Assembly: GCA_020831765.1 (NCBI GenBank)
Contig: JAFIFY010000011.1
Coordinates: 1 to 47,793, forward strand
From: Phycisphaeraceae bacterium
GTDB taxonomy: Bacteria > Planctomycetota > Phycisphaerae > Phycisphaerales > Phycisphaeraceae
Direction: 5' to 3'
Length of the DNA stretch: 47,793 nt
Shown here: piece after piece, positions 1-47,793 of the stretch
Numbering within the stretch: position 1 is the stretch's first letter
Layout: the number at the start of each line of letters is the position of its first letter
Notes under the pieces: generated by a model
What the model was told of the DNA's origin: nothing
What the model saw: only the letters and a program-made list of their open reading frames with translations
Databases searched by the model: none
Program-made: the position numbers and the translations under genes

Positions 1-92
1 GAGGAGCGGGCCAGGCCGACGAACTCAACATCGCAACAGGCGCAAAAGAGGCAGATGAGCGCCGCGAGGTGCCAGTTTCGGAATCTTTTCAT
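1..92 (-). CDS. N-terminus of an exported protein, cut by the left window edge
   Basis: An open frame begins with ATG at 92 and runs leftwards off the window, so only about 30 codons are visible. The start is supported by a purine-rich AAAAGGAC at 106-99, 6 bases before the ATG. The peptide begins MKRFRNW and then has a hydrophobic stretch rich in Leu, Ala, Ile and Cys, which is the layout of a signal peptide. Cysteines near the end of the hydrophobic stretch would allow a lipoprotein signal, but the lipobox is not clean. No function can be read from so little sequence. It is divergent from the next gene. Confidence 0.5.
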   Translation of the reverse strand, partial: MKRFRNWHLAALICLFCACCDVEFVGLARS

Positions 93-435
93 CGGTGTGT
101 CCTTTTGTGGGGCAAGGCCGACCGATGGCCCGGCATGAGAGAAGTATACCCCCACGATTCGTGTGCCACCCCCACAGAGTTCGCAAGGTCGGCTCAATGC
201 AGCATTCGGGGCGAAGGTCGAACTCATCGAAAACGATGTCGGCGGACGCTCGCTGAAGCTCCCAAATTGACCAGGTGGCGATTGAATCCGGTGTCCTCCG
301 GCATTCAAATGACGCCGGACGCCGGGATGCGGGGTCTGAAAAGACGGTCGTGCGATCGGTGGAACTCGAATCCATCTCATGCGTTGATCGATGGTGGCGG
401 CTATCCTTTTTGTCGCCCGCATTGGAGCTACCGAT
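93..435. other. Divergent intergenic region with no recognised gene
   Basis: About 340 bases separate the leftward exported-protein start at 92 from the rightward start at 436. It must hold promoters for both genes, but I see no convincing -35/-10 pair, RNA gene or repeat. Open frames crossing it on both strands lack ribosome-binding sites and resemble no protein family I recognise. Confidence 0.5.
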
Positions 436-1473
436 ATGACACGATTGTTCTCCAGTCTCATTCTGGCATTGGTCACCATGATGGCCGTACAGATCGGGCT
501 TGCGGATGTGGCCATCACGGCCCGCCCACTTCCCCATCGCCCCGCGTCGGAGGCCGAAGCGGCGACCGATTGGTTCCGCGTCTGGAATCAGGCTTCGGTC
601 GTCATCATCGGCGAGTTAACCAAATTCGACAACCGGGGCGCTGCACGCTCGCTACCGCCGATCTACATGAATGATCTGGAGTTCAAGATCGAGCGTGTGC
701 TGCGCGGCCAGATCAAGGAAAAGAGCATCGGCGTTCATCATGCCCATCGAAGCATGGAGAATTTCCCCTACCGCATCGGCGCTAAGTACATTCTTTCGAT
801 CAGCACCACCGGTGACCGCAAATCCGTGGGCGTGATCCGCCTCGCTGAAGAGGATGCGATCGCGGAGGCGGAGTTGGCCGCGGCATTGCCCGTGGGCTGG
901 GAACGGCGAGGGGATGAGATTCATTCACCCTGGGCGGTTCGCGGCAAGGATTTCTGGCGGGCCGAACCGGCCCAACGGCCGGCCGAGGATGTTCGGCGGT
1001 GTGCCATCACCGGCCGACCGGCACTGATCGCCGGTGATGAATTGAAGCTGACCATCAAGCCGGTTGAGCCGAAAGAGAGTATTCAGTGGACCAATCCCGA
1101 TGGCGACGGCGAGTTTGACATCATCCTGTCCAACCCGACCGATAAGCCCATCACCGTGCCGGCCGTGCTCACGCGGGAAGGGGTTCCGATCTGGGGCCAC
1201 AGTCTGGTGATTCTTGCCGGCGGCGATCCGTACACCATGCCGGACGCCGAGCCCCTGCGCGGCAAGGTCGAATCGCTCAAGCTGGAGCCGGGCCAGAGCA
1301 TCACGACACGATTCAACGTTCTGAAGCTCGACGGCCCCGCCTGGCCGCGCGGCGGCTACCGGATCGACTTGAGCTTTGCCATCGGCGAATTGTCGGCCGA
1401 ACATTCCTTCTACTACATGTCGCGACACCATGACCCTCTGCGCCGCAAGGCCCAGGGTCTGCCCGAAGAGTGA
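436..1473 (+). CDS. Secreted protein of unknown function, 345 aa
   Basis: I do not recognise a named family. The ATG at 436 is chosen because GGAG lies 8 bases upstream and the protein then opens with a clear signal peptide (MTRLFSSLILALVTMMAVQIGLA). An ATG at 391 in the same frame has no such site. After export, residues about 45-140 resemble a small beta-rich domain in which a conserved-looking VVIIGELTKF strand is followed by a stretch about an effector level or derived rate (VLRGQIKEKSIGV). Residues about 225-335 look like an immunoglobulin-like beta sandwich with typical phrases such as DIILSNPTDKPITV and LEPGQSITTRFN. The protein is therefore probably periplasmic or extracytoplasmic. 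It converges on glpD with only 29 bases between stops. Function unknown. Confidence 0.75.
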   Translation: MTRLFSSLILALVTMMAVQIGLADVAITARPLPHRPASEAEAATDWFRVWNQASVVIIGELTKFDNRGAARSLPPIYMNDLEFKIERVLRGQIKEKSIGVHHAHRSMENFPYRIGAKYILSISTTGDRKSVGVIRLAEEDAIAEAELAAALPVGWERRGDEIHSPWAVRGKDFWRAEPAQRPAEDVRRCAITGRPALIAGDELKLTIKPVEPKESIQWTNPDGDGEFDIILSNPTDKPITVPAVLTREGVPIWGHSLVILAGGDPYTMPDAEPLRGKVESLKLEPGQSITTRFNVLKLDGPAWPRGGYRIDLSFAIGELSAEHSFYYMSRHHDPLRRKAQGLPEE

Positions 1474-1479
1474 ATCACC

Positions 1480-1502
1480 CGGCAACTCAACGCTTTTTGC
1501 CG
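1480..1502. terminator. Weak hairpin between convergent genes
   Basis: CGGCAA at 1480-1485 pairs with TTGCCG at 1497-1502, giving a 6-bp stem with an 11-base loop exactly between the two facing stop codons. There is no proper T-run after the stem on the plus strand, so this is a weak candidate for a shared terminator. Confidence 0.25.
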
Positions 1503-3065
1503 CTAAACCTGGTATACCCGCGCCAACCGCTCGAACGCCTCGATCTGACTTGCCCGCCATGATTCATCCCGGCCCAACTCCTCGGCCATGATCGTCGCGA
1601 CAGTCGGCGCCATCGCGACAGCGCGGCGGCTGTCCAACAGCAGCTCCCGACCGCGGCGGGAAAGAACATCTTCAACCGTCATCGCCATTTCATTCCGCAC
1701 CGACCAGAGCACCCGCGCTGCGGTCAGGTTCGAGCCTTCCACCAGTGGCTCGCCCAGTGCCCGGTCACGGCTGGCCATCCGCCGAATCGAACGGGCGTCC
1801 GTTCCATAGACCGCCAGCGGATCATCACGATCGACTTCAATCTCGCCATAACCGTGAATGCGAAGGTCTTCGGTAACACAAGGCGCTTCTGGAAGCTCGG
1901 CCAGCATCGCCGCGTGATCGGTGCAATCCTCGGCCATCCGGCGGTAGGTGGTCCACTTGCCGCCGGTCAGTGTGATCAGACCGGACTTACTGATGTGCAG
2001 GACATGATCGCGAGAGAGCGATGCGGTCCTGGTGGATTCTCCCGATCGGACCAGCGGCCGGATGCCGGTGAAGACGCTGAGCACGTCGGCCCGGCTCGGC
2101 GATCGGCGAAGGTAGGGCGCCGCGGTTTCCAGGATGAAGTCGATTTCCTCATCCAACGGCTCGGGCTCCAGTTCACATCGATTGATCGGCGTATCCGTGG
2201 TGCCCACGACGACGCGGCCATGCCACGGAATGGCGAACATGACACGCTTGTCACTGGTGCGGGGCACCATGATCGCGGTCCGGCTCTGGAGGAACCCCGA
2301 ATCCAGCACAAGATGCACACCCTGGCTGGGGGCGATCATTGGCTGGGCATCCTGATCATCGAGTTTGCGAACGGCATCGACAAACGGTCCGGTCGCATTG
2401 ATCACACATCGACAGGCCAGGCGCAGCGAGCGGCCTGAAAGCTCATCGACAGCCTCCACACCTTCGATCATGCCGTTGCCGGCGTGCATCAGCCCGGTGA
2501 CCCGCGCATAGTTGACCATCGCCGCGCCATGATCGGCCGCGGTCATGGCCAGGCTGATCAGCAGCCTCGCATCATCGAACTGGCCGTCGTAATACAGCAC
2601 GCCGCCGCGCAATCCCTTCTCGCTCAGGCCCGGAATCCGCTCAAGAAGCTCCTGCTTGCCCAGAAGCCGGGACTTGCCGAAGTTGTACTTTCCGGCCAGC
2701 AGGTCGTAGACCTTCATGCCGATGCCGTAAAAGGGCGCTTCCCACCAATCGTAGTTGGGCACGACGAATGCCAGGTCATGCACCAGGTGCGGCGCGTTCC
2801 GCCGGAGAATGCCGCGTTCGCGCAGGGCTTCCATCACCAGTGAGATGTTGCCGCGCTGCAGGTAGCGAACACCGCCATGCACCAGCTTGGTGCTTCGGCT
2901 TGATGTCCCCTTGCCAAAGTCGCTCTGCTCGAGCAGGGCCACGCGATACCCACGTGAAGCCGCATCGACGGCAACACCGACACCGCTTGCGCCCCCGCCG
3001 ATGACGACCATGTCCCACGGTCGGTCCTCCGCTTCGATTCGATCAAGCATCGCCTTGCGGTCCAT
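1503..3065 (-). CDS. glpD: Aerobic glycerol-3-phosphate dehydrogenase
   Basis: This FAD-dependent enzyme oxidises sn-glycerol 3-phosphate to dihydroxyacetone phosphate and passes electrons to the respiratory quinones from the inner face of the membrane. At 520 aa it is slightly longer than the roughly 500-aa family norm. The dinucleotide-binding Rossmann motif IGGGASG sits at residues 22-28. It is followed by the family block DFGKGTSSRSTKLVHGGVRY, the middle VVGTTDTP segment, and the C-terminal GGKWTTYRRMAEDC motif that closes the FAD site. The C-terminal helical DAO_C region is present. A GGGAG element lies a few bases before the ATG. It follows glpK by 51 bases on the same strand, so glycerol uptake product is phosphorylated and then oxidised by one operon. 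No glpF or glpR is visible here. Confidence 0.97.
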   Translation of the reverse strand: MDRKAMLDRIEAEDRPWDMVVIGGGASGVGVAVDAASRGYRVALLEQSDFGKGTSSRSTKLVHGGVRYLQRGNISLVMEALRERGILRRNAPHLVHDLAFVVPNYDWWEAPFYGIGMKVYDLLAGKYNFGKSRLLGKQELLERIPGLSEKGLRGGVLYYDGQFDDARLLISLAMTAADHGAAMVNYARVTGLMHAGNGMIEGVEAVDELSGRSLRLACRCVINATGPFVDAVRKLDDQDAQPMIAPSQGVHLVLDSGFLQSRTAIMVPRTSDKRVMFAIPWHGRVVVGTTDTPINRCELEPEPLDEEIDFILETAAPYLRRSPSRADVLSVFTGIRPLVRSGESTRTASLSRDHVLHISKSGLITLTGGKWTTYRRMAEDCTDHAAMLAELPEAPCVTEDLRIHGYGEIEVDRDDPLAVYGTDARSIRRMASRDRALGEPLVEGSNLTAARVLWSVRNEMAMTVEDVLSRRGRELLLDSRRAVAMAPTVATIMAEELGRDESWRASQIEAFERLARVYQV

Positions 3066-3116
3066 CCCATGCTCCCGCGCCCGGTAATTCCGACCGGACC
3101 GGCCTTCACTCGAATC

Positions 3117-4610
3117 TCAGTCCGGCTGCTCCCAGTCCATAGCGCGTTCCAGGGCGCGTGTCCATTTCGCCCGACGATCCGCGGCCTCATCACGGCTGAT
3201 CCTGGGCTCGAAAACCCTTTCCTTACGCCACATGGATGCGAGGTGGGCCTGGTCCTTCCAGACTCCGCGGGCCAGCCCGGCGAACATCGCAGCGCCCAAC
3301 GCCGTGGTTTCCGTCACTTCAGGCCGAACCACCGGAACACCCAGCAGATCGGCCTGAATCTGAAGAAGCAGGTTGTTCGCCGATGCGCCTCCATCCACGC
3401 GAAGCTCGGTCATCGCGCGACCCGAATCGCGTGACATCACCTCCAGGACATCGGCGACCTGGAATGCAATACCGTCCAGCGCTGCCCGCGCCAGATGCGC
3501 TGCGGTCGTGCCGCGCGTCAGACCCGCGATGATTCCCCGGGCATACTGATCCCAGTACGGGGCGCCCAGCCCGGCGAACGCCGGCACCAGGAAGACGCCC
3601 TCCGAATCCTTCACGCTCGACGCCAGTTCCTCGATCTCCGAGGCCTGCCTGATCAGACCCAACCCATCACGCAGCCATTGCACCACCGCGCCGCCGATGA
3701 AAACGCTGCCCTCCAATGCGTAACTCGATCGATCGGCCAACCGCCATGCCTGGGTCGAAAGCAGTCTGTGCGTGGATTGCGCCGGCTGTCCGCCCACCTG
3801 CATCAGCATGAAGCATCCGGTGCCGTAGGTGTTTTTGGCCAGGCCCGGCTCAAAGCACGCCTGTCCGAAAAGCGCGGCCTGCTGATCGCCGGCCAGCCCA
3901 CCGATCAACACGCGGCGACCAAAGTGCTCGGTTTCGGCGTGGGCCAATTCGCCGCTGTTGGGCACGATCCGGGGCAAGAGCTTCGCCGGAATGTCCAAAG
4001 CATCCAGAAGCCGCTCATCCCATTGTCCGGTCTCAAGGTGCATCAGCATGGTGCGCGAGGCGTTGGTGATGTCGGTGATGTGTTCAGCGCCTCCGGTCAG
4101 ATTCCAGACCAGCCAACTCTCCACCGTGCCGAAGCAAAGTTCGCCGGCTTGAGCCCGCTGCCTCGCTCCTTCGATGTGCTCGAGCATCCACATCAGCTTC
4201 GTCGCTGAGAAATAAGCATCCAGCACAAGCCCTGAGCGTTCCTGGACCAGTTCATCAATGCCCCGCCGCCGCAGTTGGTCGCACATGCCGCTGGTGCGCC
4301 GATCCTGCCAGACGATCGCCCGACCGACCGGCCGCCCTGTGGCTCGTTCCCAGAGCACCGTGGTTTCGCGCTGATTGGTGATGCCGATCGCCGCGATCGC
4401 GTCGATACCGACACCCGATCGCTCGATCGCCTGCCGGGCGGTGGCCAGTTGGCTGGTCCATATCTCCTCGGGATCATGCTCGACCCAGCCGGGCCTGGGG
4501 TAATGCTGGGTCAGTTCCTGGCCGGCCATGCCCTTGATCCGGCCTTCGGGATCGAACACGATCGCGCGCGAACTGGTGGTCCCCTGATCAAGGGCCAGGA
4601 TGTGCTTCAT
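3117..4610 (-). CDS. glpK: Glycerol kinase
   Basis: The enzyme transfers phosphate from ATP to glycerol to give glycerol 3-phosphate, which traps glycerol in the cell and feeds GlpD. The ATG at 4610 is chosen over one at 4661 because AGGAG lies 8 bases upstream and the protein then starts with the family N-terminus [20 protein letters not shown]. The resulting 497 aa match the usual family size. The FGGY-kinase landmarks are in order: phosphate-binding DQGTTSSR at residues 7-14, ITNQRET, the [13 protein letters not shown] block, [10 protein letters not shown], the [12 protein letters not shown] segment and the C-terminal DGGASANN adenosine-site motif. It is the first gene of the glpK-glpD unit and is transcribed away from the secreted hydrolase-like gene to its right. 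Confidence 0.97.
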
Positions 4611-4688
4611 GTTGTGGACTCCTGCGCTATTGTCAGGGGGAAAAGCCATCAAAGGCCGCACGAATCGATAGACCGTACGGCCCAGGTC

Positions 4689-4717
4689 AATTTACTCCCG
4701 CCGCCAATACACGTCCA
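4689..4717 (-). promoter_or_regulatory. Candidate sigma70-type promoter for glpK-glpD
   Basis: On the minus strand TGGACG (4717-4712) is separated by 17 bases from TAAATT (4694-4689). Each hexamer matches the sigma70 consensus at 4 of 6 positions. It lies about 80 bases upstream of the glpK start. This is a pattern match only. Confidence 0.4.
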
Positions 4718-4894
4718 CGCGGCGGCAACGTGTCCGGCGTTGGGCAATAGCCAGCCTGGTCTTGCGTTGACCGGAACCCACGGCCTGTCCGTTCCACATG
4801 GGTTTGCACGACACGGTCCCGATCCGAACAAAGCCGGCGTGCGTTGGCCTCCCGCGTTCCCTCAAGGCTTGCACTCGAAGTAAGGAGTTTGCCG

Positions 4895-7474
4895 TTGACC
4901 ATCAGCCCTTCAGCGTTATGGATTTCTCGATCCCTTCTCTTTTTCGTGACCATGGCCACGATCCTTGGCTGGGCGGCTCAACCTGTCTCCGCCGCTCAAG
5001 AGGGGCTGGTCCTGCATACCGACAGCCACTGGCGCTACCACCTCGCCACGCGTGAGCGGCCGCTCTACCAGGACGGCGAGGGGTCGCTGTTCACGTTCCA
5101 TCGTCAGTTGGATCGTGTCGCGGGCGTGGAGGACGTTGGACATTCGATCAGCCTGCCCGAGGGTGAGAGCGAATGGGCACAGGCGGATTTCGATGACCAG
5201 GGTTGGACCTGGCACATGGGCCCACTGTTCCCCGGCCGTTCTCACGCGATCGGCCACGGCCAGGGGGAGCCCGCCGATGCCTCGCACCTGCTTGTTCGTG
5301 GTCGGTTCGGTCTGCGCGATGAAGATAGCGCCAGGGACCTGGTGCTCTCGGTCCGCTACCGTGGGGGTATCGCCATCTATCTCAACGGCCATGAGATCGA
5401 ACGCCGGCACCTGCCGGAGGGCCCGATCGGTGAGACCATGCTGGCCACGGCTTATACCGCCGAGCAGATCGGACCCAACCCCGATAACGAGCAGCAAGCC
5501 GAAGACGCGGCCAACCGGCGATTGCGCTCGATCGAGCGAGTCACCCTGCCGGCGGCTCTGATGCGGCCGGGCACGAACATCCTCGCGTTCCATCTGGTCG
5601 CGGCCCCGTTGCCCGTCGAGGCGGCCGAGCGACACAGCTACCGCAACCGCTGGGCGACGGTCGGACTCCAGGAAGTCAAGCTCAGCGCCGGCTCTCCCGC
5701 CGCCGCGGCCGCGTTCCTGTCCAACGTCGCTCAACCCGATGGGGTGCAGGTATGGACGACCCAAACCATCGATGACATCGGCCAGGTCATCCGGTATGGA
5801 GACCCAGTTGAGTTATCTGAAGGCATCCGCCCGATCCGATTGGCCGCCGCACGCAACATGGTGATCTCAGGCCAGGCCATCGTGTCCGCCCCGAAGCCGG
5901 TGGCCGACATCGCCGCGCAAGTGTCTCCATTCACCGGTGATCGCGGCACGTTGCGTCTGCCGGCGGAGGCGGTACAGGTTCGTTACCCGGCACGCACCAT
6001 CGAGGGCATGAGCTACCGGATGGACCGGCCGGATGTACTGCTCGACCGGCCAACAGGCCATGAGCCGCTGCAGCCGGTCTGGCTGACGGTCCGCATCCCC
6101 GCCGATGCGACCCCGGGCACTTGGCGGGCCACGCTCACCATCACGGCCGAGGGTTTGCCACGACCGGTCGAAGTGCCCGTGGAGCTGGTGATCCATGATT
6201 GGGACTGCCCCGAGCCCCAGGCGTGGCGCTCCATGGTCAGTATGGTGCATTCGCCTCATTCCGTCGCCTGGCACCATGGCGTTGAGATGTGGTCGGACAG
6301 ACATCTTGAGCTGCTGCGGCCTTCCCTGCGGATGCTTCGTGATCTGGGCAACAACGTTGTCTACATCGATGTGATTCACCCGTCATTCTTCGGCAATGAG
6401 CACGGCATCATCGTCTTCCGCCGCGCCAATGACAGGCTCGTCCCCGACTTCACCTACTTCGACCGCTTCCTCGATGCCTACGCCCGGGAGGTGGGCGAAC
6501 CGCGACGAATCAATCTGGTCATGTGGGAACCGTACGTGGAGCGTGATGGAATCACCATCAGCGTTCGCTCGGGTGATGGATCGTTGGAACATGTGAACGT
6601 CGGCCGCTACGGCGACGCCCGCCATCGCGAGATGTGGAAGGCGATGATGAATGGCGTGCATGAGCGTGTCACGGCTCGCGGATGGGATGAACGTGCGATC
6701 ATGCTCGGGGTGGGCCATGACCGTCGTCCGTCCGGCGCGATCGTCGATTTCTTCAATGAGATCGCCCCGTACGCGCGATGGATGCTGTTCACACACGGCC
6801 GCGGCGATCCACAGATCCGTGATGGGCAGGTCAGCTTCGGCAATATGAAGGTGGGCCTGCAGGAGTACCCCTACTACGCACACGGCCGCGCAGGCAGGAT
6901 TCACAACGGCATTCTCCACGGATGGGTCAATGACTGGTACGACTCGATGATCATCTGGGCCGGACGGATGATGCTCAATGACAACAGCTCCCCGGCCCAG
7001 TTCCGGCTTTTCGCCAACGCCGGTGTATTGGGCCGGTCGAACGGTTTCTGTCGGCAGGGCATCGACAAGTGGCCGGTGGTGAACCCGCACCGTCCCGATG
7101 CCGGGCCGCGACGGATGGTCCACGGCACCGGCGGCTGGGGCAATCTCTATCGTCACAAAGTCCGCGCCCTGGCCGCGCCCGGCCCCGAAGGCGCCCTGGC
7201 CACCGTCCGCTTTGAGTTGATGCGCGAAGGCCTGCAGGAAACGGAAACCCGCATCTATCTCGAACGCGCGATCGTGGATTCCGAAAAGCAGGAAGTGATC
7301 GGTGACGAAATCGCCGCACAGGTGCGCCGGATCAATCAACTGGACTGGGAAGCCCGCGAATCACTGCCGGGCAACACCATCACACCTGGCACGGACTGGC
7401 AGCATCGCTATGAGCAGCGTCTCGAGCTGGCGGCGGAAGTTCAGCGTCGTCTGCGAGCCGCTGAGCTTGAGTAA
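4895..7474 (+). CDS. Large secreted glycoside-hydrolase-like protein (GH123/DUF4091-type features)
   Basis: The best start is TTG at 4895: AAGGAG lies at 4882-4887, 7 bases upstream, and translation from there gives a signal peptide (hydrophobic WISRSLLFFVTMATILGWAA, then QPVSAAQEG). An in-frame ATG at 4844 has no such site. The mature 859-aa protein has an N-terminal jelly-roll-like region (DFDDQGWTWHMGP, then LNGHEIERRHLPEG) like the galactose-binding folds of sialate-esterase and glycosidase proteins. Next comes a beta-sandwich around VWLTVRIPADATPGTW, typical of the domain before the barrel in GH123/DUF4091-like proteins. From about residue 440 there is a barrel-like region (LRDLGNNVVYIDVIHPSFF, INLVMWEPYVERD). 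I cannot assign catalytic residues or substrate. A role in extracellular polysaccharide breakdown is inferred. It stands alone, divergent from glpK. Confidence 0.8.
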   Translation: MTISPSALWISRSLLFFVTMATILGWAAQPVSAAQEGLVLHTDSHWRYHLATRERPLYQDGEGSLFTFHRQLDRVAGVEDVGHSISLPEGESEWAQADFDDQGWTWHMGPLFPGRSHAIGHGQGEPADASHLLVRGRFGLRDEDSARDLVLSVRYRGGIAIYLNGHEIERRHLPEGPIGETMLATAYTAEQIGPNPDNEQQAEDAANRRLRSIERVTLPAALMRPGTNILAFHLVAAPLPVEAAERHSYRNRWATVGLQEVKLSAGSPAAAAAFLSNVAQPDGVQVWTTQTIDDIGQVIRYGDPVELSEGIRPIRLAAARNMVISGQAIVSAPKPVADIAAQVSPFTGDRGTLRLPAEAVQVRYPARTIEGMSYRMDRPDVLLDRPTGHEPLQPVWLTVRIPADATPGTWRATLTITAEGLPRPVEVPVELVIHDWDCPEPQAWRSMVSMVHSPHSVAWHHGVEMWSDRHLELLRPSLRMLRDLGNNVVYIDVIHPSFFGNEHGIIVFRRANDRLVPDFTYFDRFLDAYAREVGEPRRINLVMWEPYVERDGITISVRSGDGSLEHVNVGRYGDARHREMWKAMMNGVHERVTARGWDERAIMLGVGHDRRPSGAIVDFFNEIAPYARWMLFTHGRGDPQIRDGQVSFGNMKVGLQEYPYYAHGRAGRIHNGILHGWVNDWYDSMIIWAGRMMLNDNSSPAQFRLFANAGVLGRSNGFCRQGIDKWPVVNPHRPDAGPRRMVHGTGGWGNLYRHKVRALAAPGPEGALATVRFELMREGLQETETRIYLERAIVDSEKQEVIGDEIAAQVRRINQLDWEARESLPGNTITPGTDWQHRYEQRLELAAEVQRRLRAAELE

Positions 7475-7712
7475 CGTTGCGGCGATAGGCCCGTATGGCT
7501 GGGCGCTCGGAAGCGTACCTCGGTCAGACCGATGGGTTGAGCCCATGGCTAGCCCCGGGGAAAGAACGCAGCGCGAGGCGCATCAGCGTCGGCCGATCAA
7601 CCTGAACCCCGGAAGCGACGCTTCGCCGTAAAGCTCCTAAGTATGCGAAGCATATGATCTTGTGCGCTCGGCGCTGGCGGTCGGGCGGCCTGATTTGCTC
7701 AACCGGCCCCGC
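7475..7712. other. Hairpin-rich intergenic stretch upstream of rpsO
   Basis: No gene is convincing here, but the sequence is unusually rich in short inverted repeats: ATGGG/CCCAT around a TTGAG loop (7532-7546), GAAGCG/CGCTTC (7612-7624) and TATGC/GCATA around a GAA loop (7642-7654). None is followed by a T-run, so they are not standard terminators. The region may be a structured 3' or 5' untranslated RNA. I match it to no known RNA family. Confidence 0.3.
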
Positions 7713-7741
7713 TGGACAACATGGAAAAACTCTGCTACTCT
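7713..7741 (+). promoter_or_regulatory. Promoter of rpsO-pnp
   Basis: TGGACA at 7713-7718 is followed after exactly 17 bases by TACTCT at 7736-7741. This is a good sigma70-type match in an otherwise GC-rich area. Transcription would begin near 7748 and give a leader of about 60 bases before rpsO, the place where ribosomal protein S15 binds its own mRNA in other bacteria. That autoregulation is inferred here, not shown. Confidence 0.6.
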
Positions 7742-7807
7742 TTTCCCGTCGCGTGGCGATGGGGTTCAAGGCGCGTAGCCCTCCCTCGCTTGGCGAAAGG
7801 TGAATCC

Positions 7808-8077
7808 ATGGCTTTAGATGCGCAAGTAAAGACGTCTCTCATCGAGAGTTACCGGCGAAGCGAACACGACTCGGGCTCACCCGAAGTGCAGGTCGCTTTG
7901 CTCACCACCCGGATCAACTCCCTGACCGAACACCTTCGGCAGCACAAGCACGACTTTCACTCACGTCGTGGGCTGCTGATGATGGTCAGCAAGCGAACCC
8001 GACTCCTGCGTTATCTGCAGGAAAAGAATCGCGAGAAGTACCTGGAGCTGATCAAGCGGCTGGGTCTGCGTAAATAA
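7808..8077 (+). CDS. rpsO: 30S ribosomal protein S15
   Basis: S15 binds the 16S rRNA central domain early in small-subunit assembly and contacts 23S rRNA at an intersubunit bridge. The 89-aa product has the expected family length and its signature sequence: [21 protein letters not shown], then [18 protein letters not shown], ending in [10 protein letters not shown]. The ATG at 7808 is supported by GAAAGG 7 bases upstream; an in-frame ATG at 7721 falls inside the promoter and is rejected. pnp follows 455 bases downstream, the usual rpsO-pnp order in bacteria, but with an unusually long spacer that holds a parS site. Confidence 0.98.
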
Positions 8078-8462
8078 GACCAGCAGGTTCGAGCGATCGC
8101 CGCATCCCGGTCACCAGTTCACTTTTGGTGATTTCCAGGCGTAGCGACCGCGATGTTGGAACCTGAGGAACCAGAGAAGGTCGGACAGGCCCGGAATGGA
8201 GGGCTTGGTGCCAGAAATGCTGATGATCGCATCACCATTCGAGCACCAATCTCCCTGTTCCTCTTCTGTTTCTGACCTTTTCGCGATACGGCGATCATGG
8301 GTTGGCTCTGGGACATTTGTGAGCGTGAGTCGGCCCAAGCGCTTCTCCAGCACCCCAGCCGGGACCTTGTTCGGTTCCGCCGGTGGTTTGGAGCCGTTAT
8401 CCCGATCCGAACAAGTGAATTGATCAGAACTTACCGATCTGCCGCCATCCGTCGCAAGCCGC
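8078..8462. other. rpsO-pnp spacer with a nested hairpin
   Basis: No gene is convincing. One nested hairpin stands out: an outer TGGTGC (8206-8211) pairing with GCACCA (8243-8248), and an inner TGATG/CATCA around ATCG (8221-8234). It could be an RNA-processing element, since PNPase mRNA is cleaved in such a leader in other bacteria, or a weak terminator. There is no T-run directly after it. A separate pnp promoter is not evident. Confidence 0.3.
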
Positions 8463-8478
8463 CGTTTCACGTGAAACA
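8463..8478. promoter_or_regulatory. parS: parS site, ParB-binding centromere-like palindrome
   Basis: CGTTTCACGTGAAACA matches the conserved bacterial chromosomal parS sequence TGTTTCACGTGAAACA at 15 of 16 positions; only the first base differs. The central 14 bases form a perfect palindrome. parS sites load the ParB CTP-dependent clamp and serve chromosome segregation, and they cluster near the replication origin. It lies 54 bases upstream of the pnp start. It is the only such site in this window: other CACGTG hexamers here lack the flanking arms. Confidence 0.8.
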
Positions 8479-8532
8479 GCACCCGATCGGAGCCGGCGCG
8501 GCAGGCGGGCATTTGCAAGAGGCATGTACAGC

Positions 8533-10854
8533 ATGGGACAGGTTCACAAAGTCGAAATGGAACTGGGCGGCCGCACACTGACGATCGAGACCGGTCGGGT
8601 CGCCCGGCAAGCCGAGGGTTCGGTCACCGTCCAGCACGGTGAGACGATCGTGCTGGGGACGGTCTGCAGCGCCGATCCGCGTGAGGGCATCGATTTCTTT
8701 CCCCTGACGGTGGATTACCGCGAGAGGATTTCGGCCGCGGGTAAGTTCCCCGGCGGTTTCCGCAAGCGGGAAGGCGCGCCCAACCAGAAGGAAATTCTCA
8801 CCATGCGGAACATCGACCGCCCCCTGCGGCCGCTGTTTCCCAAGCATTATTTCGATGAAGTACAGATTCAGTGCTGGGTCCTGGCCGCCGACGGTCAGAA
8901 TGAGCCGGATGTGCTGGCCGGCATCGCCGCCAGCGCAGCCCTGGCCCTGAGCGGCGTGCCCTTCCAAGGACCGGTGGGCAATGTCCGCATCGGCCGCATC
9001 GAAGGCAACTTCGTCAGCATGCCGACCGTCTCGCAGATGGAGTTCAGCGATCTTGACCTCTTGCTATGCGGCCACAAGGACGGGCTGAACATGATCGAGG
9101 TCGGCGCGACCGAGATTCCCGAAGATGCGATGCTCCAGGCCATCGAATACGGCTACGGCGAGGTCAAGCGAATCGTTGAACTGATCGGCCAGCTCGCCCA
9201 GGCGGCCGGTAAGCCGAAGAACGATCACTCAACCCCTCCGGCCGATGACATCGTCGAGCTGGTTCGCAGCCGGCTCAGCGAGCCGCTTCGCGCCGCCAAG
9301 ACCGTCGATGGCGACAAAGCCACGCGCGCCGAAGCGGTCAAGAACACCATCAGCCAGTTCATCGAAGAAAACTTCCCCGCGCCGGCGGACAGCGCCGGTG
9401 TCGGCGAGTTTGCCAGCTACAAGAGCCGGGTCAGCCAGGCCAAGGTCGCCATCCATGACCTTGAAGAGGAAATCACCCGCCAGATCATCCGCTCGGGCAA
9501 GCGCACCGACGGGCGGGGCTTCGGCGATCTGCGTTCGATCGAATGCGTCCCCGGCTTCCTGCCCCGCGTTCATGGATCGGCACTCTTCACGCGCGGCGAA
9601 ACCCAGGCGCTGGTCACCGCGACGCTGGGCACCAACAAGGATGAGCAGATCGTCGATGGGTTGGGCGAGGAATACTCCGAAAAGTTCTACCTGCACTACA
9701 ACTTCCCACCGTTCTCCGTCGGTGAGGTCAAGCGCATCACCGGCCCGGGCCGCCGCGAAATCGGCCACGGCAAGCTGGCTGAACGCGCCCTGATCCCCAT
9801 CCTTCCCCCGGTGGAAGAGTTCCCCTATACCGTCCGCCTGGTCAGTGACATTCTTGAATCCAACGGCTCGAGCTCGATGGCCAGCGCCTGCGGTGGAACG
9901 TTAGCGCTGATGGATGCCGGTGTGCCCATCAAGGCTCCGGTCGCCGGCATCTCCATCGGCATGATCCAGGCCGATGAGCCGGGACAGGAGGATATTTACC
10001 TCACCGACATCCAGGGCGAAGAAGATCACTTCGGCGATATGGATTTCAAGGTGACCGGCACCACCGAAGGCATCACGGCCATTCAGCTTGACCTGAAGAT
10101 TCGCGGGCTGAATCTCGGGCAGATCGCCCGCGCGCTTGAAGAAGCCAAGGCCGCGCGGCTCAAGATCATCGACATGATCAAGGAAGCGATCCCGGCCCAT
10201 CGGCCCGAGCTTTCCAAGCATGCCCCGCGCATGCTCTCCACACGCATCCACCCGGACAAGATCGGCAAGCTGATCGGCCCCGGCGGCAAGATGATCCGCG
10301 CCATGGAAGCCCTCACCGGCGCCAAGATCGAGATCGAGGACGACGGCACGGTCTACGTCTCGGCCGTCGGTGCCGGCAAGGCGGAGCGCGCTCTGGAAGA
10401 GATCGAGAAGCTCTGCGCTGAAGTTCGTGAAGGCGCGATCTACGATGGCACGGTCTCTTCGATCAAGGATTTCGGCGCGTTCGTCGAGGTCATTCCCGGC
10501 CAGGACGGCCTGCTGCACATCTCCGAGCTCAAGGACGGTTACGTCGAGAAGGTTTCGGATGTGCTCAAGGTCGGCGACCCGGTCCGCGTCAAGGTCATCT
10601 TGATCGACGAGCAGGGCCGCGTGAAGCTCAGCCGCAAGCAGGCCCTGGCCGAGGAAGGGATCGAAGACCCGATCCCTGATTCACCTCGCCCGGTTGGCGC
10701 CGGCAACGGCGGCGGAGATGGACGATCCGGAAGCGGCGGCTATCGCCAGGGCGGGGGCGGCGGAGGTGGCGGCGGCCGAGGCCGAGGCGGCGGTGGTGGT
10801 GGCGGTCGGGGCCGAGGTGGCGGCGGTGGCGGTGGCGGCGGCGATCGCTCGTGA
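8533..10854 (+). CDS. pnp: Polynucleotide phosphorylase with Gly/Arg-rich tail
   Basis: PNPase degrades RNA 3' to 5' by phosphorolysis, releasing nucleoside diphosphates, usually as a trimer and often in the degradosome. The ATG at 8533 is chosen because AAGAGG at 8517-8522 is 10 bases upstream; the ATG at 8524 would leave only one base. The 773-aa product has the full domain order: first RNase PH domain (from residue about 5), helical linker, second RNase PH domain with the catalytic TDIQGEEDHFGDMDFKVTGT block, a KH domain (IHPDKIGKLIGPGGKMIRAM), and an S1 domain (YDGTVSSIKDFGAFVEVIPG, then DGLLHISELKDGYVEKV). Past S1 is a roughly 55-residue tail of Gly runs broken by Arg and Ser, resembling RGG-type RNA-binding tails. 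This tail is unusual for PNPase. A strong terminator follows. Confidence 0.98.
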   Translation: MGQVHKVEMELGGRTLTIETGRVARQAEGSVTVQHGETIVLGTVCSADPREGIDFFPLTVDYRERISAAGKFPGGFRKREGAPNQKEILTMRNIDRPLRPLFPKHYFDEVQIQCWVLAADGQNEPDVLAGIAASAALALSGVPFQGPVGNVRIGRIEGNFVSMPTVSQMEFSDLDLLLCGHKDGLNMIEVGATEIPEDAMLQAIEYGYGEVKRIVELIGQLAQAAGKPKNDHSTPPADDIVELVRSRLSEPLRAAKTVDGDKATRAEAVKNTISQFIEENFPAPADSAGVGEFASYKSRVSQAKVAIHDLEEEITRQIIRSGKRTDGRGFGDLRSIECVPGFLPRVHGSALFTRGETQALVTATLGTNKDEQIVDGLGEEYSEKFYLHYNFPPFSVGEVKRITGPGRREIGHGKLAERALIPILPPVEEFPYTVRLVSDILESNGSSSMASACGGTLALMDAGVPIKAPVAGISIGMIQADEPGQEDIYLTDIQGEEDHFGDMDFKVTGTTEGITAIQLDLKIRGLNLGQIARALEEAKAARLKIIDMIKEAIPAHRPELSKHAPRMLSTRIHPDKIGKLIGPGGKMIRAMEALTGAKIEIEDDGTVYVSAVGAGKAERALEEIEKLCAEVREGAIYDGTVSSIKDFGAFVEVIPGQDGLLHISELKDGYVEKVSDVLKVGDPVRVKVILIDEQGRVKLSRKQALAEEGIEDPIPDSPRPVGAGNGGGDGRSGSGGYRQGGGGGGGGGRGRGGGGGGGRGRGGGGGGGGGDRS
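10754..10850 (+). repeat. GGC-rich simple repeat coding the PNPase tail
   Basis: About 100 bases consist almost only of GGC, GGT and CGG/CGA triplets, coding Gly runs separated by RGR units. Such tracts are prone to slippage in units of three, so tail length may vary between strains and may also be misassembled. Confidence 0.7.
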
Positions 10855-10891
10855 CCATCCAGGCTTCGGCCGACAGAGTCTGATATACACC

Positions 10892-10922
10892 AAAAGGGCT
10901 TCCCACTGTGGAAGCCCTTTTT
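10892..10922. terminator. Bidirectional Rho-independent terminator
   Basis: GGGCTTCC (10896-10903) pairs with GGAAGCCC (10910-10917) around a 6-base loop. The stem is flanked by AAAA on the left and TTTTT on the right, so it works as a terminator in both directions. It sits between the convergent pnp and rhomboid genes. Confidence 0.92.
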
Positions 10923-10979
10923 CATGGTACTCCTCACCGATTCTGACCGAGGAGCCCCCGTCGAGCCCGGTTCGCCCAC

Positions 10980-11849
10980 TCACCCGCCATCGCGATCGCT
11001 TCGATTTTCCGATGCGCGGCGGAGGGTTCGCTGTTCGTTCCGAGTCAGGCTCTGCAGGCCCTGATCCTTGACCTTGGCCAGAATGCGATCCACTTCCTTT
11101 TCCAGCTCCTCGCGCTCGCGTCGTTTGCGGGCCTGATCGACCATCCGGCGTCGCTCGTTCGCTTCCTCGCCGAAATACCGGTCCACGAAATCCAGCGCCC
11201 AGGGCCGCCGCACCAGTAGAAACCCGAGCAACGCCCCACCCAGATGCGCCGCTTCACCACCGGCATTGTCACCACCCGCGGCGATCGTCAGGAACGCCAC
11301 GGCCATCAGAATAATCGCCAGCGTCCGCATCTTCAGGGGAATGGGCGGAAACAGCAGCATCACTTTCTGATGCGGCGCGATCACCGCCGCGCCGGCGAAG
11401 ATGCCGAAGATGCTGCCCGACGCCCCCACCAACGGCGTCGCGGCGGCGATCCCCAGCAGGTCCGGAACCAGGAAGAAAAGCACCGAGAAAAACCACGCTC
11501 CACTGACACCGCAAAGCAGGTAGAACGCCAGGAACCGGCGACTGCCCCACCACTGCTCCAGGATCGGGCCGAAGAAATAGAGCCCGATCATGTTCACCAG
11601 CAGGTGCAGCATGTTGGCATGCAGGAACTGATAACTGAACCAACGCCAGAACTGGAAATGAGTCAGGGCCGTCTCGATGCTGAAGTACCCGAGAGCCAAG
11701 GGAACGCCCCCGGTGATGTAGCTGAGGAAATGGACGCCTGCATTGATCACAAGCAGCCACCGCACCACGGACATGCCCTGCAGGCCCGCGCCCATCCGAT
11801 ATTCGCCCCCGGCTTGTCCCCGGCCGTAATCGCGGTCTTCCCAGCCCAT
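10980..11849 (-). CDS. Rhomboid family intramembrane serine protease
   Basis: Rhomboids cut transmembrane segments of substrate proteins inside the membrane. The 289-aa protein shows the catalytic set: HxxxN in the second helix region (His82, Asn86 in LHLLVNMIG), the nucleophile Ser144 in GASGSIFG, and His202 in EAAHLGG, which forms the dyad with Ser144. The WWGSRRF segment corresponds to the L1-loop region. About six membrane helices lie between residues 28 and 215. A long charged cytosolic tail follows (residues about 215-289), rich in Arg and Glu and probably helical. The start lies one base after the NUDIX stop (TGA-T-ATG), so the two are probably translated in a coupled way. The substrate is unknown. 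Confidence 0.92.
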   Translation of the reverse strand: MGWEDRDYGRGQAGGEYRMGAGLQGMSVVRWLLVINAGVHFLSYITGGVPLALGYFSIETALTHFQFWRWFSYQFLHANMLHLLVNMIGLYFFGPILEQWWGSRRFLAFYLLCGVSGAWFFSVLFFLVPDLLGIAAATPLVGASGSIFGIFAGAAVIAPHQKVMLLFPPIPLKMRTLAIILMAVAFLTIAAGGDNAGGEAAHLGGALLGFLLVRRPWALDFVDRYFGEEANERRRMVDQARKRREREELEKEVDRILAKVKDQGLQSLTRNEQRTLRRASENRSDRDGG

Positions 11850-11850
11850 A

Positions 11851-12444
11851 TCAGTCGGCCCCCATCATGCGTCGCCGTCGATCGGCATCCAGCAGCACCG
11901 CCAGCGTCTTGGCATCAACAATCCGTCGTTGATCAATCATCCGCATCACCTCGGCAAAGGGCAGCGGATGCACCGTGATCCGCTCGGTCGCTTCGAGTCT
12001 CTGGCCCTCGTGCTCCAGATCATAAGCCGCAAAGCAGTGCAGCAGTTCGGTGCAGAAACCCGGGGCACTGTAAATGGACATGATCGACTCAATCCGCCCC
12101 GCCCGATAGCCGGTTTCCTCAAGAAGCTCCCGGGCCGCGCAACCTTCGGGCGTTTCCGGCGCGGGCTCCAGCGTCCCGGCGGGAAGCTCCCATAACGGCT
12201 GATCGATGGCAAACCGGTGGTTGCGAATCAGGACCACCGTCCGATCATCCAGCCATGGCAGAATCACCACCGCCCCCGGATGCACGACCACCTCCCGCTG
12301 CCGGTACCCGCCGTCCCGCCGCTCGACTCGTCCCCGCACAACGCGAAATTTCTCCCCTTCGACCACACTGGGCAGCCCCCGCCACCGGGCATTGGGGTCG
12401 AGATGCGCTGCCGAATCTGTCTGAGGCGGGCCATCGGTCATCAT
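11851..12444 (-). CDS. NUDIX hydrolase, ADP-ribose pyrophosphatase-like
   Basis: NUDIX enzymes hydrolyse nucleoside diphosphates linked to another group. The arrangement WELPAGTLEP upstream of the box is typical of ADP-ribose/sugar-nucleotide pyrophosphatases. The box reads GTLEPAPETPEGCAARELL followed by EETGY; the RE...EE metal-binding glutamates are intact, but there are six rather than five residues between the first Gly and Glu. The ATG at 12444 (197 aa) is preferred because GGGGAGAA lies 6 bases upstream. A GTG at 12495 would add 17 residues and has no clear site. The 3' end supplies the G-rich region just before the rhomboid start, and the two genes form a tight pair. No membrane segments or signal peptide are seen. 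Confidence 0.9.
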   Translation of the reverse strand: MMTDGPPQTDSAAHLDPNARWRGLPSVVEGEKFRVVRGRVERRDGGYRQREVVVHPGAVVILPWLDDRTVVLIRNHRFAIDQPLWELPAGTLEPAPETPEGCAARELLEETGYRAGRIESIMSIYSAPGFCTELLHCFAAYDLEHEGQRLEATERITVHPLPFAEVMRMIDQRRIVDAKTLAVLLDADRRRRMMGAD

Positions 12445-12714
12445 CGCCCATTCTCCCCGATTCGCCACCACCTCGCACGGGGCATGATCGCCCACGTCGG
12501 CCGGACTTGCCCCGGCGGGGCACGTTGCTCAGAAGGTGCCACAAATGCCGGGCCGACGGCCGCGCTCGGGCACGTCGCATTCCCTGCCACCGGACAGCAT
12601 CCTGCATCACCAGGATTGCACGGACGATGATCGCTCCGTACGGTGGTGGACCTTGTGGCCATCCCCGCATATGAAAACGCCGATTCCTGAACCAGCATCA
12701 AGCAAGGCGCGAAC

Positions 12715-13752
12715 ATGGCTCTGAACCCATCCAACCCGCTGCCGCGTTGGCGCGGATTCAACGTGCAGGAGATGTTCCGTCGTCGGGAGGAAGTTCAGCC
12801 CGACTCCATCACACCGGGAAGCAGCCTGGACTTTCGCGCCGAGGATATCCAATCGATTGGAGACTGGGGATTCGACTTCATTCGCGTCCCTGCGGACTAT
12901 CGGCTGTTCTGGGCTGGAGGACAAGCTTGGGAAACGGAATCACTCTGCCAGGTGACCCTGGCTCGGATCGAGCGGCTGATGCGACTGGCCGAGCCCTGGG
13001 GCATCCACATCTCACTCAACTTTCACCGTGCCCCGGGATACACGGTCGCCAAGCCACGTGAAGAAAGGAATCTGTGGCGTGATCCCGAGGCTGAAACAGC
13101 CTTCGCACGCCTTTGGGGACAACTGGCCGATTACTTCAAGGGTGTCCCATCAAGGCGACTGAGCTTTGACCTTGTCAACGAACCCGGACACATCAACGAA
13201 AACTTCACACGCCAGGATCATGAACGGGTTATCCGCGGGGCGGTCGCCGCCATCCGCCGTTCTGATCCTCACCGACTGATCATCGCCGACGGCGTGGGCT
13301 TCGGCAATGAGCCGTTGCCGGAGCTGATCGATCTGGGCATCGGCCAGAGTTGCCGCGGCTACTGGCCGATCACGGTCAGCCATTACAAGGCGAGCTGGAT
13401 CGACTATGACTTTCCTACGCCGCCATGTTGGCCGGGCGGAGACCATTTCGGCCGGCCAATGTTTCGTGAAGACCTCGAAGAACATTACGACCGTTGGGCG
13501 GCACTCTTTGCTGATCAGGTCGGCGTCCACTGTGGTGAATGCGGCTTCTTCAATCAAACTCCGCATGACATCGGGCTGGCGTGGTTCGGCGATGTTCTGG
13601 AGGTTCTCAAGGCGCGAAACATCGGCTTCGCACTCTGGCAATTGCGCGGCTCGTTCGGCATTCTTGAATCCGGCAGAAACGATGTGGCCTATGTCGATCA
13701 TCACGGCCAACGACTTGACCAGCGGTTTCTGGATTTGCTCAGAAGCCATTGA
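12715..13752 (+). CDS. Glycoside hydrolase family 5-like (cellulase-type) enzyme
   Basis: The 345-aa protein is a single (beta/alpha)8 barrel of the clan A type. The acid/base Glu156 is in the signature FDLVNEPGH and the likely nucleophile Glu275 is in GVHCGECGFFN. FDFIRVPADYRLF and HISLNFHRAPGY correspond to strands 2 and 3 of GH5 enzymes, and HY (223-224) and W (near 313, in FALWQLRG) line the active site. It begins MALNPSNPLPRWRGFNVQEM with no signal peptide, so it is probably cytoplasmic and would act on short imported oligosaccharides or glycosides rather than on polymers. The exact substrate (beta-glucan, mannan or other) cannot be read. It is read away from the NUDIX gene, 270 bases upstream. 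Confidence 0.88.
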   Translation: MALNPSNPLPRWRGFNVQEMFRRREEVQPDSITPGSSLDFRAEDIQSIGDWGFDFIRVPADYRLFWAGGQAWETESLCQVTLARIERLMRLAEPWGIHISLNFHRAPGYTVAKPREERNLWRDPEAETAFARLWGQLADYFKGVPSRRLSFDLVNEPGHINENFTRQDHERVIRGAVAAIRRSDPHRLIIADGVGFGNEPLPELIDLGIGQSCRGYWPITVSHYKASWIDYDFPTPPCWPGGDHFGRPMFREDLEEHYDRWAALFADQVGVHCGECGFFNQTPHDIGLAWFGDVLEVLKARNIGFALWQLRGSFGILESGRNDVAYVDHHGQRLDQRFLDLLRSH

Positions 13753-14057
13753 CGATACGATGCTTGCGACCGCCGGTATAGCCCACGGGTGTTGCCGGGA
13801 CCGTTTGGTCGTTGGCATCGGATTCTTCCGTGATTAAGCCGGCAGGCACCTTTGTTCTTCCACATTGTCGCGCGGCCATGTTTCTGCCCCCTGAACAGAA
13901 GCTTCATGGGTTCCCGGATTTCTGGCTGTGACCAACCCGGCAATAATGTCGGCCTGTCGCCCGTCTTGACAGAGTTGAACTCGTCGCCGACGCCGGTATT
14001 ACCGCGGCGATCGAGGCTCAGTGCCCGCCATACTCGTCGAAATAGGAAGCCTGGACC
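13753..14057. other. Intergenic region before the heparinase-like gene
   Basis: No gene or terminator is convincing in these 305 bases. The only feature I can support is the promoter-like pair listed separately at 13975-14002. Confidence 0.5.
13975..14002 (+). promoter_or_regulatory. Candidate promoter of the heparinase-like gene
   Basis: TTGAAC (13975-13980) and TATTAC (13997-14002) are separated by 16 bases, 55 bases upstream of the start codon at 14058. An overlapping TTGACA at 13967-13972 has no -10 at proper spacing. Confidence 0.4.
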
Positions 14058-17015
14058 ATGTTCAGACGCACCCTGCCATTCTTTCTGATCGTCCTTATCT
14101 CCGCCCTCCTCGTTCCCGGCCAGGCACATGCCCAGGCTCAGCGGCCGTTGGAGGCCGGCCATGTTGTCCTCCGGCTCATCGATGCCGGCCTGCCCCATGG
14201 TCAGGATCATGATGCCCGCGCTGATCTGGATTTCGAGTTCGAGTTGGATGCCGACGGCAACTGGGCGTCTGAAGTCTGGGCCTACGGGATGAACTACGCC
14301 CGCGAGGGACATTTCTATCGCTCGCTGGGCAAGATGGATAACCACGGTCAGTTGCTCAGCCACCGCCGCGACGACGATACGACACATCTTGATGTGGCCA
14401 TCACCTTCATGGGACACCCGCATATCGGCCAGGGAATGATCCCCCACCGCTGGGGTCGGTATCACATTCAGGTCCAGCGCGAGGGCGATCAATACTCCGG
14501 CACGTACACCGGCCTGTTCAACGGCTGGCCGGTGCGCGGCAAGGTCGAGGGGCGAATCCAGCCACCAATGGTAAAGAATCTCGCGGATGTGCCGGCGCTG
14601 GATCCGGGCGAGCACCCTCGACTGATCTTCCGCCGACATCACCTTGAAACCATTCGCGATCGCGCCCGCAACACGCCCGAAGGCCGGGCCATGCTCCAGC
14701 GTCTGCGCGAGCGCCTTGAGGGCGACCGGCACTGGGGCAATCCACGAATCCCGCCGCGCTTCGCCGCTGGGTATGGCGTGCTCTACCAGATCACGGGCGA
14801 GCGGGAAGCCGCCGACGAGGCGCGGGATATCGTCGCCCAGATCATCGCCGGCCGGGGCCAGCATGGCCGTATGCTGCAACGCGCCCCCCGTGTGATGGGC
14901 ACTGCGCTGGCTTATGACCTCTGCTACGAGGTGTGGGATGAGGATTTCCGTATTCAGGTGGCCACCTGGCTTGAGCAGGCGGCGTGGGATGTGCTGAATA
15001 TGGGGGGTGGCGGCGGCCTTAATGATCATGAACACAGCAATTGGATGGGCATCGCCTTCAGCGGCGCCGGGGTCGCCGCACTGGCCATTCTCGGCGACCG
15101 GGTCGATTTTCCCGGCCCACCGGCGGCGCCGCCACATCTGAGGCTAAGCCCCCCTGACGACTACAAGCCGGGCCGCGATGTCCCCATCGCCGATCTTCAA
15201 TCCGGCGTCATGCCGCGCACCTGGCTCATGGTCGGTCCGTTCGACACCGCCTCGGGCGACGATTTTCTTGCGCCCATCGGTGGCCGCGCCGCGGCACGAC
15301 CCCAGCGCGGCCAACAGGTCGAGTCCGGCGATGTCACACGCCGTTGGGAGCTGACCACGGAATTCGAAAACGATTCACTCTGGCAGCATGACCACTTCAC
15401 CGGTCCGCAACCGGCCCTGGACCTGCTGGTTCCGATCAAGCGTGCCTACCACTCAACCAGCTACTACCACCTGGCCCTGCGCGCCCAGCGGGCCGGATGG
15501 TATCGCTTCCTGGCCGATACCCAGGCCGGCGGCGAAGGCGCTGTCGCATTCATCGACGGCCATCGTCTGCAACATGGAGATGTGCTGCGTCTTGAGCCAG
15601 GTGTATATCCCCTGACGATCGAGATCAGCGTCGGCTCAACGGAGCCATGGGGCCGCATTCTCATGCAGCCTCGCTTCGAAACGATCAGCAACGCCGAAGC
15701 CGAGGGCCTGCTGGCCATCGCCCAGGCCCGGTATCAGCGCGTTCTTTCTCAATGGCAGCGTGACCATGAGGCATGGATCAACAGCGGCAAGCGATCCATC
15801 CGGGCAGCGCACCTTTTTGATCGGGCACAACGCGGCATGATCCGTCACCTGCACGCTTCGGCGGGTGACCGGGGCTTCTACATCGAGGGTGAGGGTTACT
15901 TGCGCTTCACCATGACCGTGGGCATGCTGCCTTTCCTCCATGCCCAGCGCATCGCGCTGGGGCAGGTTTTCACTGAAGCATCGGGCCAGGTTTGGCTTCT
16001 GACGCTGCCGCTGATCACCGGCATCGGACCCGGCGGCGAGCGGCCGGCGTATGGTCCGGCCGGATGGGGCAACATCAATCAGCAGGAAGAACGCAGCGGA
16101 GCATTCGCCATGGGGCTGAGCAACGTGCCCGCCGAATATCTGCCCGCCGCGCGTTGGTGGTTCGATCGCGTCTTCGGGGTTGAAGGCGGCAACGGCACGT
16201 TCAACATCCACCTGCCCGATCAGGCGGGCTACGCGCTGATGAACTACCCCTTCGATGTCCAGCCGAAGAATCCTGGCCAGGTGTTGCCCCGGGCAGTCCA
16301 TGACCGCCATCACGGGTATTTCGCATTCCGGAAGGAGTGGGGCCAAACCGAACAGGGCCACGCCTCACCCAACGATCTGCTGGCGGTCTTCTACGCCCGC
16401 GCGGCGGTTCGGCGATATGTCCACCAGGCGTCCCGAAGCCCCAACATCCGGATCGTCGGCTTTGGTCACCGCTTCGCCGACATCGACCGCGTCGCGGTCC
16501 GTGAGAACATCGACGGCTGGCTTTATGGTGAAGTGACTCACGCCCAGCTCGATCCGGAAACCGGCAATGGAAGCGTGACCGCCGATATCAGCCGCCAATA
16601 CCAGGCTGATCAGCGCGACGAAGGTGTTAGCGCCCTTCGAGCCTTCGCCGTCGATTACAGCGGCCGGTCCGGCGCGGCGGGGCTTTATGCGGTCGTGGAC
16701 ATCGTCGAGGGCCTAAGTGGGCACACGTGGACCATGGCCACCGGTGCCCGGCCGGAAGTCGATGGCAATCGATTTACCGTTCAGCGTGGCAACGGGCGAC
16801 TCAGTGGCATCGTCATCACGCCGGGCGAAGCCCGGATCACCGCGGATCGAGCCGCGCTGCGCATCACCGGGGACGGGCGGTTCTTCGTCGTGATGACGCT
16901 GGACGAAGGCGACAGCGATGCGGAGATGACAGTCACCGGTGAAGGCCTGGATTCGCGAGTCCGCGTCGGCCAGCGAACCGTGCGGTTCGACGGCCGGACG
17001 ATCGTGATCGACTGA
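14058..17015 (+). CDS. Secreted heparinase II/III-like protein, putative polysaccharide lyase
   Basis: The start at 14058 has AGGAAG 8 bases upstream and gives a clear signal peptide (MFRRTLPFFLIVLISALLVP, cleavage near AHA-QAQ). At 985 aa it is larger than usual lyases. Residues about 30-175 form an extra beta-rich domain (FEFELDADGNWASEVWAYGM). About 180-340 and 570-740 look like an alpha/alpha barrel of the heparinase/alginate-lyase type: HPRLIFRRHHLETIRDRARN is the usual entry helix, and GGGGGLNDHEHSNWMGIAF resembles the substrate-cleft segment with its Asn-His residues. Between them lies an inserted PA14- or carbohydrate-binding-like module (YHLALRAQRAGWYRFLADTQ). The C-terminal third is beta-rich, as in the family. 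Polyuronate or glycosaminoglycan-like substrates are inferred, not shown. The XylR-type regulator converges on it. Confidence 0.8.
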   Translation: MFRRTLPFFLIVLISALLVPGQAHAQAQRPLEAGHVVLRLIDAGLPHGQDHDARADLDFEFELDADGNWASEVWAYGMNYAREGHFYRSLGKMDNHGQLLSHRRDDDTTHLDVAITFMGHPHIGQGMIPHRWGRYHIQVQREGDQYSGTYTGLFNGWPVRGKVEGRIQPPMVKNLADVPALDPGEHPRLIFRRHHLETIRDRARNTPEGRAMLQRLRERLEGDRHWGNPRIPPRFAAGYGVLYQITGEREAADEARDIVAQIIAGRGQHGRMLQRAPRVMGTALAYDLCYEVWDEDFRIQVATWLEQAAWDVLNMGGGGGLNDHEHSNWMGIAFSGAGVAALAILGDRVDFPGPPAAPPHLRLSPPDDYKPGRDVPIADLQSGVMPRTWLMVGPFDTASGDDFLAPIGGRAAARPQRGQQVESGDVTRRWELTTEFENDSLWQHDHFTGPQPALDLLVPIKRAYHSTSYYHLALRAQRAGWYRFLADTQAGGEGAVAFIDGHRLQHGDVLRLEPGVYPLTIEISVGSTEPWGRILMQPRFETISNAEAEGLLAIAQARYQRVLSQWQRDHEAWINSGKRSIRAAHLFDRAQRGMIRHLHASAGDRGFYIEGEGYLRFTMTVGMLPFLHAQRIALGQVFTEASGQVWLLTLPLITGIGPGGERPAYGPAGWGNINQQEERSGAFAMGLSNVPAEYLPAARWWFDRVFGVEGGNGTFNIHLPDQAGYALMNYPFDVQPKNPGQVLPRAVHDRHHGYFAFRKEWGQTEQGHASPNDLLAVFYARAAVRRYVHQASRSPNIRIVGFGHRFADIDRVAVRENIDGWLYGEVTHAQLDPETGNGSVTADISRQYQADQRDEGVSALRAFAVDYSGRSGAAGLYAVVDIVEGLSGHTWTMATGARPEVDGNRFTVQRGNGRLSGIVITPGEARITADRAALRITGDGRFFVVMTLDEGDSDAEMTVTGEGLDSRVRVGQRTVRFDGRTIVID

Positions 17016-17212
17016 TCGGGCAATCCCAGACAATGGCGTGCCCCGTGATCACGACACCGACGGGTCTAACGGTGCAGATGCACAGGCGATCGAGCCAGTC
17101 TCTTGGGGCCTTGGCACCGCGCTCCACCAATACCCCGCGCCCGTTCAGACCGGGGAAGATCGCATCAATTCTGGCCGAACACCCAACCCACGTGTGCGGG
17201 CTTCCGACCTCT

Positions 17213-18400
17213 TCACACCTCGGCGGCCTCGGTCGCGGCCTGGCGTTGGGCCTTGCGCCAGACGGCCGGGGTCTGGCCGTGGTGCCGGTTGAAAACGCGG
17301 CTCAGGTGATTGACATCGCGAAAGCCCGATGAGGTGGCGACCTGCGACAGAGGAAGCTCGCTTGAGGCCAGCAGTCGGCTGGCGTGTTCGACGCGGAGTC
17401 GGTGAAGCTCCTGCAGAGGGGTCCTGCCCAGCGCGGCAAAGCAACGCCGCTCGAGGTCACGGCGGGAGATGGGCACGGCCTTGATGACATCGGCCACGCG
17501 AATGCCATCCCGCGCATGCTGACGCATGTAGCGAAGCGCTTCATTGAGCGGAGCATCGGACACGGCGACCGCATCGGTCGAGCCGCGACTGACGATGCCG
17601 GATGGGGGAATCTTGATCCGTCTCTCGGTCAGATTCTCGCCATTGAACATGCGATCCAGCCAGGATGCGGCTTCACGTCCGATGCGTTCACACGGCCATT
17701 CGACGCTCGAAAGCGCCGGGCGGCACATCAGGCACATCCGCTCATAGTTGTCCATGCCGATAATGGCGATCTGCTCGGGCACGGCGATATCCATCTCGCG
17801 GCAGAGTTCGGCCAGGTGGCGCCCGCGCCGATCATGCACGCAGGCGATCCCCACCGGTTTGGGCAGGTCGTGCAACCATTCGGACAGCAACCGCCGAAGC
17901 CGAACCTCATCGCGAAGCTTGTCGGGCGACAGCTTGAGGTCACCGGGAAACGAACGGAATTCCGCGCCGCGGCTCACGGCGGCGTTCCGGCATCCTCTTT
18001 CCCTCAGCATGCTGTACCGATGGCCCAGCGAACTGCCATAGAACGCCAGCGTTTCATAGCTGCGGGCGAGGAAGAACTCGGCGGCCATCTTACCGGCCGC
18101 CTCATCGTCCGGGCCGACCGTTGGAACATCCAGATTGCCGATGACCCGGGCCAGATTCACCACCGGCAGGTGCCGAGCCTTGAGTTTGTCGGCCAGCTCA
18201 TCGTTGGTGATGTGGGCGATCACCCCGTCAAGCTCCGCTGAGTCCAGCGCCGATACCCCTTCGGCCTCGTTGAGCAGATACGGAAAAGTCCAGTCCGTCT
18301 GGTCCTGGGCGTAGGCGAGAATGCCTCGCAGGACTCCTGAGTCATAACCACTGTCACTCAAACCAAATAGCGCGACCTTGCGCATCGATGCCTTTGCCAT
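17213..18400 (-). CDS. XylR-family transcriptional regulator (LacI-like sensor plus AraC HTH)
   Basis: Residues about 5-270 form a periplasmic-binding-protein-like sensor of the LacI/GalR type, with typical phrases LDGVIAHITNDELA, PTVGPDDEAAGKMAAEFFLA and IAIIGMDNYERMC. Residues about 285-390 are an AraC-type DNA-binding domain with two helix-turn-helix units: VADVIKAVPISRRDLERRCF, then PLSQVATSSGFRDVNHLSRV, closing with HGQTPAVWRK. This architecture matches the xylose-responsive XylR group, whose members bind a sugar and switch sugar-utilisation genes. The ligand is unknown here. Two starts are possible, 18400 (GAGG 5 bases upstream) and 18385 (AAAGG 5 bases upstream). Its position beside the heparinase-like gene suggests control of carbohydrate enzymes, and a dyad at 18434-18455 may be its own operator. 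Confidence 0.92.
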   Translation of the reverse strand: MAKASMRKVALFGLSDSGYDSGVLRGILAYAQDQTDWTFPYLLNEAEGVSALDSAELDGVIAHITNDELADKLKARHLPVVNLARVIGNLDVPTVGPDDEAAGKMAAEFFLARSYETLAFYGSSLGHRYSMLRERGCRNAAVSRGAEFRSFPGDLKLSPDKLRDEVRLRRLLSEWLHDLPKPVGIACVHDRRGRHLAELCREMDIAVPEQIAIIGMDNYERMCLMCRPALSSVEWPCERIGREAASWLDRMFNGENLTERRIKIPPSGIVSRGSTDAVAVSDAPLNEALRYMRQHARDGIRVADVIKAVPISRRDLERRCFAALGRTPLQELHRLRVEHASRLLASSELPLSQVATSSGFRDVNHLSRVFNRHHGQTPAVWRKAQRQAATEAAEV

Positions 18401-18433
18401 CGCGGCCTCGAAGAAAATCAGGAGAAAAAAGAG

Positions 18434-18455
18434 ACAAAATCGGGCGACTTTGTCC
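18434..18455. promoter_or_regulatory. Candidate operator for the XylR-type regulator
   Basis: GACAAA (18434-18439) and its reverse complement TTTGTC (18450-18455) are separated by 10 bases, a dyad 34 bases upstream of the regulator's start. Its placement fits autoregulation. Assignment is by position and symmetry only. Confidence 0.4.
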
Positions 18456-18673
18456 CGGCCCAGGGATCGATGCCGATCACCGACCGGACACCAACAGCCT
18501 TCGCTGGGCCGTGTCCATAAAGCTGAACGGTCAAGTGAACAGATTTATGCCGCAAAATCACAGGCACAGACGAATAACCCGACCGAAAGGTCGAGGCGAG
18601 CATCGAGGTGTCCAGGCAGCACCCGGCGAACCGGAAATCCGAGCATCGAACCCGGGGGCGACCCGAAGCGGCC

Positions 18674-19831
18674 CTATTCGGCGTCCTCAGAAAAGATTTC
18701 CGCCCAGGCGGTGAGTTGCTCTTCCCGCCGCGCGTGATCGATGCCGAAGCGGTCGTCGATCGATCGAACGTAACCCCAGTCCTCGCGGTAGTCGATCGCC
18801 CGGAATTGCTTGAACCCGCCCCAGGTTTCGAACTGGTCAACGAGGGCATCGTCCCACGCGTAGGTCGCAAAAGCCTCACGAATCTTCCCCGCCAGATCGG
18901 GCTCGAGGTTGTGGACCCATCCGATCGCCGGGCCGGGGAACCGCGGCGAGCGATCAATAACCCGCAGTTTCCCCTGGCGATAGGCTTCGCTTTTTTCCAG
19001 CACATCGTCGGCGACCGCCGCGACCGTGTACTGTCCGTCGGCCACCCCGGCAATGGATGCGGTATGGCTGTAAGAGAGGACCGGCATGACATCCGGCGGA
19101 TTGAACTTGTTCAGATCGAAACCGTGATCCCGCAGGTGCAGCAGAGGCGCGGTGTAACCGGAATTGGACCCCGGCCGAGTGAGCGTGAATTGCTGCCCCT
19201 TGATGTCCTGAATCGAACGAATCCGACTTTCCTTGCGGACAATGATGGCCATCCGATGTCCGAACTCCCCGTTCTCATCAGCAACCGTGAACGCGGGAAT
19301 GAACCCCAGCCGATTGACCGCGAACGGCACGCTGCCGGTATTCAGGCCGGCGATGTGCAGCTTGCCGTGCTTGATGTCCAGTTCCTGGGCATTCCGATCA
19401 GTGTAAAGCCGGTACTCGACCTCCCGGCCCGTGGTCTTCCTGATCTGGGCCATCAGGCCGCCGAACGCCTCACGCCATGCTTCAGCCCGCGCCAATCGCT
19501 CCTGCTCGCTGAGTCTGGGATCCTCTTCAGGAATGTAGGCGAACGTCAGGACCGGCGGATTGATCCATTGTTCCGCCTGCTCGGGTGCATCCGCCAGCAG
19601 ATTGCCTGAGCGGTCGGCAAAACGCGGAGCAAGACGGTTCGCAACCGGCGGACGAATGCCCAGCGTTCGTTCCATGCGGTCTCCACCCGCGATCGATTCA
19701 GGCAGTACCCTGGACAGCAGCCCGGGCGCGAACATGAGGATCAATCCTCCCACCACGATGACGGGAAGGATCACACCCAGGACCCGGAGGATCGAGAACT
19801 TGACCGGTTTCTTCTGATTCGGTGTTGACAT
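18674..19831 (-). CDS. PhnD-like phosphate/phosphonate-type substrate-binding protein, membrane-anchored
   Basis: The ATG at 19831 is chosen because AGGAG is 5 bases upstream; upstream in-frame codons lack a site. The 385-aa protein starts with a short cytosolic stretch and a single membrane helix (residues about 15-36), which probably anchors it in the inner membrane. It then has the two-lobed type II binding fold of the PhnD/phosphite family: LTFAYIPEED, the linker ELDIKHGKLHIAGLNTGSVP, IRSIQDIKGQQFTLTRPGSN with SGYTAPLLHLRDHG, and GVADGQYTVAAVADDVLEK. Family members bind phosphonate, phosphite or phosphate for an ABC importer. No phnC/phnE permease or ATPase gene is next to it, so it may instead be a sensor or serve a distant transporter. 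Ligand unknown. Confidence 0.85.
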   Translation of the reverse strand: MSTPNQKKPVKFSILRVLGVILPVIVVGGLILMFAPGLLSRVLPESIAGGDRMERTLGIRPPVANRLAPRFADRSGNLLADAPEQAEQWINPPVLTFAYIPEEDPRLSEQERLARAEAWREAFGGLMAQIRKTTGREVEYRLYTDRNAQELDIKHGKLHIAGLNTGSVPFAVNRLGFIPAFTVADENGEFGHRMAIIVRKESRIRSIQDIKGQQFTLTRPGSNSGYTAPLLHLRDHGFDLNKFNPPDVMPVLSYSHTASIAGVADGQYTVAAVADDVLEKSEAYRQGKLRVIDRSPRFPGPAIGWVHNLEPDLAGKIREAFATYAWDDALVDQFETWGGFKQFRAIDYREDWGYVRSIDDRFGIDHARREEQLTAWAEIFSEDAE

Positions 19832-21432
<1,601 letters not shown>

Positions 21433-21463
21433 TCGAGCTGAACGGAAATGCTTGCTTCCCCCA

Positions 21464-21509
21464 GGGGATGGTCGTCAATAAGCGGCCATCCCCTTTATCA
21501 TTGATGGCC
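21464..21509. terminator. Nested terminator hairpins after gap
   Basis: GGGGATGG (21464-21471) pairs with CCATCCCC (21486-21493), followed by TTTAT, as expected for termination of gap. An overlapping alternative, GGCCATC (21484-21490) with GATGGCC (21503-21509), could serve the convergent leftward gene. The two stems share bases and exclude each other. Confidence 0.75.
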
Positions 21510-21518
21510 GGACCGGAA

Positions 21519-23729
21519 TCAGCGTATCGTCTTGAGCAATTCGCCAAGGGCGTTGTTGGGCCGGGCAACCGACCGCGCGGCCTGGTGCGGCGTCATTGGT
21601 TCGGCATCGTCATCGTCATCCTCGCCGAGCGCATCCTCCACGGGAAGAATGGGCACTTCGTCGAGCTCCACGGCCTCGCCGCCGAGCCCTTCCAGGAGCA
21701 CACACAGCGCGACCAGCGTTCCATAAAGGTCGTGATCGCCGCGCCGGGATGCCGAGTTCATCTCATTGTTGTGCTCGCGAAAATGATCGAAGTCTTCAGC
21801 GTCTGTCCGCCCCTGGGCGCGGCGTTGCGCAAGGCTGACGGCACGTTCATGCAACAGCAACGCCACCTCGGAGGTCGTCATGCCCATCCCCATGCTTCGC
21901 GGCGCGGTCCACTGCCCGTTCTCCGACTGTGTGACCAGCAGCCGGTAGGCAAGCTGGCGGTAGAGCCCCTCATGGCGAGTCTTCTGGGAATCTTCCCCGG
22001 GAAGCGGCCGGAAGAATGAAGCAACGCCCTCGAGCATTCGGTAAGGATACGGTCCCAGGCCGTAAGGCAGGTCTTCAATCGCCGTATCCGGTTGTCTTCG
22101 GGCCGGCTGTGGAAACTGGGGCACGCCACGCGTCGGGGCGATCTGGTTCAGTGGAGTGGTTCTCCCGGCCAGCGTCGACGGCCAATCACGACGATGTAGC
22201 GGCTCATCCAGCAAGCGATCGATCGCCGCGACCGCGCGTTCATCGCCGCGCTCGAATGGCCGCTGATGACGTGCCGCGGTCTGGGGTGCGGCCCGCATCA
22301 GGGCCGCGATCGCCGCCGCGCCCTTCAATGTGCTCTCGAGCGTTTCATCATTCAACAGCCTCGGAAGCGGCCCCTGCAGAGGTCTGAACAACTCGGATCG
22401 GGCTTGTTGAAATGTCTGATTCAGGGTCAGAAGGTTGTGCTCATCCCAGCCCCCATTGCGCAACTGGGTGCGGATCAATGCCGCAACGCCGTTGGCGATC
22501 GCACGATCAACCGATTCCGGCGCCGCTGTCGGCCGCCGGTTCACCGGGGTCCGCCGGGTCTGCCGCGGCAGCTTGCCGTTGATCTGTGCCTCTTCCAACG
22601 CGAACGCCGCGATGGACGTGGCTTCGACATCGGCCAGGGCGCGGTTGAAGATGTAGTAGCTCAGGCCGGTGAATCGCCGCTCTTCGATCTGCATGGCCCG
22701 GGTCGCCCGCTCAAGCCGAACCGCGTGCGTGGCCACATCGGCCATGGCGACATCGATCTCGCGCTTCAGTCGTTCCACCTGCCGCTGCTCATCACGAAGC
22801 CTCGCCCGTTCGCGATGTGCATCCTCCGGCAGCCTTTCCAGTTGGGACTCGAGTTGCCTGAGTTGACCGATCACCCGGTAATCCATGTCCAGCAGAAGGG
22901 TGAAGAGCGGATAGTGAATCGACACCGGCCCCCACATGCCCAGCGCAGGCCCCCGATCGCGAATCTGCCCATCCACCAGCTTGCCGACCATCCGGGTGAT
23001 CAACTCATCATGGGTCGAATCGCCGAACCGTGAGTAGCCGGCCACCAGCCACGCCAGGTCCCAGGTATGGTCGGGCAGCCCGTAGTCGTTGAGAAGCGCG
23101 GCCAGTTCGCGGGCATGGTGCCGGGTGTAGTCCTCATCCTGAAGCCCGGCCTTGCTCAGCACATAGAGGGCCATGCCGTTGAGGCCGAAGAAGCCACGCG
23201 GATACATAATGATGCCTTCGGGATCCCAGATCGGGCGGGTGATCCGCCGGACAATGTCTCCCTCCGGGTCGCGCACCCGCCGCGTCTGCTGGCTGATCCC
23301 CACCTGACGGCGGGCGATTTCCACACGCACCGTTCGATAACCGGTGATCGATCCATACTCATCACGCTGCGGCACGAGGCGCTCGGCGTATTCCCGCTCG
23401 TATCGGGGAACATTCACCGTGATCTCCCTGTAACGCCGCTCACCGACCACTTCGGTTCCGATCCGGCTCCGCTGGCTGCGCGGCGGGAAGATCAGGTCGG
23501 TGTCATTGCCCGGCGCCTGCTGACGTGCGACCAGCGAGCCGATGCCGTTGGCCACCGCCTCGGCAATCGCCTTCTGAAGCAATTCCGGATCGATCTGATC
23601 AACCGCCGGACGCACCGGCGGCTCGGCGGCCGACGCTCGAATCGAGGCCGGGCCAATGACGTGCCCCAAAAGCACCACGGCTGAGCATAAAACGGTCATC
23701 AGGGTTCGGGTATGCATCATCGTGAACAT
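21519..23729 (-). CDS. Large secreted protein with coiled coil and alpha-toroid-like repeats, unknown function
   Basis: The 736-aa protein starts at an ATG with AGGAA upstream and has a signal peptide (MTVLCSAVVLLGHVIGPASI, then RASA-AEPP). I do not recognise a named family. Residues about 50-70 and 415-430 repeat the phrase type AIANGVAALI..Q...GGWD, and MALYVLSKAGLQDED and the LLVTQSENGQWTAPRSMGM block near residue 620 resemble the repeats of prenyltransferase/squalene-cyclase-type alpha/alpha toroids. This matches the planctomycete group of such secreted proteins. Residues about 285-353 form a long, highly charged coiled coil. The C-terminus has an acidic run (EDDDDDAE). No catalytic motif is evident, so a structural or binding role in the envelope is possible. 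It converges on gap and is divergent from dnaE2. Confidence 0.75.
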   Translation of the reverse strand: MFTMMHTRTLMTVLCSAVVLLGHVIGPASIRASAAEPPVRPAVDQIDPELLQKAIAEAVANGIGSLVARQQAPGNDTDLIFPPRSQRSRIGTEVVGERRYREITVNVPRYEREYAERLVPQRDEYGSITGYRTVRVEIARRQVGISQQTRRVRDPEGDIVRRITRPIWDPEGIIMYPRGFFGLNGMALYVLSKAGLQDEDYTRHHARELAALLNDYGLPDHTWDLAWLVAGYSRFGDSTHDELITRMVGKLVDGQIRDRGPALGMWGPVSIHYPLFTLLLDMDYRVIGQLRQLESQLERLPEDAHRERARLRDEQRQVERLKREIDVAMADVATHAVRLERATRAMQIEERRFTGLSYYIFNRALADVEATSIAAFALEEAQINGKLPRQTRRTPVNRRPTAAPESVDRAIANGVAALIRTQLRNGGWDEHNLLTLNQTFQQARSELFRPLQGPLPRLLNDETLESTLKGAAAIAALMRAAPQTAARHQRPFERGDERAVAAIDRLLDEPLHRRDWPSTLAGRTTPLNQIAPTRGVPQFPQPARRQPDTAIEDLPYGLGPYPYRMLEGVASFFRPLPGEDSQKTRHEGLYRQLAYRLLVTQSENGQWTAPRSMGMGMTTSEVALLLHERAVSLAQRRAQGRTDAEDFDHFREHNNEMNSASRRGDHDLYGTLVALCVLLEGLGGEAVELDEVPILPVEDALGEDDDDDAEPMTPHQAARSVARPNNALGELLKTIR

Positions 23730-23909
23730 GGCATTTCCTCTTGATCGCCGGCAACCGGGGAATCTTCAGTTGCGACATCCGCTAAGGATATTCATCTCTG
23801 TCAGGTACTTCCATCGGTTTAACCTCCCCCGGCCACCCCGCCGCATGAAACCCGACCCACATCCGGCTATGATCACAGATGCCTAACAAAACACGAACAA
23901 CATTCCGCC

Positions 23910-26900
23910 ATGGTTCCGAAATACCCGATCAACGCCGCCCCGCACCCTTCACCCTTGCCGTCCCCGCCGGAGGGCTCCGGCATCCCATCGCCCGTCGGCT
24001 TCTGCCGCGCTGCGGTCAGGCCGTATGCCGAGTTGGGCATCATCAGCAATTTCTCTTTTCTCACCGGTGCCAGCCACCCCCATGAACTGGTCGAGCAGGC
24101 CGCGAATCTGGGTCTGGAGGCGATCGGGCTGGCCGACATCAACACACTGGCCGGGATTGTCCGCGGGCATGTCGCGGCGAAGGAGGCCGGCTTTCCCCTC
24201 CGGGTGGGCAGCCGCCTGCGCATCGATCTGACGCCGCCCGGAGACGATCAGCGCCGCCGACATGCCCGAAGCAGCCGGACCGCCCCACCGACCGTTTCCG
24301 CGGCCGCCGAGGACCTGACCCGGCTTTCCGATCCCGCCGCCGGGTTCAATGCGCCATGGGTCGGCACAACGCCCGGCCGTCGGCCCAGCGGCATCACGGA
24401 CCAGCCCGCCGATCCCGCCCATGTGCTGGAACTTCTGGTCTATCCGACTTCGATCGAGGGATACACGCGTCTATCCCGGTTGCTCACACTGGGCCGACGC
24501 AACGCACCCAAGGGGTTCTGCGAGCTGCGCCTGGTTCATCTTCTGGCCACCGATGCGCGGGACTGGCAGGTGGTGATTCTTCCGCCGCGCAAGAACTGGG
24601 GCCAATCCTGGATCGCCGCGGTGCGAAGCATGCAGGACACCTGGCCACAGGCCCGGGCGGTCACGCAACTGGGCTTGATCGGATCCGAACACAACGGTGC
24701 CCGCCCCACCGGCGGGGACTCGAACCTTTCGCTGGCCGTGTGCGCAGCGCTCGATGGCCGCGATCAAGAGCATCTGGCCCGTGTATTGGCCCTTGGACGC
24801 GATCTTGGCATCCCCCTGCTGGCCATCCAGGATGTTCAGTACCATCATCCTTCACGTCGGGCGCTGCATGATGTGCTCTGCTGCATCCGCCATAACCGCA
24901 CCCTTGATGAAGCGGGCCGGCGACTTTCCCCCCACGGCAACCATCATCTTCAGAGTCCGGCCCGGATCGCATCGCTTTTCGGCTTCATGCCCCGGGCCAT
25001 CGACCGCTCGATCGACATCGCCCGGAAAACCGCCGGCTTCAACCTGGACCAGCTCCGCTACGAATATCCCGAGGAAACCTGCCCCGACGGCAGCACGCCG
25101 ATCGCGCATCTGGCCGAGCTGACCCGTCAAGGCGCGCGGGAGCGATATCCCCGAGGTGTGCCCGAGCGCATCACGCGGCAGATCGACCATGAGATGAAGC
25201 TGATCGATGCGCTCGACTATGCCCCCTATTTCCTGACGGTTTACGACATCGTGCGTTTTGCCCGCGGCCGGGGCATTCTCTGTCAGGGGCGTGGCGCGGC
25301 GGCCAACTCGGCCGTCTGCTTCTGCCTGGGCATCACCAGCGTCGATCCGGACCGGATCAACCTGCTGTTCGAACGCTTCATCAGCCAGGAGCGCAACGAG
25401 CCGCCGGATATCGATGTGGATTTCGAGCATGAACGCCGCGAGGAGGTGATCCAGTACATCTATCGCCGCTTCGGCCGCCATCGCTCGGCATTGACGGCCG
25501 TGGTCACCCGCTTCCGAACCCGCAGCGCCATTCGCCAGGTCGGCAAGGCGATGGGCCTGAACCTGGACCTGGTCGATCGCATGGCCCGGAACATCGGTCA
25601 TCACGATCTGGATCAGGACATCGAAACCCGATTGCGGGAAACGGGCGTCGATCCCCGGTCGGGGCTTGTTCGGCTGATGCTCGAGCATGTACGGCGGATT
25701 CACGATTTTCCACGCCATCTTTCGCAGCATGTCGGCGGCTTTGTCATCACCCGGCGACCGTTGTGCGACCTGGTCCCGATCCAGAACGCCACCATGGCCG
25801 ATCGAACGGTCATCGAATGGGACAAGGATGATGTGGATGCGATGGGCATGCTCAAGATCGATGTGCTGGCCCTGGGCATGCTCAGTTGTGTACGAAAGAG
25901 CCTGGACATGATCACTCAACTGGAAGCGCCCCGGCCGGCGCTGGACCTGGCGGGCATTCCCGCCGAAGACCCGACGGTCTATGACATGATCTGCCGCGCC
26001 GATACGGTCGGTGTATTCCAGATCGAATCACGGGCCCAGATGTCGATGCTGCCTCGTCTCAAGCCCCGGAACTTCTATGACCTGGTCATCGAGGTGGCGA
26101 TTGTGCGCCCGGGGCCGATACACGGCAGGATGGTGCATCCTTACCTTCGGCGACGGCGCGGCGAGGAGCCGGTGACCTATCCGGATGAACGTGTGCGGGA
26201 AGTGCTGGGCCGGACGCTCGGGGTGCCGCTGTTTCAGGAGCAGGTGATGACGCTGGCCGTGGCCGCGGCGGGGTTCACACCGGGCGAAGCCGACAACCTT
26301 CGCCGCGCCATCGCGGCATGGAAAGGCAAGGGTAAGGTGATTCTGCGATTCGGTCAGCGCATCATCGAAGGCATGGTCGCGCGGGGCTATGACCAACCCT
26401 ACGCCCAGCGGGTGTTCGAGCAGATCAAGGGGTTTGGTGAATACGGCTTTCCCGAATCCCACGCCGCCAGCTTCGCCCTGATCGTTTATGCCTCGGCATG
26501 GATCAAGTGCCACTATCCGGCCGTGTTCGCCGCATCACTGATCAACAGCCAGCCGATGGGCTTTTATGCCCCGGCCCAGATCATCGCCGATGCGCAACGC
26601 CACGGCGTTGAGGTTCGCCCTGTCGATCTCAACTTCAGCCGTTGGGACTGCACCCTGGAGCCGATCGACCCGGCCGACCGCCCGGATCGCCTCGCGCAGC
26701 CGCCCAGACGCACGGCCATGCGTCTGGGCTTCCGGCTGGTGCGCGGCCTGAGCCTTGATCAGGCCATGCGCCTCGATCATCCCGAACAGGGAAGCTGGAA
26801 GACGCTGGAACAGGTCCGCCGCGCAACGGGCCTGGGAACCGGGGCACTGCGCAACCTGGCCCGGGCCGATGCCATGCAATCGCTCGGGCTCAACCGGCAG

Positions 26901-27458
26901 GAGGCATTGTGGGCCGTTGCCGAATTGTCCGACGATGCCCTGCCGATCCTCGAAGCGACCGCCGACGACACCCGGGAATCCCCGGCGGGGACGATGCATG
27001 CGATCCCGGAAGATGCCCTTCCCCACATGCCGGCATGGCGTCAGGTCATGATCGACTACGAGCGAACCGGCTTTTCCCTCAAAGCGCATCCGGTCAGCTT
27101 CCTGCGCGACTGGATGAATCAGCATCGCATCACGGCCAATCGCTTCCTGGCCGATCCGGCCGCCTGCCCCCACAAGAGCCCCATTCATGTGGCCGGACTG
27201 GTGCTCATGCGGCAGAAACCGAGCACGGCCAAGGGCATTCTGTTCATGACCCTGGAAGATGAAACCGGCATCGCCAACCTCATCATCCGGCCGGATGTGT
27301 ACAAGCGCTGTCGCGCGGCGGCGCGGCATAGTGTGCTGGCTCTGGCACGGGGACGCATCGAACGGCAAGGCCCGGTCGTCCATGTGCTCGTTCAATCCAT
27401 TGAAGACCTCGGCCGGCGACTGCCGACGCCCGCAGCGCCCAGCCGAGATTTCCGTTGA
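23910..27458 (+). CDS. dnaE2: Error-prone DNA polymerase DnaE2 (ImuC-type C-family alpha subunit)
   Basis: DnaE2 copies past DNA damage and makes mutations during the SOS response, normally with the ImuA/ImuB accessory proteins. The catalytic aspartates lie in PDIDVDF (residues 499-505), preceded by the family blocks LDYAPYFLTVYDIVRFARG and GILCQGRGAAANSAVCF. The helix-hairpin-helix and OB-fold C-terminus is present (VAGLVLMRQKPSTAKGILFM). The N-terminal PHP domain is degenerate: the first metal motif reads ELGIISNFSFL instead of an HxH form, which is known in DnaE2, so proofreading by it is unlikely. At 1182 aa it is about 100 residues longer than usual, from a low-complexity insert at about 108-168 and a Pro-rich start. 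ATG 23910 has no clear ribosome site. No imuA, imuB or lexA gene is nearby, and I see no LexA box. Confidence 0.95.
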   Translation: MVPKYPINAAPHPSPLPSPPEGSGIPSPVGFCRAAVRPYAELGIISNFSFLTGASHPHELVEQAANLGLEAIGLADINTLAGIVRGHVAAKEAGFPLRVGSRLRIDLTPPGDDQRRRHARSSRTAPPTVSAAAEDLTRLSDPAAGFNAPWVGTTPGRRPSGITDQPADPAHVLELLVYPTSIEGYTRLSRLLTLGRRNAPKGFCELRLVHLLATDARDWQVVILPPRKNWGQSWIAAVRSMQDTWPQARAVTQLGLIGSEHNGARPTGGDSNLSLAVCAALDGRDQEHLARVLALGRDLGIPLLAIQDVQYHHPSRRALHDVLCCIRHNRTLDEAGRRLSPHGNHHLQSPARIASLFGFMPRAIDRSIDIARKTAGFNLDQLRYEYPEETCPDGSTPIAHLAELTRQGARERYPRGVPERITRQIDHEMKLIDALDYAPYFLTVYDIVRFARGRGILCQGRGAAANSAVCFCLGITSVDPDRINLLFERFISQERNEPPDIDVDFEHERREEVIQYIYRRFGRHRSALTAVVTRFRTRSAIRQVGKAMGLNLDLVDRMARNIGHHDLDQDIETRLRETGVDPRSGLVRLMLEHVRRIHDFPRHLSQHVGGFVITRRPLCDLVPIQNATMADRTVIEWDKDDVDAMGMLKIDVLALGMLSCVRKSLDMITQLEAPRPALDLAGIPAEDPTVYDMICRADTVGVFQIESRAQMSMLPRLKPRNFYDLVIEVAIVRPGPIHGRMVHPYLRRRRGEEPVTYPDERVREVLGRTLGVPLFQEQVMTLAVAAAGFTPGEADNLRRAIAAWKGKGKVILRFGQRIIEGMVARGYDQPYAQRVFEQIKGFGEYGFPESHAASFALIVYASAWIKCHYPAVFAASLINSQPMGFYAPAQIIADAQRHGVEVRPVDLNFSRWDCTLEPIDPADRPDRLAQPPRRTAMRLGFRLVRGLSLDQAMRLDHPEQGSWKTLEQVRRATGLGTGALRNLARADAMQSLGLNRQEALWAVAELSDDALPILEATADDTRESPAGTMHAIPEDALPHMPAWRQVMIDYERTGFSLKAHPVSFLRDWMNQHRITANRFLADPAACPHKSPIHVAGLVLMRQKPSTAKGILFMTLEDETGIANLIIRPDVYKRCRAAARHSVLALARGRIERQGPVVHVLVQSIEDLGRRLPTPAAPSRDFR

Positions 27459-27532
27459 CACGCTCCCCGAGCACCCATCACCGCTTGCAGGCCCCCCACG
27501 GCCGGCTCGCTTCATGACAGGCAGCCCATTCA

Positions 27533-29500
27533 TCAACCCTCCGTCGTCCGCTCCACTTCCATCCGCTCGGAATCGCTCAATCCGTATATCCCGTAAACCA
27601 ACCGATCGATCCGGTCATCGATCTCTTTCATCTGTTCATGAACCGACCGGCATGGCTCAAGTGACGAACTTTCGGTGGCCTGAGCCTTCAGATCGAGCAT
27701 CGTCTGCACAAGTTTGACCATCGCATCATGCCGCTTGCGATCCTCGGCTCGCTCCATCGCCGGCCAGTGGACCCGAAGCGCCCGCAGCGAACGAACCTTG
27801 ACCTGTGGAAACGCCTTCTGTTGCGCTTCGTGTACCTGACAGCGGTAGAGCCAGCGGATCAGGCGGCTGTTGAGCAATCCCACAAAGTACCGAACATCCA
27901 GCGGTGGAGCGGGCGAATAAAGGGCCAAGAGCGAATTGCGAAAGTAAACCACACCAAGACGCGGGCCGACGATCGGGAATCCGGCCGTTTGCCGGATAAC
28001 GAAGCGCGCTGCCTCAAACCGCTCCTGCGCGGCGATTCGGAAATACTCCCCCTCAGCCGGCGGGTAATCCACCCTCAACCATCGATTCGGCCCGCGACAG
28101 CCATACCGCTCGATCCGCTTGCCCTCGAGGACCGGCACCCATTGCCCATCCTTCTGATCATCCATCGCTCTGATCAATTTCCCGGCACAGTTGCCGGTGT
28201 GTACACCCGGATCGGCAACCAGCTCGCCAAGTGATCGGCCAAGGGCTTGCGCCTTGGCAAGAATGGTCGGGCTGGGCGAATCGGTCGGCGGCGGTTCAAC
28301 GCTCGGCGTGCGAAGGGACGGCCGCCCCTCCCGCCGCGCAATCAGGGTCATGATCGGCGTGATCGCATCGCGGAACATCGATTCGCCCCAGTGGCGAATC
28401 TCGAAGGTCGGGTCGAACTGTTCCACAAGCCCGCGCAACGGCGCGTACGCATCAAGATGGCCGACCTGACCGGGAAGAACCATGGCCACCATCGAACGCG
28501 ACCAATGCCGCAGCGACCGCTCGAGGAACAGTCCATGCAATGTCGGACGACGACCGGTGATGTATCTCCGGGCGAAGTAATCACGATGCGCATGGGACAG
28601 GCTTCCGGAGTGCCGGCCCGAGAACGATCGATAAGGCGGATTGCCGATCACCAGGTCGAATGGGCCGGACATGATCCGCGACCAGTGTTCGCCGGAACCA
28701 TCGACCCCAACGGGTTCATCACCCGGCCAATCGGGATCAAGCAGCGCATCGCCAATCCGGATGTTGTGCCGCAGACGCTCAGCGATCTTGCGCGCGGCGG
28801 CTGAATCCCGGTCGCCGCCCCCACGAACCCCAAGACACGACACCAGCAAGGCGAACCGGGTCACCTCGACCGCGACCGGATCGATATCCAACCCGAATAT
28901 GCAATCGCCCAGGATTCTTGTGCGCCGCTCCAACGTCAGGGGCGCATCGTCCCAGGAGCAGGAATCCAACAGTGCCCGGTAAGCCTCAACCAGAATGAAT
29001 CCCGCGCCACACGCCGGATCGAACACGCGATAGGGCGAACCATCGGCCCAACGTACACCGGTGTCCGCCCGGATGGTCCGCTCCAGCAGATGATCGACCA
29101 GAGCACGCGGCGTGTAGTAAACCCCACGATCCTTCCTTGCCCGCCGCCGATCAACCGAATCCACCGATCGCTCGTGCTCAAGGCCCAGCAGCAGCGCCTC
29201 GGCCGTCGGTGAACCTTTGACCCCCCACGCCAGACATTCTTCGATCACCCCGCGATCCAATCCGTTCCCGTAGACCGATTCACGATCGGCAAGGTGGATG
29301 AAGCCGTATCGCTCCCGAAGCAGTCGGCATTGATCGTCAAGCCACGTTGCCCAGATTCGTGGATGGGAACCGCGACCCGGCATCCGGGCTTCAATGAGCC
29401 CGGCACGCTCGGACAACATCACCAGCAGCGCCCGCCGCGTTGCGCATCGCCCCGGGGCCGACAAGGTCGCATGCTGGGGTCGGGCTGCCGGACCGGCCAT
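27533..29500 (-). CDS. Eco57I-like N6-adenine DNA methyltransferase with TaqI-like specificity domain
   Basis: The enzyme would transfer a methyl group from S-adenosylmethionine to adenine N6 in DNA. Motif X (GVYYTP, 126-131), motif I (VFDPACGAGFIL, 159-170), the II/III region (FGLDIDPVAVEVTRFALL, 202-219) and motif IV with the catalytic NPPY (287-290) are intact. The C-terminal part (residues about 430-610) resembles a target-recognition domain of the TaqI type, with WVPVLEGKRIERYG and YFVGLLNSRLIRWLYR. At 655 aa the protein is shorter than type IIG restriction-modification fusions (about 900-1100 aa), because the N-terminal nuclease portion is missing: only about 120 residues precede motif X and no PD-ExK motif is visible. 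No partner nuclease is adjacent, so it may be a solitary methyltransferase. It follows the sugar dehydrogenase by 22 bases. Confidence 0.88.
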   Translation of the reverse strand: MAGPAARPQHATLSAPGRCATRRALLVMLSERAGLIEARMPGRGSHPRIWATWLDDQCRLLRERYGFIHLADRESVYGNGLDRGVIEECLAWGVKGSPTAEALLLGLEHERSVDSVDRRRARKDRGVYYTPRALVDHLLERTIRADTGVRWADGSPYRVFDPACGAGFILVEAYRALLDSCSWDDAPLTLERRTRILGDCIFGLDIDPVAVEVTRFALLVSCLGVRGGGDRDSAAARKIAERLRHNIRIGDALLDPDWPGDEPVGVDGSGEHWSRIMSGPFDLVIGNPPYRSFSGRHSGSLSHAHRDYFARRYITGRRPTLHGLFLERSLRHWSRSMVAMVLPGQVGHLDAYAPLRGLVEQFDPTFEIRHWGESMFRDAITPIMTLIARREGRPSLRTPSVEPPPTDSPSPTILAKAQALGRSLGELVADPGVHTGNCAGKLIRAMDDQKDGQWVPVLEGKRIERYGCRGPNRWLRVDYPPAEGEYFRIAAQERFEAARFVIRQTAGFPIVGPRLGVVYFRNSLLALYSPAPPLDVRYFVGLLNSRLIRWLYRCQVHEAQQKAFPQVKVRSLRALRVHWPAMERAEDRKRHDAMVKLVQTMLDLKAQATESSSLEPCRSVHEQMKEIDDRIDRLVYGIYGLSDSERMEVERTTEG

Positions 29501-29522
29501 ATCGAGTATCCCACTCCATCAT

Positions 29523-30800
29523 TCAGGCGTTCACGACACGTGCCCGGACATCGCCCAGTTTCCGAATCACCCCGCGTGTATCCACGATCAACCGGCTGTG
29601 GGCCGCGATCATCTCCCAATCCACCGCCGCATGGTGCGTGGCGATCAGGACCGCATCGTAACCGGCCAGTCCTTCAGGCGAGAGCGCGACGCTTTCCATG
29701 TGCAGATTGTGCCTGCGCATCGGCCGGGTTCGCGGCACGTGAGGATCGTGATAGTCCACCTTCGCCCCAAGGTCATTGAGCTTCTCGATCAACACCACCG
29801 AGGGGCTTTCACGAACATCATCGACATTGGGCTTGTAGGCCAGGCCGATGATCAGCACCTTCGATCCGTTCACGGAGCGGTGCTGTTCATTCAATCCGAA
29901 GGTCAGTCGTTGAATCACGAAATCGGGCATGCTGTGATTGATTTCGCCGGCCAACTCGATGAACCGGGTGCTGAGCCCGAACTCGCGCGCTTTCCAGCTC
30001 AGGTAGAACGGATCGATCGGCACACAATGCCCGCCCAGGCCCGGGCCCGGCTCGAAACGCGAAAAGCCGAACGGCTTGGTCGACGCGGCATCGACCACCT
30101 CCCAGATATCGATGCCCATGCGCATCAGAACCAGTTTCATCTCGTTGATCAGGGCGATGTTCACCGAGCGATAGATGTTTTCCAGAAGCTTGGCCGCCTC
30201 GGCCACTTCGGCGCTGCTCACCTCGATCACCCGTTCGAATGCGCGCCGGTAGACCGCCGATGCGGCGCGACGGGCAGCATCGCTCAATCCACCCACCAGC
30301 TTCGGCACGTTTCGCATCACATCCCGGTCTCGGCCGGGGTCCTCTCGCTCGGGCGAATACGCCAGAAGAAAATCCCGATCATGAAGCAGGGCGCCCCGCT
30401 CCAGCCTCGGCAGGACCACCTGCCGCGTCGTGAACGGATACGTGGTGCTCTCCAGAATCACCAACTGCCCCGGACGCAGGCGCTGTCCGATCTGATCGGC
30501 CGTGGATTCGATGTATCGCAGGTCCGGATCGCGATGCTCGGTCAGCGGGGTGGGCACACAGATGATGATGGCATCGGCATCGGCCAGGCGGTCCATGTCA
30601 CTTGTGGGCGTCCAACGCCCGGTGCGATGCATGGCCGCGATCTGCTCCGGAGCGATCTGGGCGATGTAGCTTTCGCCCGCCTCCAGTCGCGATATCTTCT
30701 CCGGATCGATGTCAAAGCCGATCACCGTTCCCGATCCGCTCAGGCAGAACGATTCAACCAGCGGCAGTCCGACATATCCCAGTCCGATCACACCGATCAC
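29523..30800 (-). CDS. Nucleotide-sugar dehydrogenase (UDP-glucose/UDP-GlcNAc 6-dehydrogenase family)
   Basis: Family members oxidise the C6 alcohol of a UDP sugar in two steps to a uronic acid, using NAD, for polysaccharide or surface glycan precursors. The Rossmann motif GVIGLGYVGLP begins at residue 3. The middle carries NVPKLVGG, K204 in EAAKLLENIYRSVNIALINE and the catalytic Cys259 in GPGLGGHCVPIDP, and the C-terminal domain starts at VLIIGLAYKPNVDDVRESPS. The pattern is closer to the WbpA/TviB (UDP-HexNAc) type than to UDP-glucose enzymes, but that is a judgement by eye. The start shown is GTG 30800, which has no ribosome site. Reading continues in frame for 19 codons to an ATC at 30857 with a perfect AGGAGG 6 bases before it, so the true start may be there. 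Confidence 0.92.
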   Translation of the reverse strand: MIGVIGLGYVGLPLVESFCLSGSGTVIGFDIDPEKISRLEAGESYIAQIAPEQIAAMHRTGRWTPTSDMDRLADADAIIICVPTPLTEHRDPDLRYIESTADQIGQRLRPGQLVILESTTYPFTTRQVVLPRLERGALLHDRDFLLAYSPEREDPGRDRDVMRNVPKLVGGLSDAARRAASAVYRRAFERVIEVSSAEVAEAAKLLENIYRSVNIALINEMKLVLMRMGIDIWEVVDAASTKPFGFSRFEPGPGLGGHCVPIDPFYLSWKAREFGLSTRFIELAGEINHSMPDFVIQRLTFGLNEQHRSVNGSKVLIIGLAYKPNVDDVRESPSVVLIEKLNDLGAKVDYHDPHVPRTRPMRRHNLHMESVALSPEGLAGYDAVLIATHHAAVDWEMIAAHSRLIVDTRGVIRKLGDVRARVVNA

Positions 30801-30844
30801 CAGGTCGGGGCGCTTGAATCGCTCGGACAGGCGGGCTTGAGAGT

Positions 30845-31561
30845 CTAGGGCGCTGATGCCGCACCTCCTGAATCGGGTGTACTCGAAGCGCTGGGGGTCT
30901 TTCCGTCCTCGGCCTCGAGCATCACCATGGCCGAGCCGATCATCTCCAGGCGGCTGAGCATGCGGTCCAGAAGCGCGCGGAAGAAGTTGTAGGGAAAAAG
31001 CAATACGACCGTCACCGTCAGACCCGCGGCGGTGGACCAGAGGGCCTCGGCGATTCCCCGGCCAACCGACCCAAGCTCAGCGCTGGCGCCCTGCTGGGCG
31101 AATGCCTCGAAGCTGGCGATGATCCCCGTCACGGTACCCAGAATCCCGAGCATCGGACTGACGGTGATGATCGTGGACAGCGCGGGCATGAATCGTTCGA
31201 GGCTCGGGCGCACGGACTCGATCGCCAGTCCAACATGGGCATCATCCATACCCCCGGCGACGTCGCCCGCTTCGCCGCCCCTTGCCTTGCCATCGGCGGC
31301 GCGTCTGGCCACCATCCCGGCGAACTTGGAGTGAACACCCCGGCCGCGATCAACGACCTTCAGCACCGCATCACGGTCATGTGCAGCCAGCGCTCGAAGG
31401 AGTTTACGGTATTCCCGGCCGCCGCCGATGCGCAGCGTCCGCATCCAGAACAGCGCACGCTCGAACACCATCGCCAGCCCGAGGATCGAAAGGCCCAGGA
31501 GCGGCCACATCACCCAGCCACCGAGGTCCATGATGGAGCGGGCATCCGTGGTTGCGAGCAT
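30845..31561 (-). CDS. MotA/TolQ/ExbB-type proton channel protein
   Basis: The 238-aa product has the family layout: a first membrane helix at about residues 15-37 (WPLLGLSILGLAMVFERALF), a cytosolic domain, then two helices at about 130-152 (TVSPMLGILGTVTGIIASFEA) and 172-196 (EALWSTAAGLTVTVVLLFPY). The P-x-LG-x-LGTV-x-G-x-I motif and the EAL-x-STA-x-GL motif of ExbB/TolQ are clear. Family members form a proton channel with an ExbD/TolR/MotB partner and drive energy-requiring work at the envelope. No partner gene is next to it. The start at 31561 has GGAG 10 bases before it. Its end carries the AGGAGG ribosome site of the following gene, so the pair is probably coupled. A C-terminal tail after residue 215 is low-complexity. 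Confidence 0.9.
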   Translation of the reverse strand: MLATTDARSIMDLGGWVMWPLLGLSILGLAMVFERALFWMRTLRIGGGREYRKLLRALAAHDRDAVLKVVDRGRGVHSKFAGMVARRAADGKARGGEAGDVAGGMDDAHVGLAIESVRPSLERFMPALSTIITVSPMLGILGTVTGIIASFEAFAQQGASAELGSVGRGIAEALWSTAAGLTVTVVLLFPYNFFRALLDRMLSRLEMIGSAMVMLEAEDGKTPSASSTPDSGGAASAP

Positions 31562-31667
31562 CAACGTGGGGCTCCGGGCAAGAGCTAACCCGGCGTCGGA
31601 CGGCCGACCAGGTCAATGGGCACGGCTTGCCGGGCGATCGGTCGGGCACCTGGCCGATCATGCCGGT

Positions 31668-33638
31668 TCAGGTCGCCGCCAGATCGAGCAAAGCCAGGGC
31701 CTGCTTGACAATGTCATCAACCGAAAGTCCGCAATAGGCCATGACCTCGTCGGTTGTGCGCCCACTCTTGGGCAAACGTCGAACGTACATCTGATGGACG
31801 TTGAATCCACCGCCATCGGCGGCGACCGCATCCGAGACCGCGCTGCCGATTCCGCCGCCGTAGTTATCTTCCAGCGTCAGGATCATGCCGCGATTCTCGT
31901 TGGCCAGGTCGAGGATCGCCGCTTCATCGAATGGGATCGAATAAAGATCGACCAGCGTGGCGTCGATGCCCTGTTCATCCAGCAGGTCCAGCGCTTTGTT
32001 GGCCTGGTGGACCATATAGCCCGACGCCACGATCAGCAGGTCGCGTCCCTGATTGAGCACCTCATGCCCGCCGAGGGTGAACTTGTCGTTATCCGTGTAG
32101 AGGAACTCGGTATCCGGACGCAGGGTCCGCATGTAGCACGGCCCGTTGTGATCGGCCATGGCCGCGACCAGGGCATAAGCCTGCACCGCGTCCGAAGGCT
32201 GCAACAGGTAAAAGCCCGGTGTCCCGTCGGGCAGGCGCATCGTCGAGAAGGCACGGAACCAGGCGATGTCGGGAAGGGACATCTGACTGGGGCCGTCGGC
32301 GGCCAGCGAGATGCCGGCGTGTGAGCCGACAAGCTTGAGGTTCGCCCCACTGTTGACGGCCATTTCGATCTGGTCGTAAGCCCGGGTGAAGAACTTGGCG
32401 AAGGTGGATGCGAACGGAACCTTACCCCCGGCACTGAGCCCGGCGGCGACCGAGACCATGTTCTGCTCGGCGATGCGACATTCGAAAAAGCGTTCGGCCA
32501 GCGCCTCATCCTTGAAGAAGACCTCGGCGAACGTGGAGTTCTTCACATCGGCATCGAGCGCCACGATCCGGTGATCGGCATGGCCCAGGGCCTTGAGGGC
32601 GACGCCGTAAGCGCGTCGGGTCGCCAGCTTCTTCTTCTCCAGGGCCGCGGACAATCCCTGCTGTCGCAGGGCTTCGGAGAACGTCGGCGGCGCGTTGGCA
32701 TCCTTCGGCTCGATCTTGCGCTCTTCCATCATCTGCCGCTTGAGCGGCGTATCGGCCATGGCGCCCAGGTTCTTGCGGGTTTCTTCCAGCTCGGCCAGCG
32801 CCTTGGCCAGATCATCGCCATCGGCGGGCTTGCCGTGGTGGCCGTGGCCCTGCTGGCTCGCGCTGCCCCAACCCTTGACGGTCGTGGCGACGATGGCCAC
32901 GGGCACACCGGCGGGATTGGCCTGGCTGGCGGCGTGGTGCTCCATCGCCTGGCGGATTTCGGCCGGATTGTGGCCGTCGATGGCCTGGACATCGAAACCG
33001 GCGGCCGCCAGCTTCCCGGCCAACGCCTCGGCGGTCTGCTGCGGGCTGACCTTGTCCGACTGGGCGTAGACGTTGGCATTGAAGATCGGCAGGACGGCCT
33101 TGAGATTATGGTCCATGATGAAATCAAGGGCCTCGCTGACCTGACCCTCGCGGGCTTCGCCATCACCGATGATGCAGAAAATCCGCTTGTTCAGTCCATC
33201 GAGCTTCGCCGCGGCCGCCAGCCCCGCCGCGACGCTGAGGCCCTGGCCCAGTGAACCCGTGGCCGCATCAAAAAACGGAAAGCCCTCGATCGGATTGGGA
33301 TGGCCATCGACGACCGAATCGATCGCGCGAAGCGTCATGGCATCCTCACGCGTCATCGCCCGGGTCGCTTCGCCCGGTCGGCCGATGTGAACCCCAAGCT
33401 CCGCGCAGGCCGCATAGACCACCGGCACGGCGTGGCCTTCGCTGAGCACCAGCCGATCGCTGGAAGGATGATCCGGATTGGCCGGCTCAAACCGCATATG
33501 GTGATACATCAGCACGGCCACGATGTGCGCCAGGCTGGCGCAGCTCGTGGGATGGCCGCTGCCCGCCGCGGCCGTGATCTCGTAGCTCAGCTTGGTCAGG
33601 TCGATGGCCTTGGCATGTATGGTTGACTCAAAAGACAT
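31668..33638 (-). CDS. tkt: Transketolase
   Basis: Transketolase moves two-carbon ketol units between sugar phosphates in the pentose phosphate pathway, using thiamine diphosphate and a divalent metal. The 656-aa protein is a full-length one-chain form. The N-terminal half has the ThDP-metal motif IIGDGEAREGQVSEALDFIM (GDG at 158-160) and the substrate-side AAAGSGHPTSC with His29. The middle pyrimidine domain has FFECRIAEQNMVSVAAGLSA, whose Glu activates ThDP, and the C-terminal domain is complete. The sequence resembles the group of transketolases found in animals and some bacteria rather than the E. coli TktA group. The ATG at 33638 is preceded by AAGGAAG at 7 bases; an ATG 27 bases upstream is less likely. 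It heads a leftward set of genes. Confidence 0.96.
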   Translation of the reverse strand: MSFESTIHAKAIDLTKLSYEITAAAGSGHPTSCASLAHIVAVLMYHHMRFEPANPDHPSSDRLVLSEGHAVPVVYAACAELGVHIGRPGEATRAMTREDAMTLRAIDSVVDGHPNPIEGFPFFDAATGSLGQGLSVAAGLAAAAKLDGLNKRIFCIIGDGEAREGQVSEALDFIMDHNLKAVLPIFNANVYAQSDKVSPQQTAEALAGKLAAAGFDVQAIDGHNPAEIRQAMEHHAASQANPAGVPVAIVATTVKGWGSASQQGHGHHGKPADGDDLAKALAELEETRKNLGAMADTPLKRQMMEERKIEPKDANAPPTFSEALRQQGLSAALEKKKLATRRAYGVALKALGHADHRIVALDADVKNSTFAEVFFKDEALAERFFECRIAEQNMVSVAAGLSAGGKVPFASTFAKFFTRAYDQIEMAVNSGANLKLVGSHAGISLAADGPSQMSLPDIAWFRAFSTMRLPDGTPGFYLLQPSDAVQAYALVAAMADHNGPCYMRTLRPDTEFLYTDNDKFTLGGHEVLNQGRDLLIVASGYMVHQANKALDLLDEQGIDATLVDLYSIPFDEAAILDLANENRGMILTLEDNYGGGIGSAVSDAVAADGGGFNVHQMYVRRLPKSGRTTDEVMAYCGLSVDDIVKQALALLDLAAT

Positions 33639-34031
33639 CCGGTCTTCCTTGTATAGGGGGTGCATTCAGGGCCCGAAACCGCCGGTACGGGCGCATCCGG
33701 GCCGAGGTCGGGATCGGGAAGCGGTTGAACCGACCCGCCATGGCCGATTCAGCCTGATCCCGGCCATTTCCAAGTCAGGCAGTATAACGTGCCGCCACCA
33801 CCCGTGTCGCCGCGCATCCCCGCCCAACGGCGGGCGTGTCGCGCGGGTTTCCCGCGGCTATTGAGCGCCCTTATGCCGATAAGGGCCAAGGAACCGGACG
33901 AATCGTGCAAGAAATCGGCTAATCTGTACGCTGATCGTGACTGGTTCAGGCCCCGCCGCGATCCCCGCCGGTGGGCCGCGATCGGGGCATCGTCCCTCTG
34001 ATGCCGAATCACGGGCCGCATGGAGCATCCA
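33639..34031. other. Divergent intergenic region between tkt and the propeller-operon
   Basis: About 390 bases hold the start signals of both units. A tkt promoter is listed at 33781-33810, which leaves a leader of about 135 bases before tkt. I see no riboswitch motif that I recognise in that leader. No promoter for the rightward operon is clear. Confidence 0.5.
33781..33810 (-). promoter_or_regulatory. Candidate promoter of tkt
   Basis: On the minus strand GCGACA (33810-33805) is followed after 18 bases by TATACT (33786-33781). The -10 is strong (5 of 6) and the -35 moderate (4 of 6). Confidence 0.5.
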
Positions 34032-36647
34032 ATGCAGACCTTTGTGCACACCTCGGGGCCGGCGGTCGTGCCCGTCCTGGTCAATACGCTTCCGATCATC
34101 CTGGCCATCATCTCGGGCGTTCTGGTGGCCATCGGCACCACCATGCTTTCGCTGCTCAAGCCCCGCGTGATGGCTCAGGTCGCGGTGGCGCTCTGGCGGC
34201 TTAAGCTGCCCGTTCTGGTGACGGTGGCGATCGTGTGGGGTGGGATGGAGGCATGGAAGCATGTCTCGGCCGCGCCCACCGGCGAGGTGACCGCGGCCGA
34301 AACGGAAGCCGGCGACTGGCCGATCTTCCGCCGGGATGAATCGCGGCGAGGCTGGGTGGGTGATGGGCCCGGGCCCAATGCCGGAGGCGTCAACTGGGCG
34401 TTTCGTCGCGACATTCACTCCTTCTTCTCATCGCCGACGGTGGTGGGCAATCGGGTCTATATCGTTTCGGCGCGGATGGGGGCGTTCAATCGAATCGGCC
34501 GCGTGTTCTGTTTCGATGCCGACACCGGAGGCCTGGTCTGGGAAGGCGGACCGCGCGACATGCGCCCGACCTTCTCATCACCGGTCGTCTACGGCAATCG
34601 GCTGGTCATCGGCGAAGGCCTGCATGACACCAAGGATGCGCGGATCATCGTCATCAGTCTTGATGAGGAGAACCTCGGCGAGGTCATCTGGACGTATGCC
34701 ACCCAAAGCCACGTCGAGTGCACGCCCGTGGTGGTGGATGGGCGAATTTACGTCAGCGCCGGGGATGATGGCATCTACTGCTTCGAACTGGAACCCGATG
34801 AGGAGGGCAACCCGCGCAAGGTCTGGCACCTCCCGGGCGAGGACTATGTCGATGCCGAGACATCGCTGATCGTGCATGAAGGCATCGTCTACGCCGGGCT
34901 GGGTTACGGCGGCGATGCAATGTGCATCATCGATGCCCAAACCGGCACCGAACTGAAACGAATCAAGACCCCGTACCCGGTGTTCGGTCCTCCGGCGGTG
35001 TTCGGCGACCAGGTGATCTTCGGCATGGGCAACGGGGACTATGTATTCACCGCCCAGGAAAAGGGATTGCCGCCGGGCGGCGCGGTCTGGAGCATTGATT
35101 CATCAACCCACGAGGTGCTCTGGAAATTCCCCCTGCCCGAAACCGTGCTCGGGTCCGTGGCGGTCACCGAAGACCGCATCTTCATCGCCTGCACGGATGG
35201 GGTGCTCTATGTGCTGGATCATCGCGGCCGGCGCGTGGGGTCATGGAATTCCCATGGCAAAATGGCCGCCTCACCGGCGGTCTGCTCGGAACGGGTCTAC
35301 GTGTTCACCACCAGCGGCATGGTCTATGGCCTTAACAAGCGGACGCTGGAGCTGGAGTGGCAGATCGCCGCCAGTTCGGGCGATCTGTGCATCAGCTCAC
35401 CAGCCGTCGCGCGCGGGCGCCTGTTCGTGGGTACGCACCTTGATGGCATGCTCAGTCTCGGCAGGGTCGAGGTGACCACGCCCATGCCGTTGTGGCCCGG
35501 GAGCCAGGGCGGCATGGCCACCGGGGGCAATCCGTCCGATGGCCCGCTGCCGGCACTGGGCGCTTATCACTGGTCGTTCCCGCCGGATCAGATGGGTGGT
35601 GATGAGCGGGTCACCGTCAGCGGAGCGGTCGCGGCGATGGAAGACCGCCTGCTGGTTCCGATCAAGACCGGCAATCTGGCCGGACTGGTGCGAATCGGCC
35701 ATGGCGGTGGCGGCAGCGCGGCTGAGCCGGACTGGACATGGCCGCGTGAAGAGGGCGTCCATCGAACGCCCGCCATCGCCGGGGACCGGGTCTTTGTCGC
35801 CACCGGCGCTGCCGGCGACGAAGCACGCATTCTCGCGGCATTGGACTGGACCGACGGGCGGACGCTCTGGAACCATTACATCCGCATGAGCGCTTCGGGC
35901 ATGGTCCATGCCACCACCGAACATCTGTACGCGACAACCGGCGGAAACGAACTGAGCTGTTTCGACCATGATGGCGCTCTGGTCTGGCAGGCCAATGTCG
36001 GCAACATCGTCTGGGAGCCGGTCTTTCGCGATCAGATGATGGTCGTGGCCGATGTGGAGCGCAACGCCCTGGTCGCACTGGACCGGAGCACAGGGGCCAG
36101 GCTCTGGAAGCGGGAGATCGAACAGCCGATGCGCGGCCCACCGGTGTTTCTGGGAAGTGTCCATTCTCCGGTGTTGTATCTGCCCACGGCCGGTGGCCTT
36201 GAAGCACGATCGCCCGTGGATGGCCGACTTGACCCGGGCATGCCCCCATCGCCCGCCGGCGCCTCGACCACGCCGGTGCTCTGGCAGGGCCAGATGGTCT
36301 ATGTTGATGACATGGGACGGCTCCTGCTTCGTGATGTGGAAACCGGCCGAATCACCGCATGGACCGCCGGTGCCCTTCCCGGCGTCGCGCCGATGCCGGC
36401 ACGGGACCGTATCCTCTTCGCTTCGGCCGACGGGCTGATGAGCTGGGAGCCATCGCCACGGGAACATCCAGAGACGGAGTTGGATGAGCACGGCCTTCCA
36501 CGGACCGGAGCGGATGATCCGCAACCCGAGGAGTGGGTGGACACATCGTGGCTTGGGCGCTTCACCGCCCCGATGGTTTGGAGCGAGGGGCGCATTTACG
36601 TCGGCATGGCCGGTTGGGGCCTGACGCGACTCGGAGCCAGTGAATGA
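34032..36647 (+). CDS. Membrane-anchored PQQ-type beta-propeller protein
   Basis: The protein (871 aa) starts at ATG 34032, chosen because GGAG lies 6 bases before it. An ATG 12 bases upstream is too close to that site. Two membrane helices (residues about 13-42 and 58-76) precede an extracytoplasmic region with at least ten PQQ-like repeats, e.g. CFDADTGGLVWEG, WSIDSSTHEVLWKFPLP, YGLNKRTLELEWQIAA and VALDRSTGARLWKREIE. That number suggests one large or two propellers. Such repeats usually act in protein-protein contacts rather than binding PQQ cofactor, and no dehydrogenase signature is visible. It begins a set of four genes joined by overlaps; its stop overlaps the next start by 4 bases (ATGA). 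The role is unknown; the operon suggests envelope-linked function. Confidence 0.85.
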   Translation: MQTFVHTSGPAVVPVLVNTLPIILAIISGVLVAIGTTMLSLLKPRVMAQVAVALWRLKLPVLVTVAIVWGGMEAWKHVSAAPTGEVTAAETEAGDWPIFRRDESRRGWVGDGPGPNAGGVNWAFRRDIHSFFSSPTVVGNRVYIVSARMGAFNRIGRVFCFDADTGGLVWEGGPRDMRPTFSSPVVYGNRLVIGEGLHDTKDARIIVISLDEENLGEVIWTYATQSHVECTPVVVDGRIYVSAGDDGIYCFELEPDEEGNPRKVWHLPGEDYVDAETSLIVHEGIVYAGLGYGGDAMCIIDAQTGTELKRIKTPYPVFGPPAVFGDQVIFGMGNGDYVFTAQEKGLPPGGAVWSIDSSTHEVLWKFPLPETVLGSVAVTEDRIFIACTDGVLYVLDHRGRRVGSWNSHGKMAASPAVCSERVYVFTTSGMVYGLNKRTLELEWQIAASSGDLCISSPAVARGRLFVGTHLDGMLSLGRVEVTTPMPLWPGSQGGMATGGNPSDGPLPALGAYHWSFPPDQMGGDERVTVSGAVAAMEDRLLVPIKTGNLAGLVRIGHGGGGSAAEPDWTWPREEGVHRTPAIAGDRVFVATGAAGDEARILAALDWTDGRTLWNHYIRMSASGMVHATTEHLYATTGGNELSCFDHDGALVWQANVGNIVWEPVFRDQMMVVADVERNALVALDRSTGARLWKREIEQPMRGPPVFLGSVHSPVLYLPTAGGLEARSPVDGRLDPGMPPSPAGASTTPVLWQGQMVYVDDMGRLLLRDVETGRITAWTAGALPGVAPMPARDRILFASADGLMSWEPSPREHPETELDEHGLPRTGADDPQPEEWVDTSWLGRFTAPMVWSEGRIYVGMAGWGLTRLGASE

Positions 36648-39421
36648 TCAGCGAATCGGCCCAGTGGGCACATCCATTCGATCAGCCATTGGATGAGGGC
36701 ATCGATGCCGCCGCGCTTCTGGGCGGCAAAGGGTCGAGCCTTCAGGCCATGAGCATGGCCGGTCTGCCCGTGCCGCCGGGCTTCACCATCACGACCGACT
36801 GCTGCGCCCGGTTCTTCGAGCTTGAGGGCCGCTGGCCGGATGGACTGCAAGAGCAGGTCAGGCAACAGGTGTCGGACCTCGAGCGGAAGACCGGGCGGCA
36901 ATTCGGCCGGGGAACGAATCCGCTGCTGCTCTCGGTGCGTTCCGGCGCCGCGGCTTCGATGCCCGGCATGATGGACACCCTGCTCAACTGCGGGATTCAT
37001 CGCGGCCTGGCCGCGCCACCCCCGGAAGGCGTGGGCGATGGCCCGGCGGTCTGGACTCTGCTTCGGCAGTTCATCCTTTCCTATGGCAAAGTCGTCCATG
37101 GGCTCGATGAGGCGTCGCTCTTTCAAAAAGCCGGCATGGAACCCGATGCGGACGCATCCGGCCGGAGCATCGATCGTCTGCACGAGGCCTTCCAATCGCT
37201 CACCGGCGAGCGGTTTCCGGATGATCCCTGGCTTGCGCTGCGCGGCTGTATCGACGCGGTCTTTCGATCGTGGAACAACCCGCGGGCCCGGGCCTATCGA
37301 AAACGGCACGGCATCACCCAGCTCACCGGCACGGCGGTCAATGTCCAGGCGATGTTTCCCTCGCGGGTCTCGGGCATCGTCTTTACCGTCGATCCGAACT
37401 TTCAGCATCCCGAGCAGATGATCATCGAGGCATCGTACGGCCTGGGCGAAGCCGTCGTGTCCGGCGAGGTCACGCCCGATCGCTTCATCGTCCATCGCGA
37501 CGAGCTTGCCATCATCCGGCGATTCGCCGGACAGAAGACCACGACGATATCGGCCCTCGGCGAACCGATCACGGTCGATCCGGATCGGCTGTGCCTTGAT
37601 GATGAACAGGTGATCGAACTGGCCCGGCTTGCCCTGGAAGTGGAACGGCATTTCGGCTATCCGGTGGATATGGAGTGGGGCCTGGCCGACGGCGTATTCA
37701 GCCTGCTTCAGAGTCGGCGGATTCGAGGCATGGAAGTCGCCCGCATGGTCGAGCCTGCCCGCCGCGCCGAAATCCAGCGGCTTGGCGAGATGTGCAACGG
37801 GCAGCGGCGCGTCTGGGTGGCGCACAATCTCGGGGAGACGCTCCGGCTGCCGACCATGCTCAGTTGGGACATCGTTCAGCGGTTCATGCGCGGGTCCGGC
37901 GGATTCGGACGGATGTACCGCATGCTGGGATACCGGCCCTCGCAACGGGTGATGGAGGAAGGCTTCCTCGAGATGATCACCGGGCGCATCTACACCGATC
38001 CCGAACGGCAGGCGGAGTTGTTCTGGGATGGGATGCCGCTGAGCTACGACCCGCGGGAACTGATCAACGATCCATCCCGCATCGGCAACATGCCCGATCG
38101 TTTCGATGGCAACAAGGCCGATATTCACTTTCTCAAGCGTCTGCCCGGCAATCTCATGGGCATGCGGCGGGTATCGCGTGAGATTCGCCGCCTTCGGCCC
38201 GAGGCTGACAAGCGATTCAACGCGTCCATCGTGCCCGGTTTTCTGGACATGGTCACCAAGAAACGGCGGCAGAATCTCGATGCCCTCGATGCCGGGGCGT
38301 TGCTCAAGGAGTTGAATGTTCGGGTTCGCCTGGTGCTGACCGACTTCGGGGGCGAATCGCTGTTGCCCGGCTTCCTCGGTGGCTTGGCGTACGACCGGCT
38401 GACCGGCAGGCTGACGCAGTTTTTCGGCCAGGAAGAGGCGGCCAGGAAGCTTGCCGCGCTGACGCGGGCGCTGGATGGCGATACGACATTCGAACAGGAT
38501 GCCCTGCTTTATGAGGTCGCCCATGGCCGCGCATCGCTGGATGTTTTCCTTGAGAAGTTCGGACATCGCGCGATCGGCGAGATGGAGCTTTCAGTGCCCC
38601 GCTGGCACCAGGACTCTGAACCCCTGCAACCCATGATCCAGCGGCTGACCTCATCCAGCGCCACACCACCCAGGGAACAGCACCAACGGATGCGAAAGCT
38701 TCGTGAGGAAGCGCAGGAGCGCCTGCCGCTTGATCTGGCCGAGGCCGGTGCTTCGACCTTCGAACACGAAGTCATGGCCGACCTTCGCGATGTCCAACGC
38801 CTGCTGCCCTTCCGTGAATCGGGCAAGCACTACCTGATGATGGGTTACAGCCTGATCCGCGATGCGATCGTGGCCCTGGGCCGACGATTGGAACTGGGCG
38901 ATGATATCTTCCACCTCACCTTGGCGGAGCTTGAGACCGCCGTGTCGGACGCATCAGCGGTGGCCGAGCGGATCCAGGAGCGGAAAATTCTGCGCCAGGC
39001 GTATGCCCGGCTGGATCCGCCGATCGTCATCGACAGCGCTGAACTGGAGAATCTTGGACTGGCCGGAGCGGTGGAGGATGCCGACTCGCTGGACGGCCAT
39101 CCGATCGCTGCGGGTGTGGCCAGTGGACCGGCGAGAATCGTCATGAGCCCGGACCAGGCCGGTGATCTGGGCGAGGGCTATATCCTGGTCTGCCCGTCAA
39201 CTGATCCGGGCTGGACACCGCTTTTCATCGGCGCCCGGGGCCTGATCGTGGAACGGGGCGGGGTGCTCTCGCACGGCGCGATCGTGGCAAGGGATTTTGG
39301 CATTCCCGCCGTCGCCTGTCCCAGGGCGACACAATGGCTCAAGGATGGTGACATGGTTCGGATTGATGGTCAGCACGGCCGGGTGGTGCGGCTTGCCGCC
39401 GAGGGGGTGAGCCGTGGTTGA
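36644..39421 (+). CDS. PPDK/PEP-synthase-like phosphotransferase lacking the PEP/pyruvate barrel
   Basis: The 925-aa protein has an N-terminal ATP-grasp domain of the pyruvate-phosphate-dikinase type: GGKGSSLQAMSMAGLPVPPG (27-46), LLLSVRSGAAASMPGMMD (about 94-111, with Arg99), and VSGIVFTVDPNFQHPEQ. The C-terminus is the swivelling phosphohistidine domain with the catalytic His877 in VERGGVLSHGAIVARDFGIP. Normal PPDK and PEP synthase continue with a roughly 350-residue TIM barrel for PEP/pyruvate, and this protein ends right after the His domain. Between the two lies a mostly helical region (about 370-790) that I do not recognise. The order ATP domain, middle domain, His domain matches rifampin phosphotransferases. 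The acceptor molecule is unknown. The start ATG overlaps the preceding stop by 4 bases and its end overlaps the next start by 8. Confidence 0.88.
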   Translation: MISESAQWAHPFDQPLDEGIDAAALLGGKGSSLQAMSMAGLPVPPGFTITTDCCARFFELEGRWPDGLQEQVRQQVSDLERKTGRQFGRGTNPLLLSVRSGAAASMPGMMDTLLNCGIHRGLAAPPPEGVGDGPAVWTLLRQFILSYGKVVHGLDEASLFQKAGMEPDADASGRSIDRLHEAFQSLTGERFPDDPWLALRGCIDAVFRSWNNPRARAYRKRHGITQLTGTAVNVQAMFPSRVSGIVFTVDPNFQHPEQMIIEASYGLGEAVVSGEVTPDRFIVHRDELAIIRRFAGQKTTTISALGEPITVDPDRLCLDDEQVIELARLALEVERHFGYPVDMEWGLADGVFSLLQSRRIRGMEVARMVEPARRAEIQRLGEMCNGQRRVWVAHNLGETLRLPTMLSWDIVQRFMRGSGGFGRMYRMLGYRPSQRVMEEGFLEMITGRIYTDPERQAELFWDGMPLSYDPRELINDPSRIGNMPDRFDGNKADIHFLKRLPGNLMGMRRVSREIRRLRPEADKRFNASIVPGFLDMVTKKRRQNLDALDAGALLKELNVRVRLVLTDFGGESLLPGFLGGLAYDRLTGRLTQFFGQEEAARKLAALTRALDGDTTFEQDALLYEVAHGRASLDVFLEKFGHRAIGEMELSVPRWHQDSEPLQPMIQRLTSSSATPPREQHQRMRKLREEAQERLPLDLAEAGASTFEHEVMADLRDVQRLLPFRESGKHYLMMGYSLIRDAIVALGRRLELGDDIFHLTLAELETAVSDASAVAERIQERKILRQAYARLDPPIVIDSAELENLGLAGAVEDADSLDGHPIAAGVASGPARIVMSPDQAGDLGEGYILVCPSTDPGWTPLFIGARGLIVERGGVLSHGAIVARDFGIPAVACPRATQWLKDGDMVRIDGQHGRVVRLAAEGVSRG

Positions 39422-40316
39422 TGCGATCAACGATGCTTTTCTTGCCGTTGGGGATTTTCTGCTGGGCTGGGTGCTGGCGCTGCCCTCGGATGTCGCCTTG
39501 ATCGTCCTGTCCATCGGATCGGCGGGCATACTCTGGGCTTTGCAGATGGCGATGCGCGATCGTGACCGCGCGGCCCGCATCGAGTCCGACCGATTGATGC
39601 TCAAGCGCCACAAGGCCCAGGCCAAGGCCAGTGGTGACCGTGATACCCTCCGTCGCATCAAGCGTACCCATGCCCAGGTCTCCCTCCGCGCCGCGGCCAT
39701 GGACATCAAGCCCCTGCTCGTCGCGCTGCTACCGCTGATTGTGATCGCCAACTGGGCTTACTTCCGCATGGAGTTCCATCCGCCCCAGGAAGGTGAGCCC
39801 GTGCGGGTGGTTCTGAGCATGTCGCCCACCGTCGCCGGTGAACTGGTGCATCTGGTGCCCACCGAAGAATTGGCCCTGGCGCTGGACGATGCTCATTCGG
39901 AAACCTGGGCGCGACGACTGGAGCTGGTCGAGGCTGATGATGCCCCTCGAAGCGAGGCGAGTTGGACCGTCACCGCCACCGCATCGGACGATCCGCACGA
40001 ACTGCTGATCCGCCATCGCAACAACAATTTCCATCATGCGATGTGGGTCGGCGGCCGCCGCTACGGTCTGCCGCTGATCGAGCATGAGACGCCCCCGGAG
40101 ACGGCCACCAGGCTCGAAATGCGGGAGGTGAGGTTCCTGGGTGTGGTGCCGGGCATCCCCGCCCTGGCTTTTCCGGCGTGGCTGACCGCCTATGTGGTCA
40201 TCATCGTGCCCGTCATCCTGCTGATGCGATATTTCAGCCGCGCCAAGCCCACTTTCGTCCCCCGGCCCATCGCCGACGAGGCCGCGCAACAGCATGCCGA
40301 GAGCAGGCCATCATGA
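39414..40316 (+). CDS. EMC3/TMCO1 (DUF106)-like integral membrane protein, Oxa1 superfamily candidate
   Basis: The 300-aa protein begins with GTG 39414, supported by a GAGGGGGTG run 5 bases upstream. Membrane helices lie at about 25-47, 99-117 and 254-275. Between the first two is a positively charged helical segment (RDRDRAARIESDRLMLKR, then DTLRRIKRTHAQ), followed by MDIKPLLVALLPLIVIANWAYF. This pattern of helix, basic cytosolic coiled region, KP and second helix, with a final WLTAYVVIIVPVILLMRYF helix, is that of the DUF106/EMC3 branch of the YidC/Oxa1/EMC3 insertase superfamily. It differs in a roughly 130-residue beta-rich insert between helices 2 and 3, where family members have a short loop. 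I judge the family by pattern, not by search. It overlaps both neighbours. Confidence 0.6.
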   Translation: MVDAINDAFLAVGDFLLGWVLALPSDVALIVLSIGSAGILWALQMAMRDRDRAARIESDRLMLKRHKAQAKASGDRDTLRRIKRTHAQVSLRAAAMDIKPLLVALLPLIVIANWAYFRMEFHPPQEGEPVRVVLSMSPTVAGELVHLVPTEELALALDDAHSETWARRLELVEADDAPRSEASWTVTATASDDPHELLIRHRNNNFHHAMWVGGRRYGLPLIEHETPPETATRLEMREVRFLGVVPGIPALAFPAWLTAYVVIIVPVILLMRYFSRAKPTFVPRPIADEAAQQHAESRPS

Positions 40317-41308
40317 TCGATCAGGTCATCGATGCCCTCTCGCCCCGCCTGGTCGAACGAGCCTGGCTCATCAGCGACCTGCAGCAGACCCTGCCGGATT
40401 GGGCCGAACGCAATCTCCGCATCGCCGTGGAAGATGCGCTTGGCCTGAAGCTGGACTTCAACCAGGTCTGGTACCTGGGCGATGGGACCGAAGGCGCTGA
40501 TGCGGCGCGTCTGGATCAGATGGTGCGGATGCAGATCGGAATGCTCGCCCGCCTCGATGCCCCGATCCGCTACATCATGGGAAATCACGATTTCGATCCC
40601 TTACGCAAATGGATGCGCAGTCGGTCGTCCGACGCCGATGCGCCGGATTTCCCGGTCGCGGGGCCGCTGTATGAGGCCGCTGGATCTTCGCCCGGGTGGA
40701 TTTCAACGGCATCGACCCGGGACTTCTACTTCCTCGATCGCTTCGGCGGTTATACGGTGCTGTTCCTGACCGATCATTGCGCCGCCGATGGTTCGTGGTA
40801 CACCAGCCATGATCGGGTACACGGCGATCCCGAATCCTACCCGCACCCGCCGGCGGCCTATCGCCGGCTGGCCGATGAGCTGGCGGCCTTGAACCGGCCG
40901 ATCGTCAGTGCCGGCCACTATCCATTCCCCGGCGGCAACCGCGCCAACCCCGGCGGCCTGCTGACACGACTGTTGCCGCTTTGCCCCGGCCACGTGGCGC
41001 ATTTTTACGGCCACAGCCATATCGGCGACCTGGCCTACGGCAAAGACGATGCCTATCGAAAAATCTGCTCCGTTTCCGGCCACCGGGTGCCGCAGATCAA
41101 TGTCTCCTCGCTTGACACGATTCGGGGCGATGAAGTGCGATCGGTGGTTCTCGATGTCTACGAGGACGACACGCTGGGGCTGTATTTTCGCCATCACGGC
41201 CGCGGCGAATGGGCCGAGGCACTGTTGCTCAATCCCAAGCCCAGCCGTGAGATGGGGGTGACACGGCTTGAATCCTGGCCGCCGCCCTGGGCAACCGAGG
41301 AGTCATGA
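40313..41308 (+). CDS. Calcineurin-like metallophosphoesterase
   Basis: The 331-aa protein starts at ATG 40313, inside an ATGA overlap with the preceding stop. The five blocks of the metallophosphoesterase fold are visible: LISDLQQ (Asp22), YLGDGTEG (GD at 56-57), IMGNHDFD (GNHD at 90-93), SAGHYPF (GH at 201-202) and YGHSHIGDL (GHSH at 233-236). The first block is D-x-Q rather than the usual D-x-H, so one metal ligand appears replaced by Gln. Catalysis on phosphomono- or diesters is inferred; no substrate is indicated. No signal peptide, so it acts in the cytoplasm. Being the last of four overlapping genes, it may process a nucleotide or phosphorylated product linked to the phosphotransferase in the same operon. 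Confidence 0.85.
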   Translation: MIDQVIDALSPRLVERAWLISDLQQTLPDWAERNLRIAVEDALGLKLDFNQVWYLGDGTEGADAARLDQMVRMQIGMLARLDAPIRYIMGNHDFDPLRKWMRSRSSDADAPDFPVAGPLYEAAGSSPGWISTASTRDFYFLDRFGGYTVLFLTDHCAADGSWYTSHDRVHGDPESYPHPPAAYRRLADELAALNRPIVSAGHYPFPGGNRANPGGLLTRLLPLCPGHVAHFYGHSHIGDLAYGKDDAYRKICSVSGHRVPQINVSSLDTIRGDEVRSVVLDVYEDDTLGLYFRHHGRGEWAEALLLNPKPSREMGVTRLESWPPPWATEES

Positions 41309-41433
41309 TCCGATTCTCGGCCGCCCGACCCCGCGTCGATTCCGCCCCGCGCGACCTCGTCGGGCGTCCAGGGGTCCGAATCGGCGTATCCGCCGCCCCG
41401 GGGAGGCGCGGCGAACCATCGGCCAATGCCGGT

Positions 41434-41462
41434 TTGACCCATCCGGGCATGCCCCCGATACT
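41434..41462 (+). promoter_or_regulatory. Promoter of the propeller lipoprotein gene
   Basis: TTGACC (41434-41439) and GATACT (41457-41462) are separated by exactly 17 bases. Transcription would start near 41469, giving a leader of about 24 bases before the ATG at 41493. The match is good in a GC-rich stretch. Confidence 0.6.
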
Positions 41463-41492
41463 GGTAAGACGTTCGCCTACGGAGTTTTGGCC

Positions 41493-42752
41493 ATGCCTTA
41501 TGCCCGGAACGGGTTCCTTTTCCTGCTCATCGCCACACTGACCGGTTGCGCTTCGCCCAGAACCGAACCGGTCATGACCAGCGTCGGGGCGCCCTCGGCA
41601 TCAACCGCCAGTGCATCTTCGCGCGAACGCCCGACTGCGCACTTCGGCATGGATCGAACGATCCTGGAAAACAGCGAGTTGCGGGCGCTCAACCACCAGA
41701 TGCTCTGGATCGGCCGGGTTCCGCTGCTCCAGGGCGGCCAGTTGGCCCATGTCAAGGTGCTCGGCGATCTGGTCGTCTCGGTCGATCCCCACCGCCGCGT
41801 GGTCAGCGCCAACAGCCTTCGCGACGGCTCGCTTCGCTGGCAGACGAGAATCGGCACCCCCGGACAGGCGCTTTACGAACCGATCCGGGAAACGATCCGC
41901 TATCGAGTGCGCGAGGTGACCGAGGATCAGCAGAACGAAGTGACGCGAGATATCTCCGAATCGCTGGTCTTCGTGAATAGCGAGACGCAGCTTTTCGCGC
42001 TGGATGCCGACACCGGGCGCGTGGCCCGCATCGATGAGCTGCCCCATCGCGTGCTGCATGGTCCGACCCATGCCGGTAATCGCGCCATATTCGGCAGTAT
42101 GACCGGCATGGTCTTCGCCCACGATCTCATAACCGGGGCCACGCTTTGGCGCATCGCGCTTCGGGAGCAACTGCGGACGCCGCCGGCCCCGATCTACTTC
42201 GCCGGTGACGCCGGCGCGGTCTACGTCGTCGATATGTCCGGACAATACAAGCTGCTGCGCGTGGGCGATCCGCCGCGCGGCGATAGCCGCATTCTCTGGG
42301 AAGGTCGCTTCTTCGGCCCGGTCACCACTGGCGTGTTCGAGTTCGATGACAAGCTGATCGTGGCCAGCCATGACACCAAGCTTTACGCGCTGAATCGAGC
42401 CCTGGGCGAAGAGGCGTGGGCGGTCAACACCGGACGGAGGCTGGTCGAGGATCCGGTCCGCGTCGGGGATACCATCTATCTGCCCATCGGAGCCGATCAG
42501 TGGTGGGTTCTGGATGGCGAGGACGGACGCGTACTCTGGCGGGGCATGCTCGCCGGGCCCCCGGTGGGAACTTTCGAGGGATTTCTGGTTCTCAAACGCG
42601 ATGGCTTCCTCTCGCTCCATGACATCAATACCGGACGCTACGTCGAGGATTTTCCGATCCGCGATGTCAACAAGTTCATTCGCCTGGATGATGACCGCGT
42701 CCTGGTGGCTTCACCCGAGGGACGGTTGATCCTCATTCGCTCAACCCGATGA
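41493..42752 (+). CDS. PQQ-type beta-propeller lipoprotein, BamB-like
   Basis: The ATG at 41493 has GGAG 8 bases upstream. The 419-aa protein begins with a lipoprotein signal ending LTGC, so Cys19 would be lipidated. Ala at position 2 of the mature protein would send it to the outer membrane in bacteria that use the Asp rule. The rest is a propeller with repeats such as SANSLRDGSLRWQTRIG, FALDADTGRVARID, HDLITGATLWRI, YALNRALGEEAWAVNTG and WVLDGEDGRVLWRGML. Length and lipid anchor resemble BamB, the scaffold of the outer-membrane barrel assembly machine, although BamB function is not shown. A second propeller protein heads the operon just upstream. Its own promoter (41434-41462) separates it from that operon, but it may act with it. 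Confidence 0.8.
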   Translation: MPYARNGFLFLLIATLTGCASPRTEPVMTSVGAPSASTASASSRERPTAHFGMDRTILENSELRALNHQMLWIGRVPLLQGGQLAHVKVLGDLVVSVDPHRRVVSANSLRDGSLRWQTRIGTPGQALYEPIRETIRYRVREVTEDQQNEVTRDISESLVFVNSETQLFALDADTGRVARIDELPHRVLHGPTHAGNRAIFGSMTGMVFAHDLITGATLWRIALREQLRTPPAPIYFAGDAGAVYVVDMSGQYKLLRVGDPPRGDSRILWEGRFFGPVTTGVFEFDDKLIVASHDTKLYALNRALGEEAWAVNTGRRLVEDPVRVGDTIYLPIGADQWWVLDGEDGRVLWRGMLAGPPVGTFEGFLVLKRDGFLSLHDINTGRYVEDFPIRDVNKFIRLDDDRVLVASPEGRLILIRSTR

Positions 42753-42912
42753 TGTGCCGGTGAACCGACCGAACATCGCCGCCGACGCTGGATGCTGAAC
42801 CCCATCGGCCCGATCGGCGCACGCCGCGATCCTTGCCCACCCCGGCGGCTTGTGGTTCCAATCGTTTCCCGGACCCCACCGACACTCCGTCCAGACCTCG
42901 AAAGTTCCCCCC

Positions 42913-44517
42913 ATGACCGATGTCATTCCCATCCGACGCGCTTTGCTTTCGGTCAGCGACAAGACCGACCTGATCGAATTCGCCCGTAAACTCGCCGGAT
43001 TCGGCATCCAGTTGATTTCGACCGGCGGGACGGCCCGCGCCCTTCAGGATGCCGGGCTGAAGGTCACCGCCATCGAGGAGGTCACCGGGTTCCCCGAGAT
43101 CATGGACGGGCGGGTCAAGACCCTCCACCCCAAGGTGCATGGCGGCCTGCTGGCCCGTCGCGATCAGCCCGAGCATGTCCAGGCCATGAAGGACCATGAC
43201 ATCGAGCGGTTGGTCCTGGTCTGCGTTATCGTTTATGGGTTGGAGTAGACCATCGCCCGCGAGGGCGTGACCGAAGCCGAGGCCATTGAACAGATCGACA
43301 TCGGCGGGCCGAGTATGGTGCGAAGCGCCGCCAAGAACATGAACGCCGTGGCGGTCATCACATCGCCGGATCAGTACGACCGCGTCGGCGTGGAGCTCGA
43401 TCAGCACCGCGGAGGCACATCCCTCTCGCTGCGTCGCTGGCTGGCGGCGGCGGCTTTCGCCCGCACCGCCGCCTATGACTCGGCCATCGCCGCGTGGATG
43501 TTCGCCCGCAACAGCGGCTCCAGCGCGCCCGACGACCAGCAATTGCTCCCCGCCAGCCTTGTCCTCCGCTATCAGAAACTCTCCGACCTCCGTTACGGCG
43601 AGAACCCCCACCAGCCCGGCGCGGCGTATCTCGACCCGACCGTCACCGAACTTTCCATCCTTCAGGCGCACCAACTCCACGGCAAGGAGCTTTCCTTCTG
43701 CAATCTCTACGATGCCGACGGCGCCCTGGAATTGATCAAGGAATTCGACCCCGACGAGCAGGCCGCCGCCGCGATCATCAAGCACGCCAATCCCTGCGGG
43801 CTTTCCGTGGCCGATTCGCTGGCCACGGCGTTCACCCGGGCCTACGAGGGCGATCCCCTGGCGGCCTACGGCGGCATCGTCTGCCTGAACCGGCCGATCG
43901 ACGCCGCCACCGCCGAAGAAATCACCGCCATCAAGAGCTTCTTCGATGTGATCCTGGCCCCCGGCTTCTCGGCCGATGCCCTGGAACTGCTCAAGAACCG
44001 CTGGAAGAACACGCGCCTGCTCCGCCTGCCCGCTTCGCCCACGCGCGGCCGTCGCACCGAGGCACGCGATCTGAAGTTCATCCGCGGCGGCCTGCTCATC
44101 CACCAACGCGACCAGGCCGCCATGCGCGCCGCCCAGTGGACCCACGCCGCCGGGCCCGAACCCGACGCCCAGACCCTGGCCGATCTGCAACTGGCCATGA
44201 TCGCCGCCAAGCATCTCAAGAGCAACGCCGTCAGCATGGTCCGTGCCGGGATGCTCGTTGGCGCGGGCGCAGGCCAGATGGATCGCGTGGCCAGTTGTCG
44301 CATCGCCACACAGAAGGCCGGCGAGCGCGCAACCGGGGCGGTGGCGGGCTCAGACGCCTTCTTCCCGTTCAGTGATGGGCCCCAACTGTTGATCGAAGCC
44401 GGCGTCCGGGCCATCGCCCACCCCGGCGGCTCCATCCGGGATCAGGAGACCCAACAGCTATGCCAGGAGCGCAACGTCACGCTCCTGACCACCGGAACCC
44501 GGCATTTCCGCCACTGA
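42913..44517 (+). pseudogene. purH: purH (AICAR transformylase/IMP cyclohydrolase) interrupted by an in-frame TAG
   Basis: PurH performs the last two steps of IMP synthesis: formyl transfer to AICAR, then cyclisation. Read through, the frame is 534 codons, normal for PurH. The N-terminal part has [20 protein letters not shown] and [15 protein letters not shown]; after the stop come IDIGGPSMVRSAAKN and the transformylase motif IIKHANPCG. Codon 112 (43246-43248) is TAG. Around it, residues 100-111 read [12 protein letters not shown] where PurH normally has IDLVVVNLYPFE, so six residues and the stop differ from the family within 13 codons, with no frameshift. This looks like local sequence corruption or a cluster of mutations rather than normal decay. 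If real, the gene would give a 111-residue fragment and possibly a re-initiated C-terminal part from GTG 43267. No ribosome site is clear at the ATG. Confidence 0.85.
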
Positions 44518-44644
44518 GGCGGCGACCATCCAAATTCGATGCCATCACCGGCGGCACGCAACGGCTTTGATGTGCCCGACACCACCCAAACCCGCGGCCC
44601 AGTCCAGAAGATGAGGGCTTTGCGGGGATTCAACCCGCCCGAAC

Positions 44645-45439
44645 ATGCGGATCGACCTGTACCAGATCGATGCCTTCACGGCTAAGCCCTTCGCCGGCAA
44701 CCCCGCCGCGGTGTGTCCCCTTCCATACTGGATCGACGATCAGCTTCTCCATGCGATCGCGGCGGAGAACAATCTCTCCGAGACCGCATTCTTCGTGGCC
44801 GACGGGAAGAATATCGAGCTTCGCTGGTGGACGCCCATCGCCGAAGTTGATCTGTGCGGGCATGCGACGCTCGCCGCAGCGCATGTCCTCTTCCACCATC
44901 GCGGCCACGAGGCACCGACGATCCACTTTCACACGCGAAGTGGAATCCTGTCCGCGACCCGATCCCAAGACGGCATCGAGCTGGACTTTCCCGGCCACAT
45001 GCCCCTGCCCTGCACGATACCCCCGGACCTCAATCGCGCATTGAACATCAAACCGACCGCCTGCCTGAAGGCCGATGATTACATCGTCGTTTACGAAAAA
45101 GCCGAGCAGGTCCAGGCGCTGGAACCGGACATGCCCCACCTGGCCAGACTCGGCCTGCGCGGCGTCGCGGCCACAGCCCGCGGGCCACGCGGCACGGCCG
45201 ACTACGTCTGTCGATGCTTCTTTCCCAAGCTCGGCGTCAAGGAAGACCCCGTGACGGGCTCGGCGCATTGTCAGCTTGCGCCCTACTGGGCCGATCGCCT
45301 CGAGCGGCGCACCCTGATCGCCCATCAACTGTCCCATCGAGGCGGAGAATTGACATGCAAGGTCAAAGGCGAGCGGGTACTGCTCATCGGCAGCGCGGTC
45401 GATTATCTGGTCGGAACGATCACCATTCCCGACCCGTAA
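44645..45439 (+). CDS. PhzF-family phenazine-biosynthesis-like isomerase/epimerase
   Basis: PhzF relatives catalyse cofactor-free isomerisation, using a catalytic Glu to shift a proton. The 264-aa product has the family start MRIDLYQIDAFTAKPFAGNPAAVC and the catalytic Glu46 in ENNLSETAFF. It continues with LRWWTPIAEVDLCGHATLAA and the C-terminal half motif KEDPVTGSAHCQLAPYW, which mirrors the first half in the two-lobed hotdog-like fold. Real phenazine producers have a phz operon, which is absent, so the substrate is unknown and phenazine synthesis should not be assumed. The gene follows purH after 127 bases and ends 6 bases from the convergent TPR gene, with no terminator seen between. Confidence 0.92.
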   Translation: MRIDLYQIDAFTAKPFAGNPAAVCPLPYWIDDQLLHAIAAENNLSETAFFVADGKNIELRWWTPIAEVDLCGHATLAAAHVLFHHRGHEAPTIHFHTRSGILSATRSQDGIELDFPGHMPLPCTIPPDLNRALNIKPTACLKADDYIVVYEKAEQVQALEPDMPHLARLGLRGVAATARGPRGTADYVCRCFFPKLGVKEDPVTGSAHCQLAPYWADRLERRTLIAHQLSHRGGELTCKVKGERVLLIGSAVDYLVGTITIPDP

Positions 45440-45445
45440 CCGGCG

Positions 45446-46372
45446 CTACTCATCCAACTCCCTGAGCGACAAGCCGCGCTCACCCAGCTTTTCCTTGATC
45501 TCGACCAGCGATGTCTGGCCGAAATTCTTCACACCCATCAGCTCCGCCTCGGTCTTGCCGCACAGATCGCCGATGGTCTGAACGTTCAGCAGGTTCAACG
45601 CCTTGCGGGCACGCACCGAAAGCTGAAGCTCGTTCACCGAATGGCCGTAGACTTCGTTCTCGCCCGCATCTTCGGCCTGCTGCCCTTCCTCGGCCGCCGG
45701 CGTCTGCTGCTGTGAAGCGAGCTGGCCAAGCTTCAGGCCCTTCTGCGCCAACATGGCCTTGATCTCTTCGAGGCTGGCATCGCCGAAGTTCTTGAACTGA
45801 CGCAACCCGGCCTCGGTATATTGAAGCAGGTCCGACAACGTACGGATGTTCATCTTCCGGAGGCTGTTTCGCGTGCGCACCGACAGATCAAAATCCGTGA
45901 CCGGGGTATCCAGCGGCTGTTCACCCCGCGCACCGCGAAGGCCCGGCTCCTCTTCGATGACCATCTCACGCGCCGCCAGGACATCCTTGATATAGAGCCT
46001 GGCGCGGGGGTGGTTCGGTTCGGTCGCCAGTACCTGACGCAGGCATCGTTCGGCCTGGGAATACTGACCACGATCCTCGTACAACACCGCGAGGTTGACC
46101 AGCGCGTTCAGGGGCGGCTGGGGCTGCTGGGCGCACTGCTCGAAGAGGTGAATCGCCTCATCCTCCTCGCCGGCAAGGTCCAGCAGATACGCCAGCCGGA
46201 AACAGACTTCGCCATCATCAGGGTCCGCGGCGAAAGCCGCCTCCAGCGCTTCGATCGCGCGGATACGCTCGCCCTGCTCTTGGGCTCGGGTGGCGATCTC
46301 CAGGTACTTACGCGCGGTGTCGGTGTCGCGGATTTCCGCCACGGTATCACTCATCGCCTGATTCGCAGCCAT
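45446..46372 (-). CDS. TPR protein with two RNA polymerase alpha-CTD-like domains
   Basis: The ATG at 46372 is chosen because GGAGG lies 9 bases upstream; the frame is open further but without support. The 308-aa protein has an N-terminal tetratricopeptide region (residues about 15-125, e.g. ALVNLAVLYEDRGQYSQAER). It then has two copies of a helix-hairpin-helix domain like the C-terminal domain of the RNA polymerase alpha subunit. Copy 1 spans about 155-215 (LSVRTRNSLRKMNIRTLSDL, then NFGDASLEEIK) and copy 2 about 245-305 (LSVRARKALNLLNVQTIGDL, then NFGQTSLVEIK), joined by a Gln/Ala/Glu-rich linker. Proteins of this kind are typical of planctomycetes. Function unknown; contact with DNA or the transcription machinery is inferred from the domains. 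It is cytoplasmic. Confidence 0.9.
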   Translation of the reverse strand: MAANQAMSDTVAEIRDTDTARKYLEIATRAQEQGERIRAIEALEAAFAADPDDGEVCFRLAYLLDLAGEEDEAIHLFEQCAQQPQPPLNALVNLAVLYEDRGQYSQAERCLRQVLATEPNHPRARLYIKDVLAAREMVIEEEPGLRGARGEQPLDTPVTDFDLSVRTRNSLRKMNIRTLSDLLQYTEAGLRQFKNFGDASLEEIKAMLAQKGLKLGQLASQQQTPAAEEGQQAEDAGENEVYGHSVNELQLSVRARKALNLLNVQTIGDLCGKTEAELMGVKNFGQTSLVEIKEKLGERGLSLRELDE

Positions 46373-46478
46373 GCTGACTAACCTCCATGAGGCATTCGGT
46401 TCGCGGAAAAACTCCAGGCCCGACGCCCGGACAGCGATCCGGCCGAGCCCCGGTCCCGGGCCGTGGTCAAAGTCCAAC

Positions 46479-46507
46479 AGCTTACTTGAATCCCGGCCAA
46501 CCGACAA
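46479..46507 (-). promoter_or_regulatory. Candidate promoter of the TPR/alpha-CTD gene
   Basis: On the minus strand TTGTCG (46507-46502) lies 17 bases before TAAGCT (46484-46479), about 107 bases upstream of the start codon. Match is moderate. Confidence 0.35.
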
Positions 46508-46650
46508 ACGCCGGACATCGGGGGCGGAACAGCCGAACAGCCGGGCTGTCAAGGCCCCGGAAGCTCAGGGTTGACGTTCCCTCCCAATCCAAAGCGCCCT
46601 GGCCGGTTCAGCCGGGCTGTGGTGGCTGGCTGGCAGGGACACCATGCCGC

Positions 46651-47436
46651 TCACTTGTCGGGGGTCGGGTTCAAAGCCTCACGCAGCGCCTCGACGGTCA
46701 TCCGCTCCACACTTCCATCACCCATCACGACATTGAGCACTTCCCCGGGATAGATGGTCGGGTCATATCCCAGGACGGCATTGGCCGGGAACTGGCGCGG
46801 GTCGCGCGGCGGGACATAGACGAACGGCGTCCGATGGTCACGGGGGCTGACCAGCCTCGTCGCCGCATCGGGCATCTGCTCGAGCAGTTCTTCCATCGAG
46901 CCTGGATATCGGCCTCCCTGTTGAGCCCGAAACATCTCGGCGGCAAGATACAGGTTGCGAAGATTGTTCGCCGATTGCGTCCGCTGTGCGATATTTCGGC
47001 TGCGGGCCAGCGCCGAGAGATAGTCCCCGCCGCTGGGGCCGCTGGCGACCGGCCCTGCCTCAACTTCGGTTTCCCGTGCCCGGGGCTCCTCCCGGACAAG
47101 CTCCTCACCCGTTTGGGTCGGGTCAACCGGCGTGGTCGTCTGGGCCGGCTCCTCGGGTTCGGACTCGACGATCCCTGGCGCCTCGACCGGCTCATCGGAC
47201 CCGGTTCGCGGCGATGGCTGCGACACGTGCCGATCGGCGGGATCGGGATCGCCTGATCGAGCGACCTGTGTCGGCGCATCGCGCGGCGGTCCCGCCGTCG
47301 CTTCCTCCTGCGTCAACACCCGAACCGGAGGCTGCTGAACCTCACGTTCCCGAGCATCCTCACCGCCACATCCGATCGCCGACAACATGAGAACGATCAC
47401 CCCGAAGCACAACGGCCGATTTCTGGATTTGTTCAT
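46651..47436 (-). CDS. Lipoprotein with a pilin-like C-terminal domain
   Basis: The ATG at 47436 is supported by AAGGTGG 7 bases upstream; the frame opens upstream but has no site. The 261-aa protein has a basic start (MNKSRNRP), a hydrophobic core (VIVLMLSAIG) and Cys23, a plausible lipidation site although -3 is Ala rather than Leu. Residues about 25-135 are low-complexity, rich in Pro, Glu, Thr and Asp, like a flexible linker. The C-terminal part (about 145-261) carries RTQSANNLRNLYLAAEMF, GGRYPGSMEEL and a final VVMGDGSVERMTVEAL, the pattern of the globular part of type II pseudopilins and the DUF1559 planctomycete proteins, but without the N-terminal pilin helix. Function unknown; an outer-membrane or periplasmic structural role is possible. 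Confidence 0.8.
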   Translation of the reverse strand: MNKSRNRPLCFGVIVLMLSAIGCGGEDAREREVQQPPVRVLTQEEATAGPPRDAPTQVARSGDPDPADRHVSQPSPRTGSDEPVEAPGIVESEPEEPAQTTTPVDPTQTGEELVREEPRARETEVEAGPVASGPSGGDYLSALARSRNIAQRTQSANNLRNLYLAAEMFRAQQGGRYPGSMEELLEQMPDAATRLVSPRDHRTPFVYVPPRDPRQFPANAVLGYDPTIYPGEVLNVVMGDGSVERMTVEALREALNPTPDK

Positions 47437-47523
47437 GATGCATCCACCTTGCCCAAAATGAGCGATCAAGCCTCGAACTCCCCCCGCAACGCCTAACTCA
47501 TCATACCGCACGAAGACCGGCCA

Positions 47524-47793
47524 GCCCGCGACGGCGGGCATTCCGTGGTCACGCTCTCTCGTCCGGAAGACATGTCGGTGGCGAGCTTTTATGTCTGGCC
47601 GCGGCGTCTGCGTGAATCCTCCTCGATGCCAGGCGATTTCGTGCGGCTCGACCGGCCCCCCCCCCGGAAGTTCGCCCCCGCCCCCGGAAGCCGCCACCGC
47701 CCCCTGCCATCACGTGCTGGGGCAGGTCCAGTTGCTCTACGAGGTCGAGCGGGAAGCTCGCGATCTGGATGAGGTCCAACGCCAGGCGATGTG
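47524..47793 (+). mobile_element. Eroded IS66-family remnant, cut by the right window edge
   Basis: Two fragments in different frames fit IS66 proteins. Around 47536-47655 the frame reads SVVTLSRPEDMSVASFYVWP, then RRLRESSSMPGDFVRLDRP, which resembles the accessory TnpA protein (helix-turn-helix, SVxxFYxWRRRL, FVxV). From about 47706 another frame reads CHHVLGQVQLLYEVEREARD followed by LDEVQRQAM to the edge, which resembles the C-terminal part of the TnpC transposase. No TnpB or DDE core lies between, only a C-rich tract (a run of 11 Cs at 47656-47666 and CCCCCGGAAG repeats). So the element is a deletion remnant, or the C-tract is an assembly fault. Family assignment is by eye. Confidence 0.5.

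Follow-up and report, generated by a model that had tools for sequence, protein, structure and literature searches.

We analyzed a window of 47,793 nucleotides (the whole stretch of DNA from the Phycisphaeraceae bacterium contig), which carries the following genes.

g1, 34032..36647, + strand: N-terminal two-helix hairpin and PQQ/BamB-like beta-propeller; an alternative ATG start lies at 34020.
g2, 36644..39421, + strand: predicted cytosolic phosphotransferase with the fold of rifampin phosphotransferase (RPH), comprising an ATP-grasp domain, a central acceptor domain, and a C-terminal phosphohistidine domain (His877).
g3, 39414..40316, + strand: putative TMCO1/EMC3-like membrane protein with a GTG start.
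g4, 40313..41308, + strand: calcineurin-like metallophosphoesterase, an exchangeable accessory.
g5, about 41493..42752, + strand: lipoprotein with a PQQ/BamB-like propeller and the lipobox LTGC, a candidate member of the unit.

The ORF analysis revealed that g1 to g4 are co-directional and that the g1/g2, g2/g3, and g3/g4 overlaps are exactly 4, 8, and 4 bases. These coordinates agree with an earlier reading made from the sequence alone (the sequence-only reading), which had proposed that the four overlapping genes form an undescribed envelope-linked phosphotransfer unit. That reading had also placed a propeller lipoprotein, g5, under its own promoter. The lipobox bears out the lipoprotein, but the promoter is no better than chance: it is one of two consensus matches in a region for which 2.0 would be expected randomly, and promoter and terminator scans revealed nothing above chance.

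The g1 protein matched Pfam PQQ_2 (E 2.6e-44), and a hydropathy scan identified hydrophobic helices at residues 16-34 and 50-68; the N-terminal hairpin carries the pattern VVPVLV...LP...SLLKPR. It is thus the membrane-anchored PQQ-type propeller that had been reported, and the beta-propeller presumably lies on the extracytoplasmic side. In the PDB, the g1 profile had 55 hits at E 1e-3, with matches to BamB and to further PQQ propellers. An EMC1-like identity for g1 was rejected: no EMC1 chain was present among the 55 hits, and Pfam Beta-prop_EMC1_N scored 20.4 bits, below its cut-off of 34. Neither g1 (127.3 bits) nor g5 (66.3 bits) reached the 285.2-bit cut-off of the BamB model TIGR03300.

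The gene order was examined across planctomycetes, and the loci were divided into type I, in which g2 and g3 are unfused, and type II, in which g2 and a g3-like domain occupy one polypeptide. Places of g2 in the class and phylum searches were counted at E<=1e-150, a threshold that leaves out low-scoring paralogues. Of the 40 type I loci, 31 showed g1, g2, and g3 together in this order, and contig ends concealed part of six. The g2-led searches gave 30 readable loci with an unfused g2, which g3 adjoined in 28. The class contained 26 places of g2, of which 14 were long fused proteins and the other 12 all had an adjoining g3; g3 also adjoined g2 in G001 and G033. The phylum search gave 30 g2 places outside the window, of which 18 were fetched with flanks, the long proteins falling among the other 12; two of the fetched contigs ended too soon, and g3 lay beside g2 in 14 of the 16 readable loci. 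A g2 without a detectable g3 was found in the readable loci L182 and L184. Loci L141-L149 necessarily contain g3, having been found through it, and stand outside the 28 of 30, except L146 (G557), which was also found through g2; L164 carries g3. The gene directly upstream, where visible, was a g1-matching propeller in 35 of 36 type I loci and in all 10 type II loci (of the 14 type II loci, 11 were fetched with flanks); g1 was absent from L110. Because the g1 profile also picks up other PQQ propellers (e.g., 152 bits in L142), its low-scoring matches (L108, L111, L175, and type II) may represent another kind of propeller. The 8-base g2/g3 overlap recurred in L135-L138.

These results revealed a g1-g2-g3 order that is repeated across the phylum, in distant relatives as well, and is more than a chance arrangement. 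We found no description of this set in the open-access literature and no established pathway for it, and the proposed phosphotransfer unit therefore appears undescribed in its conserved part, g1-g2-g3. The longest fused protein had 1,335 aa and the shortest, truncated where its contig ends, 1,016 aa; the C-terminal extension of these proteins, ordered TM-coil-TM-outer domain-TM, is homologous to g3 (hhalign E 5e-14). Since g2 and g3 are fused in 14 proteins, the two very probably work as one complex. The unit is patchily distributed. Among 61 genomes sampled from the family and order of the window, the window genome counted, 3 carried the g2-g3 pair, and therefore the unit is not essential; low-scoring g2 matches in 59 of the 61 look, by match extent, like PPDK or other paralogues. 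A further genome scan used one peptide pattern and was non-exhaustive. The L059/L108 copy retained g3, and its g2 is devoid of the phosphohistidine domain and of R724, E725, R99, and R358; therefore, the unit in that genome cannot work as proposed below.

Pfam identified PPDK_N (E 1.1e-61) and the mobile PEP-utilizers domain (E 3.7e-21) alone in g2; the C-terminal PEP/pyruvate barrel was absent. The sequence-only reading had called g2 PPDK-like without the barrel; the missing barrel was confirmed, but g2 is more than a barrel-less pyruvate enzyme, its modeled fold being that of RPH. The g2 model superposed on RPH with Z 39.0 and rmsd 10.8 over 719 residues, and the match runs along the chain. 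A high whole-chain rmsd is expected if the domains are placed differently. The g2 residues R724/E725 align with R666/E667 of RPH, which, in an excerpt of PMC4844700, position the phosphohistidine. Among 55 non-redundant g2 proteins (40 from type I loci, 14 fused, and L169, a long protein of unassigned fusion status), His877 was present in 52, and R724 and E725 in 53 each; His877 was missing from L059, in which the domain is absent, and from L181 and L186, in which the contig ends. Nearly all copies thus retain both catalytic centers. PPDK is the nearest match to the N-terminal part of g2, and the NCBIfam rifamycin family NF041857 scored 271.6 bits, short of its cut-off of 999. The best-matching NCBIfam models bear the names phosphoenolpyruvate synthase and pyruvate phosphate dikinase, but g2 fell far under the equivalog cut-offs (TIGR01828, 221 of 843; TIGR01418, 197 of 740). 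An identity as a pyruvate enzyme was rejected on the basis of the absent barrel, these low scores, and the RPH fold.

The AF2 model of g3 (pLDDT 85.4) places TM1 at 25-47, a coiled coil at 50-98, TM2 at 99-119, a beta domain at 130-235, and TM3 at 255-276; these helix ends are modeled, and the beta domain is probably extracytoplasmic. The model matched TMCO1 with Z 10.0 (rmsd 3.8, 137 of 174 residues), which lies under the value of about 13 below which helical proteins may score through a common arrangement; the next entry had Z 6.5. Foldseek returned no match for the model at E<=0.001, and its weak matches were chiefly Ig-like, to the beta domain. The EMC3-like identity claimed earlier failed by Pfam on the window protein itself, since PF01956 (EMC3_TMCO1) gave no hit to g3 at E<=1 and no match elsewhere in the window genome, but it was recovered through the structure model and through relatives: 10 of 13 aligned g3 members matched PF01956 at E<=1 (best 3.2e-7), and 3 of the 10 scanned (nine g3 and one fused end), namely L104, L106, and L141, passed the 27.1-bit cut-off. 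When 294 planctomycete genomes were searched blind with PF01956, nine matches were obtained, seven of which adjoin g2, including all three above the cut-off. The archaeal protein MJ0480 was the best PDB sequence match for the g3 alignments A3 (E 2.2e-4) and A5 (3.5e-5). In alignment A8, three TniQ sequences (E 0.002-0.003, mostly in the outer-domain region) outranked MJ0480 (0.015), and the case for g3 therefore rests on Pfam hits, fold, and profile comparisons together. Sequence and model together make g3 a remote bacterial member of the TMCO1/EMC3/Oxa1 superfamily, related at superfamily distance only.

YidC carries a conserved positive residue at the center of its membrane groove, as described in part of PMC8920935. 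Conserved charged positions were few in the g3 helices (A3/A8) and none was mid-helix, the YidC-type groove position being mapped only approximately. Arg44, near the coiled-coil end of TM1, is kept in most relatives, and the window g3 has Gln. A third g3-like set, of which 2 of 20 proteins matched PF01956, adjoins alkaline-phosphatase-like proteins without g2; serving a dikinase is therefore not universal among g3-type proteins.

The identification of g4 as a metallophosphoesterase was upheld by a Pfam Metallophos match (E 8.6e-6, 26.7 bits, cut-off 21.5); the hydropathy scan revealed no hydrophobic helix. Its homologue was seen in three loci (the window, L146, and L176), and the conserved four-gene unit was rejected as stated: the core comprises g1, g2, and g3, and the metallophosphoesterase is an exchangeable extra. 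The fourth gene varies. Phosphoesterases, drawn from several families, lay directly downstream in at least 7 of the 40 type I loci, a lower bound because the loci were covered by seed searches and reading, with Pfam on chosen genes only. None was seen directly downstream in 33, in some through contig ends. Phosphoesterases account for about 0.45% of genes (159 matches, 9 genomes); the enrichment has a binomial probability of 6e-10, on the assumption that a gene takes up 1,100 bases and that the loci are independent, and 3e-5 if four gains are counted, two pairs of the phosphoesterase-bearing loci being related.

We propose, with about even confidence, that g1, g2, and g3 form a single inner-membrane complex. 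It would act at the cytosolic face, transferring phosphate to a hydroxyl of a membrane-bound or lipid-linked substrate, and a phosphatase would be an optional addition. His877 of g2 would accept the beta-phosphate of ATP, with release of AMP and Pi. In the central acceptor pocket, to which the swivelling domain would bring the phosphate, Arg724 and Glu725 would orient it for transfer onto the hydroxyl group. The three-helix, TMCO1-like g3 would keep g2 at the membrane and present or admit the acceptor, which would most likely be a membrane-bound or lipid-linked molecule. On the extracytoplasmic side, the outer beta domain of g3 and the g1 propeller may form a cover and bind a partner or the substrate, and the phosphoesterase (metallophosphoesterase or PHP), where present, may strip the phosphate or recycle the product. 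The order of the genes, their fusion, the folds, the conserved catalytic centers, and the recurring phosphoesterases are computational results; complex formation in the window organism, activity of g2, topology, and the nature of the substrate are inferred. The unit may serve in membrane-protein or lipid handling, as had been suggested. A bolder form, which we advance tentatively and regard as somewhat unlikely, is that a bacterial TMCO1/EMC3-type protein has become the membrane half of an ATP-driven phosphorylation machine. The acceptor, a lipid, polyprenol, or lipid-linked glycan, would then be phosphorylated in or at the three-helix groove by a histidine-relay dikinase, which in many species is fused to the membrane protein, and outer propellers and a matching phosphoesterase would complete the machine.

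Alternatively, g2 might act on a soluble substrate, for example to inactivate or modify a small molecule as RPH does, with g3 as a mere anchor and the propeller sensing the molecule. The overall fold and both catalytic centers of g2 are those of RPH, and PPDK, the closest relative of its N-terminal part, is an enzyme of soluble substrates; however, g3 exceeds an anchor, its conserved coiled coil, three helices, and outer domain being retained when fused, and no recurring drug or transporter genes were seen in the listed neighborhoods, which were partly run against family libraries. We consider this explanation unlikely. A role for g2 in central metabolism as a pyruvate dikinase or PEP synthase, with an incidental neighborhood, would suit the names of the best NCBIfam models and the PPDK-like N-terminal part, but it is hardly credible given the absent barrel, the equivalog scores, the conserved neighborhood, the fusions, and another 892-aa protein of the window genome (C45) that resembles the PPDK-like part.

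The homology and fold of g3, together with a propeller subunit arrangement reminiscent of EMC1, would also fit an EMC- or TMCO1-like insertase or chaperone that the phosphotransferase and phosphatase regulate or whose clients they modify. This is improbable: the organism already has a canonical YidC, g1 resembles BamB and other PQQ propellers rather than EMC1, and g3 lacks a conserved mid-helix charge. Phosphorylation of a glycan or lipid-linked glycan in envelope or polysaccharide handling, with outer FG-GAP and propeller proteins binding and GH123-type hydrolases cutting, strikes us as at least as improbable. The unit would then be a distant functional analogue of glucan water dikinase. In its favor, proteins of the GH123-like and FG-GAP kinds are repeatedly found next to g1-g2-g3; however, neither is among the ORFs around the window locus, and glycoside hydrolase and propeller genes may be generally common in planctomycetes. 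The proposed complex acting on a membrane-bound or lipid-linked hydroxyl is the reading we prefer.

A recurring linked gene set of planctomycetes, a phylum with unusual membranes according to part of PMC8567305, apparently points to a membrane machine not previously known, in which a protein distantly related to factors building eukaryotic membranes is tied, sometimes by fusion, to an ATP-driven phosphotransferase. TMCO1, EMC3, and GET1 are described in an excerpt of PMC8675477 as eukaryotic ER paralogues beside prokaryotic YidC, archaeal MJ0480 included. If the proposal is true, a TMCO1-resembling bacterial branch tied to a phosphotransferase would indicate that the fold was recruited for chemistry besides insertion and lipid scrambling, and would provide a test case for what a three-helix groove can handle. 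Genes that family models label most closely as PEP synthase would gain an activity that can be tested, and in the bolder form of the proposal both the Oxa1 and dikinase superfamilies would acquire a new activity. The naturally fused g2-g3 proteins make the complex directly testable.

Compared with known systems, g3 as modeled shares the order TM1, coiled coil, TM2, TM3 and the fold of TMCO1, EMC3, and MJ0480 but differs in having a beta domain of about 105 residues between TM2 and TM3, in being bacterial, and in its tie to a phosphotransferase. The propeller repeats of BamB and other PQQ-type propellers are common to g1 and g5, whereas g1 is anchored through an N-terminal TM hairpin and scores under the BamB cut-offs. 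HpeHI, a two-component kinase, and the PigC/RedH ligases belong to the same ATP-grasp and phosphohistidine superfamily as g2 (matches were found) and act on non-pyruvate acceptors; in the part of PMC12167813 available to us, no membrane partner is mentioned for them. RPH (PDB 5HV1-5HV3, 5FBS) agrees with g2 in fold, in domain order along the chain, in the C-terminal His carrier and the acceptor-site Arg/Glu pair, and in having no pyruvate barrel, whereas g2 has a PPDK-like N-terminal part, falls below the rifamycin family cut-off, and has a TMCO1-like membrane protein as a coupled or fused partner.

Four overlapping genes lie on the forward strand of the window at 34032-41308, and the overlaps of 4, 8 and 4 bases proposed in the sequence-only reading were confirmed from the ORF coordinates. 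The locus comprises the following features:

34032-36647, + strand: g1, a two-helix membrane hairpin followed by a PQQ-type propeller
36644-39421, + strand: g2, a phosphotransferase with PPDK_N and a mobile phosphohistidine domain, without the pyruvate barrel
39414-40316, + strand: g3, a membrane protein whose own Pfam matches are not meaningful
40313-41308, + strand: g4, a metallophosphoesterase
about 41493-42752, 3' of g4: a lipoprotein propeller
upstream of the four-gene run, opposite strand: a transketolase gene

The GC content of the run is 64%, compared with 63% for the window. Elsewhere in the window, a gene that we take to be purH-like (42850-44517) is apparently in two ORFs (42850-43248 and 43267-44517), either through a true lesion or through a sequencing error, and a PHP-domain match (33.2 bits; 24045-24413) lies within a 1,211-codon open frame away from g1-g4.

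We compared 40 distinct loci in which g2 and g3 are unfused (type I: the window, L038, L039, L103-L113, L141-L149, L164 and L171-L186). The results revealed that g1, g2 and g3 were all visible and in order in 31 of the 40; contig ends hid part of the unit in L107, L164, L180, L181, L183 and L186, g1 was absent in L110, and g3 was not detectable in L182 and L184. Where the 5' side of g2 was visible (36 loci), its immediate neighbour was a g1-matching propeller in 35. In searches led by g2, g3 followed g2 in 12/12 unfused class places, in both neighbouring-genus loci (G001 and G033) and in 14 of the 16 readable phylum loci, for which 18 of 30 places were fetched. Overlaps of 4 bases between g1 and g2 are common, and L135-L138 also show the overlap of 8 bases between g2 and g3.

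In 14 of 26 class places the g2 protein was long (about 1,210-1,335 aa when complete), and its phosphohistidine domain was followed by the g3 plan, namely a TM helix, a coiled coil, a second TM helix, an outer domain and a third TM helix, ending mostly in LRIA or LRVA. This fused region (type II) matched the profile of separate g3 proteins (hhalign E 5e-14, 98.2% probability). Among the 11 of 14 type II loci whose flanks were fetched, a short propeller stood 5' of the fused gene in all 10 visible cases, and 7 carried an FG-GAP-type protein. No other available evidence speaks as strongly as such a fusion for g2 and g3 acting together in one complex.

The unit is rare among near relatives of the window organism: of 61 genomes from its family and order, 3 carried full-length g2 with g3, its own genome counted. 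At E ≤ 1e-150, g2 was found in 25 of 298 genomes of a class-wide sample (26 places), and a phylum-wide sample held it in 29 of 392 genomes (31 places). Scanning one genome per species (84,980 species) with a single g3 peptide pattern yielded 15 loci, 6 of them already in hand, labelled as deposited Phycisphaerae, Schlesneria and other Planctomycetota, with one MAG each labelled Verrucomicrobia and Lentisphaeria.

The sequence of g2 is PPDK-like in its N-terminal part and RPH-like (rifampin phosphotransferase) in its C-terminal part, and its AlphaFold model (pLDDT 88.2, pTM 0.81) resembles RPH along the chain (Z 39.0, rmsd 10.8, 719 residues; Foldseek E 1.8e-34). By the family cut-off, g2 is not a rifampin phosphotransferase. 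RPH has been described as yielding phospho-rifampin, AMP and Pi, with Arg666 and Glu667 positioning the phosphohistidine (PMC4844700). Across 55 non-redundant g2 proteins (40 type I, 14 fused and L169), we found Glu344 and Gln356 in 55, Arg358 in 54, Arg724 and Glu725 in 53, His877 in 52, Lys29 in 51 and Arg99 in 50, the missing residues stemming nearly all from contig ends. In the exception, L059/L108, the phosphohistidine domain is absent, and Arg99, Arg358, Arg724 and Glu725 are lost. All other copies are therefore predicted to be active enzymes whose acceptor is a hydroxyl group of a compound other than pyruvate. The L059/L108 unit itself is degenerate, with a short propeller and substituted catalytic residues in g2 beside a retained, intact-looking g3.

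Pfam EMC3_TMCO1 matched 10 of 13 type I g3 proteins at E ≤ 1, and the window g3 had no such match at that threshold; of the 10 proteins for which scores were obtained, 3 exceeded the family cut-off. A blind search with PF01956 found matches in 9 of 294 planctomycete genomes, and 7 of the 9 adjoined g2, including all 3 above the cut-off. The AlphaFold model of g3 from 16 sequences (pLDDT 85.4, pTM 0.69) aligned with TMCO1 of a human ribosome-translocon structure at Z 10.0 (rmsd 3.8, 137 of 174 residues), in a range, below about 13, where the comparison tool warns that helical proteins may merely share a common arrangement. We give this match weight because it stands apart from the next row (Z 6.5) and agrees with the sequence evidence. 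Foldseek alone returned no match for the model at E ≤ 0.001. Archaeal MJ0480 was the best PDB sequence match of the g3 profile for two alignments, not for a third. A beta domain of ~105 residues between TM2 and TM3 weakly matched Ig-like and complement-type domains (Z about 6). The window organism encodes its own YidC, and g3 is therefore an extra.

Homologues of g4 follow g3 in L146 (41% identity over 149 residues) and L176. A PHP-domain phosphoesterase is the next gene in L145, L149 (its likely start overlapping the g3 stop) and L109, and lies upstream within the same run in L103; a different metallophosphoesterase stands directly 3' of g2 in L182, and L112 carries three genes resembling purple acid phosphatases on the opposite strand. 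Phosphoesterases lay directly downstream in 7 of 40 type I loci, which are not independent and represent at a fair minimum four separate gains, compared with about 0.45% of genes (159 PHP and Metallophos matches in 9 genomes, assuming 1,100 bases per gene). Recurrent phosphoesterases of different kinds support a product that is phosphorylated and also hydrolysed.

Another g3-like group matched the g3 profile at E 9e-25. Its four-gene order begins with a pair of genes of the type I phosphodiesterase/alkaline-phosphatase superfamily, continues with an ORF of 62-85 aa and ends with the g3-like gene. This order was kept in all 12 loci examined (L040, L041 and L120-L129); some fifty further genomes have g3-like matches. 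In the first alkaline-phosphatase-superfamily protein of L040 and L041, a TM helix is preceded by an AYIGPGAG-like motif, and the short ORF of L040 gave a weak ribbon-helix-helix match below the cut-off. These loci contain no dikinase; the bacterial g3-like branch thus accompanies phosphate-ester enzymes even then.

A second module, comprising a TPR protein of ~1,330 aa, an FG-GAP protein and a PQQ propeller of ~480 aa, adjoins type I and type II loci (L142, 11687-18946; L143; L114, 13173-19999; L115; partly visible in L132), its Pfam basis being L142 and the first two proteins of L114. FG-GAP proteins adjoining the unit (L039, L104, L105, L112, L141, L149, L172, L173, L176 and L178) have in common an N-terminal motif that resembles INPxFTPxxL and lies near the signal peptide or after it, which suggests a dedicated partner domain.

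In the mechanism that we propose, His877 of cytosolic g2 would be charged from ATP, and the phosphate would pass to an acceptor held or admitted by g3 at the membrane, with g1, and often also an FG-GAP protein, covering the outer face; the phosphoesterase may reverse this step. Because protein insertases related to g3 have been reported to scramble lipids (PMC10491306), a lipid or lipid-linked molecule is a plausible putative acceptor.

A comparison of 460 homologues treated DUF106 as an archaeal family (PMC8887752). Among the matches listed from titles and abstract starts of the open literature, outside which most subscription papers lie, we found no description of the g1-g2-g3 set, of a planctomycete EMC3/TMCO1-type protein or of a dikinase linked to such a protein. 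To our knowledge, no known system combines these parts, although each part belongs to or lies near a known superfamily.
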